Shown: piece after piece, positions 1-64,000 of the stretch
How the letters are laid out: every line of letters begins with the position of its first letter
How positions within the stretch are numbered: the stretch's first letter is position 1
From: Brevibacillus choshinensis
GTDB lineage: Bacteria > Bacillota > Bacilli > Brevibacillales > Brevibacillaceae
Length of the DNA: 64,000 nucleotides
NCBI RefSeq assembly: GCF_016811915.1
Contig: NZ_CP069127.1
Location: forward strand, 1,890,001 to 1,954,000
Reading direction: 5' to 3'
Made by a program: the position numbers and the translations under genes
Notes under the pieces: model-generated
Database searches by the model: none
Told to the model about the DNA's origin: nothing
Seen by the model: the letters and a program-made list of their open reading frames with translations, nothing else

Positions 1-854
1 TGGAAAAACTGAATATCCTCCGCGGCTACCTGCTGCCGAAGCAGATGGAAGATCATGGTCTCGGCAAGGATAAGCTGCAAATGAACGAGGATGCCATGCT
101 TAAGCTGGTCCGCCTGTACACGCGCGAAGCCGGTGTGCGCAACCTGAACAGGGAAGCGGCCAATGTCTGTCGAAAAGCGGCCAAGATCATCGTCGGCGGA
201 GAGAAGAAGCGTGTAGTGGTGACGGCCAAAACGCTGGAAGCCCTCCTCGGAAAACCTCGCTACCGCTACGGTCTGGCTGAGAAAAAAGACCAGGTCGGCT
301 CTGTAACGGGTCTCGCCTGGACACAGGCTGGCGGGGATACGCTGAACGTGGAAGTCAGCATCCTTGCAGGGAAAGGCAAGCTGACCTTGACTGGACAGCT
401 GGGCGATGTGATGAAGGAATCCGCTCAGGCGGCATTCAGCTATATTCGTTCCCGTGCGAGCGAATGGGGAATCGATCCGGAGTTCCACGAAAAGAACGAC
501 ATCCATATCCACGTTCCGGAAGGCGCCATTCCAAAGGATGGTCCATCTGCAGGCATTACGATGGCGACTGCGCTCGTATCGGCGCTGACCGGAATTCCTG
601 TGAAAAAGGAAGTCGGAATGACAGGTGAAATCACCCTGCGCGGCCGGGTGCTTCCAATCGGCGGACTGAAGGAAAAATGCATGTCCGCTCATCGGGCAGG
701 ACTCACGACCATCATTTTGCCAAAAGACAATGAGAAAGACATCGAAGATATTCCAGAAAGCGTACGGGAAGCCCTCACGTTCTATCCGGTTGAGCATTTG
801 GACGAAGTGCTGCGGCATGCCCTGACGAAACAGCCAGTAGGTGACAAAAAATGA
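1..854 (+). CDS. lon: ATP-dependent protease Lon, C-terminal part
   Basis: The window opens inside this gene; the frame is open from base 3, so only about 283 C-terminal residues are present. Lon is a cytosolic AAA+ serine protease that removes misfolded and regulatory proteins. The visible part holds the end of the AAA+ lid region and the whole protease domain. The catalytic serine lies in the GPSAG motif (codon 546-548) and the catalytic lysine in GGLKEK (codon 669-671), so the Ser-Lys dyad is intact. The stop overlaps the next gene's start by four bases (ATGA), indicating translational coupling to ysxC, the same order as in B. subtilis. Confidence 0.97.
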
Positions 855-1525
855 AAGTAACTTCATCCGAGTTTGTCATCAGTGCTGTAGGACCCAAGCA
901 GTACCCGGAGGACGGCCTGCACGAGATTGCCCTCGTGGGCCGTTCCAACGTAGGTAAGTCGTCTCTTTTGAACAAAATGATGAATCGCAAAGGGCTGGCG
1001 CGCATCAGTTCCCGCCCTGGCAAAACGCAGACGTTGAATTACTTCCGCGTCAACAACATGCTCTATTTCGTTGACTTCCCTGGCTACGGCTACGCAAAAG
1101 TGGCCAAGACCATTAAAGAGCAATGGGGCAAAATGATTGAAGGCTACCTCAAGAATCGCAAAGAGCTCCGTTTTGTGATTCAATTGGTGGACATTCGCCA
1201 CGCTCCGAGCAAGGACGATATTGCCATGTACGATTGGTGCAAGCAAATCGGAATTCCGACCGTGGTAGTCGCTACCAAAGGGGATAAGATTGCACGCGGA
1301 CGCTGGCTGCAGCATACGAAGGTCATCCGTCAAAGCTTGAGACTGCGCGGCGATGATACGATCATTATCTTTTCGTCCGAGACAGGACAAGGCAAGGATG
1401 AGCTGTGGGGCGAGATTCTTCGCCGCTTGCGTGCAGGCGACTCGGAAGCAGAAACCGATAAGGCGCATGGTTCACATGCACCTGCGCAAGAAACACCGGC
1501 ACCTGCGATGCAGAAAAACGACTAG
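851..1525 (+). CDS. ysxC: Ribosome biogenesis GTPase YsxC/EngB
   Basis: This is a 224-residue TRAFAC-class GTPase required for assembly of the 50S ribosomal subunit. The G1 P-loop GRSNVGKS is at residues 30-37, G3 DFPG at 75-78, G4 TKGD at 142-145 and the G5-like SSE at 175-177. The family usually ends near residue 195; here a hydrophilic tail of about 28 residues rich in Ala, Pro, Glu and His follows and is probably disordered. It overlaps the lon stop by four bases. Identification is secure from motifs and synteny. Confidence 0.97.
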
Positions 1526-1578
1526 AGAATGGAACAGGTCGTGACCCAATCCGGAGGGGGAAAGGGGAGGCAGTTTTC

Positions 1579-2931
1579 GTGAGCGAGCTTGCACGCTTTG
1601 CCGTACGCGGTGTGATCGAAGGTTTTTACGGAACGCCCTGGACGCACGCAGAGCGGCTGGACATGATCGATTTCCTCAGTCGGCATGATTACAATACGTA
1701 CTTTTATTCCCCGAAGGACGATTTGTACCTGCGGGAAAAATGGATGGAAATACACCCTGATGCTGCCTATCGAGAGATCGATGAGCTGATCCGTGCTACC
1801 CAGCAAGGGGGCATCCGATTCGTATACTGCCTAAGTCCGGGCCTTAGCATGGAGTACTCCAACCGCGGGCATAGTGACAGGCTTTTGCACAAATATCGTT
1901 CGATGTTTGACAGAGGCGTTCGGTATTTTGGTCTCCTTTTTGATGATATCCCGATGCACCTTTTGCATTCGGAAGACGTCGAGCGTTATGCACACCTGGC
2001 CGAAGCGCATGTCGATGTGACGATGAGGGTGTGGGAGGCAGTAAGTCAATGGTCGGATGAGGTCAAGCTCGTGATTTGCCCGACCCAGTACAATGGCCTC
2101 GGTAAAGAACCGTACATCCAGCATCTGGGGCTTCATCTGCCGGTTGAGATTGACCTTTTCTGGACGGGGCGCTTTGTCTGTTCACCCTTTTTGACGGATG
2201 GCGATGCGCAGCGCTTTCAGAAGTATACACAGCATAAGCCGCTGTATTGGGACAATTATCCGGTAAACGATCTAGCCATGGCGAACGAGCTGCACATTGG
2301 GCCATTGCGACACCGTGACCCAGAGCTGTGGAGCCACTCGGCTGGCTATGTGGCCAATGCTATGTCCAGGCCGGAATGCTCGAAGATTCCTTTGATTACG
2401 ACAGCTGCCTATTTGCGTGATCCGCATGGCTATGATCCGCAGACAGCTTGGGAGCAAGCCGTGATCGAAGTGGCGGGACCCGTGGATGCAGCGGCATTTA
2501 TGCGGTTTGCCGATAACGTGCAGAGCTCCTTTCTCAACGAAATCGAGTCACCAGCGATGATGGAAGCCTTGCTGAAGTTTCGTTTCCAGTTCCTTCAGGG
2601 AGATCGGCGTGAAGCGGTGATGCAGCTGCAAGCGTTGTTCGTCGAGATGGAGGAGTCCGCCGAGCAGCTGCTGAAGGGGATGACAAACCAGAAGCTGGCG
2701 ATTGAATGCAGGCCGTGGCTGGAGAAGTATCGGCATTGGGCAAAAGTCGGGCAATCCGCGGTTGGCCTGGTAGAAGCAGGGACGAGTGGGCGGCTGACGC
2801 AAGCCGCATACCACTTGCTGAAGCTCAAGCAATGGCTAAAACGGACGGAGAGGCTTCCCCACAAGGTGTGCGGTCAAGTCATGAAGCTGTTCGTAGAGGC
2901 TGTCCTGCAGGAAGTGCGCAAGCCGACGTAA
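1579..2931 (+). CDS. GH84-type beta-N-acetylglucosaminidase (NAGidase domain)
   Basis: This 450-residue protein begins with a typical GH84 barrel: VIEGFYGTPW near residue 12, a YFYSPKDD segment at 41-48, and the adjacent aspartates of LLFDDIP at residues 122-123, which in GH84 enzymes are the substrate-polarising residue and the acid/base of substrate-assisted catalysis. The family removes terminal beta-linked GlcNAc, including O-GlcNAc from proteins. No signal peptide is visible, so it is predicted to be cytoplasmic. The GTG start follows AAAGGGGAGG with good spacing. It is not part of the lon-ysxC-hemA order of B. subtilis and looks like an insertion. The natural substrate (muropeptide fragment, glycoprotein or other) cannot be read from sequence. 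Confidence 0.88.
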   Translation: MSELARFAVRGVIEGFYGTPWTHAERLDMIDFLSRHDYNTYFYSPKDDLYLREKWMEIHPDAAYREIDELIRATQQGGIRFVYCLSPGLSMEYSNRGHSDRLLHKYRSMFDRGVRYFGLLFDDIPMHLLHSEDVERYAHLAEAHVDVTMRVWEAVSQWSDEVKLVICPTQYNGLGKEPYIQHLGLHLPVEIDLFWTGRFVCSPFLTDGDAQRFQKYTQHKPLYWDNYPVNDLAMANELHIGPLRHRDPELWSHSAGYVANAMSRPECSKIPLITTAAYLRDPHGYDPQTAWEQAVIEVAGPVDAAAFMRFADNVQSSFLNEIESPAMMEALLKFRFQFLQGDRREAVMQLQALFVEMEESAEQLLKGMTNQKLAIECRPWLEKYRHWAKVGQSAVGLVEAGTSGRLTQAAYHLLKLKQWLKRTERLPHKVCGQVMKLFVEAVLQEVRKPT

Positions 2932-2947
2932 TCGGTCGCAAATAAAG

Positions 2948-2987
2948 AAAAGGTTCCTTTTCCATGGAGGAGAAGGAACCTTTTTTT
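2948..2987 (+). terminator. Intrinsic terminator
   Basis: A hairpin with arms AAAAGGTTCC... and ...GGAACCTTTT is closed by a short ATGG-containing loop and followed by a run of seven T. It lies between the convergent GH84 and DMT transporter genes. The 5' side also carries an A-run, so it can act on both strands. Confidence 0.9.
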
Positions 2988-3001
2988 CATGCTGCAAGGG
3001 A

Positions 3002-3994
3002 TCAGGCAGACTCACTGCCGTCATTTGCCTTTCCCTTTCGTGTGCGGCTGCTCTGCATCCATTGCTGAATCGGGAGCTCGGCGAGGATCATCCCCACAAA
3101 AATCATGAGACATCCGGTGAGCTGGCGTCCGCTCAAGATCTCATTGATGAAAACATAGGAGGTCAATGCGGCAAATACGGGCTCCAGAGCAAAAATGAGT
3201 GCGACTCTGGTCGAACTGGTCTGCTTTTGCAGGGCAGTTTGAGCAAGAAAAGCCAAGGCCGTCGCAAAAATGGAAGTGATGACGAGGCCAAACGCGACTT
3301 CAGGGCTGAACAAAATCTGTGGATCAAACGCACGGCCATAGTCTTCAAAGAAGAAGGCATAGATCCAGCTCATGACGGCGACGGTTCCCAGCTGTGTGAT
3401 CGCGAGCGGCAGGGCTGGGAAATGCGGCGCGTACTTTCCCGTAAAGACGATCTGCATGGCGAAGCAGATTGCGCATCCGAAGACGAGGATATCTCCGAGA
3501 TTAAAGGAGAACTCCTGGCTTTGCGTCAGCAAGTAGAGCCCGACAGCGGCAAGAACAACACCGACCACAGCAGCGGGCTTGACCCGTTCCTTCATCAATA
3601 GAAGGGAAAACAGCGGCACCAGGACGACGGACAATCCGGTGATAAAGCCTGCTTTGGAAGGCGTCGTATACAAGAGCCCGACGGTTTGCAGGGCGTATCC
3701 GAGACAGAGCCAGAAGCCGAGGATGATGCCGGCTTTAAACAGCGGGCCGCGCCACTCCTTCCATTGATGACGGTAAAGAACAGCTTGGATGATGACTAGA
3801 AAAAGAGCGGCTACTGTGAAGCGGACTGCGTTGAACGTATTGGGAGGCAGGGATGAGATCGCCTGCTGGACGATTAGGAATGTACTCCCCCAAATAAATG
3901 CAATGAGAAAAAGCGTGGTGTCTGCCATCCATGGTTTTTTCAATGACTCTTTTCTCTCCCTCCAGAACAATTCAAAATCTTTCTGATGTTTCAT
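3002..3994 (-). CDS. DMT-family (EamA) transporter
   Basis: A 330-residue integral membrane protein with about ten hydrophobic segments arranged as two EamA repeats. The first repeat begins with FIWGSTFLIVQQAI, the second carries LEPVFAALTSYVFINE, a family hallmark. Members export amino acids or other small metabolites; the substrate cannot be predicted. The start is uncertain: the first ATG at 3994 lacks a clear ribosome binding site. An internal ATG at 3928, just before the first membrane segment, or a TTG slightly upstream of it, could be used, giving about 308-313 residues. It is transcribed towards the GH84 gene and divergently from hemA. Confidence 0.9.
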   Translation of the reverse strand: MKHQKDFELFWRERKESLKKPWMADTTLFLIAFIWGSTFLIVQQAISSLPPNTFNAVRFTVAALFLVIIQAVLYRHQWKEWRGPLFKAGIILGFWLCLGYALQTVGLLYTTPSKAGFITGLSVVLVPLFSLLLMKERVKPAAVVGVVLAAVGLYLLTQSQEFSFNLGDILVFGCAICFAMQIVFTGKYAPHFPALPLAITQLGTVAVMSWIYAFFFEDYGRAFDPQILFSPEVAFGLVITSIFATALAFLAQTALQKQTSSTRVALIFALEPVFAALTSYVFINEILSGRQLTGCLMIFVGMILAELPIQQWMQSSRTRKGKANDGSESA

Positions 3995-4042
3995 ATCTAG
4001 CCTGCATCATAAGCCATTCTACACATGAACGCAAGGTGATCT

Positions 4043-4072
4043 GCCAAAGACTTTCGACAGTCGAAATTTGGC
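4043..4072. repeat. Inverted repeat with Spo0A-box-like core
   Basis: The core TTTCGACAGTCGAAA (4052-4066) is a perfect 7-bp inverted repeat around one base. It is flanked by GCCAAA (4043-4048) and TTTGGC (4067-4072), which also pair, with a three-base offset on the left. On the minus strand the core reads TGTCGAA, identical to the Spo0A box; on the plus strand it reads AGTCGAA, one mismatch. There is no T-run, so it is more likely an operator than a terminator. It sits between the divergent transporter and hemA. Confidence 0.55.
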
Positions 4073-4128
4073 AAGTGCAGTCCGTTAATAAATTTTTCAC
4101 AATTACTGGTGGTCGATTCTGGACATAA

Positions 4129-4145
4129 TGTTATAATAATAGTGC
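4129..4145 (+). promoter_or_regulatory. hemA promoter (extended -10) and possible PerR box
   Basis: TGTTATAAT at 4129-4137 is an extended -10 element about 55 bases upstream of hemA; no good -35 is seen. The bases from 4131 to 4145 match 10 of 14 defined positions of the PerR box TTATAATNATTATAA, with a perfect left half. In B. subtilis the hemAXCDBL operon is in the PerR regulon, so the site is plausible, but the right half is poor. Confidence 0.5.
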
Positions 4146-4190
4146 ATTTTACACATGGTGTAAGGAAGCACGTCATTCTGGGAGGACATT

Positions 4191-5552
4191 ATGGATATTC
4201 TTTTGCTGGGCCTCAATTATAAAACGGCGCCTGTCGAAATTCGCGAAAAGTTTACATTCAGCGATGACGGGACCGCACGTGCTCTTCATCTACTCTCCCA
4301 GACGAAGAGTATCGCCGAATGCATCATTCTCGGAACGTGCAATCGCACGGAGATTTATGTTGTATGTGATCAGGCCAACATCGGCCGTGATTATACTCGC
4401 CGCTTTTTGGCGGAATGGTTTGGTGTGGAGAAAGAGCAATTCAAGGATCATTTGTATATAAAGGAAAACGAGCAGGCGATCGATCACCTGTTCCGCGTCT
4501 CCTCCGGTCTCGATTCCATGGTTGTGGGCGAGACGCAAATCTTGGGTCAGGTGCGGGATGCCTTTCTGCTGGCGCAAGAGCATGCGACGACAGGGACGGT
4601 GTTCAACACGCTGTTCAAGCAGGCGATTACATTTGCGAAGCGTGCGCATACAGAGACGGCGATCGGACAAAATGCCGTATCGGTCAGCTATGCTGCAGTC
4701 GAGCTCGGGAAAAAGATCTTCGGCTCCTTTGCCGGCAAATCCGTACTGATCGTCGGGGCAGGAAAAATGAGTGAGCTGACCGCCAAGCATTTGCATGCGA
4801 ACGGATCGGAAAAAGTCGTCGTTGCCAACCGGACGCTGGAAAGAGCGCAGCTGCTGGCAGAAAAATTCAAAGGGGATTCCTGTACGATGGAGCAGCTGCC
4901 AGAAGCGCTGCTCACCGCAGACATCGTCATCAGTTCGACCGGGGCAAACGGTTATGTCCTGGGTAAAAATGAACTGGCGCCCATCATGAAAAAGCGCAAG
5001 CATCGTCCGTTGTTCCTGGTGGACATTGCGGTGCCGCGTGATCTGAACCCAGACCTGCACGATCTGGACAATGTGTTCCTGTACGATATTGATGACCTGG
5101 AAGGAATCGTGGCGAGCAACGTGGCGGAGCGTTCCCGGGAAGCCGATCGCATCGACGCCATGATCCAAGACGAGATCGTCGCTTTCACCAACTGGTACCA
5201 AACGCTGGGTGTGGCTCCTCTGATTGCAGCTCTGCGTGAAAAAACGTTGGGTGTCCAAGCAGAAGCGATACGGAAGATCGAAAACAAGCTGCCTAACCTG
5301 ACAGAACGAGAGCTACATATCATCCGTAAGACCACGAAAGGAATCGTCAATCAGCTCATGCATGATCCGGTCGTGCGACTGAAAGAAATGGCGGCTTCGA
5401 GAAATGGTGAAGAGGTATTGGAGATGTTCACCAAGATGTTTGCCTTGGAGGAAATTCTGGAGCGCACGGAACAGGAAGCGAAGTGGGCAGACGAGAAAAC
5501 CAAACAGGTATCCCCTCGTGAGCAGGTTCTGGCATCCCGCGTCCGTGACTAG
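4191..5552 (+). CDS. hemA: Glutamyl-tRNA reductase HemA
   Basis: This enzyme reduces the glutamate of Glu-tRNA(Glu) to glutamate-1-semialdehyde with NADPH, the committed step of C5 tetrapyrrole synthesis. The 453-residue protein has the catalytic cysteine at position 50 in GTCNRTEIY and the Rossmann NADPH motif GAGKM at 189-193, followed by a helical dimerisation domain. Length is normal for the family. The ATG is preceded by GGGAGG. It is first of the six-gene hemAXCDBL operon, the usual control point for heme supply. Confidence 0.98.
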   Translation: MDILLLGLNYKTAPVEIREKFTFSDDGTARALHLLSQTKSIAECIILGTCNRTEIYVVCDQANIGRDYTRRFLAEWFGVEKEQFKDHLYIKENEQAIDHLFRVSSGLDSMVVGETQILGQVRDAFLLAQEHATTGTVFNTLFKQAITFAKRAHTETAIGQNAVSVSYAAVELGKKIFGSFAGKSVLIVGAGKMSELTAKHLHANGSEKVVVANRTLERAQLLAEKFKGDSCTMEQLPEALLTADIVISSTGANGYVLGKNELAPIMKKRKHRPLFLVDIAVPRDLNPDLHDLDNVFLYDIDDLEGIVASNVAERSREADRIDAMIQDEIVAFTNWYQTLGVAPLIAALREKTLGVQAEAIRKIENKLPNLTERELHIIRKTTKGIVNQLMHDPVVRLKEMAASRNGEEVLEMFTKMFALEEILERTEQEAKWADEKTKQVSPREQVLASRVRD

Positions 5553-5603
5553 TAGAGCGGACAACTACTGATAGAAACCGATGGGAAAGAGGGGAGAGAG
5601 TGC

Positions 5604-6422
5604 ATGGCCGAGGTGAGATGGATCTACGACCTGACGATCTTTCTCTACGCTGCAAGTGTTCTCTTCTATTTTAACGACTTCTTGCAAAGCAACCGGAAAG
5701 TCAATCGCCTGGCTTTCGGGTTGCTTGTTGTCGTTTGGGCCTTGCAAACCGCTTTTTTTGTTTCACAGACCATTATGAAAACGTATTTTCCTGTCATCAC
5801 CTTGTTTGAAACGCTCTTTTTTTATTCGTGGGTGTTGGTGAGTCTGTCACTCGCCATTCACTATTTTTTTCGAATAGATTTACTGGTGTTTTTTACCAAC
5901 ATCATCGGGTTTGTCGTTCTGGTCATGTCGATGTTCTTGCCGGAGACTCCGATCGTGGCTGTCTCCAGCATCCTGACATCGGAGCTGCTTCTGACGCATG
6001 TGACACTCGCGATGTTTAGCTACGGGGCGTTTTCGCTTTCGATGATTTTCTCAGGAATGTATCTGCTGCAGCACAAGATGCTCAAGGAACGGCGATGGAC
6101 ACAGCTGCTGAGGCGCCTGCCGAGCTTGGACCAGCTGGAAGGCTACGCCTACCGGATGAACATGCTGGGTGTGCCGATGCTGCTATTGTCTATTGTACTG
6201 GGGATTATTTGGGGAAAAATGGTATTGCCGGAGAAGTTTATGTTCGATGCAAAAGTGTTCCTTTCCATCATGGTGCTTGTCAGCTATTCGATTTGGCTTT
6301 ACAAGCGGTACCGGGACACCATGCCGATGCGCAGGATGCAGCAGTGGAACGTCTCGGCGTTTGCCTTGCTGCTCATCAACTTCTTTGGAGCGAACACATC
6401 TACATTTCACAGCTGGTGGTAA
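5604..6422 (+). CDS. hemX: HemX, integral membrane cytochrome-c-assembly-like protein
   Basis: A 272-residue polytopic membrane protein of the cytochrome c assembly (CcsA/HemX) superfamily with about eight hydrophobic segments. In B. subtilis HemX lowers HemA protein levels and so acts as a negative effector of heme synthesis rather than as an enzyme; the same role is inferred here from position. The ATG follows GAGGGGAGAGAG. It sits 51 bases after hemA and 20 before hemC, within one operon. Confidence 0.93.
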   Translation: MAEVRWIYDLTIFLYAASVLFYFNDFLQSNRKVNRLAFGLLVVVWALQTAFFVSQTIMKTYFPVITLFETLFFYSWVLVSLSLAIHYFFRIDLLVFFTNIIGFVVLVMSMFLPETPIVAVSSILTSELLLTHVTLAMFSYGAFSLSMIFSGMYLLQHKMLKERRWTQLLRRLPSLDQLEGYAYRMNMLGVPMLLLSIVLGIIWGKMVLPEKFMFDAKVFLSIMVLVSYSIWLYKRYRDTMPMRRMQQWNVSAFALLLINFFGANTSTFHSWW

Positions 6423-6442
6423 GGCTGTTCTAGGAGGCTATC

Positions 6443-7372
6443 ATGAAAAATTGGAACGTGGGTACGCGTCGCAGCCGATTGGCTTTGATTCAAACGAATT
6501 GGGTGGTCGATCAACTGAAAAAGGTCTCTCCCGAATCGGAGTTCACCTTGCACGAGATCGTGACCAAAGGCGACCGAATCCTGGACGTGACGCTGTCCAA
6601 AGTCGGCGGAAAAGGCTTGTTTGTCAAAGAGATCGAACAATCTCTGTACGATAAAGAAACGGACTTCGCCGTTCACAGCTTGAAGGACATGCCTGCTGAA
6701 TTACCGGAAGGACTGGTAATCGGAGCGATCCCGAAGCGGGTCGATCCTCGGGATGTGCTGCTTTCCAAGGATGGAAAAACGCTGGATGAGCTGCCTGAAG
6801 GAGCGGTGGTGGGTACAAGCAGCCTGCGGCGTGCCGCCCAGCTGATGGCGTATCGCCCTGACATTCAGATTGAATCCTTGCGTGGCAATATCGACACGCG
6901 CATGCGCAAGCTGGAGGAAGGGAATTTTGACGGAATTATTTTGGCCGCTGCAGGTCTGGAGCGCGCCAGCTTCGAGGGGACCATTTCACAGTATTTGCCG
7001 GTAGAAATCAGTCTGCCTGCAGTCGGTCAGGGTGCACTTGCGATCGAGTGCCGCTCAGACGATGAAGAGACACTCGAACTGCTGCGACGTCTCGACGATC
7101 AGCCGACGAGATTGGCTGTAACGGCGGAGCGCAGCTTCCTGCACAAGCTTCAGGGTGGCTGCCAGGTGCCGATCGGGGCGTATGCGACCATCGGTGAAGG
7201 GAATTTGATTACCATGACAGGCATGGTGGGTTCCCCTGACGGCAAGCAAATGTTTAAAAATACAGCGAGCGGTCATGATCCCCTCGCACTGGGCATACAA
7301 GTAGCGGAGGCGTTGCTTGCACAAGGCGCAGGAGACGTTCTGGCTGAGGTCTTGCGGGAGAATCAGCAATGA
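6443..7372 (+). CDS. hemC: Porphobilinogen deaminase (hydroxymethylbilane synthase) HemC
   Basis: The enzyme joins four porphobilinogen molecules head to tail into hydroxymethylbilane in the cytosol. The 309-residue protein has the usual three-domain length, the catalytic aspartate in SLKDMP (residue 82), the arginine-rich LRRAAQ stretch near 129, and the dipyrromethane-cofactor cysteine at 240 in QGGCQVPIGA. TAGGAGG lies just ahead of the ATG. The stop overlaps the hemD start in an ATGA arrangement. Confidence 0.98.
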   Translation: MKNWNVGTRRSRLALIQTNWVVDQLKKVSPESEFTLHEIVTKGDRILDVTLSKVGGKGLFVKEIEQSLYDKETDFAVHSLKDMPAELPEGLVIGAIPKRVDPRDVLLSKDGKTLDELPEGAVVGTSSLRRAAQLMAYRPDIQIESLRGNIDTRMRKLEEGNFDGIILAAAGLERASFEGTISQYLPVEISLPAVGQGALAIECRSDDEETLELLRRLDDQPTRLAVTAERSFLHKLQGGCQVPIGAYATIGEGNLITMTGMVGSPDGKQMFKNTASGHDPLALGIQVAEALLAQGAGDVLAEVLRENQQ

Positions 7373-8175
7373 CCAAGCCGGATGCGCAGGCTGGATCTGC
7401 TGGAGCGCTCACCGGCAAGCGCATCATGGTGACGCGGGCTCGCAGCCAGGTGCGGGAGCTGGTGGATACGATAGAAGGATTGGGAGGAGAGGCGTATGCC
7501 TTTCCTATTCTGAAAATGGTGGAGCCGGACGATAAGCGTAATCTGGACGAGGCCATCGCAAAGCTAGGCACTTTTGACTGGGTGATCTTTACCAGTGTCA
7601 ACGGCGTTCGGTTCTTTGTGGAGCGGATGCGAGAGATTGGTGTAGGGATCGAGGCAATCAAGGGCCAGGTAGCGGCGGTCGGACCCAAGACGGCAGCGGC
7701 ACTGACAGAGCAAGGGCTGAATGTAGCGGTCATCCCATCCGATTATGTGGCGGAAGGGCTTTTGACCAGCCTGCACGATCAGTTGAAGCCGGGGCAGCGT
7801 GTCCTCCTGCCTCGTGCTGACATCGCCCGCAAGACTTTGCCGAAGGAGCTTGCTGCGCTAGGCATGGCCGTGACTGAGGTAGATGTTTACCATACCGTCA
7901 TTGACGGCGAGCAAGCGCCTGAGGCAGCTAGGCGCCTGAGAAACAAAGAAATAGACAGCATCCTGTTTACGAGCTCTTCCACCGTGACCCATTTCATACA
8001 AGCGATGGCTCCTTTTGCCGAAAAGGGTTGGCTCGACCAGGTGAAAATCGCCTGCATCGGACCGATCACTGCCGAAACGGCGCGGAAAAACGGGCTGACG
8101 GTTCACGTGGTAGCGACAGAATTTACAGTGGAAGGCTTGCTTGCAGCTTTGATAGAAAAATTGGGAGGGAAATGA
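7369..8175 (+). CDS. hemD: Uroporphyrinogen-III synthase HemD
   Basis: HemD closes and inverts ring D of hydroxymethylbilane to give uroporphyrinogen III. The 268-residue protein has the two alternating alpha/beta domains of the family, with [10 protein letters not shown] near residue 71 in domain one and [10 protein letters not shown] near residue 203 in domain two. Sequence conservation in this family is low, but context is decisive. It overlaps hemC by four bases and ends one base before hemB. Confidence 0.96.
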
Positions 8176-8176
8176 C

Positions 8177-9151
8177 ATGACACAAACATTTGACCGCCAT
8201 CGCCGCCTGCGTAGAAGCGCGGCCATGCGCAATCTGGTTCGGGAAAATCACGTTCGGATGGAGGATTTGATCTATCCACTGTTTGTCGTAGAAGGCAGCA
8301 ACGTAAAAAACGAAATCCCGTCCATGCCAGGTGTGTATCACCTTTCCTTGGATCAATTGGCTATCGAGATGAAAGAAATCGTAGAGGCAGGGATCCAGTC
8401 CGTCATCATGTTTGGCGTGCCGGAAGAAAAAGATGCATGCGGCTCTGGAGCGTATGACGACAATGCCATTACGCAGGAAGCGATTCGTCAGATCAAGGAA
8501 GCTTATCCGGAAATGGTCGTCATCGCAGATACCTGTCTGTGTGAATATACCGATCACGGTCATTGCGGCGTGCTGCAAGACGGTGATGTAGATAATGACG
8601 AATCTCTCAAGCTCTTGGCTCAAACAGCCGTTTCCCAAGCGAAGGCAGGGGCTGACATCATTGCACCTTCCAATATGATGGACGGATTCGTGATTGCGAT
8701 CCGGGAAGCTCTCGACGAAGCAGGGTTTACCCATATTCCGATCATGTCCTATGCCGTCAAATACGCGTCTGCGTTCTACGGTCCTTTCCGCGAAGCAGCG
8801 AATTCCACGCCGCAGTTTGGCGACCGCAAAAGCTATCAAATGGACCCTTCCAATTCGCGTGAAGGTTTGCGTGAAGCGGCTTCCGATGTGAAGGAAGGAG
8901 CAGACTTCCTGATCGTCAAGCCTGGTCTCGCATTCATGGACATGGTGGTGCGCCTGCGTGAAAACTTCAACCAGCCGATCGTGGCATACAACGTGAGCGG
9001 CGAGTATTCCATGGTGAAGGCAGCGGCCGCGAATGGCTGGATCGACGAAGAGAAGATCGTGATGGAGACACTGGTCGGCTTCAAGCGTGCGGGTGCCGAT
9101 TTGATCATTACGTATCACGCGAAAGACGTTTCCAAATGGCTGAAAGGGTGA
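8177..9151 (+). CDS. hemB: Delta-aminolevulinic acid dehydratase HemB
   Basis: Condenses two 5-aminolevulinate molecules to porphobilinogen. The 324-residue protein carries the two Schiff-base lysines at 195 ([10 protein letters not shown]) and 248 (IVKPGLAF), and a zinc-type cysteine triad at 120, 122 and 130 ([13 protein letters not shown]), indicating a zinc-dependent active site. Translation starts at ATG 8177, one base after the hemD stop; GGGAGGG lies at the end of hemD. Confidence 0.98.
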
Positions 9152-9158
9152 GCAGAGG

Positions 9159-10442
9159 ATGAAGCGTGAAAAATCAACGGAGCTCTTTGCAGAAGCGCAG
9201 CACTACATACCAGGCGGCGTAAACAGCCCGGTTCGTGCTTTTAAAAGCGTCGGCGGAAATCCGATCTACATCGAAAAAGGAGAAGGCTCCCGAATCTTCG
9301 ATGTGGACGGAAACAGCTATATCGATTACATCGGCTCTTGGGGACCGCTGATTCTCGGTCATGCGCATCCGCGTGTACTGTCAGCGATTACGGAAGTAGC
9401 TGCGCTGGGCACGAGCTTTGGTGCACCGACTGAGCGCGAGACAGATATGGCGAAGCTGGTATGCGAGCTCGTGCCATCCGTGGAAGTGGTACGGATGGTG
9501 AACTCCGGTACGGAAGCTACCATGAGCGCACTGCGTCTGGCGCGCGGCTATACCAAGCGCAATAAAATCATGAAGTTCGAAGGCTGCTACCACGGCCATG
9601 CGGACAGCCTGCTGATCAAAGCGGGTTCCGGCGTGGCTACGCTGGGTCTCCCGGACAGCCCGGGTGTACCTGAAGGAACGGCGGTCAATACCATCACGGT
9701 TCCCTACAACGATCTGGAAAGCGTCAAGCTCGCTTTCTCCTCGTACGGAGACGATATCGCTGCGGTCATCGTCGAGCCAGTCGGCGGCAACATGGGTGTC
9801 GTTCCTCCACTGCCAGGCTTCCTGGAAGGATTGCGTGAAATCACCCAGCAACACGGCGCCCTGCTCATTTTTGATGAAGTGATGACAGGCTTCCGCGTGG
9901 CTCGCGGCGGTGCACAAGAGCTGTTTGGAATCACGCCGGATTTGACTACCATGGGGAAAGTCATCGGTGGCGGTCTGCCGGTCGGGGCGTACGGCGGAAA
10001 ACGGGAGATCATGCAGCAGATCGCTCCGGCGGGTCCGATCTATCAGGCAGGTACCCTTTCTGGGAATCCGCTGGCGATGGCTGCCGGATTGACTACGCTG
10101 CAAGAGCTGAGCAAGCCAGGTGCCTATGAGCAGCTGGAAAAACTGTCGGCGCGTCTGGCAGAAGGCCTCGCGGGCAACGCGAGCAAGCTCGGCATTCCGC
10201 ACACACTCAACCGTGTCGGCTCCATGGTGTGCCTGTTCTTTACAGACACGCCTGTCGTCAACTACGAGACAGCGAAAACCTCCGATCTGGAGCGCTTCTC
10301 CGCGTACTTCAGCCACCTGCTGGAGGAAGGCATCATGATTCCGCCTTCCCAGTTTGAAGGGATGTTCGTATCCCTGGCTCACTCCGAGGCGGACATCGAA
10401 AGAACGATTGAAGCCAGCTATCAAGCAATGAAAAAGCTGTAA
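9159..10442 (+). CDS. hemL: Glutamate-1-semialdehyde 2,1-aminomutase HemL
   Basis: A PLP-dependent class III aminotransferase-fold enzyme converting glutamate-1-semialdehyde to 5-aminolevulinate. The PLP lysine is residue 267 in [10 protein letters not shown], and the preceding FDEVMTGFR carries the pyridine-nitrogen-binding aspartate. Length (427) is normal. It is the last gene of the first hem operon and is followed by a strong terminator, so hemEHY downstream form a separate unit. Confidence 0.98.
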
Positions 10443-10451
10443 CGTATAAGC

Positions 10452-10490
10452 AAACCCACCTGAGCAAGATCAGGTGGGTTTCTAATTTTT
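10452..10490 (+). terminator. Terminator of hemAXCDBL
   Basis: Perfect 12-bp stem AAACCCACCTGA / TCAGGTGGGTTT with a six-base loop, followed by a T-rich stretch. Confidence 0.93.
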
Positions 10491-10511
10491 ACATGCTTTG
10501 TCTGACGAGTG

Positions 10512-10520
10512 TGATAAAAT
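10512..10520 (+). promoter_or_regulatory. Extended -10 promoter of the GyrI-like gene
   Basis: TGATAAAAT is an extended -10 element 36 bases upstream of the ATG at 10556. No convincing -35 is present. Confidence 0.5.
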
Positions 10521-10555
10521 GAGTGGGAAAAACTGGTCGAAAGGGAGTGGACCCC

Positions 10556-11032
10556 ATGAGCGGTAGCCCTGTAGTGGTACCCGAAAAACATCTGATTGGA
10601 CTTAGCTTTTCCGGTAACTTTCCGGCACTAGTAGCGGAGATGCCCAAGCTGTGGGCGACTTTTCTGCAGCGGCAGTCCGAAATTCCACTCGTGATCCAGC
10701 CTGACATTCGCTATGACATCAGCAGCGAGAATCGCTCCTACCAAATGCATACGGAGTACATCGCTGTGGAGGTAGAGCGGTTCGAGCGCATTCCCGTGGG
10801 GATGGTCGGCTTTACGATCCCTGAGAGGAGATACGCTCGCTTTACCCATACAGGACCGATGGAGCGAGTGCAGGCTACTTATCGGAGCGCGTTTGAATGG
10901 CTAAGCCAACAGGGGCTTCAGGTAGATGAGACTGTCATGCGGATGGAACAATACGACCAGCGCTTTGTCCCTTCTGTGCATCCGCCTGAGCGTGCTGAGA
11001 ATGCTTATGACATCTTCATCCCGATCTTGTGA
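10556..11032 (+). CDS. GyrI-like / AraC-effector-binding domain protein
   Basis: A 158-residue stand-alone small-molecule-binding domain of the GyrI-like (SOUL-type BacT/GyrI) fold. Features are the EYIAVEVERFERIPVGM strand pair, GMVGFTIPERRYARFTHTGP in the middle, and a C-terminal YDIFIPI strand typical of the family. Such proteins bind hydrophobic cations or act as ligand-binding halves of AraC/MerR regulators; no DNA-binding domain is present. ATG 10556 was chosen over GTG 10523 because AAGGGAG sits at the right distance. The last 17 bases overlap the convergent hydrolase gene. Confidence 0.82.
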   Translation: MSGSPVVVPEKHLIGLSFSGNFPALVAEMPKLWATFLQRQSEIPLVIQPDIRYDISSENRSYQMHTEYIAVEVERFERIPVGMVGFTIPERRYARFTHTGPMERVQATYRSAFEWLSQQGLQVDETVMRMEQYDQRFVPSVHPPERAENAYDIFIPIL

Positions 11033-11714
11033 TCCCCATGCGCAGCTGTTTGGTGACGAAATCGTCTAGAGCCGTCATGACCTCCTCAAAGACAGTCAGC
11101 GAAGCTTTTAGGTCCCATCCGACTTCCAGCGAGTGATTGGCGCCTGGGACGATATGGAGATGCACATTTGGCTTTGTCTCCCTCAGCTTCTCGAGCAAAG
11201 GCTCCTGATAGAAGTGGTCAGTAGAGCCGATCACGAGGTAAACAGGATGGTTCGATTTCAGCAAGTTTGCGGCTACCTGCTCGCTCGTCAGGATCGGAGT
11301 CAGCAGGATGGCTGTGGCTGCTGAGAATTCGGGATTTTGCAGCAATCCGTCGATGATGGGCATGGTCCCGATGGATTTTCCCAAAAAGAAGATCTGCTCA
11401 TACGGCTGCTCCGCGAGTACCTTGGTGACGACCGCGTGGACATCCGGCTGCATCCACTGACTTCGCTCTTCCATGGAGAGATCCCCAAAGGCGATATTGT
11501 CCTTTCCATAGGCATAGTGGATATGTACGATGTCTGCCTGATGGCTGAGCATCAGCATCGTCGAGTAGTGCAGGTAAGGCTTGTCGAACAGATAGCTCGA
11601 TCCTGGACAGAAAAAGCAGATCGCACGCGAGCGAGTCTGTCCGGGCTGGATGTAGGTGTAGCTGACTTCCTGGTTGTTTCGGCCGACTGCATGGAAAGTA
11701 GCTGTCCGTACCAT
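11016..11714 (-). CDS. Small alpha/beta hydrolase
   Basis: A 232-residue alpha/beta-hydrolase-fold protein. The nucleophile elbow is GKSIG with serine 114, the acid is probably in the VIGSTDHF segment and the histidine in GANHSLEV, so the triad is complete. No signal peptide is seen, so it should be cytosolic. It starts at 11714 on the minus strand after an AGGAGA sequence and overlaps the 3' end of the convergent GyrI-like gene by 17 bases. Substrate unknown; dienelactone-hydrolase-like or esterase activity is possible. Confidence 0.85.
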   Translation of the reverse strand: MVRTATFHAVGRNNQEVSYTYIQPGQTRSRAICFFCPGSSYLFDKPYLHYSTMLMLSHQADIVHIHYAYGKDNIAFGDLSMEERSQWMQPDVHAVVTKVLAEQPYEQIFFLGKSIGTMPIIDGLLQNPEFSAATAILLTPILTSEQVAANLLKSNHPVYLVIGSTDHFYQEPLLEKLRETKPNVHLHIVPGANHSLEVGWDLKASLTVFEEVMTALDDFVTKQLRMGITRSG

Positions 11715-11856
11715 AAAAGATAGTCTCCTCTCCTCGAAAGGTTGAAATGGAAGGGATTGTGTTACATATCATAAGGGGGGAAACCCTACCTGACAAGCAT
11801 TCTTTCGCCTTGGACAGGGAAGTATTTTGAACAAAGACTGGAAAGGAAGATGGCAG

Positions 11857-12654
11857 ATGGTCAAGCAAGTACAGCTGGGAAATGGACTAGAGATCGCATA
11901 TCGGGAAGAAGGAAGCGACAAAAAGGAGACGGTCGTGCTGCTGCACGGCTTTTGCGGAAGCTCTGGCTATTGGAGCAAAATTCTCCCTGCGCTATCGCAA
12001 TCGTATCGTGTGCTCGCGGTAGACTTGCGAGGACATGGAGGGAGTGCTGCTCCGGATGAACCGTATACAATGGAGCGTTTTGCAGAGGACCTGTCATTGC
12101 TGGTGGACAAGCTCGAATTGGGACCGATCCATCTTTTTGGCCATTCCCTCGGTGGATATGTGACTCTCGCATTTGCGCAGAAGTACGCAGACAAGCTCAA
12201 AAGCTTTGGACTGATTCACTCAACGGGCTATCCTGACGATGAAGCCGCCAAGGCGAACCGGGATAAGGGTGCCGAGAACATCCGGGAGAACGGGATGGAG
12301 CCATTTATCAAAGCGCTTGTCCCCAAGCTGTTTGCCCCTGGGCACGTATCGACGATGCCAGAGGACGTGCAGGTGGCTAAAGAAATTGGTTTTGCCACCA
12401 AGCCGACAGGTGCCATCCAAACACTGAAAGGCATGCGGGATCGAGACGATCGCAACGAGGTGCTCCAAAACACGAAACTTCCTGTTCTTTTAGTCGCGGG
12501 TCGCGAGGATCAGATCATTCCGAGTGAAAAAACTTTCATCGTGAACGGACCGAACGTGGAGCAAGTGCTGCTCAGCAATTCCGGGCACATGGGCATGCTG
12601 GAAGAACCAGAGGCAATGGCAGATGCCATCGTCCGATTTGTGTCGAAAAATTAG
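11857..12654 (+). CDS. Alpha/beta hydrolase
   Basis: A 265-residue alpha/beta hydrolase unrelated in detail to its minus-strand neighbour. It has LLHGFCGSSGYW (oxyanion-hole HG motif, residues 29-40), the nucleophile serine 97 in GHSLGG, and the catalytic histidine in NSGHMGMLEEPE near the C terminus. Similar proteins include esterases and carboxylic-ester or haloperoxidase-like hydrolases; the substrate is unknown. ATG 11857 is preferred to TTG 11827 because AAGGAAG lies seven bases ahead. Confidence 0.88.
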   Translation: MVKQVQLGNGLEIAYREEGSDKKETVVLLHGFCGSSGYWSKILPALSQSYRVLAVDLRGHGGSAAPDEPYTMERFAEDLSLLVDKLELGPIHLFGHSLGGYVTLAFAQKYADKLKSFGLIHSTGYPDDEAAKANRDKGAENIRENGMEPFIKALVPKLFAPGHVSTMPEDVQVAKEIGFATKPTGAIQTLKGMRDRDDRNEVLQNTKLPVLLVAGREDQIIPSEKTFIVNGPNVEQVLLSNSGHMGMLEEPEAMADAIVRFVSKN

Positions 12655-12683
12655 AGAAACCCCACCAATGGCCTAGCAAATTT

Positions 12684-12692
12684 TGCTATAAT
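12684..12692 (+). promoter_or_regulatory. Extended -10 promoter of the 5'-nucleotidase gene
   Basis: TGCTATAAT is an extended -10, 48 bases upstream of the chosen ATG. The -35 region is not recognisable. A TGTCGAA sequence lies about 50 bases upstream, at the end of the hydrolase gene, but may be chance. Confidence 0.6.
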
Positions 12693-12740
12693 GGACAGGG
12701 AATCCTATCAATATAGATACATATGAGAGGGGAATTACAA

Positions 12741-14615
12741 ATGAAAAAAGCACGTCGCATCACCATGACGGCTTTTGCGTCCGTTGTCTTCGCTTCCATG
12801 ATGGCAACCTCCGCATTTGCCGCTCCGCTCCACCCAGTCCAGCACGCGGATTGGATGGTAAAAAAATCGATCATCTCTGCTGGTCAAAACGGGGATCTGG
12901 CTCTAGACCGCAGCGTGACTTTGGCCGAGGCGGCTGTTGTATTTGCCAAGCTGAAGGGCGTTAAGATCGCTGCGCCGGTAAAAGGCGAAACCTGGGCGAC
13001 TCCTTATCTGGCTTGGGCGAAAACACAGGGTGCTGTAACGCAGGACGATTTCAAAAAACCTGCGCAAGTGCTGACTTCCGCGAAGCTGGCTGATATCGCG
13101 AAAAAGCTGGGCTACACACTCGCACTGGAAAACAAGGCGACCGTGACTCGCGGCGAGTTCTTCAATGCATTGGGTGAAGCGGCTACGACACACATCACCC
13201 TCGCTCATACCAACGACACACATGGACATATCCAAGAAGATAAAGGGCAAAAGGAATTCGGCTACGCGAAAATCGCGACTCTCCTGAAAGATTGGCGCGC
13301 AGAAAACCCGAACTTCCTGCTGCTTGATGCAGGTGACACCTTCCAAGGTACGGTTTTCGTAAACCAATTCAAGGGCGAATCCATCGTGCCGATCCTCAAC
13401 AGCCTGGATTACACGCTGATGACGGCGGGTAACCACGAATTTGACTTCGGCTATGAGCAGCTGCTGAAGCTCCGCGATTCCCTGGATCATCCGGTAATCA
13501 ATGCCAACGTATTCACCGCGGATGGTAAAAACCTGCTGGTTCCGACTTACAAGGCTGAGATCGGTGGCAAGAAGTTCGCATTCGTAGGCTTCGTTGCGGA
13601 AGACACTCCTGTTTTGACTCACCCTGACAACGTAAAGGGCTTGACCTTCAAAAGCCCAGTGGAAGTGGCAAAAACAATCGTTCCTGAACTGAAGAAAGAA
13701 GCGGACCACGTGGTGGTAGTTTCCCATATCGGTGTGGACGTAGACCGTGAAATCGCGAAAAACGTTCCTGGAATCGATCTGATCGTAGGCGGACACTCCC
13801 ACACCCCGCTGAAAACACCTGAAGTAGTGAACGGCACATACATCGTTCAAGACTGGGAGTACGGCAAATCCCTGGGACGCGCTGACCTGTACTACCTGGG
13901 CGAAGAACTGGTAGCATTCTCTGGCGGATTGAAAGAGTACGACGAAAACGTGCAGGCTGACCCAGAAGTGGACAAAATGGTGAAAGACATCGTGAATCAA
14001 ATCGACAGCGTGATGAACGTGGTCATTGCGAAGTCCGAGGTTCCATTGGATGGCGACCGCACGCTCGTGCGCACCCGTGAGACCAACGTCGGAAACCTGA
14101 TTGCGGATATCATGCTGGAGCGTACCCAATCCATCAAAGGTCATGAAGCAGACGTAGCGCTGGCAAACGGCGGCGGAATTCGCACCCAGCTGGATGCAGG
14201 TGACATCACGAAGAAAAACCTTTACACACTGCTGCCTTTCGAGAACAACACGTTGGCGATCGTGGAAGTCACTGGCGAAGAGCTCTTAAAAGCTCTGGAG
14301 AACGGCGTGAGCCAGGTAGAAACGGGTGCAGGTCGCTTCCCGCAAATCAGCGGCATGAGCTTCACGTACAACCCTACCAAGCCAGCCGGCGACCGTGTCA
14401 TCGAAGTGAAAGTAGGCGACAAGCCGCTTGACCTGACCAAAACGTACAAAGTAGCGACAATCGACTTCCTGGCAGCAGGCGGCGATGGCTACGAGTCGTT
14501 CAAAAAGCCTTTCTTCAACACCGGCCTGTCGATGTACAGCGTCGTAGAAGAAGCGCTGATCAAGCGCCAAGTGGTCAATCCAAAAGTGGAAGGCCGCATT
14601 GTCGAAGTAAAATAA
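12741..14615 (+). CDS. Secreted 5'-nucleotidase / 2',3'-cyclic phosphodiesterase with SLH-like N-terminus
   Basis: A 624-residue exported metallophosphatase. A signal peptide is evident (MKKARR, hydrophobic core, TSAFA cleavage site around residue 27). Residues about 30-145 resemble degenerate S-layer-homology repeats, which would bind cell-wall polymer. The metallophosphatase domain has HTNDTHGH, DAGDTFQG, GNHEFDFG, SHIGVDVD and GGHSHT, the full two-metal set. The C-terminal 5'-nucleotidase domain contains LANGGGIRTQ and FLAAGGDGY. It probably hydrolyses extracellular nucleotides for phosphate or nucleoside scavenging. ATG 12741 was chosen over 12723 because AGAGGGG is eight bases ahead. Promoter and terminator make it monocistronic. 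Confidence 0.93.
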   Translation: MKKARRITMTAFASVVFASMMATSAFAAPLHPVQHADWMVKKSIISAGQNGDLALDRSVTLAEAAVVFAKLKGVKIAAPVKGETWATPYLAWAKTQGAVTQDDFKKPAQVLTSAKLADIAKKLGYTLALENKATVTRGEFFNALGEAATTHITLAHTNDTHGHIQEDKGQKEFGYAKIATLLKDWRAENPNFLLLDAGDTFQGTVFVNQFKGESIVPILNSLDYTLMTAGNHEFDFGYEQLLKLRDSLDHPVINANVFTADGKNLLVPTYKAEIGGKKFAFVGFVAEDTPVLTHPDNVKGLTFKSPVEVAKTIVPELKKEADHVVVVSHIGVDVDREIAKNVPGIDLIVGGHSHTPLKTPEVVNGTYIVQDWEYGKSLGRADLYYLGEELVAFSGGLKEYDENVQADPEVDKMVKDIVNQIDSVMNVVIAKSEVPLDGDRTLVRTRETNVGNLIADIMLERTQSIKGHEADVALANGGGIRTQLDAGDITKKNLYTLLPFENNTLAIVEVTGEELLKALENGVSQVETGAGRFPQISGMSFTYNPTKPAGDRVIEVKVGDKPLDLTKTYKVATIDFLAAGGDGYESFKKPFFNTGLSMYSVVEEALIKRQVVNPKVEGRIVEVK

Positions 14616-14629
14616 ACGATTATTTGTGC

Positions 14630-14660
14630 GACAGGGAGCATCGAGGCTCCCTGTCTCTTT
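14630..14660 (+). terminator. Terminator of the 5'-nucleotidase gene
   Basis: Perfect 10-bp stem GACAGGGAGC / GCTCCCTGTC with a six-base loop; the trailing T-run is short (TCTTT). Confidence 0.8.
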
Positions 14661-14684
14661 GATTTCCTAAAGTACCTTGCAATA

Positions 14685-14702
14685 TATAATACCTATTTGG
14701 TA
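14685..14702 (+). promoter_or_regulatory. padR promoter and probable PadR operator
   Basis: TATAAT at 14685-14690 is followed at once by the inverted repeat TACC-TATTT-GGTA (14690-14702); a further TACC lies upstream at 14673. PadR proteins often bind such dyads over their own promoters. Autoregulation is inferred. Confidence 0.45.
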
Positions 14703-14725
14703 AGCTTTTACATGGGTGATGTGCA

Positions 14726-15055
14726 TTGAATGTTCAGTTTAAAAAGGGCGTACTAGAGCTATGCGTGCTGGTTTTGACGGCCAAGCGCGACCGATATGGC
14801 TATGAGCTCGTTGCCAGCATCTCGGAAAAGTTTCACATCGCTGAAGGAACGGTGTACCCTTTGCTGCGTCGGTTGACCCAGGAAGGTTTTTTTACCACGT
14901 ATTTAAAGGAATCTCAAGAAGGTCCGCCGCGCAAGTATTATCAGTTGACGGAACAAGGACGTCAGTACATGAACGATCTTGTTTTGGAATGGCGCATTTT
15001 CGACCGCGGTGTCAACCAGATCATAGGGGAGGGACTCGGTTATGACAAGGCGTGA
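14726..15055 (+). CDS. PadR-family transcriptional regulator
   Basis: A 109-residue winged-helix repressor of the PadR type. The DNA-binding core spans about residues 8-80 (FKKGVLELCVL, YGYELVASIS, AEGTVYPLLRRL), followed by a short C-terminal helix for dimerisation. The TTG start is the only one after an in-frame stop and has GGGTGAT upstream. It overlaps the DUF1700 gene by 14 bases; PadR-DUF1700-DUF4097 is a recurring Firmicute arrangement linked to envelope stress. The effector is unknown. Confidence 0.93.
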   Translation: MNVQFKKGVLELCVLVLTAKRDRYGYELVASISEKFHIAEGTVYPLLRRLTQEGFFTTYLKESQEGPPRKYYQLTEQGRQYMNDLVLEWRIFDRGVNQIIGEGLGYDKA

Positions 15056-15593
15056 GTTCATGGATGAATTGGGCACGCTTCTCGGTGAATTGCCCGACAA
15101 GGAAAGGCTGGATATTTTAGCTGACTATACGGAGCACTTTTTAATGGGGATCCAGGAAGGAAAGAGCGAGCATGAAATTGCGGACGCATTGGGAAGTCCA
15201 AAGGTAGTGGCCAGAGAGCTTCTCGCAGGGTATCGCATCACGCAAGCGCAATCCAATGCATCCGTCGGGAACATGACACGTGCGATCGTAGCAACTGTCA
15301 GCCTCGGATTTTTCAATCTCATTTTTGTGTTGGGACCTTTTATGGCGCTGATCGGTGTCTTGATAGCCTTTTACGGGGTATCCGTATCCTTGCTGGTTGC
15401 ACCGCTGGGGATGCTCGCCCAGTACGGCGTCCCCAATCTGTCTCACGAGCGGCTTTTCCTGTTGTTTGGCAGTCTGGCTTCTGTCGGATTGGGGGGAATG
15501 CTTGTGATCGGCTTAGTGCGTTTGACCAAATGGCTGTACCGTCAATTTTTGCGGTATCTCCAGTTCAACGTGCAAATGATCAGGGGGAAATAA
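15042..15593 (+). CDS. DUF1700 membrane protein
   Basis: A 183-residue protein with an N-terminal helical cytosolic part (about residues 1-65, containing REFMDELGTLLGELP and the conserved ALGSPKVVARELL) followed by two or three hydrophobic segments. This matches the DUF1700 family, whose members are co-encoded with PadR and DUF4097 proteins. Biochemical function is not established. It overlaps padR and ends one base before the DUF4097 gene, so the three are co-translated. Confidence 0.88.
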   Translation: MTRREFMDELGTLLGELPDKERLDILADYTEHFLMGIQEGKSEHEIADALGSPKVVARELLAGYRITQAQSNASVGNMTRAIVATVSLGFFNLIFVLGPFMALIGVLIAFYGVSVSLLVAPLGMLAQYGVPNLSHERLFLLFGSLASVGLGGMLVIGLVRLTKWLYRQFLRYLQFNVQMIRGK

Positions 15594-15594
15594 A

Positions 15595-16443
15595 ATGAGA
15601 AACCTGGGCAAAAAACTCTTTGGACTATGCTTGCTTCTCTTTATCATCGGAGCGGGCGGACTCGTATGGTTATTTTCCAAACAGGAATACTTCACATTTT
15701 CATTAAAAGAAGTGAACGATGAACGGGTGGTAGAGAAGCCGATCAAGGGTCTGAATCTGTCGACGGATACGACGGATGTGATCGTGAGTCCGAGCACAAA
15801 TTCGTCTGCCATCGTCCGTTTGGCAGGCAATGCAGCGGAACAGCAAATGGACCGGCTCCAGTTTTCGAGCGATGTGGGCTCAGACGGCATCCTCCGGGTC
15901 ATGGTGCGTGAGCAAAGCCATCTCAATCTGTTTTTCATGGGAAATGGGCATCTGCAGGTAGAAGTCCTGCTGCCTGAGGCCATGTATGAGAGCATTGCGC
16001 TGAAGAGCGAGACAGGCGATATCAGAAGCAGTGCGCTTCAATCGAAACAAGCAACCATATCGACCAGCACGGGAGATATTGAACTGGCTGGCTTCCAGGG
16101 CGATGAGCTGCAGATCGATACCGACACAGGGGACATGAGGCTTCTCCGGATTCATTCCGCTTTGAAGGTGGATAGCAGCACTGGAGATGTAAACAAGCTG
16201 GTTCTTTCAGAGGTTACCTATCCGGTAGACATTCGCACGGATACGGGAGATGTGCACATCTCAGCCGACAAAAAGCCCACGGACGCCAGGTTGGAGCTGG
16301 AATCCGATACGGGTGACATCCATGTCGATTGGCCAGAGCTGAAATATGACCAAAAGCAAGAAAACCTGGTCGAAGCGACTGTCGGTTCAGGAAGTTCGCT
16401 ATTATCCGTAAAAACAGCGACGGGAGATATCCGCATTCAATAG
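15595..16443 (+). CDS. Membrane-anchored DUF4097 beta-helix protein
   Basis: A 282-residue protein with one N-terminal membrane segment (about residues 8-26) and an extracytoplasmic part built from recurring T-G-D-[IVM] turns: SETGDI, STGDIEL, DTGDMRL, STGDVNK, DTGDVHI, DTGDIHV, ATGDIRI. These are the rungs of a right-handed beta-helix of the DUF4097 type, as in LiaX/YvlB-like proteins. By analogy it may sense or buffer cell-envelope stress. It is the third gene of the PadR operon and lies upstream of hemE. Confidence 0.88.
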   Translation: MRNLGKKLFGLCLLLFIIGAGGLVWLFSKQEYFTFSLKEVNDERVVEKPIKGLNLSTDTTDVIVSPSTNSSAIVRLAGNAAEQQMDRLQFSSDVGSDGILRVMVREQSHLNLFFMGNGHLQVEVLLPEAMYESIALKSETGDIRSSALQSKQATISTSTGDIELAGFQGDELQIDTDTGDMRLLRIHSALKVDSSTGDVNKLVLSEVTYPVDIRTDTGDVHISADKKPTDARLELESDTGDIHVDWPELKYDQKQENLVEATVGSGSSLLSVKTATGDIRIQ

Positions 16444-16499
16444 GGGAAGTTTGGAAACACTGATGGAAGAGCTTGGGAAAAGAAAGAAACGAAAAGATT

Positions 16500-16528
16500 T
16501 TGACACAAAAGGTCCCTACATTGTCGAA
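16500..16528 (+). promoter_or_regulatory. Candidate hemE promoter with Spo0A-box sequence
   Basis: TTGACA at 16500-16505 is a perfect -35. With an 18-base spacer the -10 would be TCGAAT, overlapping TTGTCGAA at 16521-16528, which matches the Spo0A box. A second possible -10, TATCAT, is at 16539. The arrangement suggests hemEHY has its own promoter; Spo0A control is speculative because TGTCGAA is expected several times by chance in 64 kb. Confidence 0.4.
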
Positions 16529-16583
16529 TGCCCAATGGTATCATGAAGTAGGGGAAGATTCTTGTGTAAAGAGAGGTTTATTC

Positions 16584-17621
16584 ATGACCGCAAAACCATT
16601 TAACGATACTTTTTTGAAAGCGTGCCGAAAGGAAGCGACGGACCATGTGCCTGTATGGTACATGCGTCAAGCTGGACGCTACCAGCCTGAATACCGCGCG
16701 ATTCGAGCGAAGCATAGCTTTTTTGAAATGAATTACATACCTGAAGTCTGTGCAGAAGTGACACGCTTGCCAGTGGAACAGCTCGGAGTGGATGCCGCTA
16801 TCCTGTTTGCAGACATCATGACTCCGCTAAAGCCAATCGGAGTGGATGTGAACATCGAATCGGGGATTGGGCCGGTGATTGCCAATCCGATTCAGTCGCT
16901 CGCCGATGTCCATCGCCTGCATGAGCTGGAACCGGAGACGCATGTGCCTTATATTCTGGAATCCATCAAAATCTTGCGTCAGCAGCTGTCTGTTCCGCTG
17001 ATCGGTTTTGCCGGTGCGCCGTTTACCCTCGCCAGCTACATGATCGAAGGCGGTCCATCCAAGCATTATCACAAGACCAAAGCATTCATGTACACGGAGC
17101 CGCAAGCATGGCAAGCGCTGATGGACAAATTGGGTGACATGACGATCACGTACTTAAAAGCCCAAATTGCCGCGGGCGCTCAAGCGGTACAGGTGTTTGA
17201 CTCCTGGGTAGGAGCTTTGAACGACGAAGATTACCGCGAATACATTACTCCAGTGATGAACCGAATTTTCAATGCGTTGAAAGATACGAACGTGCCAACG
17301 ATTTATTTCGGGATTGGAGCCGGCCACTTGTTGATGGATTGGAATCGCCTGCCGGTAGACGTAGTCGGTCTGGATTGGCGCACGTCTATTACGACTGCGA
17401 GAGAAATGGGCGTGACCAAAACGCTGCAAGGGAACCTGGATCCGACTTTGCTGCTGGCGCCGTGGGAGAAGCTCGAGGCAAAAGCGAAAGAAATTCTGGA
17501 CGAAGGAACCAAGCAGCCAGGGTTCATTTTCAATCTGGGGCACGGTGTATTCCCGGATGCAAAGGTAGAGACGCTGCAAAAGCTGACGCAGTTCATTCAT
17601 AGCTACAAACAGGGCGTGTAA
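16584..17621 (+). CDS. hemE: Uroporphyrinogen decarboxylase HemE
   Basis: Decarboxylates the four acetate side chains of uroporphyrinogen III to give coproporphyrinogen III. The 345-residue protein has the signature [11 protein letters not shown] at 27-37, FADIMTPL with the catalytic aspartate, and [16 protein letters not shown] 16584 is preferred to the far upstream extension because GAGAGG is seven bases ahead and the family starts here. It leads hemEHY, separated by 18 bases from hemH. Confidence 0.98.
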
Positions 17622-17639
17622 CCAGGAGGTGCAAAGACG

Positions 17640-18572
17640 ATGGCAAAAAGAAAGACAGGACTTCTGCTCATGGCGTACGGTACGCCGCGCAGCAGAGAGG
17701 ACATCGAACCTTATTACACACATATCCGGCGCGGTCGCAAGCCGCCCGAGGAGCTGCTGGAGGATCTGAAGGCACGCTACGAGGCTGTCGGGGGACTGAA
17801 TCGCTTTGCTGAGATTACGGACGAGCAAGTGGACGCCTTGGTGAAAGAAATGAATGAGCGTTATCCGGACCGCGAATTTGTCGGGTACCTGGGGCTCAAG
17901 CATATATCTCCATTTATCGAGGATGCTGTCGAGCAAATGAAGCGCGACGGGATCACGGAGGCTGTCAGTCTGGTTCTCGCACCGCATTACTCCAGCTACA
18001 GCGTAAAAGAGTATAACGGGCGGGCAAAAGAGCATGCAGAGTCCATTGGCGGTCCAGTTATTCACAGTATTGAAAGCTGGTATTTGGAGCCTGGATTTAT
18101 CGATTATTGGGTAAAAGTGATCACGGATACGTTTGCCTCGATGCCTGCAGCGGATAAGGAGAAGGCGGTAGTCATTTTCTCCGCGCACAGTTTGCCAGAG
18201 AAGATCCTGAATGCGGGTGACCCGTATCCGCAGCAGCTGGAAGAGACAGCGAAAACGATTGCCGAGAAGGCGGGCATTCCAGATTTTGCGATCGGCTGGC
18301 AGAGCGCAGGCAACACACCCGAACCATGGCTGGGACCGGATGTTCAGGATTTGACCCGTGAGCTGCATGAAAAGCATGGCTTTACTGCATTTGTGTACTG
18401 TCCGGTCGGATTCGTTGCGGAGCATCTCGAAGTGCTGTACGACAACGATTACGAATGCAAGGCTGTGACAGAAGAGCTGGGCGTCCATTATTACCGCCCT
18501 CCGATGCCGAATGCCAGACCTGCCTTTATCTCCTGTCTGGCTGATGCCGTCGGGAAAAAGCTGGCGGACTAG
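17640..18572 (+). CDS. hemH: Coproporphyrin III ferrochelatase HemH/CpfC
   Basis: Inserts ferrous iron into the porphyrin macrocycle; in Gram-positive bacteria the physiological substrate is coproporphyrin III. The 310-residue soluble protein has the metal-binding histidine 183 in FSAHSLPE and the conserved glutamate in [18 protein letters not shown] precedes the ATG by nine bases. It lies between hemE and hemY, as in B. subtilis hemEHY. Confidence 0.97.
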
Positions 18573-18584
18573 GGGATCGATGGT

Positions 18585-19994
18585 ATGAGCGAAAAAACAT
18601 ATCATATTACGATTGTAGGTGGCGGCATCACTGGACTGGCCGCCGCCTTTTACTTGCAAAAGGAAGTGGAAGCGAAGGGGCTGCCCATTCGCTTTCAAGT
18701 CGTGGAAGAAAAAGAACGGTTGGGTGGCAAGATCAAGACTTGGAGACATGACGGGTTTGTCATCGAGCAAGGACCTGACTCTTTCCTGGAGAGAAAGACG
18801 AGTGCAGCTCAGCTGGCGAAGGATCTCGGCCTGGAGAATGATCTCGTGCGCAACAGCACCGGACAAGCGTACATCTGGCACAAGGATCGGCTCATGCCCA
18901 TTCCGGAAGGGGCGGTCATGGGAGTTCCGACGAAGGTCATGCCGTTTGTGACCTCGGAGCTGATTTCCTGGCCCGGGAAAATCCGCGCGGCTGCGGATTT
19001 GTTTTTGCCTGCCTCAACAGGAGACGGGGATATCTCAGTCGGTGACTTTTTTCGCAGACGTCTTGGAGATGAGGTCATTGAAAACCTGATTCAGCCGCTT
19101 TTGTCAGGGGTCTATTCAGGAGATATCGACAATCTCAGTCTGTTGGCCAGCTTCCCGCAGTTCGCCCAGATGGAAAAGCAGCACCGTAGTCTCATTTTGG
19201 CGATGAAGCATTCGCGGCCCCAGTCGAAAGACCAGGGAAAGCCGAAGGGGATCTTCCTTACCCTGAAAAATGGATTGGAGTCGTTGGTAGAAGGCGTAGA
19301 AAGCAAGCTCCCTGCTGACGCGGTTCGCAAAAGCACAGGGGTGCAGGAGCTGATCAAGCGCGAGTCAGGCGGCTATACGCTCATCACAAAAGACGGTGAG
19401 CGCATCGAGACGGATGCTGTCTTGTTCACCGTTCCTCATGCGGTGGCAGAGCCGCTGCTGCGCCCTTACGCGTCCGTTCCCACCCTGTCACAGGCCAATC
19501 CGCACATGGTCGCAACGATCAGCTTGGCGTTTCCGGAAACCGCCGTCGACATTGGAATGGAGGGGACCGGGTTTATCGTTCCGCGCAACTCGGGGGCCAA
19601 GATTACAGCGTGCACCTGGGCTCATCGCAAGTGGCCGCATACGACTCCTGCCGGCAAGGCATTGCTTCGCTGTTTCGTCGGGAAAGCCAAAGAGCAGGCA
19701 TTCATGCAATTGACGGACGAAGAGATCGTGGAGGTAGCCTTGCGTGACCTGCACAAGACCATGACGATTCGCCAGGAGCCTGATTTTTATCGAGTGACCC
19801 GCTTGCAAAACGCGATCCCGTATGTCGTGGGGCACCAGGCTTGGGTGCGGGACGTCTCGGGAAAAGTGGCGGAGAGCCTCCCAGGCGTGCTCCTGGCAGG
19901 TGCTTCCTACAGTGGAGTAGGGGTGCCGGATTGCATTGATCAAGGAAAGAAAGCTGTGACGAAATTAATCGAAATGGTCCTGCCGGGGAAATAG
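18585..19994 (+). CDS. hemY: Coproporphyrinogen III oxidase HemY/CgoX (protoporphyrinogen-oxidase family)
   Basis: An FAD-dependent six-electron oxidase that makes coproporphyrin III from coproporphyrinogen III. The Rossmann FAD motif GGGITGLAAAFYL starts near residue 10, EERLGGKI-type residues follow, and the C-terminal FAD contact GVGVPDCIDQGKKA is present. Length (469) is normal for the Gram-positive soluble form. With HemE and HemH it gives iron-coproporphyrin; the final decarboxylase HemQ/ChdC is not in this window. Confidence 0.96.
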   Translation: MSEKTYHITIVGGGITGLAAAFYLQKEVEAKGLPIRFQVVEEKERLGGKIKTWRHDGFVIEQGPDSFLERKTSAAQLAKDLGLENDLVRNSTGQAYIWHKDRLMPIPEGAVMGVPTKVMPFVTSELISWPGKIRAAADLFLPASTGDGDISVGDFFRRRLGDEVIENLIQPLLSGVYSGDIDNLSLLASFPQFAQMEKQHRSLILAMKHSRPQSKDQGKPKGIFLTLKNGLESLVEGVESKLPADAVRKSTGVQELIKRESGGYTLITKDGERIETDAVLFTVPHAVAEPLLRPYASVPTLSQANPHMVATISLAFPETAVDIGMEGTGFIVPRNSGAKITACTWAHRKWPHTTPAGKALLRCFVGKAKEQAFMQLTDEEIVEVALRDLHKTMTIRQEPDFYRVTRLQNAIPYVVGHQAWVRDVSGKVAESLPGVLLAGASYSGVGVPDCIDQGKKAVTKLIEMVLPGK

Positions 19995-20009
19995 CTCCCC
20001 GGTTTTTTT
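19983..20009 (+). terminator. Terminator of hemEHY
   Basis: Stem CCGGGGA / TCCCCGG with loop AATAGC, followed by seven T. The hemY stop codon lies in the loop. Confidence 0.93.
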
Positions 20010-20122
20010 ATTGGAAATGAAAAAAAGATGGTGACTTCAACAAAGCTGAGGGTGGGAGAAGAAGGTTAGCGATCTTGCGAAGTGTGGTTTGGAATTTCCG
20101 GTGCTAAACGGCTCGTCCTGTC

Positions 20123-20130
20123 CATATAGT
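20123..20130 (+). promoter_or_regulatory. Possible sigma-E -10 element of spoVID
   Basis: CATATAGT resembles the sigma-E -10 consensus CATACANT; spoVID is sigma-E dependent in B. subtilis. The matching -35 is poor, so this is tentative. AAAGGAGG follows at 20153-20160, seven bases before the ATG. Confidence 0.35.
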
Positions 20131-20167
20131 ATAGGGAAATGTCCTGCACCTGAAAGGAGGAGCATGA

Positions 20168-21787
20168 ATGGCGTTACAGGATGGACTGCTCTCGTTTGCC
20201 ATCAAGGAGACCATTTTCCTCTCATCCGATAGAGCCGGAATAGGAGAATTGCAAGAGCTGGAGCTGGTACCGGATGTAGAGGTGTTGGAGAACGATTCCT
20301 ACATCTCCATTACAGGCTGCTTGCAGCTGTTTGGGAAGTACGAGCCGATCAGGGATGCCGCTGAGACAGAGGGCGGTGGAGCGGAAACTCTGGTTCAGGC
20401 CATGACTTTCTCTCCGTTTCGTCCTGAAGGAACAGAGGGGCCGTATTATGGCTGGGAGGAGCAAATCGGACATCGCGTCCCGCTCAATATCACGATTCCT
20501 CTCGAGCGAATTGCAGAGATCGGGGATATTTATGCCATTGTGGACAGCTTCGATTACAAGCTGGAATCACCGCATCAGCTGCTGATTGAAGCAGAGCTGA
20601 AGATCGTCGGGATTGTGCTCTCCGACCAGCCGACTCAATCCAGCGCAAATCCAAATCCTTACGAGCAGCCTGAAGCAGCACACGAGGAAGAGGCATGGGA
20701 GTTTGCCCATGTGGCATCGAATCAGACGGAAGGCGTTCCTGAGCTGACTTCACTCGAGGACATCGAGCAAAAGCTGGCTCAACTGGAGCAGCAGCTGGAG
20801 CTACAGGGCGAGCCGGTCGCGTACGAGTCAGGGGCCGTCGAGCCGGTGTCTTACGAATCAGGGACGTACGAGTCAGGAGTAGAACAGCCGGTGTCTTATG
20901 AATCAGAGACTTACGGATCAGAGTCGTACGAATCAGAGTCGTACGAATCAGAGTCGTACGAATCAGGGGGATATGCAGCGGAAGAGTCGACCTCTCTGTA
21001 TGATGCTCCGGCCATGGAAGTGGCTGCGCGCGACTATTATCCCGATCAGCATTTCGGTGAAGTGACGGAACCGGATGAGGCGCAGCTCGCTTCGTATCCA
21101 GAGGAGAGGTATGCAGACGCACCGTTGTCATGGGAGGCGGATCAGCCTGCCATTGAGTCTGCCGCATACGCTTCACCTGTATACGGAACGCAGGTGACCA
21201 ACGCTGACCAGACGGAGCAGTGGGTGGATGTACCTGTCCAGCGGGAGGAGCAAGAGGAAGCTACCCTCGCCATTCACGATCATCATGAGCCTGACTTTAC
21301 CCCAGTCGTTACCGATGAGACGCAAGAAGCGGAAGCGGAGTTGGAAGCGTCTGGGCAAGAGGACGTAACAGACGTGGCTGCTGAGTTTGACGCGAGCGAT
21401 GAGGTGGAGCTGAAAATTGCCATCTCCGGCAAGCCATCCCGTGAAGAGGCGGGCAACGTTAACATTACGTCGATTTTCTCGCAAGCAAGTCGTGCCAAAC
21501 AGGAAGCAATGGCTCTGGAGGCGGAATCGTCAGCTAGCTCCTCTTCACGTAGAGGGTCATCTGCGAATTCCAGCCCTAACACGTTGGAAGCCATGCAAAA
21601 TCTCACCTCGTTCATTCGCAATAAGGAGGAGCGCTCGAGTCAGTTGAAAATGTGCATTATCCAGCGGGATGAGACATTGGAGCTGATTTCCCAACGCTAT
21701 TCCTTGCCCGTTTCCAAAATTGTCGAAGTGAACCGATTGGCTTCCGAGCAGCTTGTCGCCGGACAAATCCTGTACATTCCACAGTGA
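20168..21787 (+). CDS. spoVID: Spore coat morphogenetic protein SpoVID
   Basis: SpoVID drives encasement of the forespore by coat proteins and binds SafA. The 539-residue protein has a conserved N-terminal domain (about 1-150), a long acidic low-complexity middle, and a C-terminal LysM domain (about 495-538, with QRDETLELISQRYSLP and ILYIPQ). Within the acidic part, residues about 216-275 are a Tyr-Glu-Ser-rich repeat tract. Order spoVID then CotS-like genes is conserved with B. subtilis spoVID-ysxE. It has its own ribosome binding site and is preceded by a terminator, so it starts a new unit. Confidence 0.94.
   Translation: MALQDGLLSFAIKETIFLSSDRAGIGELQELELVPDVEVLENDSYISITGCLQLFGKYEPIRDAAETEGGGAETLVQAMTFSPFRPEGTEGPYYGWEEQIGHRVPLNITIPLERIAEIGDIYAIVDSFDYKLESPHQLLIEAELKIVGIVLSDQPTQSSANPNPYEQPEAAHEEEAWEFAHVASNQTEGVPELTSLEDIEQKLAQLEQQLELQGEPVAYESGAVEPVSYESGTYESGVEQPVSYESETYGSESYESESYESESYESGGYAAEESTSLYDAPAMEVAARDYYPDQHFGEVTEPDEAQLASYPEERYADAPLSWEADQPAIESAAYASPVYGTQVTNADQTEQWVDVPVQREEQEEATLAIHDHHEPDFTPVVTDETQEAEAELEASGQEDVTDVAAEFDASDEVELKIAISGKPSREEAGNVNITSIFSQASRAKQEAMALEAESSASSSSRRGSSANSSPNTLEAMQNLTSFIRNKEERSSQLKMCIIQRDETLELISQRYSLPVSKIVEVNRLASEQLVAGQILYIPQ
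20818..20972 (+). repeat. Tandem 15-bp repeat tract inside spoVID
   Basis: The unit encodes SYESE and variants (AYESG, SYESG, TYESG, SYESE). Three near-identical 15-base copies with core TACGAATCAGAGTCG lie about 20932-20968, with decayed copies upstream. Copy-number change keeps the frame. Confidence 0.85.
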
Positions 21788-21800
21788 GGAGTGGGGGACC

Positions 21801-22799
21801 GTGGACAAGATTGATCTTTCCGAGGTTTGTCAAAACTACCGCGCCCGCGTGATTCGTGTCACGCCTCTTGACGATTATTACTTACTGGAGACAAACCGGG
21901 GCCCCAAAGAATTGCACGTTTGGCCGCGTGTCGATGTGATGCGCTGGTCGTTTGCCTGGCGCGAACGACTGGCGCGTCAGGGGTTTCGCGAGGTCGAGCG
22001 TTTTATTCGCACGCGGGAATCCAAGCCATACGTACTCGTGGGCAAACAAGGAGTCACGATGACAGACCATCTGCGGAAGGTCGATTCCTATCCGTCTACT
22101 GTATACACGAGCTACCAGTGTGGCCGCGTCGTCGCCATGATGCATCAATCGCAGCAGGAAAGCAATTTGCTGGCGGGGATCGATTACTTGCAGCAAGAAC
22201 AGATGAAGGCAGAAACCGAGTGGACCCGCGCCAAAGCGTTGGTCGAGTCATTCCGCTCCAAGTACAGGAGGGAGAAGGGGGAGAAGCGCTGGGTAGCTGG
22301 GCTGATGGATCCGCTGCTGCAGAGGATGGAACGCTCGACTATCATGCTGGGAAGCGACAGCATTGCCGCCGATTCTGTGGGCGTCTCTCACCGGGATCTC
22401 TTTCGTGACAACTGGGGACTGGTGAGTGGGAAGCTGCATCTGAGGGGGTTCTTTCGACCTGCTCTGTCCGTTCAGCAGCGAGATGTCGCAAGCTATTTGC
22501 GGGATGTCTACCTGAGGAATCAGGATTTGCAGCAGGTTGATTCGTTCCTCGATGGCTATGAGGAAGTAAAGCCTCTCAGCTATGGTGACTACACCCTGCT
22601 GCTTGCGTTCATGGCAAGACCTCGTGAAATCTGGAAAAGTGTGGAGTCTTATGTAAAACGCGTAGCGGTCAACGAGGATGTACCGATAACAGGGATTGAG
22701 CAGGCGCTTTTGAGCCAGCAATCCATCGATACTCTTTTGAGGCACATCGCCGATCGGGCCGAGCGACCAAGGAGTGAGGGAATCCATGAGCCGCTTTGA
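21801..22799 (+). CDS. CotS-like spore-coat kinase-fold protein (first copy)
   Basis: A 332-residue protein of the CotS/YsxE type, which share the aminoglycoside-phosphotransferase/kinase fold. An N-terminal lobe carries LLETNRGPKELHVWPR and the C-terminal lobe has VSHRDLFRDNW near residue 195, the counterpart of the catalytic-loop H-x-D-xxxx-N motif with Asp and Asn kept. The usual DFD metal motif is not evident (LRGFFRPA instead), so activity is doubtful. GTG 21801 was chosen because GAGGAG lies nine bases upstream. It follows spoVID by 13 bases and overlaps the next CotS-like gene. Confidence 0.78.
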   Translation: MDKIDLSEVCQNYRARVIRVTPLDDYYLLETNRGPKELHVWPRVDVMRWSFAWRERLARQGFREVERFIRTRESKPYVLVGKQGVTMTDHLRKVDSYPSTVYTSYQCGRVVAMMHQSQQESNLLAGIDYLQQEQMKAETEWTRAKALVESFRSKYRREKGEKRWVAGLMDPLLQRMERSTIMLGSDSIAADSVGVSHRDLFRDNWGLVSGKLHLRGFFRPALSVQQRDVASYLRDVYLRNQDLQQVDSFLDGYEEVKPLSYGDYTLLLAFMARPREIWKSVESYVKRVAVNEDVPITGIEQALLSQQSIDTLLRHIADRAERPRSEGIHEPL

Positions 22800-23781
22800 A
22801 GACATTTTTCCGTTGTTTCAGGAGTACGACATGTATGCCCAGAACATCGATGTCCTGAAGGAGCCAAACGTCTTCAAGGCGATCACTCCGTATGGCTCGT
22901 ACGTCTGCAAGCGGACTTCGGCACCTGGTCAGCGTCTGCAGCACGTCAGCGATGTACTTCGCCAATTGAAGAAGAGAGGCTGGGACGGAGCAGTCCCGTT
23001 TTTACACACCAAATACGACGACCCGTTTGTCCAATTTCAAGATGCCACCTATTATCTGACTTCTTGGCAGCCCAACAGCGAACCGGGCGAAGACCAGCCA
23101 TTGGCCTGGGCTACCCCTACCCTGGAGCGATTGGCTGAGCTGCACCATTTGACGCAAAACTATCGCTTTGACGATCCGAGACAAGTGGAGCCATTGATCG
23201 ATTCCTTGCTCATCCGTTGGGGCTATTGGCAGAGGCAAATGGAAAAGGCGGCGCAAATTGCAAACGAGCGTCCGTACCAATCCCCGTTCGATCTGGTCTT
23301 TTTGGCGAATCGTGCATTCATCCAAGAGATGGCCAAGACGGCAAAGGACCTTTTGCAGGACTGGCGTGAACGGCATGAGACGCATGCTCATTTTCGTTTG
23401 TCCATGATCCACGGATCCCCCCATCCCGCACACGTCATCCTGGATCGCTTTGGAAAAGGCAAACTGCTGAATTTTGACCGTGCTACCTTTGATACGCCGA
23501 TTCGAGATCTGACCTTGTTTTATCGGATGTATTTCCAGATGGCGGGAGATGAGGTCGGAGCTTCTCAGCTGTTCCATCACTACGCCTCCATCTTTCCGTT
23601 GCGACCAGAGGAAATCGAGCTTTTGGCTGCCTTCCTCTCTTATCCGGAGCGAATCATGAGGGATGTGGATATTTATTACAACGGCCGCAAAGAGTGGAGT
23701 GAGCTGTACGCGGTCAAACGGCTGGAAAAAGATATGGACCGCCTGATGCGACTGCATCGTTGGGTCCAACAGGCTTTTTAG
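22786..23781 (+). CDS. ysxE: CotS-like spore-coat kinase-fold protein YsxE-type (second copy)
   Basis: A 331-residue protein of the CotS/YsxE family. The catalytic-loop region reads MIHGSPHPAHVI: the HG is kept but the catalytic Asp is Ser, and the metal motif is LNFDRATFD. Coat association rather than phosphotransfer is likely. The ATG at 22786 overlaps the previous gene by 14 bases; AAGGAG and GAGGG lie ahead. By order this is the positional equivalent of B. subtilis ysxE, with an extra paralogue inserted before it. A terminator follows. Confidence 0.8.
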   Translation: MSRFEDIFPLFQEYDMYAQNIDVLKEPNVFKAITPYGSYVCKRTSAPGQRLQHVSDVLRQLKKRGWDGAVPFLHTKYDDPFVQFQDATYYLTSWQPNSEPGEDQPLAWATPTLERLAELHHLTQNYRFDDPRQVEPLIDSLLIRWGYWQRQMEKAAQIANERPYQSPFDLVFLANRAFIQEMAKTAKDLLQDWRERHETHAHFRLSMIHGSPHPAHVILDRFGKGKLLNFDRATFDTPIRDLTLFYRMYFQMAGDEVGASQLFHHYASIFPLRPEEIELLAAFLSYPERIMRDVDIYYNGRKEWSELYAVKRLEKDMDRLMRLHRWVQQAF

Positions 23782-23786
23782 CGAGC

Positions 23787-23820
23787 AGCGTCTCACCGCG
23801 TGGGGCGTTGTTTTTCTTTT
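23787..23820 (+). terminator. Terminator of the spoVID cluster
   Basis: A 10-bp stem with three G-U pairs, AGCGTCTCAC / GTGGGGCGTT, loop CGC, then TGTTTTTCTTTT. Confidence 0.85.
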
Positions 23821-23822
23821 TC

Positions 23823-24005
23823 TCAGCACCATTCCAGAGCAATAGCGACATATGCCAGGGCCAGAATTCCGAGAATGACGACATCAAAGGAGGTTGGGAG
23901 GATGATGGTGCGGATGAATTGAAAGGTAATGAGAGGAATGAGCACCTGTTTGAATCCATACTTGATTCGCAAATAGGTGGGATTGTACTTCCAACGGAAA
24001 TTCAT
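23823..24005 (-). CDS. Small membrane protein, 60 residues
   Basis: A 60-residue protein with a basic N-terminal part (NFRWKYNPTYLRIKYGFKQ) and one or two hydrophobic helices (LIPLITFQFIRTIIL and VVILGILALAYVAIALEW). ATG 24005 has GAGGTGA five bases upstream on the minus strand, better than GTG 24014. The amphipathic pattern and the good ribosome binding site argue that it is real. I do not recognise the family. It is divergent from the PP2C gene, with about 170 bases between starts, and convergent with the spoVID cluster. Confidence 0.7.
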   Translation of the reverse strand: MNFRWKYNPTYLRIKYGFKQVLIPLITFQFIRTIILPTSFDVVILGILALAYVAIALEWC

Positions 24006-24105
24006 CAAAATCACCTCATTCCAGCATATGCGCCAAATGGTGGGACAGTGCTAGATTGGCAAAAGATGATAGCAGTAGTTCGGGACTTTATTTGTCCGGG
24101 ATCAG

Positions 24106-24131
24106 GTTTGAATCGTCAGGCAAACGGGAAC
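24106..24131 (+). promoter_or_regulatory. Possible sigma-B-type promoter of the PP2C gene
   Basis: GTTTGA (24106-24111) and GGGAAC (24126-24131) are separated by 14 bases. They fit the sigma-B pattern GTTTAA-N12-15-GGGTAT at eight or nine of twelve positions. The spacing equals that of the stronger candidate upstream of the STAS gene at 27618. Predicted start near 24138, about 40 bases before the ATG. Confidence 0.35.
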
Positions 24132-24177
24132 GTAAATGGTCAGGAACCAAAAGGACGCACACATAAAGGTGATCGAC

Positions 24178-26328
24178 ATGTTAGGGGAATCCTTGCTTTT
24201 CGTGCTGGGAGTATGCGCAGGTGCGTTCATTTTGGCACGCGTAAGTGGACTCTCTTCCGTAAAGCGCTGGTATCATGCTTCTGTTTTGCAAGGACTGGGT
24301 TTAATCACATGGGGGGCAGGGAAATTTGTGACACTGTTTCCCTCTCTGGAGCTGCAACAAGCTTTTCTGCCCTCCTTCGTGATGACGTATACGTTTTTTC
24401 TGTTGTCCATTCATGCGCTTCAGCACTCGACTTTGACCTATGAATCCTGGAAAACCACTTTTGATACAGTGGCTTTGATCATCACGAGCATGACGATGGT
24501 CATCCTGCATGAAATGGGTTACTGCAATTCCGAACCGGAGAATATTCCGTACATGCTGCCTCTGCTTGGCGGGATGTTTGTCGTCATTCCCGCTATTACG
24601 CTTCTCGCAGAAAGCGGGCAGGGGGAAGCTCCAAAAGCAGCAGAGAGGAGCAGAAGGGCGCTGGTGGCACTCGCCACGATCTTGTTTGCAGTCTGCTCGA
24701 TTCTGCAACCGTTCGTTCCCCAGGCTGCAATTCTGGCGCTGGGCGTGATCTTCCTGGCTGTTTTGCTGCGGGCGCATTTCGGATGGGAGAATCAAGGGCT
24801 ATTGCCTGCTGATCAGGCAGATTATCGCTATCTTTTTCAGAAGCTGACTTTTTGCAAAAGAGATGTCATCATGGTGCAAGTCATGCTGCTGCTGTGTGTG
24901 GCTCTGCTCATCGGCGCTCCCGACCTTCCTGCTTACGGGAGGATGGGGTTGTGGGTAGCGATCGCGTTTGGCTGCATCCGCGTGTATTTGACGATACGGG
25001 ACAATCGTACGCAAATGAATCGGACGTATTTTTCTGCCGCAAGACTCGAACAAAAATACGAAGAGCAATTGGCTTTGACGAGAAAATCCAATGAACAACT
25101 GAGTCATGTGCTGGAGCTCAAGCAAAACTATGAGCACGTGCTGATTGCGAGCAATGAACAAAGCTTGCGGGAGGTAACCTATGAAACCTTGCAGCAAGTG
25201 ATAGAAGAGCTGGTAGAAACGTGGTTCACAAAAATGGATTCCCTCGTCTATATGAGACTCTCACTGGAATCGCAAAATCAGACAGTCTACTATCAAACCG
25301 AGAGAGGCGAGAAAAACCGTCTTGATGTGCTGCATCAGGTGTCGGAGCAGATCGTCGCGAATGAAAAGCTGGATTCTGCACTGACCCCCAGGTACGTGAG
25401 TCTTGAGGCCTATACGAGTGCAGAGGACATCCAGCAAAAAGAGTTGGAACAATCTTTATTCCAATTGCTTCTGATCAACGTGAGGGGGCTTGCGCAGCGC
25501 TGCCTGCAGCAGCATCAAGCATTGGAGCTGCGGTTTATGGAATCGGAAATGGAGCTGGCCAGACAGATTCAATCCACGCTGGTGCCGAAAGAGCAGCTGA
25601 CGCTGGAGAGATTGCGTGCGCGAGCCGTTTATGCACCTTTTACCTATGTTGGTGGGGATTATGTTGATTACATTCGTGTCGATGAACGGTATACTTGTTT
25701 TATTGTAGCGGATGTATCCGGTCACGGACTGCCTGCGAGTCTGCTGGCTTCGGGAATTCGCAGTGCGGTCAGAGCCGTGCTGCAAAAGAGCTGGTCGCCA
25801 GATGAAGTGCTGACGAGACTCAATCAGCTGCTGTACGACGACCTGTCCAAAACCAGATCCTTTGTAACGATGCTGGTCGCCCTGTATGATGCAGACGAGC
25901 ATGCCCTGCTGCTGAGTCGCGCCGGTCATCCGAGGCCGATCTATATGTCGGCAACGCAAAAGATGGTTTTGCCTTGTGTCGGAGGGGTTGGTCTAGGGCT
26001 TTTGCCTGATAGCACGTACCCGCTCGAAAAAGTACCATTGTTAGAAGAGGGCTTTCTGCTTTTATATACAGATGGACTCATGGAGTCCGGAAGAAAAGAA
26101 CTAGTTCGCGATACTCATTCATGGCTTCATGGCTTTTCCCTGTTGATGGACGAGCATGGGAATGTACTGGAGCATTTGATGGATGGGGTGGAATCGTACA
26201 TATGGGAAGTGACTCGCCAAGGACGACAGACAGATGATTTGTCCGTCTTGATCCTGTATTTTCAATCCTATTCGGCACAGCCGTTTCCGGACATCGATGT
26301 GTCTACGGCACCGGCTGCCCGTTTATGA
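24178..26328 (+). CDS. Membrane-anchored PP2C (SpoIIE/RsbU-type) phosphatase
   Basis: A 716-residue protein. Residues 1-275 hold about eight or nine hydrophobic segments; about 285-330 is a coiled-coil-like linker; 330-450 may be a divergent GAF-like domain; 452-700 is a PP2C SpoIIE domain. The RsbU-type linker MELARQIQSTLVP (458-470) leads into GGDYVDY (492-498), ADVSGHGLPASLLASGIR (511-528), RAGHPRP (581-587), YTDGLMESG (630-638) and TDDLSVLIL (685-693), so all metal-binding aspartates are present. Such enzymes dephosphorylate STAS anti-anti-sigma factors. ATG 24178 is chosen because AAAGGTGAT is close upstream. Not SpoIIE itself by length and N-terminus. Confidence 0.88.
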   Translation: MLGESLLFVLGVCAGAFILARVSGLSSVKRWYHASVLQGLGLITWGAGKFVTLFPSLELQQAFLPSFVMTYTFFLLSIHALQHSTLTYESWKTTFDTVALIITSMTMVILHEMGYCNSEPENIPYMLPLLGGMFVVIPAITLLAESGQGEAPKAAERSRRALVALATILFAVCSILQPFVPQAAILALGVIFLAVLLRAHFGWENQGLLPADQADYRYLFQKLTFCKRDVIMVQVMLLLCVALLIGAPDLPAYGRMGLWVAIAFGCIRVYLTIRDNRTQMNRTYFSAARLEQKYEEQLALTRKSNEQLSHVLELKQNYEHVLIASNEQSLREVTYETLQQVIEELVETWFTKMDSLVYMRLSLESQNQTVYYQTERGEKNRLDVLHQVSEQIVANEKLDSALTPRYVSLEAYTSAEDIQQKELEQSLFQLLLINVRGLAQRCLQQHQALELRFMESEMELARQIQSTLVPKEQLTLERLRARAVYAPFTYVGGDYVDYIRVDERYTCFIVADVSGHGLPASLLASGIRSAVRAVLQKSWSPDEVLTRLNQLLYDDLSKTRSFVTMLVALYDADEHALLLSRAGHPRPIYMSATQKMVLPCVGGVGLGLLPDSTYPLEKVPLLEEGFLLLYTDGLMESGRKELVRDTHSWLHGFSLLMDEHGNVLEHLMDGVESYIWEVTRQGRQTDDLSVLILYFQSYSAQPFPDIDVSTAPAARL

Positions 26329-26353
26329 TTGCCCTGCGAAAGGAGGATGACAT

Positions 26354-27592
26354 GTGATTTTGTGTGAGGGTTGTCCTGACAATCCCGCTTGCGATAATTG
26401 CCTGATCGAGCTTCGATGTGGGGGGTCGGCTCAAAAGGTAATCCCTCCACGGCCAGTCCGGATCACGAACCTTTCTACATCGGAAGAATGCCAGGCCCAG
26501 CTTGTCACAGTCAGTCGGACAGCCATTGGCCTGTTCAGTTACGAGAAACCGCTGCACGGACGTATGGAGGTTGAGCTCGCCGGCGATTTTCGGATCATCG
26601 GGGACGGACTGCACGGGATCCATGGCGTTCCGTATTATGTGATCGATATTGAGAAAGTTTTGCGTCGGGATGAAGTGCTCGAACGTCTGCTGCTTGAAGA
26701 GTTTCACAACTGGCATATGAGCGGCGAGCTCGACCCGTCCGAACTTTTGGTGGATCTGAAAGAAAGAGATGATGAACGAGGGCGCCTGATCAGGCAGGAG
26801 CTGCAGAAGCTCTCCATCCTGCGGCAGATCGGGACCATTTTTCTGTATTTGTTTGATGAAGGCAATCTGAGGCCGCTGGGAACATCGCGAGCGGAACGCG
26901 ACATTGAGAGGGAAATGTATCGCCTGATCACGGATGGCAGGAGCTCCCTGGATTCTTTTCGCGAGCAGCTCATTTCCGAAGACGGCCGAAAGCTGTTTGA
27001 AATGTACGCTTCTCCCTTGCCTGATCAAACGTTCGGGATCGCACTGATCGATGTGACGGAAGCGATTGCGGAAGAGAGGAAGCGTCAGCGAAGGGAATGG
27101 GAAATCTACAAGGATATTTTGGGAGTGGTTACCCATAACAAGCTGCTCCTGCTAAATGACGAGGAGCTGTTTTTTCTGCTCCGCAACGGTCACAAATCGT
27201 TTGCCATGGACGTGCGTGCTCCAAAGGATCTGGCACAGCTGCGGCGGGCGTGCAAGCGTGCCCTAGAGCCGCTCGGATTGTCCGACAAGCGCATCCTGCA
27301 ATTTCTGGTCGCTGTCAATGAAGCGGCTTCGAACACCTTAAAGCATGGCGATGGCGGGACGATCACGGTGTACGTGTCGAACGAGCAGCACATGTGCAGA
27401 GCGGTCATTCATGATGAGGGCCAAGGCATCCTGCTGGAAGAGCTGCCGAGAGCGACTCTGCAGCAAGGGTATTCGACTCGTCATTCCCTCGGCGCAGGGT
27501 TTCATGTCATGCTGCAATATTGTGATCGGGTTTATCTGGGCAGCTCTCTCGCAGGGACCAAGCTCATCCTCGAATGCGAGGCCACTTCCTAG
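26354..27592 (+). CDS. Anti-sigma-factor-type ATPase (serine kinase) with N-terminal cysteine cluster
   Basis: A 412-residue multidomain protein. Residues 4-22 carry five cysteines spaced C-x2-C-x5-C-x2-C-x5-C. Residues about 36-105 are beta-rich and weakly resemble PilZ; about 150-240 look like a PAS domain ending in ALIDVTEAIAEE; about 285-410 are a GHKL/HATPase domain with N-box E323 and N327, G1 DEGQG at 354-358 and a GYSTRHSLGAGF lid. This is the RsbW/SpoIIAB kinase class rather than a histidine kinase, as no H-box is seen. GTG 26354 follows AAAGGAGGATGA. It sits 25 bases after the PP2C gene and upstream of a STAS gene. The expected target is that STAS protein. Confidence 0.82.
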   Translation: MILCEGCPDNPACDNCLIELRCGGSAQKVIPPRPVRITNLSTSEECQAQLVTVSRTAIGLFSYEKPLHGRMEVELAGDFRIIGDGLHGIHGVPYYVIDIEKVLRRDEVLERLLLEEFHNWHMSGELDPSELLVDLKERDDERGRLIRQELQKLSILRQIGTIFLYLFDEGNLRPLGTSRAERDIEREMYRLITDGRSSLDSFREQLISEDGRKLFEMYASPLPDQTFGIALIDVTEAIAEERKRQRREWEIYKDILGVVTHNKLLLLNDEELFFLLRNGHKSFAMDVRAPKDLAQLRRACKRALEPLGLSDKRILQFLVAVNEAASNTLKHGDGGTITVYVSNEQHMCRAVIHDEGQGILLEELPRATLQQGYSTRHSLGAGFHVMLQYCDRVYLGSSLAGTKLILECEATS

Positions 27593-27617
27593 AGAATGTG
27601 CTGTCATTTACGAAAAT

Positions 27618-27643
27618 GTTTGTACTCGTGTGAAAAAGGGTAT
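27618..27643 (+). promoter_or_regulatory. Sigma-B-type promoter candidate of the STAS gene
   Basis: GTTTGT (27618-27623), a 14-base spacer, then GGGTAT (27638-27643). This matches the B. subtilis sigma-B consensus at ten of twelve positions including the full -10. Predicted start near 27650, about 48 bases before the ATG. Whether this organism has a sigma-B-like factor is unknown from the window. Confidence 0.55.
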
Positions 27644-27698
27644 CTAGTAATTGAGGGAGTACGGTGGGGACCTATACATCAATGAGAGGAGTTTATAC

Positions 27699-28049
27699 AT
27701 GGACTATCGGGCGACAGAAACAAATGGGCAAGCCACGCTATTTTTTGCCGGGGAACTGGATATGGCTGTGGGAGACCGGGTAGGGGAGTTGCTCCAGCAA
27801 TATGGAGGACGCAACGAATCCGTTACTGTCGATTTCCAGGGCGTCTCTTTTGTTGACTCATCGGGGATAGGCAGCCTGTTTTTTACGACGAAAGAACTGC
27901 TGGCACTAGGCAAGCAAGTAGAAATTGTGAATGTGCGAGAAGAGATCTTGGATATCTTGAGTGTGCTCGGCTTTACGGAGGCTTTGGGAATCTCCGTGGG
28001 GAAAGCCGTTGAAACTGGGTTTGACGCGAAACCGACTGATTGTATATAA
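27699..28049 (+). CDS. STAS-domain anti-anti-sigma factor
   Basis: A 116-residue single STAS domain of the SpoIIAA/RsbV type: FAGELDMAVGD near the N terminus, then VDFQGVSFVDSSGIGSLFF with the phosphorylatable serines at 54-55 in DSSG. ATG 27699 is chosen over TTG 27651 because GAGAGGAG precedes it and the family starts here. In partner switching the unphosphorylated form binds the ATPase and frees the sigma factor; the upstream PP2C and ATPase genes are its likely enzyme partners. No sigma factor gene is adjacent. Confidence 0.93.
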   Translation: MDYRATETNGQATLFFAGELDMAVGDRVGELLQQYGGRNESVTVDFQGVSFVDSSGIGSLFFTTKELLALGKQVEIVNVREEILDILSVLGFTEALGISVGKAVETGFDAKPTDCI

Positions 28050-28050
28050 T
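28021..28050 (+). promoter_or_regulatory. valS promoter
   Basis: TTGACG (28021-28026), 18-base spacer and TATAAT (28045-28050). The -10 overlaps the STAS stop codon. Start expected near 28057, at the head of the T-box leader. Confidence 0.85.
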
Positions 28051-28056
28051 AACGTA

Positions 28057-28331
28057 GAAATGTCCATGATAATTCCATATGTAAGCAACGTGGAGTGGGA
28101 AGAGTAAGTCAGGAACCCTTGTCAGAGAGGAGAATCAATAGCTGCGAGATTCTCTAAGGTGACGAATGACTGAAGGTCGCCCAGGAGTTGTTCCGGTGAG
28201 ACGTACGTTCAGCCGGAAACGGTTCGCAACCGTTATCGTGTTTGAGGGAATACGCATCGTCATCGACCGTGCGTGTTAACAAAGGTGGTACCGCGAAAAT
28301 ATCCTTTCGTCCTTTGGATGAAGGGTTTTTT
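28057..28331 (+). ncRNA. T-box leader of valS (tRNA-Val sensing)
   Basis: The leader has the AGTA element (28103-28106), the stem I arm GAGAATC / GATTCTC, the T-box sequence AAAGGTGGTACCGCG (28281-28295) and a terminator with arms CCTTTCGTCC / GGATGAAGGG followed by a T-run (28303-28331). GTC at 28176-28178, after GAAG and before the stem I 3' strand, is the likely specifier codon for valine. Uncharged tRNA-Val would stabilise the antiterminator and allow valS transcription. Confidence 0.93.
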
Positions 28332-28411
28332 TATTTTCTGGCGGCCTCAGCCGAAGATCTGCCTTCTGCAAGAGTGCTTCCAGCATGTTTTTTATTAAGG
28401 AGGAGTCACGC

Positions 28412-31084
28412 ATGTCATCTCAACCAACACAAGACATCGACCAGCTGCTGCCGAAAAACTATGATCCAAAAGCGGCTGAAACCAAATGGTATCCCTATTG
28501 GATTCAAAAGCAATTTTTCAAAGCGGAGCGCGATCCGAACAAACGACCATTTACGATCGTGATTCCCCCGCCAAACGTAACAGGGAAGCTCCATCTGGGC
28601 CATGCGCTGGATACGACCCTGCAGGACATCATCACGCGGACTAAGCGGATGCAAGACTACAGCACGTTGTTCCTGCCGGGAATGGACCATGCAGGGATTG
28701 CGACGCAAGCGCGTGTTGAAGCAACACTGCGTGAGGAAGGCATCTCCCGTCATGACCTCGGCCGCGAAAAGTTCGTGGAAAAGGTGTGGGAGTGGAAGCA
28801 CATTTACGCATCGCACATCCGTGAGCAGTGGGAAAAGCTGGGCCTGGCCCTCGATTATTCCCGCGAGCGCTTTACGATGGATGAGGGCCTGTCCCGCGCT
28901 GTTCGCGAAGTGTTTGTTCGCCTCTATGAAAAAGGGCTGATCTATCGCGGCAACCGTATCATCAACTGGGACCCTGCGGCTCGCACTGCACTTTCCGACA
29001 TCGAAGTAATCTATAAGGAAGTAAAAGGTGCCCTGCACCATATGCGCTACCCGCTCTCTGATGGCTCTGGCTACATCGAGGTGGCGACGACCCGTCCGGA
29101 AACCATGCTGGGCGATACTGCGGTAGCGGTACACCCGGAGGACGAGCGCTACAAAAACCTGGTTGGCAAAACCGTCATTCTGCCAATCGTAGGACGCGAA
29201 ATTCCGATCGTGGCGGACGATTATGTCGATCCTGAATTTGGTTCAGGTGCAGTGAAAATCACGCCAGCACACGACCCGAACGACTTTGAACTGGGACTTC
29301 GACACAACCTGCCGCAAATCGTGGTCATGGATGAGACGGGTACGATGAATGAGCAGGCAGGCATTTACAAAGGCATGGATCGTTTCGCTTGCCGCAAGCA
29401 GATCATCAAAGACCTGAGCGAGCAAGGTGTCATGTTCAAGGTCGAGGAGCACATTCACCAAGTGGGACACAGCGAGCGCAGCGATGCTGTCGTAGAGCCT
29501 TACCTGTCCACACAATGGTTCGTAAAAATGCAGCCGCTGGCAGATGAAGCCCTCGCAAATGCAGCGAGCGAAGAGAGCGTGAAGTTTGTACCGGAGCGCT
29601 TTAAAAACAACTATCTGCGCTGGATCGAGAATATCCGCGACTGGTGCATTTCCCGTCAGCTGTGGTGGGGACACCGCATTCCTGCATGGTATTGCGCCGA
29701 TTGCGGCGAGACGATCGTATCCCGCGAAGATGTGACGGAGTGCCCGAGCTGCCACAGCCACAAGCTGGAGCAGGACAACGACGTGCTCGATACATGGTTC
29801 TCTTCCGGTCTGTGGCCGTTTTCCACGCTGGGCTGGCCGGATGACAGCGAAGACATGAAGTACTTCTATCCGACGAATGTACTCGTAACAGGCTACGATA
29901 TCATCTTCTTCTGGGTAGCCCGCATGATTTTCAGCGGGATGGAATTCACCGGGAAAAATCCGTTTGAAACGGTACTGATTCACGGCATCATTCGCGACTC
30001 CGAAGGGCGCAAGATGTCCAAGTCGCTCGGCAACGGTGTCGATCCGATGGAAGTCATTGAAAAATACGGGGCAGATGCCTTGCGCTATACGCTGGCAACA
30101 GGCAACTCTCCAGGGAATGACCAACGTTTCTATTGGGAGAAGGTTGAGGCAAACCGTAACTTTGCCAACAAGATCTGGAACGCATCTCGCTTTGCTTTGA
30201 TGAATCTGGAAGGCTTCCGCTACGAAGATATCGACCTCGGCGGTGAACTCACCACGCCAGACAAGTGGATATTATCCCGCCTGCAAGCGACGATCGCGGA
30301 TGCGACCCGCCTGACGGATGCATTTGAATTCGGGGAAGTTGGCCGTGTGCTCTACAACTTCATCTGGGACGATTTGTGCGACTGGTACATCGAAATGGCG
30401 AAGCTGCCGCTCTACGGAACCGATGAGGCAGCGAAAAAGACTACGCAATCCGTCCTGGTCACCGTGCTCGATCAGACATTGCGCCTGCTGCACCCATTCA
30501 TGCCATTCATCACTGAAGAAATTTGGCAGGCTCTGCCGCACCAGGGCGAAAGCATCACGGTAGCTGCCTGGCCGACTGTGAAGGAAGAGTGGATTTTTGC
30601 CGATGCCGAAGCGGAGATGAATCTCTTGATGGAGGTCATCCGCAGCGTTCGCAACATCCGTGCAGAAGTGAATGTACCGATGTCCAAGAAAATCGAGCTG
30701 TTGATCAAGCCGAGCGATGCGATTTCCGCCGAGCGCCTGACACGCGGTCAAGACTACATCACTCGATTCTGCAATCCGGAGCGTCTGGAAATCAGCGAGC
30801 AGCTGGCGACACCGGATAAAGCGATGTCGGCCATCATCACGGGAGCTGAGATGTTCTTGCCGCTGGCTGGCCTGATCGATCTGGATCAGGAAATCAAGCG
30901 TCTGGATAAAGAACTGGCCACCCTGCACAGCGAAGTAGAGCGCATCGAAAAGAAATTGAACAATGCAGGCTTTATGGCGAAAGCTCCAGAAAAAGTCGTA
31001 GCAGAAGAAAGAGCCAAAATGGCGGACTACATGGAAAAGCGGGATAAAGTGATCGCTCGACTTGCTGAATTGAAGAGCGAATGA
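28412..31084 (+). CDS. valS: Valyl-tRNA synthetase
   Basis: A class Ia aminoacyl-tRNA synthetase of 890 residues. The HIGH-type motif is in [15 protein letters not shown], the KMSKS motif in [14 protein letters not shown], an editing (CP1) domain lies between, and a C-terminal coiled coil (about 825-890) is typical of ValRS. ATG 28412 is used, with AAGGAGGAG upstream, rather than the ATG 27 bases earlier. Expression is controlled by the valine T-box leader. It begins a valS-folC-murC unit. Confidence 0.98.
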
Positions 31085-31127
31085 TCCGCCCCATCAGCGC
31101 ATATTTTTGAGAATGGAGCATGGTAGC

Positions 31128-32501
31128 ATGCATGCAGAAGAACAATTTACCCAATACAAGCAAGCGCTTGACTGGCTGCATGGACTTCTCCGCTTCGGTC
31201 AACGGCCGGGGCTGGAGAGGATGCAGTGGGTACTTGAGGAACTAGGAAATCCGGAGCGGCAAGTGCCTTTTATCCATGTGGCTGGGACCAACGGAAAGGG
31301 CTCTACCTGCGCGTTTTTGACGCAGATGCTCATGGAAGCAGGGTATAGTGTAGGCACATTTACCTCTCCATACCTGCTCGATTTCCGGGAGCGCATCCGG
31401 TACAACGGCAGCATGATTCCTGAGGAAGACCTGCTGCAGCTCGCGAATGAAGTGCGAGTGCTCGTAGAACGGTGTGAAAAAGAAACAGAATTCGGTTCCC
31501 CGACCGAGTTTGAAGTCATTACGCTCATCGCCATTCTATACTTCACGAGAGTGGCGCGGCCGGCTGTCGTCGTTTGGGAAACGGGCTTGGGAGGGCGCCT
31601 GGATTCTACCAACGTCGTCGTTCCCCTCGTCTCTGTCATTACGAACATTGGTCTGGATCATATGAATGTGCTGGGAGACAGCCTCGTCGATATTGCCAAG
31701 GAAAAAGCGGGGATCATCAAGCCAGGAGTGCCGGTTGTGACAGCTGAACGCCGTCCAGAGGTGCTTGCCGTTTTTCAAGAAAAAGCCAATGAAACGAGAA
31801 GCACGCTGTATCATAGCGGTACTCACTTTTCCGGGGACCAAGTGGAGGAGCAGCTGGGGGAACAGCAGTTTATCTACCGCAGCATACTCCGCCGCCACGA
31901 AGGAAGCTACCGCTTGACCATGAACGGGATTCATCAAACGGACAATGCATCCCTTGCACTTATGACCTTGGATGTCCTGCGAAATTACTTTGCCTTCATG
32001 CTGGAGGAAGAAGAAATGTTTCGCGGTTTGCAACAAACGCGTTGGCCTGGTCGTCTAGAGATAGTCTCCCCAAGACCTTTGGTCATCTTGGATGGAGCAC
32101 ACAACCAGGAAGGAATGGAGGCGCTCGCAAGCAGCCTGGATCGGCTGATGCCTGAGGGTGCCCGTTTGCATCTGCTGTTTTCCGGCTTGGCGGATAAGCC
32201 GCTCTCCAAAATGGCGGAATCGCTGAAGCCGTTACAGTCGCGGATGGACTCTCTGCATCTGGCAACGTTTGACTTTCCCCGTGCAGCTGAAGCAAAAGCC
32301 TTGGAAGAGGCGTTTTACGAAGGCGGATGGGAAGAGGGTAAACTGGAGACCGTCCCTGACTGGCGAGCATTTCTCCTTTCTTGGATGCGTGAGAAGCAAT
32401 CGGCGAAGGCGGATGACTGGCTAGTCGTCTGTGGATCGCTCTACTTCATCGCCCAAGTGCGCGCATTCTTTCCAACTACAGTAGAAGAGGCAGGTGAATA
32501 G
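31128..32501 (+). CDS. folC: Folylpolyglutamate / dihydrofolate synthase FolC
   Basis: Adds glutamate to dihydropteroate and folates with ATP. The 457-residue Mur-ligase-fold protein has the P-loop in [13 protein letters not shown] and the family [11 protein letters not shown] motif. Three in-frame starts (TTG 31107, ATG 31113, ATG 31128) exist; 31128 has GGAG at nine bases. It follows valS closely with no promoter or terminator and overlaps murC by eight bases. Confidence 0.95.
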
Positions 32502-33885
32502 GGTGGATCAGGCACGGCACGTACATTTTGTGGGCATTGGCGGATATGGCATGAGTGCCATTGCCCGCGTCTTGATCGACCTTGGATACAAGGTAACCGG
32601 TTCCGATGTCGCCATGAACGATTTGGCGAGGAAGCTGGAAGCAAGAGGGGCGGTCATTCAGTTAGGCCATGCTGCCAGCCATGTGGATGGAGCAGACATC
32701 ATTGTTTACTCCACCAGCATTCCAAAGGATAATCCCGAGGTAATCGCAGCCGAGGAAAAAGGAATTCCTGTGATGCATCGTTCCCAGATGCTCGCCCGTA
32801 TTCTGAATGAACGGACAGGGGTAGCAGTTGCGGGTGCACACGGAAAAACAACGACGACATCCATGATTTCTCATGTTCTGGAGGAATGTGGAGTCGACCC
32901 GACCTTTATCATTGGCGGTGAGCTGATGAATGCCGGTACCAATGCGAAGGCAGGAAGCAGCGATTACGTGATTGCCGAAGCGGATGAGAGCGATGGCTCT
33001 TTCCTCGAATACCGTCCGATGTACGAAATCGTGACAAGTATTGAGCCGGATCACCTGGAGCATTTTGATGGTGATTTCAATAATTTGAAGCAAGCATACG
33101 TAAAATTCCTGAGTCATCTGAAGCCAGGCGGCAAAGCAGTCCTGTGCATCGATGATCTGCATGTGCGTGAAGTGCTTCCGACAGTCACGGAGCAAGTCGT
33201 TACCTATGCGATTGAAGAGCCTTTTACACAATCGGCGAATTTCAAGGCGCTTTCTATCGAGTGTGGAGATCGTCGCAGCCATTGTCAGGTTTACCGCAAT
33301 GAAGAATGCTTAGGGGAGCTGGCACTGACGGTTCCCGGCAAGCACAATATCGCCAATGCACTGGCGGCCATCATTGTGTGTCTGGACGCAGGCTTGTCAT
33401 TTGAACAGATTGCATCTGCACTGACCACCTTCAGAGGCGCCAAGAGACGTTTTCAAATCATCGGGGAAGTAAAGGATATCCTCGTGGTTGACGATTACGC
33501 GCATCATCCGACGGAAATTGTGGCCACCCTCAAAGGGGCAAAGGCTTCCGGGCGGCGTGTTATCGCAGTCTTTCAACCGCAGCGCTATACACGCACATTC
33601 TTCCTGATGGATGAATTTAGCCGCGCGTTTTCCGATGCGGATGAAGTGATCATTACGGATATTTACTCACCGGCTGGGGAAGCCAAGATCGAAGGCGTGT
33701 CATCAGAGGTGCTGGTGCAAAAGATCCGCGAGAACAGCCATGGAGGGGCACGATACATCCCGACCAAGGAAGAGTTGCAGGATCAATTGTACAAGGAATT
33801 GCAGGCGGGTGACCTCGTTTTGACGATGGGAGCGGGCGACATTTGGAAGTCCGCCTTCTGGCTGGCGGAAAGACTCGGCAAATAA
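32494..33885 (+). CDS. murC: UDP-N-acetylmuramate--L-alanine ligase MurC
   Basis: Adds L-alanine to UDP-MurNAc, the first step of the peptide stem. [14 protein letters not shown] is the N-terminal UDP-binding loop; [10 protein letters not shown] is the ATP P-loop; [10 protein letters not shown] is a MurC hallmark. The start is either GTG 32494 or GTG 32503; the latter has AGGTGA five bases upstream. It overlaps folC, suggesting coupling of wall and folate genes to the valine T-box transcript. In B. subtilis murC is elsewhere. Confidence 0.95.
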
Positions 33886-33903
33886 CGAATAGCACTTCGT
33901 TTG

Positions 33904-33940
33904 AAAAGGGCTTGAACCATTTAGCGTTCAAGCCTTTTTT
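33904..33940 (+). terminator. Terminator of valS-folC-murC
   Basis: AAAAGGGCTTGAAC pairs with GTTCAAGCCTTTT, with one bulged G and an eight-base loop, running into a T-tract. Confidence 0.92.
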
Positions 33941-33988
33941 GCGTCCTGGAAAGGGCTGGGGGCATTTTGCCGAGGACGAGTTTCAAAT

Positions 33989-34022
33989 ATTAGTACCAGA
34001 TACTAATAGTTAGTGATATAAT
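33989..34022 (+). promoter_or_regulatory. fabH promoter with FapR operator
   Basis: ATTAGTACCAGATACTAAT (33989-34007) matches the FapR operator, an inverted repeat with TTAGTA and TACTAA half-sites. It lies directly upstream of the extended -10 TGATATAAT (34014-34022), covering the -35 area, so bound FapR should block transcription until malonyl-CoA accumulates. Confidence 0.85.
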
Positions 34023-34053
34023 CAAGTCATAAATCAGGAAGAGGTGATGGATC

Positions 34054-35043
34054 TTGACCATGCATTCTAGCGCACGAATAACCGCAATCGGTACGTATGT
34101 GCCAGAGCGTGTACTGACCAACGCAGATTTGGAAAAACTGGTGGATACCTCGGATGAGTGGATTTTGCAACGAACAGGCATCCACGAAAGACGGATTGCC
34201 AAGGAAAATGAATTTACCAGCCATCTGTCTATCGCGGCTGTGGAAAATATGCTTCAGACCTATCAAAAATCCCTTCACGATGTCGATATGGTGTTAGTCG
34301 CGACGTCGACCCCTGACTATCCGTTTCCGAGCGTGGCCAGTCAGATCCAAGCCCATTTCGGCATCGAGCAGGCCGGAGCGCTCGATTTGCAAGCGACGTG
34401 CGCCGGTTTTACGTACGCCTTGCACATGGCAAATGCTCTGATCAGCTCGGGACTGCATCGAAAGGTACTCTTGGTAGCTGCAGAAACGTTGTCAAAGGTC
34501 ACGGATTACACGGATCGGACGACATGCATCCTGTTTGGGGATGGTGCTGGAGCTGTTCTGGTTGAGCAAGACGACGCCCATCCAAGCTTTCGTGCTGCTT
34601 ATTTGGGCGCCAAGGGGGAAGGAGGCATTCACGTGTATCGGTCGGGCTTGTCCACTCAGATGACAGGTCGCGAGCTTGCCGGCGACGGATGCATTGTTCA
34701 AAACGGCAGAGAAGTGTACAAATGGGTAGCCACTACGGTCCCCAAAGGAATGCAGGAAGTGGTCAAACAGGCGAATGCGAGTCTGGAGGAGGTCGATTGG
34801 TTCATTCCGCACAGTGCGAATTTGCGCATGATTGAATCCGTTTGTGAAAAAAGCGGCTTCCCCATCGAGAAGACACTCTACAGTCTCGAGTATTACGGCA
34901 ATACGTCTGCCGCGACCATCCCGCTCGCACTCGCGAAAGGAATCCGAGATGGGGCGGTAAAAGAAGGAGACACACTGCTCCTGTACGGCTTTGGGGGTGG
35001 ACTCGTCCACGCTGGACTGCTTCTGACCTGGAATCCATCCTAA
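34054..35043 (+). CDS. fabH: 3-oxoacyl-ACP synthase III FabH
   Basis: Initiates fatty-acid synthesis by condensing acetyl- or branched acyl-CoA with malonyl-ACP. The 329-residue protein has the catalytic cysteine at 116 in DLQATCAGFTYA, the histidine in FIPHSANLRM and the asparagine in YYGNTSAATIP. TTG 34054 is five bases after GAGGTGAT; ATG 34060 is the alternative. No fabF follows, unlike B. subtilis fabHA-fabF. Control by FapR is supported by the upstream operator. Confidence 0.95.
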   Translation: MTMHSSARITAIGTYVPERVLTNADLEKLVDTSDEWILQRTGIHERRIAKENEFTSHLSIAAVENMLQTYQKSLHDVDMVLVATSTPDYPFPSVASQIQAHFGIEQAGALDLQATCAGFTYALHMANALISSGLHRKVLLVAAETLSKVTDYTDRTTCILFGDGAGAVLVEQDDAHPSFRAAYLGAKGEGGIHVYRSGLSTQMTGRELAGDGCIVQNGREVYKWVATTVPKGMQEVVKQANASLEEVDWFIPHSANLRMIESVCEKSGFPIEKTLYSLEYYGNTSAATIPLALAKGIRDGAVKEGDTLLLYGFGGGLVHAGLLLTWNPS

Positions 35044-35068
35044 AGATCTTGAAAATCAATTCACTCAT

Positions 35069-35112
35069 GCCGTTCCCGGGCTACGACCTGTCGCCCCGGG
35101 ACGGCTTTTTTT
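35069..35112 (+). terminator. Terminator of fabH
   Basis: GCCGTTCCCGGG pairs with CCCGGGACGGC (one bulged T), followed by seven T. Confidence 0.92.
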
Positions 35113-35180
35113 GTACGAACAGACCAAGGTACGATAAGCGCACGAGGACAGCTGCAATCCTAAGTGGGGAGGGACTGAAA

Positions 35181-35621
35181 GTGGCCATTGCATGGATCCT
35201 AATCCTTCTTTGTGTGATCGTATCGTGGTCGGATGTCGGAAAAAGACGGATTCCCAACCGCGCTCTCCTGGCGGGGCTGCTCGTTATTGCGGGGAGTGCA
35301 ATCGAGAGCTGGACCATGGAAGAATGGATGGCTCACCTCTCATTCGGGGTGGCGATCATACTCGCCTTTGGCTGTGTTGCCTGGCTTTGGCCCGATCACC
35401 TCGGAATGGGGGATGCCAAGCTGCTTGGCGTGCTTGGCTTTACTTTAGGCCTGCGCCCATTCGTATGGGTATTGACAGCCGCTTGCTTCCTCATCCTGCT
35501 TTTCTCCCTATGGTTGCTGACGCTCAAACGGATGAATGGAAAGTCCTCTCTGCCTTTTGCCCCGTTTGCGACCCTCGGGCTGATCTGCTATCAAATTTCT
35601 GTTTGGTTGAGTGCGAGCTGA
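35181..35621 (+). CDS. Short prepilin peptidase (A24 family), comC position
   Basis: A 146-residue polytopic membrane aspartyl protease with both catalytic aspartates: D18 in SWSDVGKRRIPN and D78 in the GMGDAK motif. It lacks the N-terminal methyltransferase domain of full-length ComC/PilD, so it resembles TadV/CpaA-type enzymes. By position (folC side of spoIIB and maf) it replaces B. subtilis comC. It would cleave prepilin-like leader peptides of competence or Tad-type pseudopilins. GTG 35181 follows GGGGAGGGA; the longer reading frame upstream crosses the fabH terminator and is rejected. Confidence 0.85.
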   Translation: MAIAWILILLCVIVSWSDVGKRRIPNRALLAGLLVIAGSAIESWTMEEWMAHLSFGVAIILAFGCVAWLWPDHLGMGDAKLLGVLGFTLGLRPFVWVLTAACFLILLFSLWLLTLKRMNGKSSLPFAPFATLGLICYQISVWLSAS

Positions 35622-35701
35622 TAGAATCGCTAGCTTTAGTCATAACCTGTCCGAGGGCAACGTAAGCTGTTACAAAGAGCCTGTTACTGGGGGGCATGGA
35701 T

Positions 35702-36955
35702 GTGAGCGGTGAAAAAAGAAGCAATGTCACGGTCAAAATGAATGGCAGGTTTTGGGACGGGAAGCAGGAAAGTACAATTGGAGCAGATGCGGGGAAGGAC
35801 ACGAAGGGAGCAGCAAAGAAGAGGTCGATCCCGTTTCCTTCCCAGCCGCTTGCCAAACAGGGCAATGAAGCCTGGGATCGAATGATTGAGCTGCGCGACA
35901 AGGCTGAGCAGCAGACGGTCAAAGAGCAGGATGACACCAGAGCAGACGCGGAGCCTGTTCAAGTGGATGTGGAGGAGAGTGTGTTTAGCAAAACGCCGGC
36001 AACCAGACTGTTTTCTGGGCTGCCGAAAGGGCCCTTCGTGCGTACGGTCGTCTCTACCGGGGGAGCGATTGCCATCGGCCTATTATTCGGCTTTCTGGTT
36101 TTGACCGTTTTTTCAGAAAAGGAATTGTCTAATTCGTATCGCAATGTCTTGGGCGATACGGTCGAGACGCTGACGGCGCAAAATACGTCTGGGGGAGGGC
36201 AGACCGCGATTGTTGGACCCGTTTTGCCAGGGATCAATCAGCCTGCAGCAGATGCTTCCTCGACGCAGGCAGCTGGGACGCAGGCAGATGCCAATGTATT
36301 GCTGCCTGAATGGAAAATGTTCGTAGCTCAAGCCGGCGTTTTCAACCCTGATACGGCTGCCGAAGCAGCAACGGCGCCTCTCGACAAGCTCAGTCTTCCG
36401 CATTTTCTGTACAAGGACAGCGCCAAACAATATATGTTCGCTGCTGCGGCGCCGACGCGGGACGCGGTGCTCGGTTTTGCAGCCAGCTTGAAGAACAAGG
36501 GCGTCGAAGTCTATGTCAAAGAGTTTACTTTGCCTGCTTACCAAGGGAAGGTCGCGGTGACGACAGCCGCATCTTCTGGGGCGCAGCCGAATTTGCAGCA
36601 GTTTTTTGAGAATGGCCAGAAGCTGGCACAAACGTTAAGCGATCATTCTGGGAAAGTCATTACCAATGCACAGCCGGTTCTGCCTCAGGAAGAAGCGGCA
36701 GCCATGAAGGAGCAGCATCGCCAATTTCTGGAGCAAAGCCGTCTCGTTTCGTCACAGTCAGGAGGTTCCCCGTATATCAGCGGCATGGTAGCGGGGATCA
36801 ATCAGGCCATGGACGCCCGTGACAAGATGGCTGAGGCGAATGCAGGGAAGAAGTCGCAGAGTGCCGAATCGTACGCGTGGCAAGTGCAAGCGGGCATTTT
36901 GGGATTCCTGGAGAACTATGCGGCATGGATCCAGCAAGCTCAAAAAACCGAATAA
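35702..36955 (+). CDS. spoIIB: SpoIIB-like sporulation protein with SPOR-type domain
   Basis: A 417-residue bitopic protein. The N terminus opens with a conserved NVTVKMNGRFW segment followed by a charged cytosolic region; one membrane helix lies about residues 113-136 (VVSTGGAIAIGLLFGFLVLT); the outer part has a SPOR-like fold (FVAQAGVFN..., about 207-285) and a helical tail. SpoIIB localises to septa and assists engulfment. Identification rests on synteny with spoIIB-maf-radC and topology. GTG 35702 is preferred to ATG 35696 because a G-run lies seven bases upstream. Confidence 0.78.
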   Translation: MSGEKRSNVTVKMNGRFWDGKQESTIGADAGKDTKGAAKKRSIPFPSQPLAKQGNEAWDRMIELRDKAEQQTVKEQDDTRADAEPVQVDVEESVFSKTPATRLFSGLPKGPFVRTVVSTGGAIAIGLLFGFLVLTVFSEKELSNSYRNVLGDTVETLTAQNTSGGGQTAIVGPVLPGINQPAADASSTQAAGTQADANVLLPEWKMFVAQAGVFNPDTAAEAATAPLDKLSLPHFLYKDSAKQYMFAAAAPTRDAVLGFAASLKNKGVEVYVKEFTLPAYQGKVAVTTAASSGAQPNLQQFFENGQKLAQTLSDHSGKVITNAQPVLPQEEAAAMKEQHRQFLEQSRLVSSQSGGSPYISGMVAGINQAMDARDKMAEANAGKKSQSAESYAWQVQAGILGFLENYAAWIQQAQKTE

Positions 36956-36966
36956 TCAGCAGATAG

Positions 36967-37010
36967 AGACTTCCGTCAAGGTTTTCTTGCAGGAAGTCTT
37001 TTCTTTCTTT
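36967..37010 (+). terminator. Terminator of spoIIB
   Basis: AGACTTCC pairs with GGAAGTCT, with inner CAAG/CTTG pairing, followed by TTTTCTTTCTTT. Confidence 0.85.
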
Positions 37011-37115
37011 ACAGTAACTACCATGAGCATTCAGGGATTGTTTCGTACCCTCCCATTTGCTACACTTATTGATGGCAAAAAGAGAATCCCTCGTAAACAG
37101 GGAGTGGGAAGGTTC

Positions 37116-37355
37116 ATGGGGAAAGAAACGCTTATACTTTTGCTTCTTTTGATTTGCGGACTATTGTGTGGCAGCATTATCGGGGAGATTTTGGGTCCCT
37201 GGGTCCCTTTTCTCACAAAGAGCAAAGTGATAACATGGTCACCTGCGGCAGATTTAGAAATTTTGAAGTACGACCTGAACTTTCAGGTAAAACTAAATCT
37301 AGCCAGTGTAGGAGGGCTTGCTCTCGCTTTTTGGATACATCGACGAATGAAGTAG
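37116..37355 (+). CDS. DUF4321 small membrane protein
   Basis: A 79-residue protein with two hydrophobic helices: residues about 5-30 (ILLLLLICGLLCGSIIGEIL) and about 58-74 (NLASVGGLALAFWIH). Pattern and position before maf match the DUF4321 family of spore-forming Firmicutes; function is unknown. ATG 37116 has GGGAG ten bases upstream and GGAAGG closer. The frame extends upstream through the spoIIB terminator, which I reject. It ends eight bases before maf. Confidence 0.8.
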   Translation: MGKETLILLLLLICGLLCGSIIGEILGPWVPFLTKSKVITWSPAADLEILKYDLNFQVKLNLASVGGLALAFWIHRRMK

Positions 37356-37363
37356 GTTGAAAA

Positions 37364-37951
37364 ATGATGAAAACACAAACACCTCTTGTTCTTGCCTCAT
37401 CATCACCGCGCAGACGAGAATTGCTGCAAACCCTAGGCATTCCGTTTACGGTGCAGACTAGCGATGTGGACGAGACGACTGCGCCCGGCCTCTCTCCCAA
37501 AGAAATCGTGGAAGAATTGGCTGTGCGCAAGGCTCAGGCAGTCGCCTCCACTTTAGCGGATGGAGTCGTTCTGGGCTCGGATACGATTGTTGTCTTGGAA
37601 GATAGCATTCTGGGCAAACCAGTGGATGACGCAGATGCGTTTCGCACACTGTCCATGCTGCAAGGGCGCGAGCACACCGTATACAGCGGAGTCGCGCTGA
37701 TCGATGCATCCAATGGACGGGTGGAAGTTTCGCACAGTCTCACGAAAGTCCGGATTCGTCCTCTCACCCAATCGGAAATTGAATCTTACATCGCAACCCG
37801 AGAGCCGATGGATAAAGCTGGATCGTACGCCATCCAAGGGCTTGGTGCGACAATCGTGGAAGGTATCACCGGTGATTATTTTACCGTGGTAGGACTTCCG
37901 CTGCGTCTATTGGCAAGTATGCTTTCCCGCTTTGGAATCACGGTCTTGTAA
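37364..37951 (+). CDS. maf: Maf nucleotide pyrophosphatase
   Basis: A 195-residue Maf/HAM1-fold pyrophosphatase that hydrolyses dTTP/UTP and modified pyrimidine triphosphates. The signature LASSSPRRRELL is near the N terminus, and GSDTIVVLED and SYAIQGLG complete the active site. Family members have been linked to septum formation. A second in-frame ATG follows at once; AGGTTGAA is ahead. Synteny maf-radC-mreB is conserved. Confidence 0.96.
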   Translation: MMKTQTPLVLASSSPRRRELLQTLGIPFTVQTSDVDETTAPGLSPKEIVEELAVRKAQAVASTLADGVVLGSDTIVVLEDSILGKPVDDADAFRTLSMLQGREHTVYSGVALIDASNGRVEVSHSLTKVRIRPLTQSEIESYIATREPMDKAGSYAIQGLGATIVEGITGDYFTVVGLPLRLLASMLSRFGITVL

Positions 37952-38053
37952 GGCTTTGGTGTTTGGTTTCAAGCGGCAACGGCAGTACTTCATCTGTTCG
38001 TCCTCGATGCCAGCCGTTACCGATCAATGCGAATGGCTGGAGGTCGGTTTATT

Positions 38054-38752
38054 TTGGCAACAAATACCTGTAACAAAAACGCGATGAAAAACGTCCCTTA
38101 CTATGACCGTCCACGCGAAAGACTGCTCCGCGATGGAGCGGTCCATCTGTCTGACACGGAGCTGCTAGCCATTTTACTGCGGACAGGCACGGAAAAGGAG
38201 ACGGCATATGAACTAGCTCAGCGCTTGTTGTCCAGGTTTGAAGACCTGAGGGGATTGGCGCAAGCCTCTCATGCTGAGTTAATCGAACAAAAGGGAATCG
38301 GTCAGGTCAAGGCGATTGAATTGCACGCCGCGTTTGAGCTGGGAAGACGGCTCACTGGTGTTCCGCGGCAGAATCGTGCATCCATTCGATTGCCTCGTGA
38401 TGTGGCTGATTTGATGATACCTGAGTTGGCTCATTTGACGCAGGAACACTTTGTCTGCCTCTTCCTCAATACCAAGAATCATGTGATTGGCAAGCAGACT
38501 ATTTTTGTAGGCAGTTTGGACTCCTCGATCGTGCATCCTAGAGAAGTGTTCAAGGAAGCGATTCGTCGAAGTAGCGCGTCGGTAATTTGCCTACATAATC
38601 ATCCGAGCGGAGACCCAACTCCCAGCCGGGAAGACATTGCGATTACGCATACGCTGAAGGAAGCGGGCGAGCTGGTGGGGATTTCCCTTTTGGATCATGT
38701 AATCATTGGGGATGGAAAGTACGTCAGCCTAAAAGAGCAGGGGTATTTCTGA
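38054..38752 (+). CDS. radC: RadC family protein (JAB/MPN domain)
   Basis: A 232-residue protein with an N-terminal helix-hairpin-helix UPF0758 region (LRDGAVHLSDTELLAILLRTG) and a C-terminal JAB1/MPN metalloprotease-like domain with HNHPSGDPTPSREDI. The DNA-repair role suggested by the name is disputed; function is uncertain. TTG 38054 is chosen because GGAGGTC lies eight bases upstream; ATG 38027 and ATG 38084 lack one. Order maf-radC-mreB is conserved. Confidence 0.93.
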   Translation: MATNTCNKNAMKNVPYYDRPRERLLRDGAVHLSDTELLAILLRTGTEKETAYELAQRLLSRFEDLRGLAQASHAELIEQKGIGQVKAIELHAAFELGRRLTGVPRQNRASIRLPRDVADLMIPELAHLTQEHFVCLFLNTKNHVIGKQTIFVGSLDSSIVHPREVFKEAIRRSSASVICLHNHPSGDPTPSREDIAITHTLKEAGELVGISLLDHVIIGDGKYVSLKEQGYF

Positions 38753-38797
38753 ACAACAAATTGGCTTGCGACTGTAACTATTGGAAGGAGTTTTTTT

Positions 38798-39841
38798 ATG
38801 TTTGGTGGATTCACACGTGACTTGGGGATTGACCTCGGCACTGCCAATACACTTGTCTTTGTGAAGGGAAAGGGAATCGTTGTAAGAGAGCCGTCTGTAG
38901 TGGCGATCCGTACGAACAACAATTCCATCGAAGCAGTGGGGAATGCGGCGAAAAGCATGATCGGCCGCACGCCAGGTAATATCGTTGCAGTACGTCCTAT
39001 GAAGGATGGGGTAATCGCTGACTTCGATACGACAGCCACGATGATGCGTTACTTTATTAATCAGGCTCAAAAAAATCAAGGGTTGTTCAGCCGCCGTCCG
39101 AACGTGATGGTCTGTGTCCCATCGGGCATTACTGCTGTGGAAAAGCGCGCTGTAGAAGACGCTACCAAACAGGCTGGTGCGAAAGAAGCTCACACCATCG
39201 AGGAGCCATTTGCGGCAGCGATCGGTGCTGACCTTCCTGTATGGGAACCGACCGGCAGCATGGTTGTCGATATCGGGGGAGGTACGACAGAGGTAGCCAT
39301 CATCTCTTTGGGTGGTATCGTGACATCCCGTTCCATCCGCGTTGCCGGCGATGAGATGGACGAAGCTATCATTCAATACATCAAGCGCAGATACAATCTG
39401 ATGATCGGGGAGCGCACGGCAGAGACATTGAAGCTGGAAATCGGGTCTGCCATTGCTCCGGATGAGCCGGAGAATGTAGAGATCCGTGGTCGTGACCTGG
39501 TGACAGGACTGCCGAAAACATTGTCGGTAAGCAGCTCGGAAATCGCAGAGGCTCTGGCAGAAACGGTATCTGCCATTGTGGAAGCAGTGAAGGTTACATT
39601 GGAGAAAAGTCCGCCGGAATTGGCAGCAGACATTATGGATCGGGGCATTGTACTGACTGGCGGCGGGGCGCTCCTGCGAAATCTGGATCGCTTGCTCGCG
39701 AAGGAAACAGGCATGCCTGTACACGTCGCAGAAAATGCACTGGACTGCGTAGCGATCGGAACAGGACGTGCATTGGAGAACATTCACTTGTTCAAATCAA
39801 AGCACGGCATCACCTCTTCCCGACAAAAACGGGGCAAATAA
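38798..39841 (+). CDS. mreB: Rod-shape determining actin MreB
   Basis: A 347-residue bacterial actin that forms membrane-bound filaments directing elongation wall synthesis. [10 protein letters not shown] is the phosphate-1 loop, [12 protein letters not shown] phosphate-2, and [12 protein letters not shown] the adenosine motif. The ATG follows GGAAGGAG. It heads mreBCD, followed by a class B PBP, minCD and rodA, an elongation and division-site cluster. Confidence 0.98.
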
Positions 39842-39855
39842 ACGGAGGGTAGGGC

Positions 39856-40842
39856 ATGTCGTTTTTTGGGAACAAGCGGCTAATCATTGTACTCGTTGGC
39901 CTGGTTTTGCTCATTTCCGTTGTGGGTTACACATCCCGCGAGCGTGCGGTGCTGACCTGGCCAGAGATGTTTTTCAAGGATACTTTCAGCGTGGTGCAGG
40001 GCTTTTTTTATCGCCCTGCCCAGGCTGTTTCTGGCTTTTTTCAGGATGTAGACGATGCGTACAACGTCTATCAGGAAAACAAAGCATTAAAGGCCGGGCT
40101 GGATCAATACGCCCGTTTGACAGCAGAGCTGCATGATTTGAAAGCGGAAAACACCCGTTTGCGCGAGGCGTTGAAGGCTACTGATTCGATGAAATCCTAC
40201 CAATTGCGTTTTGCGGAAGTCGTGGCGCGCAATCCGGATACGTGGAACAACGTGATCACGATCGACAAGGGCTTGAAGCACGGAATCAAGAAGGATATGG
40301 CAGTCATCACTTCCAAAGGCTTGATCGGTCGCGTGCAGAGCGTGGCCAACTTCTCATCCACCGTGGAGCTATTGACCAGCTATGAGCGCCGCGACCATAT
40401 TTCGGCCGTGGTTCAGACGACGCAGGTCGTAAATGGTCAGACGACCGTACATCCTGTGAGCGGTGTCGTCGAGGAGTATGATCCACAGGAGCGTTTGCTC
40501 ATCATGCGGAAAATTCCTTGGGGACAGAAAATTGAAGCAAAGCAGCAAGTCATTACATCGGGGTTAGGCGGGGTTGTCCCACGCAATCTGCCTATTGGGT
40601 ATATTGTGCGGGTAGAGCCGGATGACTACGGCTTGACGCAAACGGCTTACATCCAACCGAGCGCAGACTTCTCCCAACTAAATGAAGTCATGATCGTGGA
40701 AAGAAACTTTACCATTTCCCCGAATGGTGAGCTGATTCCTCAGCAACCGACAGGTCAAACAACCACACCATCAAATAGTGGCAAGGCTACTCAGTCGTCC
40801 GGGACCCAATCGGTAACCGGGACAGCTGGGGGTGGCCAATAA
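39856..40842 (+). CDS. mreC: Rod-shape determining protein MreC
   Basis: A 328-residue bitopic protein: membrane helix at about 9-27 (LIIVLVGLVLLISVVGY), a coiled coil at about 75-110 and the paired beta-barrel MreC domain. The last 50 or so residues are a Ser/Thr/Gly/Gln-rich tail. It links MreB filaments to periplasmic-side wall enzymes. It overlaps mreD by one base (TAATG). Confidence 0.97.
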   Translation: MSFFGNKRLIIVLVGLVLLISVVGYTSRERAVLTWPEMFFKDTFSVVQGFFYRPAQAVSGFFQDVDDAYNVYQENKALKAGLDQYARLTAELHDLKAENTRLREALKATDSMKSYQLRFAEVVARNPDTWNNVITIDKGLKHGIKKDMAVITSKGLIGRVQSVANFSSTVELLTSYERRDHISAVVQTTQVVNGQTTVHPVSGVVEEYDPQERLLIMRKIPWGQKIEAKQQVITSGLGGVVPRNLPIGYIVRVEPDDYGLTQTAYIQPSADFSQLNEVMIVERNFTISPNGELIPQQPTGQTTTPSNSGKATQSSGTQSVTGTAGGGQ

Positions 40843-41369
40843 TGCAGCGTTTTCTCTTGACGCTTACGGTGCTGGTCCTGTTCGTAATGGAAGGAACAGT
40901 GGTCCAGGTGATTGCAACCGCAACATGGGGTCTGTCATGGATGACAGTACCCCGATTTGCGCTGGTATGTTGTATTCTCATCTCGATGTTTTTGGGCAGG
41001 CGAGAGGGACTGTACTACGGACTCGCATTCGGTTTTTTGCAAGATGTACTCTACGGTCAGGTCATTGGCATTTACAGTGTGTCGATGATGGTTGCCAGCT
41101 ATTTTGCAGGGCTGATTGTTCTCCTGTTCCAACGCGGGTTTGGAATGGTGTTTGTGACGAGCGCCCTCATTCTTTTCGGGCATGAGTGGCTGCTGTACAG
41201 TATGTTTCGGTTGTTTTCCGTTGCGCCGTACGATGTACAGTGGATACTTACCCGGCAAATTTTGCCCAGCGTCATTCTCAACGTCATTTTCGCCCTGCTG
41301 ATCTATGTTCCCATCCAGAGAATGTGCAACAAGATTCAGGATAAAAAGCGAGATATGAGCGCGGAATAG
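40842..41369 (+). CDS. mreD: Rod-shape determining protein MreD
   Basis: A 175-residue polytopic membrane protein with about five helices, including the conserved GFLQDVLYGQVIGIY segment. It acts with MreC in the elongasome. The start overlaps the mreC stop, implying coupling. Confidence 0.95.
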   Translation: MQRFLLTLTVLVLFVMEGTVVQVIATATWGLSWMTVPRFALVCCILISMFLGRREGLYYGLAFGFLQDVLYGQVIGIYSVSMMVASYFAGLIVLLFQRGFGMVFVTSALILFGHEWLLYSMFRLFSVAPYDVQWILTRQILPSVILNVIFALLIYVPIQRMCNKIQDKKRDMSAE

Positions 41370-41393
41370 GACCGTGAAGGAGGGGGAGAACTC

Positions 41394-43826
41394 GTGGAGG
41401 AAACAAAAGAACCGAAGTCGCATATACCCATACGGCTTAACATCTTGTTCCTGATCGTGTTCCTGTTTTTTGCCGCTATCATTATGCGTCTCGCCTTCGT
41501 GCAGCTGGTAGAAGGAGAGCAGTACCGGCATGAGCTCGAGAAATTCAGCATCCGTGAGCTGCCGATTTCTGCTCCGCGGGGAAGAATCCTCGATAAAAAT
41601 GGAGCAGTGCTCGTTTCCAACAAACCCGTTTACACTGTGCAGTATGTAGAAGAGCAAGGACAGGATATTGATGAAGAAAAAGTAGCGGACCGACTGGCAA
41701 AGATCCTCATTCCCGACGACGGGAAGATGGGCACGGACAAGGAGCTGCTGAAAAAGACAATCGAGCTGCGATCGACGCTTCCTGTTGCATTTGATTCCAA
41801 AAAGACCAATGAGCTGAAGGCGTTAATATCGCCCAAGCTGCAATTGGTCCCGAAGCAGGAGCAGGTAGACTCGATGTCCGATTACAATCTGGTCAAGACA
41901 GCCCTTTACGTAGGCTTGCGCGTCCGATCGCCTTTTGATGAAAAGGAACGTGAATCCGTCATTGGGAAGCTGAAAGCGAGCACCAAGACGTCTGGCAACG
42001 CTACGGCACTGGATGGACTATCCGACCTGGAGCTGCTGAAAACAGCGATCAATGCAAACGTTCAATTCCCGCTTACCTTGGAAAAGGAAGATCGGGATGA
42101 TCTGATCAAAGAGGTGAAGGCACAGATCCGCCTTCTGCCGACTCCATCTGAGCTGTCGGACAAATCGGATATGGATCTGCTGCGCTATGCTTCGCTATTT
42201 GAATTGGATGTTCCCCTGCCTTTGACTGACCAGCAGCGCCAGTTTCAATGGCACAAGCTGTCACTCTTGCAGGAGATGCGGTCTCCGCAAATGGCGAGTT
42301 ACATTCCACGCCGAGTAAAGGTGAATATTACGCAGCAAGAGATGTTCCAGATTGAAGAGCGCCGGACAGAGCTGCCGGGTATCAGCGTAGAATTGGAGCC
42401 TGTGCGACAAATCATGCCTGATCCGGATGGCTCCGCATTCGGTACCCATTTCCTCGGCTACATCAACGCGATCAGGCCGGAGAGCCTGAAGGAATACGAA
42501 GCGCAGGGCTACAACGCGATCGACCGCGTAGGGGTAACCGGACTGGAGGCTTATTACGAGCGGTATTTGCGAGGAAAAGACGGCATCATGGATGTCCATG
42601 TCAACAAAAACTCCGAAACCGTAGAAAAGACGATGCGCCAAGCGCCGGAGCCTGGAAACGATCTCGTCCTCTCGATGGATTGGCGCTTCCAGAGCAAGGT
42701 AGAAGCGATCTTGAAGGAAGAGGTAGAGGCGTACAAGAAGCGTCCGACCACGCCTAAAGAGTTTAAAGATGCACACGTGCTGGCGATGAACCCGAATACG
42801 GGAGAAGTGCTGGCGATGGCGAGCTATCCGGACTACAACCTGAACCTCTACTATGACCGCAAGGAATTTAACAAGGTGTATTCCTCGCTGATTTTGCCGA
42901 ATGAATCCAATCGCTTCATCTATACGCCGTATCCGCCGGCTTCGACTTACAAGCCGTTATCCGTCATGATCGCTCTGCAGGAGGGGTTGACGAATCCGAA
43001 TGAGACGATCTATGACCGCGGTGGGCTTGAAGTGGGGACTTCGTACAAACGGAACTGGAAAGCAGGAGGTCACGGGCCGGTAAACGCACGTCGCGCCCTG
43101 CAAGTATCCAATAACACGTACATGTACGAAATGGCGATCCGCCTGGCGAAAAAAGGCACGCATGGGTGGGAAAAGCAGTTTTCCGTGCTTGATTTCTACA
43201 ATGCGCAGTTTGGACTCGGCGTAAAAACCGGAATTGATCTGCCTGGGGAAAAGACTGGCTGGGAAAATCCGAATCTCTACTATGGTAACCTTGCTGATGC
43301 GATGATCGGGCAGTACGACCTGTTCACTCCAATGCAGATCGGGCAGTACGTCTCGACGATTGCCAATGGAGGCTACCGGATTCGCCCGCATCTCGTCAAA
43401 GAAATTCGCCGTGGAACGACTGATCCGAAAAATCCAGGCCAGACATTGACGATTATTGAGCCGCAAGTTTTGAATCGGGTAAACATCGATCCGAAATACA
43501 TCCAGGTCGTAAGAGAAGGGATGTTCTTGGTTACCCAGCCTGGGGGTACCGTCTCCCGCGCATTCAACGGCTTGCCGTATAAAGTGGCAGCCAAATCTGG
43601 TACGGCTCAGACCGGTCGCCGCGCAGAGAACGCGCTGGTCGTTGGATTTGCACCGTATGAGAATCCGCAAATCGTATTCGTCGTTGTAGCGCCGAACAGT
43701 TTGCGGGACGGAACCTCCAGTTCGGATGCCACCGGTCCGATCTCGAGACGTTTGCTGGAAGCGTATGACGAATTGAATCCAGGTGTCCTGCATCCAGCGT
43801 CTGTTTCTTCATCCACACCTAAGTAA
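41394..43826 (+). CDS. pbpA: Class B penicillin-binding protein (PBP2A/MrdA type)
   Basis: An 810-residue D,D-transpeptidase, likely the RodA partner in elongation. One N-terminal membrane helix (14-37), then the PBP dimer region with PRGRILDKNG at 61-70. The transpeptidase domain has Ser517 in ASTYK, SNN at 572-574 and KSGTAQ at 734-739, so it is complete. Between residues 113 and 301 lie four degenerate copies of a repeat of about 48 residues with the pattern [SD]-x-[EN]-LLKTA... P... LIK, which lengthens the pedestal compared with B. subtilis PBP2A. GTG 41394 has GGAGGGGGAG upstream. B. subtilis has no PBP gene between mreD and minC. Confidence 0.95.
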   Translation: MEETKEPKSHIPIRLNILFLIVFLFFAAIIMRLAFVQLVEGEQYRHELEKFSIRELPISAPRGRILDKNGAVLVSNKPVYTVQYVEEQGQDIDEEKVADRLAKILIPDDGKMGTDKELLKKTIELRSTLPVAFDSKKTNELKALISPKLQLVPKQEQVDSMSDYNLVKTALYVGLRVRSPFDEKERESVIGKLKASTKTSGNATALDGLSDLELLKTAINANVQFPLTLEKEDRDDLIKEVKAQIRLLPTPSELSDKSDMDLLRYASLFELDVPLPLTDQQRQFQWHKLSLLQEMRSPQMASYIPRRVKVNITQQEMFQIEERRTELPGISVELEPVRQIMPDPDGSAFGTHFLGYINAIRPESLKEYEAQGYNAIDRVGVTGLEAYYERYLRGKDGIMDVHVNKNSETVEKTMRQAPEPGNDLVLSMDWRFQSKVEAILKEEVEAYKKRPTTPKEFKDAHVLAMNPNTGEVLAMASYPDYNLNLYYDRKEFNKVYSSLILPNESNRFIYTPYPPASTYKPLSVMIALQEGLTNPNETIYDRGGLEVGTSYKRNWKAGGHGPVNARRALQVSNNTYMYEMAIRLAKKGTHGWEKQFSVLDFYNAQFGLGVKTGIDLPGEKTGWENPNLYYGNLADAMIGQYDLFTPMQIGQYVSTIANGGYRIRPHLVKEIRRGTTDPKNPGQTLTIIEPQVLNRVNIDPKYIQVVREGMFLVTQPGGTVSRAFNGLPYKVAAKSGTAQTGRRAENALVVGFAPYENPQIVFVVVAPNSLRDGTSSSDATGPISRRLLEAYDELNPGVLHPASVSSSTPK

Positions 43827-43927
43827 TCATGGTTTAACGGCGTTATGTGACCCGTTTCGGCAATTTTTTCAAGCAGAGCAGGAAAAAAGTTTCTGTGTGG
43901 CGAATGGTATCGGTCGAGGTGAAACAG

Positions 43928-44599
43928 GTGACGACTGTGAAAAGCAAGGTCACAATCAAAGGAACAAAAGAGGGGCTCGTCTTCTTCATGGATGATACCT
44001 GTTCCTTCGACGAACTGCTGGCCGATGTGCGTGAAAAAATAGAGCATAGCCATCAACAGATTTTGTCGGGGCCGCTGATTCGGGTATCGATTAAATTGGG
44101 AAAACGTTACTGCTCACCCGAGCAACAGGAGCAGTTGACTCAAATTATCCGGCAAAAGGGGAATCTGGTTATTCATACCGTTGAGGCGGATGTGATTACC
44201 CGTGAGGAAGCTTTTGCTGAACGCCTAAAGAGCCATTTTTCCGTCGTTGTGAACACGGTGCGCTCCGGACAAGTACTAGAGTACGATGGAGACTTGCTCC
44301 TTTTGGGGGATGTAAACCCGGGAGGAATCGTTCGCAGCACGGGTAATATCTACGTTTTGGGACACCTGCGAGGCTATGTTCATGCAGGTATTTCCGGAGA
44401 TAGTCAGGTCATTATTGCCGCTGCCGTCATGAGTCCTACCCAGCTGCGGATTGCAGACGTGATCAGCAAGCCGGGGGAAGAATGGACCAATCATTCAGGT
44501 GGAACAGAGTTTGCCTACCTGGATGAAGGGACGATGCTGGTAGCCAAAATGAACTACTTGTCGCGGATTCGACCGGAACTGGGAGACAAGAAGGCTTAG
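43928..44599 (+). CDS. minC: Septum-site determining protein MinC
   Basis: A 223-residue FtsZ inhibitor. The N-terminal domain begins at VKSKVTIKGTKEGLVF; the C-terminal beta-helix has LLLLGDVNPGGIVRSTGNIYVLG, residues recognised as the MinD-binding face. GTG 43928 is chosen because GAGGTGAA is four bases ahead; the frame extends 27 codons upstream, but that part has no MinC similarity. It precedes minD by 25 bases. Confidence 0.94.
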   Translation: MTTVKSKVTIKGTKEGLVFFMDDTCSFDELLADVREKIEHSHQQILSGPLIRVSIKLGKRYCSPEQQEQLTQIIRQKGNLVIHTVEADVITREEAFAERLKSHFSVVVNTVRSGQVLEYDGDLLLLGDVNPGGIVRSTGNIYVLGHLRGYVHAGISGDSQVIIAAAVMSPTQLRIADVISKPGEEWTNHSGGTEFAYLDEGTMLVAKMNYLSRIRPELGDKKA

Positions 44600-44624
44600 G
44601 GTGGATTGAAGAGGAGGAACGGAC

Positions 44625-45419
44625 GTGGGGATTGGAATTGTCGTAACTTCTGGTAAAGGCGGCGTGGGTAAGACGACCACTTCCGCGAATTTAGGAACGG
44701 CTCTTGCGCTATTAGGCCAAAAGGTGTGCATGGTAGACACTGACATCGGACTACGCAATCTTGATGTGGTCATGGGGCTGGAGAACCGGATCATTTATGA
44801 TCTGGTCGATGTAGCTGAAGGTGCCTGCCGTCTGCCGCAAGCGCTAATCAAGGACAAGCGCTTTGAAAATCTGTCGCTGTTGCCGGCTGCCCAGACAAAG
44901 GACAAGTCTGCGGTGACCCCTGAGCAAATGGATGAGATCATCACGCAACTGAAGCGGGAATTTGATTACGTCATCATTGACTGCCCGGCGGGGATCGAGC
45001 AAGGCTTCCGGAACGCAGTGGCAGGGGCCGATCAGGCTATCGTCGTTACGACACCTGAAAAAGCAGCGGTCCGTGACGCGGACAGAATCATCGGACTTTT
45101 GGAGCGCGAAAAGGTGGGAATGCCCAAGCTGGTCATCAACCGCGTGCGCTCGCATATGGTGAAAAATGGTGATATGCTGGATGTCGAGGACATTCTGGAT
45201 CTGCTTGCCATTGACCTGATTGGTGTTGTGCCTGATGATGATCATGTGATCAAATCAGCGAATCTAGGGGAGCCAGCCGTGATGAATCACGAGTCCCGCG
45301 CTTCCATTGCGTATCGCAATATTGCCCGTAGACTACTGGGCGAAGCAGTTCCCCTGCAGCCATTGGAAGAAAAGGCAGGGATGTTCCAAAAAATGCGCAA
45401 GTTTTTTGGCTTGAAATAG
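44625..45419 (+). CDS. minD: Septum-site determining ATPase MinD
   Basis: A 264-residue deviant-Walker-A ATPase (SGKGGVGKTT at about 8-17) that recruits MinC to the membrane. The C-terminal amphipathic membrane-targeting helix (MFQKMRKFFGLK) is present. GTG 44625 follows GAGGAGG by seven bases. Confidence 0.98.
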   Translation: MGIGIVVTSGKGGVGKTTTSANLGTALALLGQKVCMVDTDIGLRNLDVVMGLENRIIYDLVDVAEGACRLPQALIKDKRFENLSLLPAAQTKDKSAVTPEQMDEIITQLKREFDYVIIDCPAGIEQGFRNAVAGADQAIVVTTPEKAAVRDADRIIGLLEREKVGMPKLVINRVRSHMVKNGDMLDVEDILDLLAIDLIGVVPDDDHVIKSANLGEPAVMNHESRASIAYRNIARRLLGEAVPLQPLEEKAGMFQKMRKFFGLK

Positions 45420-45427
45420 GTTAGGCA

Positions 45428-45462
45428 TGGCTCCCGTCTGCAAAGGTGGGAGCCACGTTTTC
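45428..45462 (+). terminator. Hairpin between minD and rodA
   Basis: TGGCTCCC pairs with GGGAGCCA, followed by CGTTTTCT. The T-run is weak and no promoter lies after it, so it may be a partial terminator reducing rodA read-through. Confidence 0.55.
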
Positions 45463-45475
45463 TAGGAGGACGAGC

Positions 45476-46606
45476 ATGGACCTGGAAAAACGACATTTGA
45501 AAACTGTCGACTGGACCATCATCATGATTCTGGTAGGTCTGGGGATATTCAGCTATCTGGGCATCTCCGGCTCTGCCGCAGGCGCGGATAAGGCACATCA
45601 GCAGGTCGTCTGGTATATCGTAGGGTTCATCGTGCTAGGCGGGACGCTGCTGTTTGATTATCGCCTGTTTTACAACATGTCGTATGTTTTGTATGTGATT
45701 GGTCTGATCCTGTTGATTGGGGTTTTCCAAACCAAGCCGATCAACAATACGACGAGCTGGTATGACCTCGGGCCGATTTTGCTGCAGCCGTCAGAACCGA
45801 TGAAGCTGTTTACGATCTTGACCGTAGCACGGTTCATGGCAAAGCGGGCGGACGATCCGGATCGATTCTATTACTTTTATAAATTGATTCCGGTCGGCAT
45901 GCTGGTAGGTGTGCCGTTGCTGTTGATTCTCATCCAGCCTGACTTGGGGACTGCGCTTGTATACACCGGGATGCTTGCGACGATGCTCATTGTCGGGGGG
46001 ATTCGTCTGAAGCACGTGGTGTATGTAGCGGGAATGGTAGGCAGCTTTTTTGCCGGCATGACGCTCTTGTATCAGTACAAGCAGGACATTTTCTTCAAGA
46101 TCATCAAGCCGTATCAATGGGACCGCGTCATTTTCTGGATGGACCCAGACCTCGAGGCGATGGGCCGGGGCTTTCAGCTCAAGCAAGCGCTTATCGCGAT
46201 TGGGTCGGGCCAACTCTTTGGAAAAGGGATCGATACACCTACACAAGCGAGCTTTGGCTGGGTACCGGTCGGGGAGAGTGACTTTATTTTCACTGTCATT
46301 GCGGAAAAGCTAGGCTTTGTCGGTGCTGGACTGTTGATGATCCTGTTCTTCTTCTTGATTTACCGCATGATCCGCATCGCGATGGAAGCAAAAGATCCAT
46401 TCGGCTCCTATGTCGTAGCGGGTGTTGTCGGGATGCTGACGTTCCAGATTTTCGAGAACATCGGCATGACGATCCAGCTGATGCCGATTACGGGGATTCC
46501 GCTTCCGTTCATCAGCTATGGCGGCAGCTCGCTTATCACCAACTTCCTCATCATAGGTGTGGTGCTGAATGTGGGCATGCGAAAGGACAAACTGCGATTT
46601 GACTAA
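45476..46606 (+). CDS. rodA: Peptidoglycan glycosyltransferase RodA (SEDS)
   Basis: A 376-residue SEDS glycan polymerase with about ten membrane helices. It carries WYDLGPILLQPSEPMKL, LIQPDLGTAL, the catalytic-Asp loop DRVIFWMDPD, and ITGIPLPFISYGGSSLI. ATG 45476 follows AGGAGGA by five bases. RodA works with class B PBPs in the MreB elongasome, consistent with the upstream genes. Confidence 0.96.
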   Translation: MDLEKRHLKTVDWTIIMILVGLGIFSYLGISGSAAGADKAHQQVVWYIVGFIVLGGTLLFDYRLFYNMSYVLYVIGLILLIGVFQTKPINNTTSWYDLGPILLQPSEPMKLFTILTVARFMAKRADDPDRFYYFYKLIPVGMLVGVPLLLILIQPDLGTALVYTGMLATMLIVGGIRLKHVVYVAGMVGSFFAGMTLLYQYKQDIFFKIIKPYQWDRVIFWMDPDLEAMGRGFQLKQALIAIGSGQLFGKGIDTPTQASFGWVPVGESDFIFTVIAEKLGFVGAGLLMILFFFLIYRMIRIAMEAKDPFGSYVVAGVVGMLTFQIFENIGMTIQLMPITGIPLPFISYGGSSLITNFLIIGVVLNVGMRKDKLRFD

Positions 46607-46610
46607 AAGC

Positions 46611-46639
46611 GTGACAAATGAATAGCGGTGTGATAAAAT
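46611..46639 (+). promoter_or_regulatory. Promoter of the cold-shock leader
   Basis: GTGACA (46611-46616), 17-base spacer, TAAAAT (46634-46639) with TG at 46631-46632 (extended -10). Start near 46646, giving a leader of about 195 bases. Confidence 0.75.
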
Positions 46640-46645
46640 CATCCT

Positions 46646-46751
46646 AAGTTAACCATTTTTACAAGTTATAGTGTTTGATGGATTGGTTATGGAGTCGTAC
46701 CGGTTGAGTGTGACGAACCATTTGTCAATCTCAACAGTGTACGACTTTTTT
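46646..46751 (+). ncRNA. Structured leader or small RNA upstream of csp, with terminator hairpin
   Basis: After the promoter, AACCA (46651-46655) can pair with TGGTT (46684-46688). Then AGTCGTAC (46693-46700) pairs with GTACGACT (46739-46746), with inner GTTGAG / CTCAAC, followed by TTTTT. This is either an attenuator in the cold-shock 5' leader or a free RNA of about 105 nt. It matches no RNA family I know. Confidence 0.5.
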
Positions 46752-46753
46752 CC

Positions 46754-46793
46754 TTGACGCAAAAAGCTTTTCTGTAAAAAACGGTTGACGCAA
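46754..46793 (+). repeat. Direct repeat TTGACGCAA x2 ahead of csp
   Basis: TTGACGCAA occurs at 46754-46762 and 46785-46793. Each contains a -35-like TTGACG, but no good -10 is found at the proper distance. They may be regulator sites or part of the cold-shock leader. Confidence 0.45.
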
Positions 46794-46839
46794 CACTTTT
46801 TCGCCTCGTGGGGCGTAATGTTCAGGGAGGTTTTGTTTC

Positions 46840-47040
46840 ATGCAACAAGGTATCGTAAAATGGTTCAATGCAGAAAAAGGATACGGTTTCATCCAAGTTG
46901 AGGGTGGAGACGACGTATTCGTACACTACAGCGCGATCCAGTCAGAAGGTTTCAAATCTCTGGACGAAGGTCAAAAAGTTGAGTTTGAAATCGTTCAAGG
47001 TAGCCGTGGACCACAAGCTGCTAGCGTAACTAAACTGTAA
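46840..47040 (+). CDS. Cold-shock protein (CspA/B family)
   Basis: A 66-residue single cold-shock domain with RNP1 KGYGFIQV and RNP2 VFVHYSAI. It binds single-stranded RNA and DNA as an RNA chaperone. AGGGAGG precedes the ATG. The long structured leader is typical of cold-induced csp genes. A terminator follows, so it is monocistronic. Confidence 0.98.
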
Positions 47041-47062
47041 AATAATCTTCGGCAGATTCAAA

Positions 47063-47094
47063 GGCAGTCTCTCAATGGGGAGACTGTCTTTTTT
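47063..47094 (+). terminator. Terminator of csp
   Basis: GGCAGTCTC pairs with GGAGACTGTC across a short loop, followed by six T. Confidence 0.9.
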
Positions 47095-47191
47095 GCGTTT
47101 CGATCGGGAGACGACCTGATGGGACTTGCGTCATAAAGCAGGTAGACAAGTCATAGGATGTTACAAAGGCTTGGCCTGCGGAGGGATGAGG

Positions 47192-47980
47192 ATGTTTCGT
47201 GAATTGGATCGAGTAAAGGAAAGAAGACGGGAGCGACTGGAGCGGATTCGCATGCAGCCGCGCGATAGTTTTTCACCTTTTGTGGATGACTGGAAAGACC
47301 CCATCGAACCTACAGCAGAGCCATTTGGCATCTCTTCGCTCAGGGATGAGGATCCCGTCAATCCGCGCCACACGCATGAAACATGGGGAATCCAGATCCT
47401 TGTGTCGATCCTGTTGGTTGGCGTATCGTACTTGCTGTTCCAGACCTCTTTGATTCCCGTAACATGGAAGGACTCGGCGCGCGAGGTGATGACTCGGGAT
47501 TTCAATTTTGCAGGTGTGGCCGATTGGTACGAAGCCCGATTTGGTTCATTACCGACTCTATTGCCGTCTCTTCACGGTCCTAATGCTGTTCCTGCTGCAG
47601 GGACGACAACCAAGGAAGCCGCAGTCTGGAAGCTGCCTGCTAGCTGGAAGGTAGTCAAGACGTTTGAACCAGAAAGGAGCGCCAAAGTCGTGCTAAATAC
47701 CGGTATGGAGGACCCGGTGACGATCGGGGAGACGGGGTGGGTCACTTACATAGGTGACAAACCTGGGTATGGCACGACTGTGGTTGTTCGGTTGACAAAA
47801 GGACGTGAAGTCTGGTTCGGGAATATGGAGCGGGTTACGGTGGTCAAGGACGACGTCGTACAAGCGGGACAGGAGATCGGCATTGCGCGTGCGGTGAACA
47901 ATTCATCCCGACACCTTTACCTGGGGGTTAAGTCGGGGGATCAATTTGTGAATCCGCTGGATGTGATTCCGTTTGAGTAG
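47192..47980 (+). CDS. spoIVFA: Stage IV sporulation protein FA (SpoIVFA)
   Basis: A 262-residue bitopic protein that holds SpoIVFB inactive in the outer forespore membrane until sigma-G signalling. A basic cytosolic N terminus is followed by a membrane helix at about 66-86 and a C-terminal LytM/M23-like domain (about 175-262). The zinc ligands of active M23 peptidases are missing (only HLYLGV is left), so it is a pseudo-enzyme, as known for the family. ATG 47192 follows GGAGGG by six bases; the longer frame is rejected. It overlaps spoIVFB by eight bases. Confidence 0.93.
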   Translation: MFRELDRVKERRRERLERIRMQPRDSFSPFVDDWKDPIEPTAEPFGISSLRDEDPVNPRHTHETWGIQILVSILLVGVSYLLFQTSLIPVTWKDSAREVMTRDFNFAGVADWYEARFGSLPTLLPSLHGPNAVPAAGTTTKEAAVWKLPASWKVVKTFEPERSAKVVLNTGMEDPVTIGETGWVTYIGDKPGYGTTVVVRLTKGREVWFGNMERVTVVKDDVVQAGQEIGIARAVNNSSRHLYLGVKSGDQFVNPLDVIPFE

Positions 47981-48806
47981 GGGATGGTTCGGCTTTCGCA
48001 TTCGGATTCACCTGCTGTTCTGGGCGGTGATTGGCCTGTCTGTGATGACAGGCCATTTTTTGGAGGTTCTGACCCTGTTCATCATTGTCCTGATCCACGA
48101 GATGGGGCATGTGGCAATGGCCAGAGAGCTGGGGTGGACGGTGACCGAGGTGCAGCTTCTGCCGTTTGGGGGAGTGGCCACCATGGAGGATGCGTATGCG
48201 ACAGACCCGCTGGATGAAATCGTTGTTGCCCTGGCAGGTCCCTTTTTAAATGTCGTGATGATGGCCGTCTCTTATTTGTTCTGGTACACCGGAATATGGA
48301 CGGAGGAGTGGGCGTACTTTTTCCTGATCAGCAACTTGACGATCGCCTTGTTCAATTTGCTGCCCATTTGGCCTCTCGATGGCGGCAGAATTGTACAAGC
48401 GATCCTGTGCTGGTTTTTGCCGTACCGCCAAGCAGCGATGCTCTCTCTCACTGGCAGTACCCTCTTGGCAGGCCTCATGGTCGGTTTGTCCGCTTGGGAG
48501 CTGAAGATCAACGTGCTGGTGATCGGCGTGTACCTCCTGTCTGTAAACATTCAGGCGTTTCTGCGCTTTCCGTATCAGTTCTTTCGCTTTTTGATGGAAA
48601 AATATGTTCGGCAGCCTGACGAATATTCGGTTCAGGCAGTTAGCGTCGGGCCGCAAGAGACGGTTTTGGAGGTCTCGCACAAGCTGCGGCGTGGCTGTTC
48701 GCACCTGTTTTACGTCCAGGGATCCGGACTGCTTGCGGAGGAACAGCTATTGCATGCCTTGCTGTTTGAACAAAAACACGATGCACAGGTAGGCCAGCTG
48801 GTCTGA
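47973..48806 (+). CDS. spoIVFB: Stage IV sporulation protease SpoIVFB
   Basis: A 277-residue intramembrane site-2-type metalloprotease that cleaves pro-sigma-K. The zinc motif HEMGH is at 42-46, and the third ligand D136 is in NLLPIWPLDGGRI. About six membrane helices are followed by a C-terminal CBS-like region. The TTG start overlaps the spoIVFA stop, implying coupled translation of inhibitor and protease. Confidence 0.94.
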   Translation: MSRGWFGFRIRIHLLFWAVIGLSVMTGHFLEVLTLFIIVLIHEMGHVAMARELGWTVTEVQLLPFGGVATMEDAYATDPLDEIVVALAGPFLNVVMMAVSYLFWYTGIWTEEWAYFFLISNLTIALFNLLPIWPLDGGRIVQAILCWFLPYRQAAMLSLTGSTLLAGLMVGLSAWELKINVLVIGVYLLSVNIQAFLRFPYQFFRFLMEKYVRQPDEYSVQAVSVGPQETVLEVSHKLRRGCSHLFYVQGSGLLAEEQLLHALLFEQKHDAQVGQLV

Positions 48807-48942
48807 GCCGTGCAGCTTCCATCACGATTCCCTCCTTCCTGTGGTTCTCTTTTCTTTTCCGGGTACGTGTGATAGGATTACTTCTTATGAGTCCGGAAAT
48901 CCTTATTTCGGAGAACTTGTACGGGTATTGGGGAGTGATCGA

Positions 48943-50421
48943 GTGAGACAGGTAGCGATCAGTGGGAGCGGAGGAAAGCTGCGCGCAGCATGGCTCCAGG
49001 AAGGACGCTTGCGCGAGTACCGAACCGAAAGCGAGGGAACGGAAGTACACGCGGGAGATTTCTTCTCCGGCAGAGTTGCGGACGTCCTGCCTGGGATTCA
49101 GTCTGCTTTCGTAGACATTGGCAGCGGTCAGAATGCGTACCTGTATGTGGATGACGCGGTGCCGAGAAGCGGCGCTGCGGGAAAGCCGAACATCAGCGAG
49201 CGGGTTCAGGTCGGGGAAAAAGTCATTGTACAAGTAAGCAAAGAAGCAACGGAGATGAAAGCGCCAAAAGTGACCACACGCGTCAGTCTGCAGGGCAGAT
49301 ACCTTGTCTATCTCCCGCTGGAAGCTGGGGTGTCTGTCTCGCGAAAGATCACGGACGGAACCGTCAGGCAGCACCTCATCGAGACGCTCACGGCTTGGCT
49401 TTCACCAGGGGAGGGTGCGATCGTCAGGACGGAAGCGGCGGATGCAGCACAGGGCAGACTCTCTGAGGAGCTCGCTTATTTGAAAAAGCGGTGGAAAGAT
49501 ACTCAGGCCCGGGCAGAGAAGCTTCCTCATCCGGGCTTTGTCAGTCGTGACCTGACGATGCTGGAATCCGTCATCCGGGACTTGCTAGCGCAGGGTGTAG
49601 AGGAAGTGCTGGTGGAGCATGGCCCTACCTTTCAAGCGGCAAAGGAAGTCATGCAGATCTTCGCTGGCGAAGGTATGGACAAGCTTCGGTTGTATCAGGG
49701 AACGGAGCCTTTGTTTGCCCATCTGGGGATCGAGGCCCAGCTTCAGTACGCGCTGCAGCGGCAAGTCCCGTTAAAGAGCGGCGGACACTTGGTCATCGAT
49801 CGCACAGAAGCCATGACAGTGATTGACGTCAACACCGGCGCTTTCACAGGGAAGGGCGGTCAGCAAAGGGAGCAGGCGATCACACAGGCGAATCTGGAAG
49901 CGGCGGCGGAGATTGCCCTGCAGCTTAGGCTGCGAGATATCGGCGGCATCATCATCATCGATTTCATTGATATGAAGGAAGCGGCAAACAAAGAGCGGGT
50001 TTTGGCTGCGTTGAAGCGAGAGCTCGCACGTGACCCAGTGCCGTCCACCGTGCTCGGGATTACGGCTCTCGGTCTCGTCGAAATGACACGCAAACGGGTG
50101 CGGGCAAGCCTGGCAGAGAGACTGACAGAACCGTGCGATGCGTGTGATGGCTGCGGCAGAGTGTGGTCAGTGGACGAGCTGCAGCATCAGCTATGGCAGG
50201 AGGTATCATCCCTGGCAAAAGGGCAGGAGGCAGAAGCCGTGCTGCTGGAGCTGCCAGAGCGACTCTATCGCGTCATGAGCGAGATGGACGGCGATCAGCT
50301 CAAAAAGTGGCCCGCGAGACTGTTCCTGCGTTCCTCATCGGAGCGAGGAGCGGATCAATACCGGATATTGTATGCCGGTCGCCAGGAAGAGGCGGCGCGC
50401 TTGTACGGAAAACAATCGTAA
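48943..50421 (+). CDS. rng: Ribonuclease E/G family protein
   Basis: A 492-residue endoribonuclease. An S1-like RNA-binding domain lies near the N terminus (about 35-125, GRVADVLPGIQSAFVDIG); the DNase-I-like catalytic domain has VIDVNTGAFTGKGG and IIIIDFIDM with the two metal-binding aspartates; the zinc-link is in CDACDGCG. Length fits RNase G. GTG 48943 follows GGGGAG by seven bases. B. subtilis lacks an RNase E/G homologue, so presence here separates this lineage from Bacillus. Confidence 0.94.
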   Translation: MRQVAISGSGGKLRAAWLQEGRLREYRTESEGTEVHAGDFFSGRVADVLPGIQSAFVDIGSGQNAYLYVDDAVPRSGAAGKPNISERVQVGEKVIVQVSKEATEMKAPKVTTRVSLQGRYLVYLPLEAGVSVSRKITDGTVRQHLIETLTAWLSPGEGAIVRTEAADAAQGRLSEELAYLKKRWKDTQARAEKLPHPGFVSRDLTMLESVIRDLLAQGVEEVLVEHGPTFQAAKEVMQIFAGEGMDKLRLYQGTEPLFAHLGIEAQLQYALQRQVPLKSGGHLVIDRTEAMTVIDVNTGAFTGKGGQQREQAITQANLEAAAEIALQLRLRDIGGIIIIDFIDMKEAANKERVLAALKRELARDPVPSTVLGITALGLVEMTRKRVRASLAERLTEPCDACDGCGRVWSVDELQHQLWQEVSSLAKGQEAEAVLLELPERLYRVMSEMDGDQLKKWPARLFLRSSSERGADQYRILYAGRQEEAARLYGKQS

Positions 50422-50426
50422 ATAAC

Positions 50427-50456
50427 TTGACTGGGCGAACGATGCTGTGTTAATCT
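50427..50456 (+). promoter_or_regulatory. Promoter of the rplU operon
   Basis: TTGACT (50427-50432) and TAATCT (50451-50456) with an 18-base spacer, immediately after rng. Confidence 0.65.
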
Positions 50457-50464
50457 ATGCTTTG

Positions 50465-50556
50465 TCATGCAGATATGCCTCGTGCATACTGTAACCGCAC
50501 GAAACAGGTACATAAGTCGCCGTTCGCGGCGCACCTGCAGGGGCGAGTCTGAGTAT
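50465..50556 (+). ncRNA. Ribosomal protein L21 leader RNA
   Basis: The region holds TCGTGC / GCACGA, an outer CAGGT / ACCTG pairing and an inner CGCCG / CGGCG hairpin, ahead of rplU. Position and helices fit the Firmicute L21 leader, which is thought to mediate feedback by L21. Assignment is by structure and context only. Confidence 0.7.
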
Positions 50557-50570
50557 AGGAGGTGCACACA

Positions 50571-50882
50571 GTGTACGCAATTATCGAAACCGGTGGAAAG
50601 CAATACAAAGTTGAAGAGGGTTCTGTTCTCTTCATCGAGAAACTGGCTGGCAACGAAGGTGAAGCTGTTACTTTTGACCAAGTTCTGCTCGTGAGCAAGG
50701 ACGGCAAAGTAACTGCAGGAGCTCCTACAGTTGCTGGTGCTACGGTAACTGGTAAAGTAGAAAAACACGGTAAACAAGCTAAAATTATCGTGTACAAATA
50801 CAAAGCCAAGAAAAACTACCGTCGCAAACAAGGTCATCGTCAACCATTCACTAAAGTTGTGATTGAAAAAATCAACGCTTAA
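50571..50882 (+). CDS. rplU: 50S ribosomal protein L21
   Basis: A 103-residue L21 beginning [16 protein letters not shown] and ending in the basic [15 protein letters not shown] segment that contacts 23S rRNA. GTG 50571 is chosen because AGGAGGTG lies six bases upstream; the GTG nine bases earlier is inside that site. It is first of the rplU-prp-rpmA operon. Confidence 0.98.
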
Positions 50883-50897
50883 TTTTGGTGGAATGCG

Positions 50898-51251
50898 ATG
50901 ATTTCCGTAAAAGTGCAAAGAAATGAGCAAAATGAGATTGAAGCCATTACCGTTTCGGGACATGCCAATGCAGGAAGGCATGGTTCAGACATCGTCTGCT
51001 CCGCCGTTTCCGCAGTCAGCATGGGGACGATTAATGCCGCAGATCTTTTGCTCAATAGTGATCCGGATGTTCAGCTCGCAGAAAAGGACGGAGGCTTCCT
51101 GAAATGGAATGTCCGACCTGTTGATGACCAGCTCGCTTCTGAAAAGCAGCAGCTTTTGGCTGAGAGCATGGTTGTCTCTCTGCTCATGATCGCTGAATCA
51201 TACGGAAAATACGTTACGGTTCATGATACAAAATGGCAAGGAGGTGTCTGA
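50898..51251 (+). CDS. ysxB: Ribosomal-processing cysteine protease Prp
   Basis: A 117-residue protease with catalytic H22 (GHANAGRHG) and C34 ([13 protein letters not shown]). Prp removes the N-terminal extension of L27 in Firmicutes, needed before assembly into the 50S subunit. It lies between rplU and rpmA, with rpmA's ribosome binding site inside its 3' end. Confidence 0.96.
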
Positions 51252-51252
51252 C

Positions 51253-51552
51253 ATGAACTTTCGTTTTCCTGTAGACCTACAGTTCTTCGCTTCGAAGAAA
51301 GGGGTAGGTTCCACAAAGAACGGTCGCGATTCCATTTCCAAACGTCTGGGAGTGAAACGTGGTGACGGTCAATTCGTTACAGCTGGTAACATCCTCGTTC
51401 GCCAACGCGGTACGAAGATTTACCCAGGTGCTAACGTAATGAAGGGCGGAGACGACACTCTGTTTGCAACTGCAGACGGCGTTGTTCGTTTCAAACGTCT
51501 GGGCCGCGATCGCAAACAAGTTGTGATCGAACCAGTAGCTTCTGAAGCGTAA
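51253..51552 (+). CDS. rpmA: 50S ribosomal protein L27 precursor
   Basis: A 99-residue L27 with the Firmicute N-terminal extension [12 protein letters not shown], cleaved by Prp after FFA to expose SKKGVG at the peptidyl-transferase centre. AAGGAGG lies inside the end of prp. ATG 51253 is one base after the prp stop. Confidence 0.98.
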
Positions 51553-51565
51553 ATAGCGGAATGAA

Positions 51566-51597
51566 GAAAACCCAGCCTTGTTGCTGGGTTTTCTTTT
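51566..51597 (+). terminator. Terminator of rplU-prp-rpmA
   Basis: GAAAACCCAGC pairs with GCTGGGTTTTC, loop CTTGTT, then TTTT. Confidence 0.93.
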
Positions 51598-51717
51598 GCT
51601 TTCAAGCGTTTTTTGTTTGCAAACCGTGTCAATGATGAATAATAGAAATGGTTAAAAGCTAGGCGTGTGAAAAGCTGTGTTTGCATCCAAGTTTTCTAAT
51701 TTCTAGTGATTCTTTTG

Positions 51718-51726
51718 TGGTACAAT
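51718..51726 (+). promoter_or_regulatory. Extended -10 promoter of spo0B-obg
   Basis: TGGTACAAT is an extended -10, 39 bases before the spo0B start. The -35 is weak. Confidence 0.6.
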
Positions 51727-51764
51727 AGGACAGAAAAGAAATCTTATCGACTTGGGTGAATGTG

Positions 51765-53641
<1,877 letters not shown>

Positions 53642-53650
53642 CTTTAGACC

Positions 53651-54316
53651 ATGACTGACGTTCCATCTCTTACTCCTTTTTTGACGGATAAACGGCTCCA
53701 GCGTGGCGCTGTATTGCCCATGATGATCTCCAAGCAAGTGAAGACTCCCGTTCAAGTGATGGTGGAACATGTCAAAAGTGGATACCTTGTCGTTTCCACC
53801 GAGGTAAAGGCAGAGACACGGACCGAACTGATTGGCTCGACCGTTCGCATCAGATGGGAGACGGAATCGGCGATCAACACCATTGATCTGGAAGTGGTCC
53901 AGGAGCAGATGCTGTGGCCGATCAAGCTATTGGGACTGATCCCGATCGCAATCGGCGTAGAGATTGCATCAAGTGCGAAGCGGGGCATTCTTCCTCCTGA
54001 TACGATGATCAAAGTGCCCTATAAAGTGATGGGGGCACGTCCGATCGAAGAAAAGGGAGAGGCTGTCCTGCTCAAATTTTCGCCTACCCGGCTCATGCTC
54101 GGCACAGAGGGCTACGTTTCAAAAGGCGACTTTCTGCATCTGTCCTTTGTGATTCCTCATCAAAATGTTGAGGTCGTTGGGATGGCCAAAGTCGTCGAAA
54201 AGACCTTCCAAGACACACAGGCTGTCTTGGAATTGATATTCACGGATATTCACGACAAGCATCATCAACAGATCAAGGATTACTATAAAAAGCTGTCGAC
54301 TGCCGCTTCTTCCTGA
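53651..54316 (+). CDS. PilZ-like (YcgR-type) protein, motif-degenerate
   Basis: A 221-residue protein with a split-barrel N-terminal half (about 20-110) and a C-terminal half (about 120-215) whose pattern, FSPTRLMLGTEGYVSKGDFLH... and IFTDIHDKHHQQIKDYY, recalls YcgR and PilZ proteins. The c-di-GMP-binding RxxxR and [DN]xSxxG residues are not clearly present, so ligand binding is doubtful. It follows obg by nine bases. I assign the fold with moderate confidence only. Confidence 0.6.
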   Translation: MTDVPSLTPFLTDKRLQRGAVLPMMISKQVKTPVQVMVEHVKSGYLVVSTEVKAETRTELIGSTVRIRWETESAINTIDLEVVQEQMLWPIKLLGLIPIAIGVEIASSAKRGILPPDTMIKVPYKVMGARPIEEKGEAVLLKFSPTRLMLGTEGYVSKGDFLHLSFVIPHQNVEVVGMAKVVEKTFQDTQAVLELIFTDIHDKHHQQIKDYYKKLSTAASS

Positions 54317-54330
54317 GAAGCGGTTTTTTT
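54303..54330 (+). terminator. Terminator of spo0B-obg
   Basis: CCGCTTCT pairs with AGAAGCGG, followed by seven T; the stop codon of the PilZ-like gene is within the hairpin. Confidence 0.92.
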
Positions 54331-54431
54331 CCTTTGCTGTTCACACGAAGAAGGTATATAGTATAGGCATAGAGCTCTTTATCGTGCCTGTTCCAATGTG
54401 GAGATTTTGAGAACGATGATCCTGGATCAAC

Positions 54432-54497
54432 TTGTGAAAAATTGCACGTTGATGTTTCCATCCGTTTGCATACTGCACTTTGTGAAAAATATAACAA
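54432..54497 (+). promoter_or_regulatory. Two Rex-like operators and promoter of yjlC-ndh
   Basis: TTGTGAA-type sites begin at 54432 and 54480. Against TTGTGAANNNNTTCACAA the first matches 11 and the second 12 of 14 defined positions. The second overlaps a promoter with TTGCAT (54466-54471), an 18-base spacer and TATAAC (54490-54495). In B. subtilis the homologous operon is repressed by the NADH sensor Rex. Confidence 0.7.
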
Positions 54498-54601
54498 ATA
54501 GGTTAGACTATCGGATACAGGGTGAATATCGGCCGTCACTCGGATGAACAGGCAACGAGAAAATCAGGCCTCTATTCCAATGCAAAGGAGGACGTTTTCC
54601 T

Positions 54602-55042
54602 ATGTCACAAACAACCACGCAACAAGCTGAAGCAGCAAACACAGCGACTTTGGCACCCGAGCAAATGGATGTGCTCGATCAGTTGATGAAACCGGAAATT
54701 CAAGAATCGTTAACTGTATTGGTGGCAAATCTGCCCAAGCTGGCAGAAATGACAACCATCTTGACCAAGACGTACGATCTGGTCCAAACAGTAGCAAATG
54801 ATCATGTCCTGATTGAAGACCTCAAGGGCGGAATGGAAGAGTTCGTAAAACCGATCCAAGATAAAGCCAAAGGAATCGCACAAGCTGCAATCGAAGCCAA
54901 CGATCGTTCGCATGTTGAAACGTCGACTATTGGTTTGTTTGGCATGCTCAAAATGCTGAAGGATCCGCAAGTGCAAAAAACCTTGCGTTTCGCTCAAGCA
55001 TTCCTGGAAGTTTTGGCTGAGCGCCAGCAAGATAAACGCTAA
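54602..55042 (+). CDS. yjlC: DUF1641 protein (YjlC-like)
   Basis: A 146-residue mostly helical soluble protein of the DUF1641 family. A conserved core (LDQLMKPEIQESLTVLVANL, then GLFGMLKMLKDPQVQKTL) is present. In B. subtilis yjlC is co-transcribed with ndh under Rex; function is unknown, with a supportive role to the dehydrogenase inferred. AAAGGAGG lies ahead of the ATG. The 285 bases before it hold the Rex-like sites. Confidence 0.9.
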   Translation: MSQTTTQQAEAANTATLAPEQMDVLDQLMKPEIQESLTVLVANLPKLAEMTTILTKTYDLVQTVANDHVLIEDLKGGMEEFVKPIQDKAKGIAQAAIEANDRSHVETSTIGLFGMLKMLKDPQVQKTLRFAQAFLEVLAERQQDKR

Positions 55043-55080
55043 TCACACATAACGAACGACAAGGACGGGAGGACCAACGC

Positions 55081-56259
55081 ATGGCGAAGCATATTTTGAT
55101 TTTGGGCGGCGGTTACGGCGGACTCTTGAGCGCACTGACTGCCCGTAAATACATGACAGCTGAAGAAGCTGTAATCACGGTTGTAAACCGTTTTCCTTCT
55201 CACCAAATCATCACCGAACTGCACCGTTTGGCAGTAGGGAACCTGTCTGAACAAAACGTAGCTCTTCCTCTGGAAAGACTGCTGCGTGGAAAAGACATCA
55301 ACCTCGTCATCGACACCGTAGAAAAAATTGGCCTGGATTCCCAGCGCGTTACATTGGCTAGCGGCGAGTCCATCAAATACGATGCGCTGGTCGTTGCACT
55401 GGGCAGCGAAACCGCATTCTTCGGTATCCCAGGGCTGCAGGAGCACAGCTTCACGCTGAAATCCGTGAATGAAGCAAACCGTCTCCGCGCACACATCGAA
55501 GAGCGCATTGTAGCTTACAAAGCAAGCAAAAACAAAGCAGATGCTACTTTTGTCGTTGGCGGCGGCGGTCTGACTGGTATCGAATTGGTCGGGGAATTTG
55601 CTGACATGCTGCCAAACCTGTGCCACAAGCACGGGGTAGATTTCGCAGATGTTTCGATGTACTGCGTAGAAGCAGGCCCTTCCATTTTGGCTGGTTTTGC
55701 TCCTGAACTGGTTGAGCGTGCGAAAACAAGCCTGGAAAAACGCGGTGTAACCTTCCTGACAGGCGTGCCTGTAACCGAAATGAAGGAGACCACTGTATTC
55801 CTGAAGGATGGCAACACCATCGAGACCAAAACCATGGTTTGGACAGGTGGGGTACAAGGAAACCACGTAGTAGCTGAATCCGGTATCGAAGTGAACCGTG
55901 GACGCGCGACGGTGACCGAGTTCCTGCAATCCACTTCCCACCCGGAAGTGTTCCTCGCAGGTGACAGCGCAGTGGTGATGGGCCCAGAAGGTCGTCCATA
56001 CCCTCCAACTGCTCAGCTGGCATGGCAAATGGGCGAAGTGGTTGGTTACAATCTCTTTGCTCATTTCAACGGCTCCAAAATGGAAACCTTCGTACCTGTA
56101 TTCTCCGGTACACTGGGCAGCCTGGGACGCAAAGATGCGATCGGTACCATCGGTGCCAGCCAAATCAAGCTGAAAGGCACGCCTGCATCCTTGATGAAAG
56201 AAGCAAGTAACATTCGTTACCTGTCTCACATCAACGGACTGTCTTCTTTGGCTTATTAA
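55081..56259 (+). CDS. ndh: Type II NADH dehydrogenase (Ndh)
   Basis: A 392-residue FAD enzyme that transfers electrons from NADH to menaquinone without proton pumping. The FAD Rossmann motif GGGYGGL is at about 9-15, the NADH motif GGGGLTGIELVGEFAD in the middle, and AGDSAV with a PPTAQLAWQ quinone-site segment near the C terminus. It follows the DUF1641 gene by 38 bases; both are under the Rex-like sites. Confidence 0.94.
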   Translation: MAKHILILGGGYGGLLSALTARKYMTAEEAVITVVNRFPSHQIITELHRLAVGNLSEQNVALPLERLLRGKDINLVIDTVEKIGLDSQRVTLASGESIKYDALVVALGSETAFFGIPGLQEHSFTLKSVNEANRLRAHIEERIVAYKASKNKADATFVVGGGGLTGIELVGEFADMLPNLCHKHGVDFADVSMYCVEAGPSILAGFAPELVERAKTSLEKRGVTFLTGVPVTEMKETTVFLKDGNTIETKTMVWTGGVQGNHVVAESGIEVNRGRATVTEFLQSTSHPEVFLAGDSAVVMGPEGRPYPPTAQLAWQMGEVVGYNLFAHFNGSKMETFVPVFSGTLGSLGRKDAIGTIGASQIKLKGTPASLMKEASNIRYLSHINGLSSLAY

Positions 56260-56271
56260 TTCAATCATAGG

Positions 56272-56301
56272 AAAACCCGGGATATCATTCCCGGGTTTTT
56301 T
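56272..56301. terminator. Bidirectional terminator
   Basis: AAAACCCGGGA pairs with TCCCGGGTTTT around a six-base loop; T-runs result on both strands. It serves ndh and the convergent 50-codon gene. Confidence 0.92.
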
Positions 56302-56305
56302 GCGT

Positions 56306-56458
56306 TCATCCGTTTCCGCTCGGGTCCTCCACGACATGTGGAGATTGCGCCATTTTTTTCCCTCTGGTCTCAGCGCCGAATTGGTCTAGGTCGCTTGGTT
56401 TTCCTGGAGGGTGGTTGTTGCGGCGTTCGGACTTATCGCTTTTTCCTCTTCCAGCCAT
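56306..56458 (-). CDS. Small hydrophilic protein, 50 residues
   Basis: On the minus strand AGGAGGTG sits eight bases ahead of an ATG that opens 50 codons ending just before a bidirectional terminator. The product begins MAGRGKSDKSERRNN and is rich in Lys, Arg, Ser, Gly and Pro, with no hydrophobic segment. I do not recognise it. The near-perfect ribosome binding site and well-placed terminator argue that it is translated. A spore-associated or nucleic-acid-binding peptide is possible but unproved. The region up to pheB (56459-56643) holds its upstream DNA and the pheB promoter. Confidence 0.65.
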   Translation of the reverse strand: MAGRGKSDKSERRNNHPPGKPSDLDQFGAETRGKKMAQSPHVVEDPSGNG

Positions 56459-56569
56459 GTGATCGTCACCTCCTGTGGTGAATCGTTTCTAGTCTTTACG
56501 TAGTGGGACAATGTCATGTAAGCACAAGTGAACTGAATATGTTCCATGAAAAAATTTGGTGAACAAGGA

Positions 56570-56598
56570 TTGTCACGGTAAAGCGAAAAGGTTATAAT
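56570..56598 (+). promoter_or_regulatory. pheB-hom promoter
   Basis: TTGTCA (56570-56575), 17-base spacer, TATAAT (56593-56598), 46 bases before pheB. Confidence 0.88.
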
Positions 56599-56643
56599 GT
56601 CCTCTATGAAGAAACAACTGTTTTTCTCAGGAGGACACAACGG

Positions 56644-57087
56644 ATGAAACGGGAAGAAAAGTTTTACTTGATTCGATCCGACATCCTGCCCGAATCAATC
56701 GTGAAGACGATTGAAGCCAAAAAAATGCTGGAGTCCGGCGAAGTGGATACGGTGAATGAAGCGGTCGATCGAGTGGGGTTGAGCAGAAGTGCTTTTTATA
56801 AATACAAAGATGGCATTTTTCCATTCAACTCCATGATGAGTGAAACCATCATGACAATCACCTTTGCCCTGGAGCATACGTCCGGTTATCTTTCCAGAGT
56901 ACTGATGTATATGGCAGAGCAGGGCGGAAACGTGTTGACCATCAATCAAACCATTCCGTTGCAAGGAATCGCTTCGATCTCCATGTCAGTCGATATGGCG
57001 CATACGAAAGTATCCAGTACGGAATTTTTAGATGGCTTGCAGCAAATACCCGGCGTGCGCAGAGCGATGATCGTGGGTCGGGGCTAG
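56644..57087 (+). CDS. pheB: ACT-domain protein PheB
   Basis: A 147-residue protein with an N-terminal helix-turn-helix-like part (TVNEAVDRVGLSRSAFYKYK) and a C-terminal ACT domain (about 72-146), which normally binds amino acids. It is the homologue of B. subtilis PheB and probably senses an aspartate- or aromatic-family amino acid. The ATG follows AGGAGG. It leads an operon with hom, thrC, thrB and pheA. Confidence 0.93.
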   Translation: MKREEKFYLIRSDILPESIVKTIEAKKMLESGEVDTVNEAVDRVGLSRSAFYKYKDGIFPFNSMMSETIMTITFALEHTSGYLSRVLMYMAEQGGNVLTINQTIPLQGIASISMSVDMAHTKVSSTEFLDGLQQIPGVRRAMIVGRG

Positions 57088-57114
57088 AGGGAGAATAGGG
57101 TAGGAGGAGATTAC

Positions 57115-58419
57115 ATGGAGAAGCAAATCATCAAGCTGGGGTTAATGGGATTCGGAACAGTGGGTACGGGTGTCGTCCGCCTTGTCCAGGCACATCAGGA
57201 AGACCTGCAAAAACAGACCGGCCTTGGCATTGAAATTACCAAAATCCTCGTTCAGGATGCCGAGAAGTCTCGCAACATCGGATCGATGGAAGGCAAGCTG
57301 ACTACGGATCCGGCTGAGCTGCTGGAAGATCCGGAGATTGAAGTGATCGTGGAAGTCATCGGGGGCATTCATCCAGCGAAGGATTTCATTCTGGGTGCAT
57401 TGGAGCGGGGCAAGCATGTCGTCACCGCCAATAAAGATCTGATGGCCTTGCATGGTGCGGAAATCTTGAATAAAGCTCAGGAAAAAGGCTGTGACGTGTT
57501 CTACGAAGCGAGCGTAGCCGGGGGGATCCCGATCCTTCGTGCGCTGGTCGAAGGGTTCTCCTCTGATCGCATCACGAAAATGATGGGAATCGTCAACGGC
57601 ACGACCAACTATATTTTGAGCAAAATGAGTCAGGAAGGCGCGGAATACGCAGACGTCCTGAAGGAAGCGCAGGCACTGGGCTATGCGGAAGCTAACCCAA
57701 CATCGGATGTCGAAGGCTTCGATGCTGCACGGAAAATGGCCATTCTGGCTACGCTGGGCTTCCGTGTTCCGATGAAGCTGGAAGATGTCGATGTAAAAGG
57801 GATCAGCTCAGTGAGCAAGGAAGATATCGCGTACGGCAAACAGCTTGGATACGAAGTCAAGCTGCTGGGACTCGCCCGTCGCGATGATGAAGCAATCGAG
57901 GTCAGCGTACAGCCGACCTTGATTCCGAAGACACACCCGCTGGCGTCTGTGAATGGAGTGTTCAATGCGGTATACGTTCATGGGGAAGCGGTGGGTGAGA
58001 CCATGTTCTACGGACCGGGTGCAGGGGAACTGCCGACAGCTACCGCAGTTGTCTCTGATTTGGTGACAGTCGTAAAAAACCGGAAGCTCGGTGTAAATGG
58101 CCGGGGAATGGTTGCTCCTTACAAAGAAAAGGTGCTGAAGGATGACAGTCAAAAATTGTCCAAATATTTCCTCCGTATTGTCGTAGCGGACAAACGCGGT
58201 GTACTGGCACAAATCACCCAGCTCTTGGCGGACAAAAACATCTCACTGGAGCAAGTGATCCAACAGCCATATAACACCAACGGAGAAGCGGAAATCATCA
58301 TGATCACGCATATGTCTTCGAAGAGCGACATGGACAATGTCCTGTCCTATATGGAAAAAATGGATATCGTGACGAAAGTGAACAGCTGCTACCGTGTAGA
58401 AGGGGGAGACCAAAAATGA
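57115..58419 (+). CDS. hom: Homoserine dehydrogenase
   Basis: Reduces aspartate semialdehyde to homoserine. The 434-residue protein has the NAD(P) motif [10 protein letters not shown], the catalytic-domain segments [11 protein letters not shown] and [13 protein letters not shown], and a C-terminal ACT domain (about 350-430) for threonine feedback. The stop overlaps the thrC start (ATGA). Confidence 0.98.
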
Positions 58420-59498
58420 GTAACGACCGTCAAACAGGCATCCTAGCACGTTACCGGGAATTTCTCCCGGTAACAGACAAAACTCCTCTCGTCAGCCTGC
58501 ACGAAGGGAATACGCCACTCATCCATGCGCCTAATCTTTCCAAGCAGCTAGGCCTAGAGCTTTATGTGAAATACGAAGGCCTGAATCCAACTGGTTCCTT
58601 TAAAGACCGTGGAATGGTGATGGCGGTTGCCAAAGCGGTGGAAGAAGGCAGCACGACGATCATGTGCGCTTCAACTGGAAACACCTCTGCTGCCGCAGCC
58701 GCTTATGCCGCACGCTGCGGATTGCGCTGCATCGTGTTGATCCCGAGCGGCAATATTGCATTGGGCAAGCTGGCCCAAGCCATCGCGTACGGAGCGGAAG
58801 TCATCGCCATCGACGGCAACTTTGACGAAGCCCTGAATATTGTTCGGGAAATAACGGCAAATGAGCCGATCACCCTGGTGAACTCAGTGAATCCATATCG
58901 GATTGAAGGCCAAAAGTCCGCCGCTTTCGAAGTGTGCGATGCCTTGGGCGATGCACCTGACATTCTGGCGATTCCCGTAGGAAATGCGGGCAATATCACA
59001 GCTTACTGGAAAGGCTTTAAAGAATACAAAGCTGCAGGCAAATCTTCCAGCCTGCCACGGATGTTTGGTTTTCAGGCGGCAGGAGCGGCTCCTCTGGTAC
59101 ATGGTGAGCCTGTCCCGCATCCAGAGACAGTCGCGACGGCGATCCGCATCGGCAACCCTGCCAGCAAGGATGGCGCGCTGAATGCGATCAGCGAGTCCAA
59201 TGGATTGATTGACAGTGTAACGGATGAAGAAATTCTTCAAGCGTACCAATTGCTCGCAAAAAGCGAAGGCGTCTTCTGCGAGCCAGCTTCAGCCGCATCC
59301 TTGGCAGGGATCATCAAGAAAAAGGAGCAGGGCAAGCTGCCTAAAGGGGCGAAAGTCGCATGCGTACTGACCGGCAACGGTTTGAAGGACCCGAACATCG
59401 CGCTGGGGCTCGTGGGAGAAGAGCCGCGTTCGGTACCAGCTACTCGTGAGGCAGTCATGGCGCTGGTGAGCCAAAAAGGGAGTGAAGTGCGGTCATGA
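58416..59498 (+). CDS. thrC: Threonine synthase
   Basis: A PLP-dependent beta-replacing lyase making threonine from O-phosphohomoserine. The PLP lysine is in [11 protein letters not shown] (about residue 62), and the phosphate loop is GNAGN. At 360 residues it is the short Gram-positive type. It overlaps both hom and thrB by four bases, so the three are translationally coupled. Confidence 0.98.
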
Positions 59499-60424
59499 AT
59501 GGAAACCTAGTTCGGGTCACCATTCCGGCCAGTACTGCGAATCTGGGTCCAGGGTTTGATGCTCTGGGCCTGGCTTTTCAGTTGTATTCGGTCGTTGAAA
59601 TGCAGAAGAGCGAACAAACGACAATCGAGCTGGTCGGCAAGGAATTGCAAGGCACTCCTGCGGACAAAAGCAACTTGCTCTATCAAATCGCTGCGCAGCT
59701 TTTTGAAAAGGCGGGATTGCCTGTTCCTGAGCTGGCCATTCGTGCTTCCAGTGATGCACCGCTCACACGTGGACTCGGGAGCAGTGCTGCAGCGATCGTA
59801 GGTGCACTGGTCGCGGCCAACCAACTGGCCGGGGAGCCGTTCACGCGCGACCAGCTGTTTGAAATGGCGACGAGACTGGAGGGACACCCTGACAATGTGG
59901 GAGCGTCCATGTTCGGAGGGATCGTTGTGGCTACGATGCCGGAAATCGCAGACGCACCGATTCCATTCATTCGCCTCTCGCCGCCGGTTGGCCTGCAGGC
60001 GCTTGTGGTGATTCCCGAATTTCCGTTATCCACGGAAAAAGCGCGAAACGTCTTGCCGCAGGTGTACAGTAAGCAGGATGTTGTATATAATGTTGGTCAT
60101 AGCAGTCTGCTTGTGGCCGCATTGGCACAAGGCAGGCTGGACCTGTTGGGACAAGCGATGGGGGATCGGCTGCATCAGCCGTACCGCGCAGAGCTTGTTC
60201 CTGGCCTGAAAGACATCCTGGATGGAGCGACAGCCCACGGAGCATTAGGTGCAGCGTTGAGTGGTGCCGGCCCGACGATCCTATGCTTCTTCTCTACGGA
60301 GGAGGAGAGAGAGCAGCTGCAAGAGTTCGTTGACAGGGTGATGAACGGGCACGGCATCTCGTACCGTGTAATGATACTGCAGCCGGACGAACATGGCGTA
60401 CAGGTCGAAATCCATCAGACATAG
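59495..60424 (+). CDS. thrB: Homoserine kinase
   Basis: A 309-residue GHMP kinase that phosphorylates homoserine. [18 protein letters not shown] is N-terminal, and the ATP loop [17 protein letters not shown] lies at about 90-106. It overlaps thrC by four bases and precedes pheA by 24 bases. Confidence 0.97.
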
Positions 60425-60448
60425 AGCATAGTGGATAGGAGATAGGCC

Positions 60449-61312
60449 ATGCAGAACAAACTTGCTTTTCTCGGACCACGTGGTACCTTTTCCGAAGAAG
60501 CGGCGCGCTCACTTCCCATCGAGATGCCGATCGATTATGTACCATACCCGAGCATTATTGAAGTATTAAACGCGGTGGCCAGGGACGAAGTGAAATACGG
60601 GATCGTTCCGATTGAAAATTCAATCGAAGGAACGGTCAATTCTACTTTGGACTGGTTGATCCATGAAGTAGATCTGCCTATCCTGGCTGAGCTGGCATTG
60701 CCGATCACACAAAACCTGCTGGTCGCGAAGCGGGGGAATTCCTTGCCGTTGTCCTCGATTACCCGTGTGATGTCCCATCCGCAAGCCATCGCGCAAAGCT
60801 TTCACTTTATCCGTGAACACCTGCCTCAGGCTATTGTGGAAAATGTGAACAGCACGGCATTGGCGGCACAAACGGTTAGCGAGCATCCGGACGAGGCATG
60901 GGCGGCAATCGGGACACGTCTCAACGCGGATATTTATCCACTGGAAGTGGCGCAGCCGCACATTCAGGACTTTTCGAACAACTACACCCGCTTTGTATTG
61001 GTAGGTCAGGAGCCTCTTCCATTGCCGGCATCTGATCGAGAGAAGACCACGATTCTCGTCACATTGCCAGAGGATTTTCCAGGGGCGCTCTATCAGGTGC
61101 TTGCCGCTTTTGCGTGGCGCAAGATCAACCTGTCGCGCATTGAATCCCGCCCGACCAAAAAAGCGTTGGGAAGTTACTTTTTCGTAATCGACATCGAACA
61201 AAAAATGGATGATGTATTGCTTCCAGGCGCTTTTGCCGAAATCGAAGCGATCGGCTGTCAGGTCCGTCAGCTGGGTACGTATCCGTTTTACATGCAAAAA
61301 GCCGGCTCCTAG
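60449..61312 (+). CDS. pheA: Prephenate dehydratase
   Basis: Converts prephenate to phenylpyruvate for phenylalanine synthesis. The 287-residue protein has the catalytic motifs GPRGTFSEEAA and NSIEGTVNSTLDWL, and a C-terminal ACT domain with ESRPTKKALGSYFFVID, the phenylalanine-binding signature. It is the last gene of the pheB-hom-thrCB-pheA operon, followed by a terminator. Confidence 0.97.
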   Translation: MQNKLAFLGPRGTFSEEAARSLPIEMPIDYVPYPSIIEVLNAVARDEVKYGIVPIENSIEGTVNSTLDWLIHEVDLPILAELALPITQNLLVAKRGNSLPLSSITRVMSHPQAIAQSFHFIREHLPQAIVENVNSTALAAQTVSEHPDEAWAAIGTRLNADIYPLEVAQPHIQDFSNNYTRFVLVGQEPLPLPASDREKTTILVTLPEDFPGALYQVLAAFAWRKINLSRIESRPTKKALGSYFFVIDIEQKMDDVLLPGAFAEIEAIGCQVRQLGTYPFYMQKAGS

Positions 61313-61326
61313 AGCTGGCTTTTTTT
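61298..61326 (+). terminator. Terminator of pheB-hom-thrCB-pheA
   Basis: AAAGCCGGCTC pairs with GAGCTGGCTTT (one G-U), tight loop, then a T-run; the pheA stop is in the loop. Confidence 0.9.
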
Positions 61327-61414
61327 CCTTTCATCCAAGAAAACAGGAACCTCAGGAGCAAAAAGCCCATGGGTGCATACCATGGTAGGGAGTTTCCGCG
61401 AGGGAGGAGAAATT

Positions 61415-63097
61415 GTGAGAATCCACGTAGTCCAAAAAGGCGACACCATGTGGAAGATCGCCAAGAGATATGGCGTCGATTACAAAGAGCTTTTACGCCT
61501 GAACAGTCAAATCAAGACTCCCGATACGATCTATCCAGGGGCAAGGATCAAGATTCCTGCAAAAGGTGTACCCGTTCGTCCCCAGCAAATTCGTCCTCAG
61601 CAGCCATCCAATGAATTGCCTCCTGTAAAAGAAAGGCCGATCATGGAAGAAGAGCAAGGACCTGAAGTTCCAGAGGAGATCGAGCGCAGGCCCATTGAGG
61701 AGGAAGAGGAAGAGGTACAAATCGAATCAGAAGTTGAGACACCCCAACTTCCAGCACCTACGGAACCACCCAGGGAGAAGCCGACGGTTCCCCCGACTCC
61801 GAGCGTCATGCCCGAGATGCTGACACCTGCATTGCCGCAACCCACTCGCCCGACTCCGAGCGTCATGCCTGAGATGCTGACACCTGCATTGCCGCAGCCC
61901 ACTCGCCCCAATCCGATCAAGCCTATGGTGCCGAGCATGCCCAAAGAACCGATGAAACAGCCGATGCCGCCGATGCCGCCTCAGCCACTACCCTATCCGC
62001 AAGTGCAGCCGACACAGGTCAGCCCGTACATGTATCAACCAAACGTTCCTCAGCCGCTGCGTCCGCTGCGTCCTCCAGTCCAACCGCCGCAGGTCAGCCC
62101 GTATATGTATCAACAACCGAATGTACGACCGACAATGGCTCCGCTGCGTCCGCCCGTCCAACCGACACAGGTGAGCCCATATATGTATCAGTACCCGAAT
62201 GTACCGCCGCCGATGGCTCCATTGCGTCCGCCTGTTCAACCGACACAGGTGAGTCCCTTTATGTATCAACCAAATATACCGCCAAGCCGTGTGAGCCCGC
62301 TGCAGCCGTCGTTTCCACCAAACTATTGCTGCCCGCCGTGTCCTCCTATGCAGGTACAGCCAACGAGACAGCCGCAGGTAAGTCCGGAGTCGACATCGAA
62401 GCAAAGGCCACAGGTAAGTCCGGAGTCGACATCAAAGCAAAGGCCGCAGGTAAGTCCGGAGTCGACATCGAAGCAAAGGCCGCAGGTAAGTCCGGAGTCG
62501 ACGACGAAGCAAAGGCCGCAGGTGAGCCCGGAATCAACGACGAAGCGAAGACCGCAGGTGAGTCCGCAAACAACGGTAAGACCTCCAGCACCGATCATGC
62601 CGTTCAGTCCGATCAATCCGATCAGTCCGATCATGCCGTTTCCGCCTCGTCCCATGTTTCCGATCCCGCCATGTCCACCATTTCCTACGCCTTGGATGCG
62701 ACCGATCTTTCCGCCATTTCCACCGATGCCGTTTACAAGGCCCAGTCAAGTGTTGCCACAGCAATTGATGCCGCGACCGTTTTTCCCGCAGCCGTTTTTG
62801 CCACGGCCTCTCGTACCGTTCTGCCCACCGCCACCGCCACCGCGTCCGATGCCATATCCAGTGCCGCCATATCCACAAATCCGTCCTGAGGTCGTAGAGG
62901 AATCGTCATGCTCATCGTCGTGCGAGTGTTCCCCTGAGAGTCCACAGCGAAATCCCTATCGCGGTTCTAAAAGAGACCGCGGACCAGTGAACCCGAACAA
63001 CATGATGTTCCCACCTCCACCGCGGATGGCTTCCATGCCCGATACAGGGCTATGGCCGCATTGGGGCGACGGACACGAAGAATCCTCCTCCTACTAA
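61415..63097 (+). CDS. safA: SafA-like spore coat morphogenetic protein (LysM, Pro-rich repeats)
   Basis: A 560-residue protein. A LysM domain occupies residues 2-49 (VVQKGDTMWKIAKRYGVD, IYPGARIKIPA), which targets SafA to the cortex-coat interface and SpoVID. The rest is low-complexity and Pro-rich, with three repeat classes: TPSVMPEMLTPALPQPTRP twice, QVSPYMYQ four or more times, and PQVSPESTSKQR-type units five times. A Cys cluster (SSCSSSCECSPE) and a charged tail close it. GTG 61415 follows AGGGAGGAG; the longer frame is rejected. The repeat content exceeds that of B. subtilis SafA. Confidence 0.88.
   Translation: MRIHVVQKGDTMWKIAKRYGVDYKELLRLNSQIKTPDTIYPGARIKIPAKGVPVRPQQIRPQQPSNELPPVKERPIMEEEQGPEVPEEIERRPIEEEEEEVQIESEVETPQLPAPTEPPREKPTVPPTPSVMPEMLTPALPQPTRPTPSVMPEMLTPALPQPTRPNPIKPMVPSMPKEPMKQPMPPMPPQPLPYPQVQPTQVSPYMYQPNVPQPLRPLRPPVQPPQVSPYMYQQPNVRPTMAPLRPPVQPTQVSPYMYQYPNVPPPMAPLRPPVQPTQVSPFMYQPNIPPSRVSPLQPSFPPNYCCPPCPPMQVQPTRQPQVSPESTSKQRPQVSPESTSKQRPQVSPESTSKQRPQVSPESTTKQRPQVSPESTTKRRPQVSPQTTVRPPAPIMPFSPINPISPIMPFPPRPMFPIPPCPPFPTPWMRPIFPPFPPMPFTRPSQVLPQQLMPRPFFPQPFLPRPLVPFCPPPPPPRPMPYPVPPYPQIRPEVVEESSCSSSCECSPESPQRNPYRGSKRDRGPVNPNNMMFPPPPRMASMPDTGLWPHWGDGHEESSSY
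61796..61909 (+). repeat. 57-bp tandem duplication in safA
   Basis: Two nearly identical 57-base copies (61796-61852 and 61853-61909) encode TPSVMPEMLTPALPQPTRP twice. Confidence 0.9.
62372..62551 (+). repeat. 36-bp tandem repeat in safA
   Basis: Five head-to-tail 36-base units, 62372-62407 to 62516-62551, encode PQVSPEST[ST]K[QR]R; a decayed sixth follows. The first three are almost identical, which suggests recent expansion. Confidence 0.92.
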
Positions 63098-63108
63098 GCG
63101 GTTTTCGT

Positions 63109-64000
63109 ATGAATAAAGGGCTAATAGCATCACTTGAAAAAGCGTTTCGCTGTCAAATTCACGCCGTAAAGCCAAAGCGGAACGTGAATTTGCTGAAGAC
63201 GGACCGGGGATACTGGATCATCAAGGGCTATAAGCAAATGGATAAAGCAGTGTGGGTCACCCAGCTTTCTGATGCATTGCGTGAAAAGGGCTTCCTCCAT
63301 ACCGTGCAATACGTGCCGGATGGAGGAGGTGCGAAAATATTTCCGTATGACGATCGGTATTATACGATCATGAAAATGATTGATGGACGTGAAGCGGACA
63401 ATGCTTCCCTCTACGATGTGAAAAAGACAGCGGAAACGCTTGCTCATTTTCACGTTGCTGCACGAGGATTTCCTGTACCCCATCAATACGCTTTTGAAGG
63501 GAAGTCTACTCTCCTCGACAAATGGGAAAGCAGGCTTGAGCAATTTGAGCGAATCACATGGGGAATCGAACAGAATGGACCTCAATCGAAGCTGGAGCAG
63601 GTCATCCAGCAAATGTCGATGCCGATCATTCAGGACGGACAGCACTTGCTGCAGTCAGCCTACAAGCTGCCCCTGACACCCGAATTGTTCACAGCGATGG
63701 AGATAGGGACGCTGGCTCATCGAGATGTAGCGAGCCATAACTTTCTGGTGACGCCCCGAAGCAGCTGTTACTTGATTGATTTGGATACGGTTGGACATGA
63801 TGTACAGCTGGTCGATTTGGTGCAGCTGATGTCTAGGATGCTGCTCCTTCAGGAATATCGCATGAGCTCCTTTATCGAAGCCATGGAGGCGTACAGCAAG
63901 GTCAATTATTTGAGTGACACCCAAATGTGGATGGTTCATCAGCTGCTGCGTTACCCGGATAACTTCTTGCGGGAAGTTACGGGATTGTACAGCAATCGCC
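63109..64000 (+). CDS. CotS-like spore-coat kinase-fold protein, 3' end cut (third copy)
   Basis: The frame opens at ATG 63109, 12 bases after the safA stop, and stays open for 297 codons to the window edge. It is of the CotS/YutH type: kinase-like N lobe (LLKTDRGYWIIKGYK), then AHRDVASHNFL, matching the HxDxxxxN catalytic loop with Asp and Asn kept, and LIDLDTVGHDV as the metal motif. This copy, unlike the two after spoVID, has both motifs intact. The ribosome binding site is weak, suggesting coupling to safA. Confidence 0.82.
   Translation, partial: MNKGLIASLEKAFRCQIHAVKPKRNVNLLKTDRGYWIIKGYKQMDKAVWVTQLSDALREKGFLHTVQYVPDGGGAKIFPYDDRYYTIMKMIDGREADNASLYDVKKTAETLAHFHVAARGFPVPHQYAFEGKSTLLDKWESRLEQFERITWGIEQNGPQSKLEQVIQQMSMPIIQDGQHLLQSAYKLPLTPELFTAMEIGTLAHRDVASHNFLVTPRSSCYLIDLDTVGHDVQLVDLVQLMSRMLLLQEYRMSSFIEAMEAYSKVNYLSDTQMWMVHQLLRYPDNFLREVTGLYSNR

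What the first reader, a model, noticed from the sequence alone, without database searches (positions are those of the whole stretch)
24178..28049. Complete partner-switching module inserted between the spoVID cluster and valS
Three same-strand genes encode a multi-pass membrane PP2C phosphatase, a GHKL ATPase of the RsbW/SpoIIAB class and a single-domain STAS protein. All key residues are present: PP2C metal aspartates, N- and G-boxes, DSSG. The B. subtilis region has no such genes here. No sigma factor is adjacent, so the output may be a distant sigma factor or a non-sigma target. This is the strongest candidate for an undescribed signalling system in the window.
Basis: partly seen in the sequence, partly recalled or inferred. 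Interest (0 to 1): 0.78.

Follow-up and report, generated by a model that had tools for sequence, protein, structure and literature searches.

The report
Stress-driven partner switch of Brevibacillus
Three neighbouring genes in these soil bacteria encode a kinase, a phosphatase and the small protein they act on, apparently switched on by general-stress promoters; the kinase carries extra sensor domains, so it looks like a new version of a known bacterial signalling switch whose target is still unknown.

Summary
The trio is real: PP2C phosphatase (24178-26328), GHKL kinase (26354-27592), STAS protein (27699-28049), with active-site residues intact. It is conserved in 26/26 Brevibacillus genomes and most of the family, nearly always beside valS, never next to a sigma factor.

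Two corrections. The GHKL protein is not RsbW/SpoIIAB class: it is far below those models' cut-offs, and its ATPase domain groups with kinases of FapA (DUF342)-linked modules, some beside flagellar genes. Its N-terminus holds an invariant CxxCPx4CxxC motif and a domain modelled as a PilZ fold, without the c-di-GMP-binding motifs.

New: sigma-B-type promoters (GTTT-N16-GGGWA) precede the PP2C gene (24106) and the STAS gene (27618). They are conserved in 25/25 and 26/26 genus genomes, although one clade has lost the PP2C membrane domain. So SigB probably drives the module, rather than the module freeing a neighbouring sigma factor.

Best reading: a SigB-induced partner-switching module with a sensory kinase (Cys motif, PilZ-like domain) and an output outside the locus, most likely non-sigma and perhaps linked to motility. 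Output and SigB dependence are unproven. New variant of a known kind; interest 0.52.

The parts
24106..24131 (+). P1, sigma-B-type promoter GTTTGA-N14-GGGAAC, 46 nt before the PP2C start
   Evidence: Conserved in 25/25 genus genomes read; chance expectation for the motif 0.83 per window
24178..26328 (+). PP2C (SpoIIE-type) phosphatase with N-terminal membrane part (about 7 TM segments)
   Evidence: Pfam SpoIIE 134.7 bits; metal motifs; TM estimate
25684..26259 (+). PP2C catalytic domain (SpoIIE Pfam match)
26354..27592 (+). GHKL kinase, 412 aa, with N-terminal Cys motif, PilZ-like domain, PAS-like middle (inferred) and C-terminal ATPase domain
26363..26401 (+). CxxCPx4CxxC motif (residues 4-16), possible metal or Fe-S site
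   Evidence: Invariant in 21 sequences
26432..26719 (+). PilZ-fold domain (residues about 27-122), c-di-GMP motifs absent
   Evidence: Model; fold matches; motifs
27221..27568 (+). HATPase_c_2 kinase domain (residues 290-405)
   Evidence: tree
27618..27643 (+). P2, sigma-B-type promoter GTTTGT-N14-GGGTAT, 55 nt before the STAS start
   Evidence: Conserved in 26/26 genus genomes
27699..28049 (+). STAS-only protein, 116 aa; predicted phosphorylation site S54 at 27858-27860
   Evidence: Pfam STAS 47.2 bits; D53-S54 invariant

Best explanation
The three genes form one partner-switching module made under SigB control. SHOWN BY SEQUENCE: the three proteins and their catalytic residues; conservation and common loss of the trio; two conserved sigma-B-type promoters, one before the operon and one before the STAS gene; a SigB and RsbW in the genome; a GHKL protein with an N-terminal Cys motif and, by modelling from two sequences, a PilZ-fold domain. 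INFERRED: the GHKL kinase phosphorylates the STAS protein on S54; the PP2C removes the phosphate in response to a membrane or cytoplasmic signal; unphosphorylated STAS binds the kinase and makes it let go of another partner, or itself acts on one. The Cys motif (metal or redox) and the PilZ-like domain tune the kinase. SigB raises the whole module and gives the STAS protein an extra dose, which would favour unphosphorylated STAS during stress. The output lies outside the locus and is most likely not a sigma factor: the nearest relatives sit in operons with FapA-like proteins, and some beside flagellar genes, so a motility or surface-lifestyle effector is the best guess.
For: Trio in 26/26 genus genomes and most family genomes; all three absent together in G026, G028, G029 and G030. 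Catalytic motifs conserved. GTTT-N16-GGGWA occurs 3 times in the window (0.83 expected), two of them 46 and 55 nt before trio starts; conserved in 25/25 (P1) and 26/26 (P2) genus genomes, and P1 in five family loci outside the genus. P1 keeps its distance to the first RBS where the PP2C membrane part is deleted. Published SigB consensus GTTTAA-N15(+/-2)-GGGTAT (PMC9847131). SigB and RsbW in the genome above equivalog cut-offs. PilZ fold. GHKL tree places the kinase with FapA-linked systems; FapA and flagellar neighbours of the relatives.
Against: No FapA, EAL or flagellar gene lies at the Brevibacillus locus, so the output is inferred from relatives only. The promoter motif was not enriched before genes in an 800-kb sample of the genome (5 against 3-5 for controls), and none was found before the sigB operon, so SigB recognition is not independently validated. 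P1 was not found in G031, G032 and G033. The PilZ model rests on two sequences (mean pLDDT 61.5), and a profile comparison found no PilZ similarity. The STAS tree is weakly supported with long branches. G037 keeps PP2C and STAS at valS but not the kinase gene there.
Confidence: 0.55

Rival explanations
1. The module is a feedback arm of SigB itself. SigB induces it, and the kinase or the PP2C then acts on RsbT, RsbV or RsbW to prolong or end the stress response, a role that RsbX and the stressosome play in B. subtilis.
For: SigB-type promoters on the trio. The Brevibacillus sigB operon has rsbT, rsbU, rsbV, rsbW and sigB, but no rsbR, rsbS or rsbX beside it, so feedback parts seem to be missing. 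The kinase's G2 box resembles that of RsbT.
Against: The PP2C and STAS are distant from RsbU and RsbV (27% identity over the PP2C domain; separate places in the STAS tree). The nearest relatives are FapA-linked and lie in no sigB operon. rsbR and rsbS elsewhere in the genome were not excluded.
Confidence: 0.2
2. The GHKL protein is an orphan anti-sigma factor that holds a sigma factor encoded elsewhere (SigD, the RpoD-like 316-aa sigma, or SigB) and releases it when unphosphorylated STAS binds.
For: All partner-switch parts are present. The genome has several sigma factors without a linked GHKL regulator, such as SigD and the 316-aa protein.
Against: The kinase lies outside the RsbW/SpoIIAB clade and below their models. 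No sigma gene is linked in any relative's valS locus. Its nearest relatives lie with FapA.
Confidence: 0.13
3. The unphosphorylated STAS protein is itself the output and acts on an unknown target, as proposed for SypA, RbaV and HmpV; the GHKL protein only sets its phosphorylation state.
For: STAS is the most conserved part (93% identity to B. centrosporus against 83% for the kinase and 61% for the PP2C) and has its own promoter. Precedents in PMC8256260.
Against: Strong conservation also fits binding to both kinase and phosphatase. No target is linked.
Confidence: 0.1

Closest known systems
RsbU-RsbV-RsbW and SpoIIE-SpoIIAA-SpoIIAB of Bacillus
   Same: PP2C phosphatase, STAS protein with serine directly after Asp at the site, GHKL kinase
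   Different: No linked sigma factor; kinase outside the RsbW/SpoIIAB clade with about 285 extra N-terminal residues; the module appears to be a SigB target rather than its regulator
SiaA-SiaB-SiaC-SiaD of Pseudomonas aeruginosa (PMC7647112)
   Same: PP2C phosphatase, kinase and antagonist-like protein working as a partner switch without a sigma factor
   Different: SiaC is phosphorylated on Thr68; the output is the linked diguanylate cyclase SiaD, and no cyclase is linked here; the window's PP2C scores only 25.4 bits on the SiaA model (cut-off 700)
FapA (DUF342)-linked GHKL-PP2C-STAS modules of other Bacilli (G157, G120, G106, G037; seen here, no description found)
   Same: Full-length kinase with the same CxxCPx4CxxC motif and same length, plus PP2C, STAS; ATPase domains form one clade (97/96)
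   Different: Those clusters contain a FapA protein and two lie beside flagellar genes; the Brevibacillus trio lacks FapA and sits at valS
STAS-only switches with non-sigma or unknown output: SypE-SypA, BtrU-BtrV-BtrW, RbaV-RbaW, HmpU-HmpV-HmpW (PMC8256260)
   Same: Partner-switch parts whose output is not, or not shown to be, a sigma factor; roles in biofilm, secretion or motility
   Different: Other lineages and architectures; no SigB-type promoter control reported in the section read

Membership tests
RsbW/SpoIIAB anti-sigma kinases | Score above the equivalog model cut-off | tested here: not met
   spIIAB 31.1 bits (cut-off 135); RsbW PRK04069 11.8 bits (cut-off 145)
RsbW/SpoIIAB anti-sigma kinases | Groups with RsbW and SpoIIAB in a tree of the ATPase domain | tested here: not met
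   SpoIIAB and two RsbW form their own clade, 99/98, on a branch of length 3.07
RsbW/SpoIIAB anti-sigma kinases | Binds a sigma factor | not testable with these tools
   No linked sigma gene at the valS loci read; binding needs experiment
GHKL (Bergerat-fold) serine kinases | N-box with Glu and Asn, G1 and G2 boxes | tested here: met
   NEAASN, DEGQGI, GYSTRHSLGAGF; boxes present in all 18 aligned
SpoIIE/RsbU-type PP2C phosphatases | Pfam SpoIIE above cut-off and metal-binding Asp residues | tested here: met
   134.7 bits against 25; GGD, AD..GHG, TDG and DD present in all 16
STAS-only anti-sigma-factor antagonists | STAS domain and serine directly after Asp at the phosphorylation site | tested here: met
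   STAS 47.2 bits; D53 and S54 invariant in 17 sequences
STAS-only anti-sigma-factor antagonists | NCBIfam TIGR00377 ant_ant_sig curated cut-off | tested here: not met
   44.1 bits against cut-off 53.45
PilZ domains | PilZ fold | tested here: met
   By predicted model only: Foldseek best E 1.8e-3, ranks 1-37 PilZ proteins except one uncharacterised; VIA Z up to 11.1 over 90 residues, rmsd 2.0; best unrelated Z 7.1
PilZ domains | Pfam PilZ or profile-profile match | tested here: inconclusive
   No Pfam PilZ hit in 18 members; hhalign probability 0.3% with shallow profiles
PilZ c-di-GMP receptors | RxxxR and (D/N)xSxxG binding motifs | tested here: not met
   Window has KVIPPRPVR and VSRTAIG; relatives (A/G)IS(R/P)xG
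SigB regulon | Promoter GTTTAA-N15(+/-2)-GGGTAT or close variant | tested here: met
   P1 GTTTGA-N14-GGGAAC (9 of 12 consensus positions), P2 GTTTGT-N14-GGGTAT (10 of 12), conserved genus-wide; consensus from PMC9847131
SigB regulon | SigB encoded in the genome | tested here: met
   TIGR02941 355.8 bits against 315
SigB regulon | Expression depends on SigB | not testable with these tools
   Needs a sigB mutant
FapA-linked partner-switch modules | Kinase belongs to their clade | tested here: met
   97/96 clade with the L064a, L118 and L119 kinases
FapA-linked partner-switch modules | fapA in the operon | tested here: not met
   No FapA gene at the valS locus; the genome's one fapA lies beside sigD
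SiaABCD | Linked diguanylate cyclase as output | tested here: not met
   No cyclase among the neighbours

The most novel reading that the evidence does not exclude
A partner-switch kinase directly gated by a PilZ-like receptor and a metal or redox Cys cluster, induced by SigB, through which Brevibacillus couples the general stress response to a FapA- or flagellum-type effector without any sigma factor as output.
Probability: 0.25. Interest if true: 0.72.

Novelty: new variant of a known kind. Interest (0 to 1): 0.52.

Why it matters
Partner switching is best known as the machinery that releases SigB or SigF; here a second, family-wide partner switch appears to lie downstream of SigB. Its kinase combines a Cys motif, a PilZ-like domain and a GHKL kinase, an arrangement I found no description of, and it links to a wider, apparently undescribed group of FapA-associated switches in Bacilli. 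It is directly testable with reporter fusions, purified proteins and deletions in laboratory Brevibacillus.

Tried and rejected
Linked sigma factor: none at the valS loci. A Pfam or PDB-sequence match for the GHKL N-terminus: none. PilZ by profile comparison: no signal with shallow profiles. Full-length AlphaFold model of the GHKL: unusable, mean pLDDT 40.3; only the N-terminal piece was informative. Homologues from genome contigs: one (B. centrosporus); viral contigs: none. Promoter enrichment in 800 kb of the genome: none above controls, so the SigB claim rests on conservation at this locus. SigB-type promoter before the sigB operon or ctsR: not seen. A third motif match at 24299 lies inside the PP2C gene and is taken as chance. 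Papers on partner switching in Brevibacillus: none in the library; FapA with STAS: nothing relevant. Recent horizontal insertion: rejected, since the trio is present through most of the family at the same place. RsbT kinship from the shared G2 box: not claimed, because RsbT sits on a very long branch in the tree.
Full report
WHAT IS THERE. The window comes from a Brevibacillus chromosome (6.17 Mb; the kinase is 83% identical to that of B. centrosporus). Between the ysxE-like genes downstream of spoVID and the T-box leader of valS (28082-28317) lie three same-strand genes: a PP2C phosphatase (24178-26328), a GHKL protein (26354-27592) and a STAS-only protein. Pfam supports all three.

ARE THE PARTS INTACT. 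The metal-binding motifs of the PP2C (GGDY, ADVSGHG, TDG, DD), the kinase N-box NEAASN and G-boxes, and the phosphorylation-site residues D53-S54 of the STAS protein are invariant or nearly so in 16-18 family members. That the phosphorylated residue is the first serine after Asp rests on my knowledge of SpoIIAA S58 and RsbV S56; PMC11418112 names S56 as the RsbV phosphorylation site.

IS IT ONE UNIT. All 26 genus genomes carry the kinase, and the PP2C and STAS genes flank it in every genus locus read. 35 of 39 genomes of the order have a kinase match. Four genomes of one sister genus lack all three genes while the flanking genes are in place: common loss (or common absence), as expected of one functional unit. 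One genome (G037) keeps PP2C and STAS at valS but not the kinase gene there; it holds a related Cys-motif kinase elsewhere. Outgroup genomes G157 and G120 have no trio at valS, so the valS location is a feature of this family.

THE KINASE IS NOT RsbW OR SpoIIAB. It scores far below the curated cut-offs, and its ATPase domain lies outside the clade of SpoIIAB and RsbW (99/98). It groups (97/96) with full-length relatives in G157, G120 and G037, and more broadly with the ATPase domains of a large set of modules that contain FapA (DUF342 with Jag_N), PP2C and STAS. In G157 and G106 such a module lies beside genes that read as flagellin, csrA, fliW, flgL and flgK (names from sequence, by my recognition). 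The G2 box GYSTx3LGxG also recalls RsbT, but RsbT sits on a very long branch and this is not used as evidence of kinship.

N-TERMINAL SENSORS. Residues 4-16 form CxxCPx4CxxC, invariant in 21 sequences, including relatives only about 30% identical. From the alignment I suspected a PilZ domain in residues 27-122. A profile comparison did not support this. A model of residues 1-127, made from two sequences (mean pLDDT 61.5; 72-86 in blocks over residues 31-80), matches PilZ structures almost exclusively: Foldseek ranks 1-37 are PilZ proteins or complexes with one, apart from the uncharacterised Lpg0364, and about 30 such entries have Z 7.9-11.1 against 7.1 or less for unrelated folds. The c-di-GMP motifs RxxxR and (D/N)xSxxG are absent, so ligand binding is open. 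The middle (about 130-270) looks PAS-like to the eye; one member of 18 gave a weak PAS_4 hit (E 0.093).

PROMOTERS. The region upstream of the PP2C gene contains GTTTGA-N14-GGGAAC at 24106-24131, and the gap between the kinase and STAS genes contains GTTTGT-N14-GGGTAT at 27618-27643. The window has 3 matches to GTTT-N16-GGGWA against 0.83 expected, and two of them are these. P1 is present in 25 of 25 genus genomes in which the stretch was read (G015 was not covered), P2 in 26 of 26, two of these with a spacer shorter by one. P1 also occurs in G027, G034, G035, G036 and G037, but was not found in G031, G032 and G033. In nine genomes of the genus the PP2C frame is only about 407 aa, without the membrane part (one, L028, read in full), yet P1 keeps its distance from the first RBS. 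The published SigB consensus is GTTTAA-N15(+/-2)-GGGTAT, with a spacer of 14 reported as apparently optimal (PMC9847131). The genome has a SigB above the equivalog cut-off and an RsbW. Caveat: the motif was not enriched before genes in an 800-kb sample and I found none before the sigB operon, so recognition by SigB is a strong inference, not a demonstration.

HOW IT PROBABLY WORKS. Inferred steps: SigB induces the module; the kinase phosphorylates STAS at S54; the PP2C reverses it; STAS binding makes the kinase switch partners; the Cys motif and PilZ-like domain modulate this. The extra promoter before STAS would tilt the balance towards unphosphorylated STAS under stress. The output is not encoded at the locus. 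Relatives point to FapA or flagellar partners, and some of the wider group to EAL proteins; feedback on SigB, release of a remote sigma factor, and STAS itself as output are the rivals.

COMPARISON. By its parts it should work chemically like RsbU-V-W and SpoIIE-AA-AB, and like SiaABCD or the SypA/RbaV group in lacking a linked sigma factor (PMC7647112, PMC8256260). It fails the tests for RsbW/SpoIIAB membership and lacks the FapA gene of its nearest relatives. I therefore call it a new variant of a known kind.

Noticed in passing
G000:C1 near 2426950 (L073 1602-1728), outside the window: sigF of the sequenced genome is interrupted by what reads as cloning-vector polylinker plus an exact FRT site, that is an FLP/FRT scar: the strain looks like an engineered sporulation mutant. 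No FRT site in the window.
   Followed up: yes
L056, L124, L125, L126, L127, L128, L130: GHKL-PP2C-STAS-FapA modules share a cluster with a FolE-like protein, a short-chain dehydrogenase, an alpha/beta hydrolase and, in some, an acyl carrier protein and an AMP ligase: looks like a small-molecule (perhaps pterin) signal pathway.
   Followed up: no
L122, L124, L127, L128, L132: EAL-like proteins next to FapA-linked partner-switch modules; EAL confirmed by Pfam only in L122.
   Followed up: partly
G000:C1 193286-193996 (L081): An extra RpoD-like sigma factor of 316 aa upstream of an hslO-like gene.
   Followed up: partly
L068 4794-7830: The sigB operon reads rsbT-rsbU-rsbV-rsbW-sigB without rsbR, rsbS or rsbX beside it and without a visible SigB-type promoter.
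   Followed up: partly
window 23823-24014 (- strand): A 63-aa hydrophobic protein on the opposite strand between the ysxE-like gene and the PP2C gene, 74% identical in G037 and 56% in G157; unknown function.
   Followed up: no
L122 8803-10881: A GHKL kinase fused to an HD_5 domain in a FapA-linked module.
   Followed up: no
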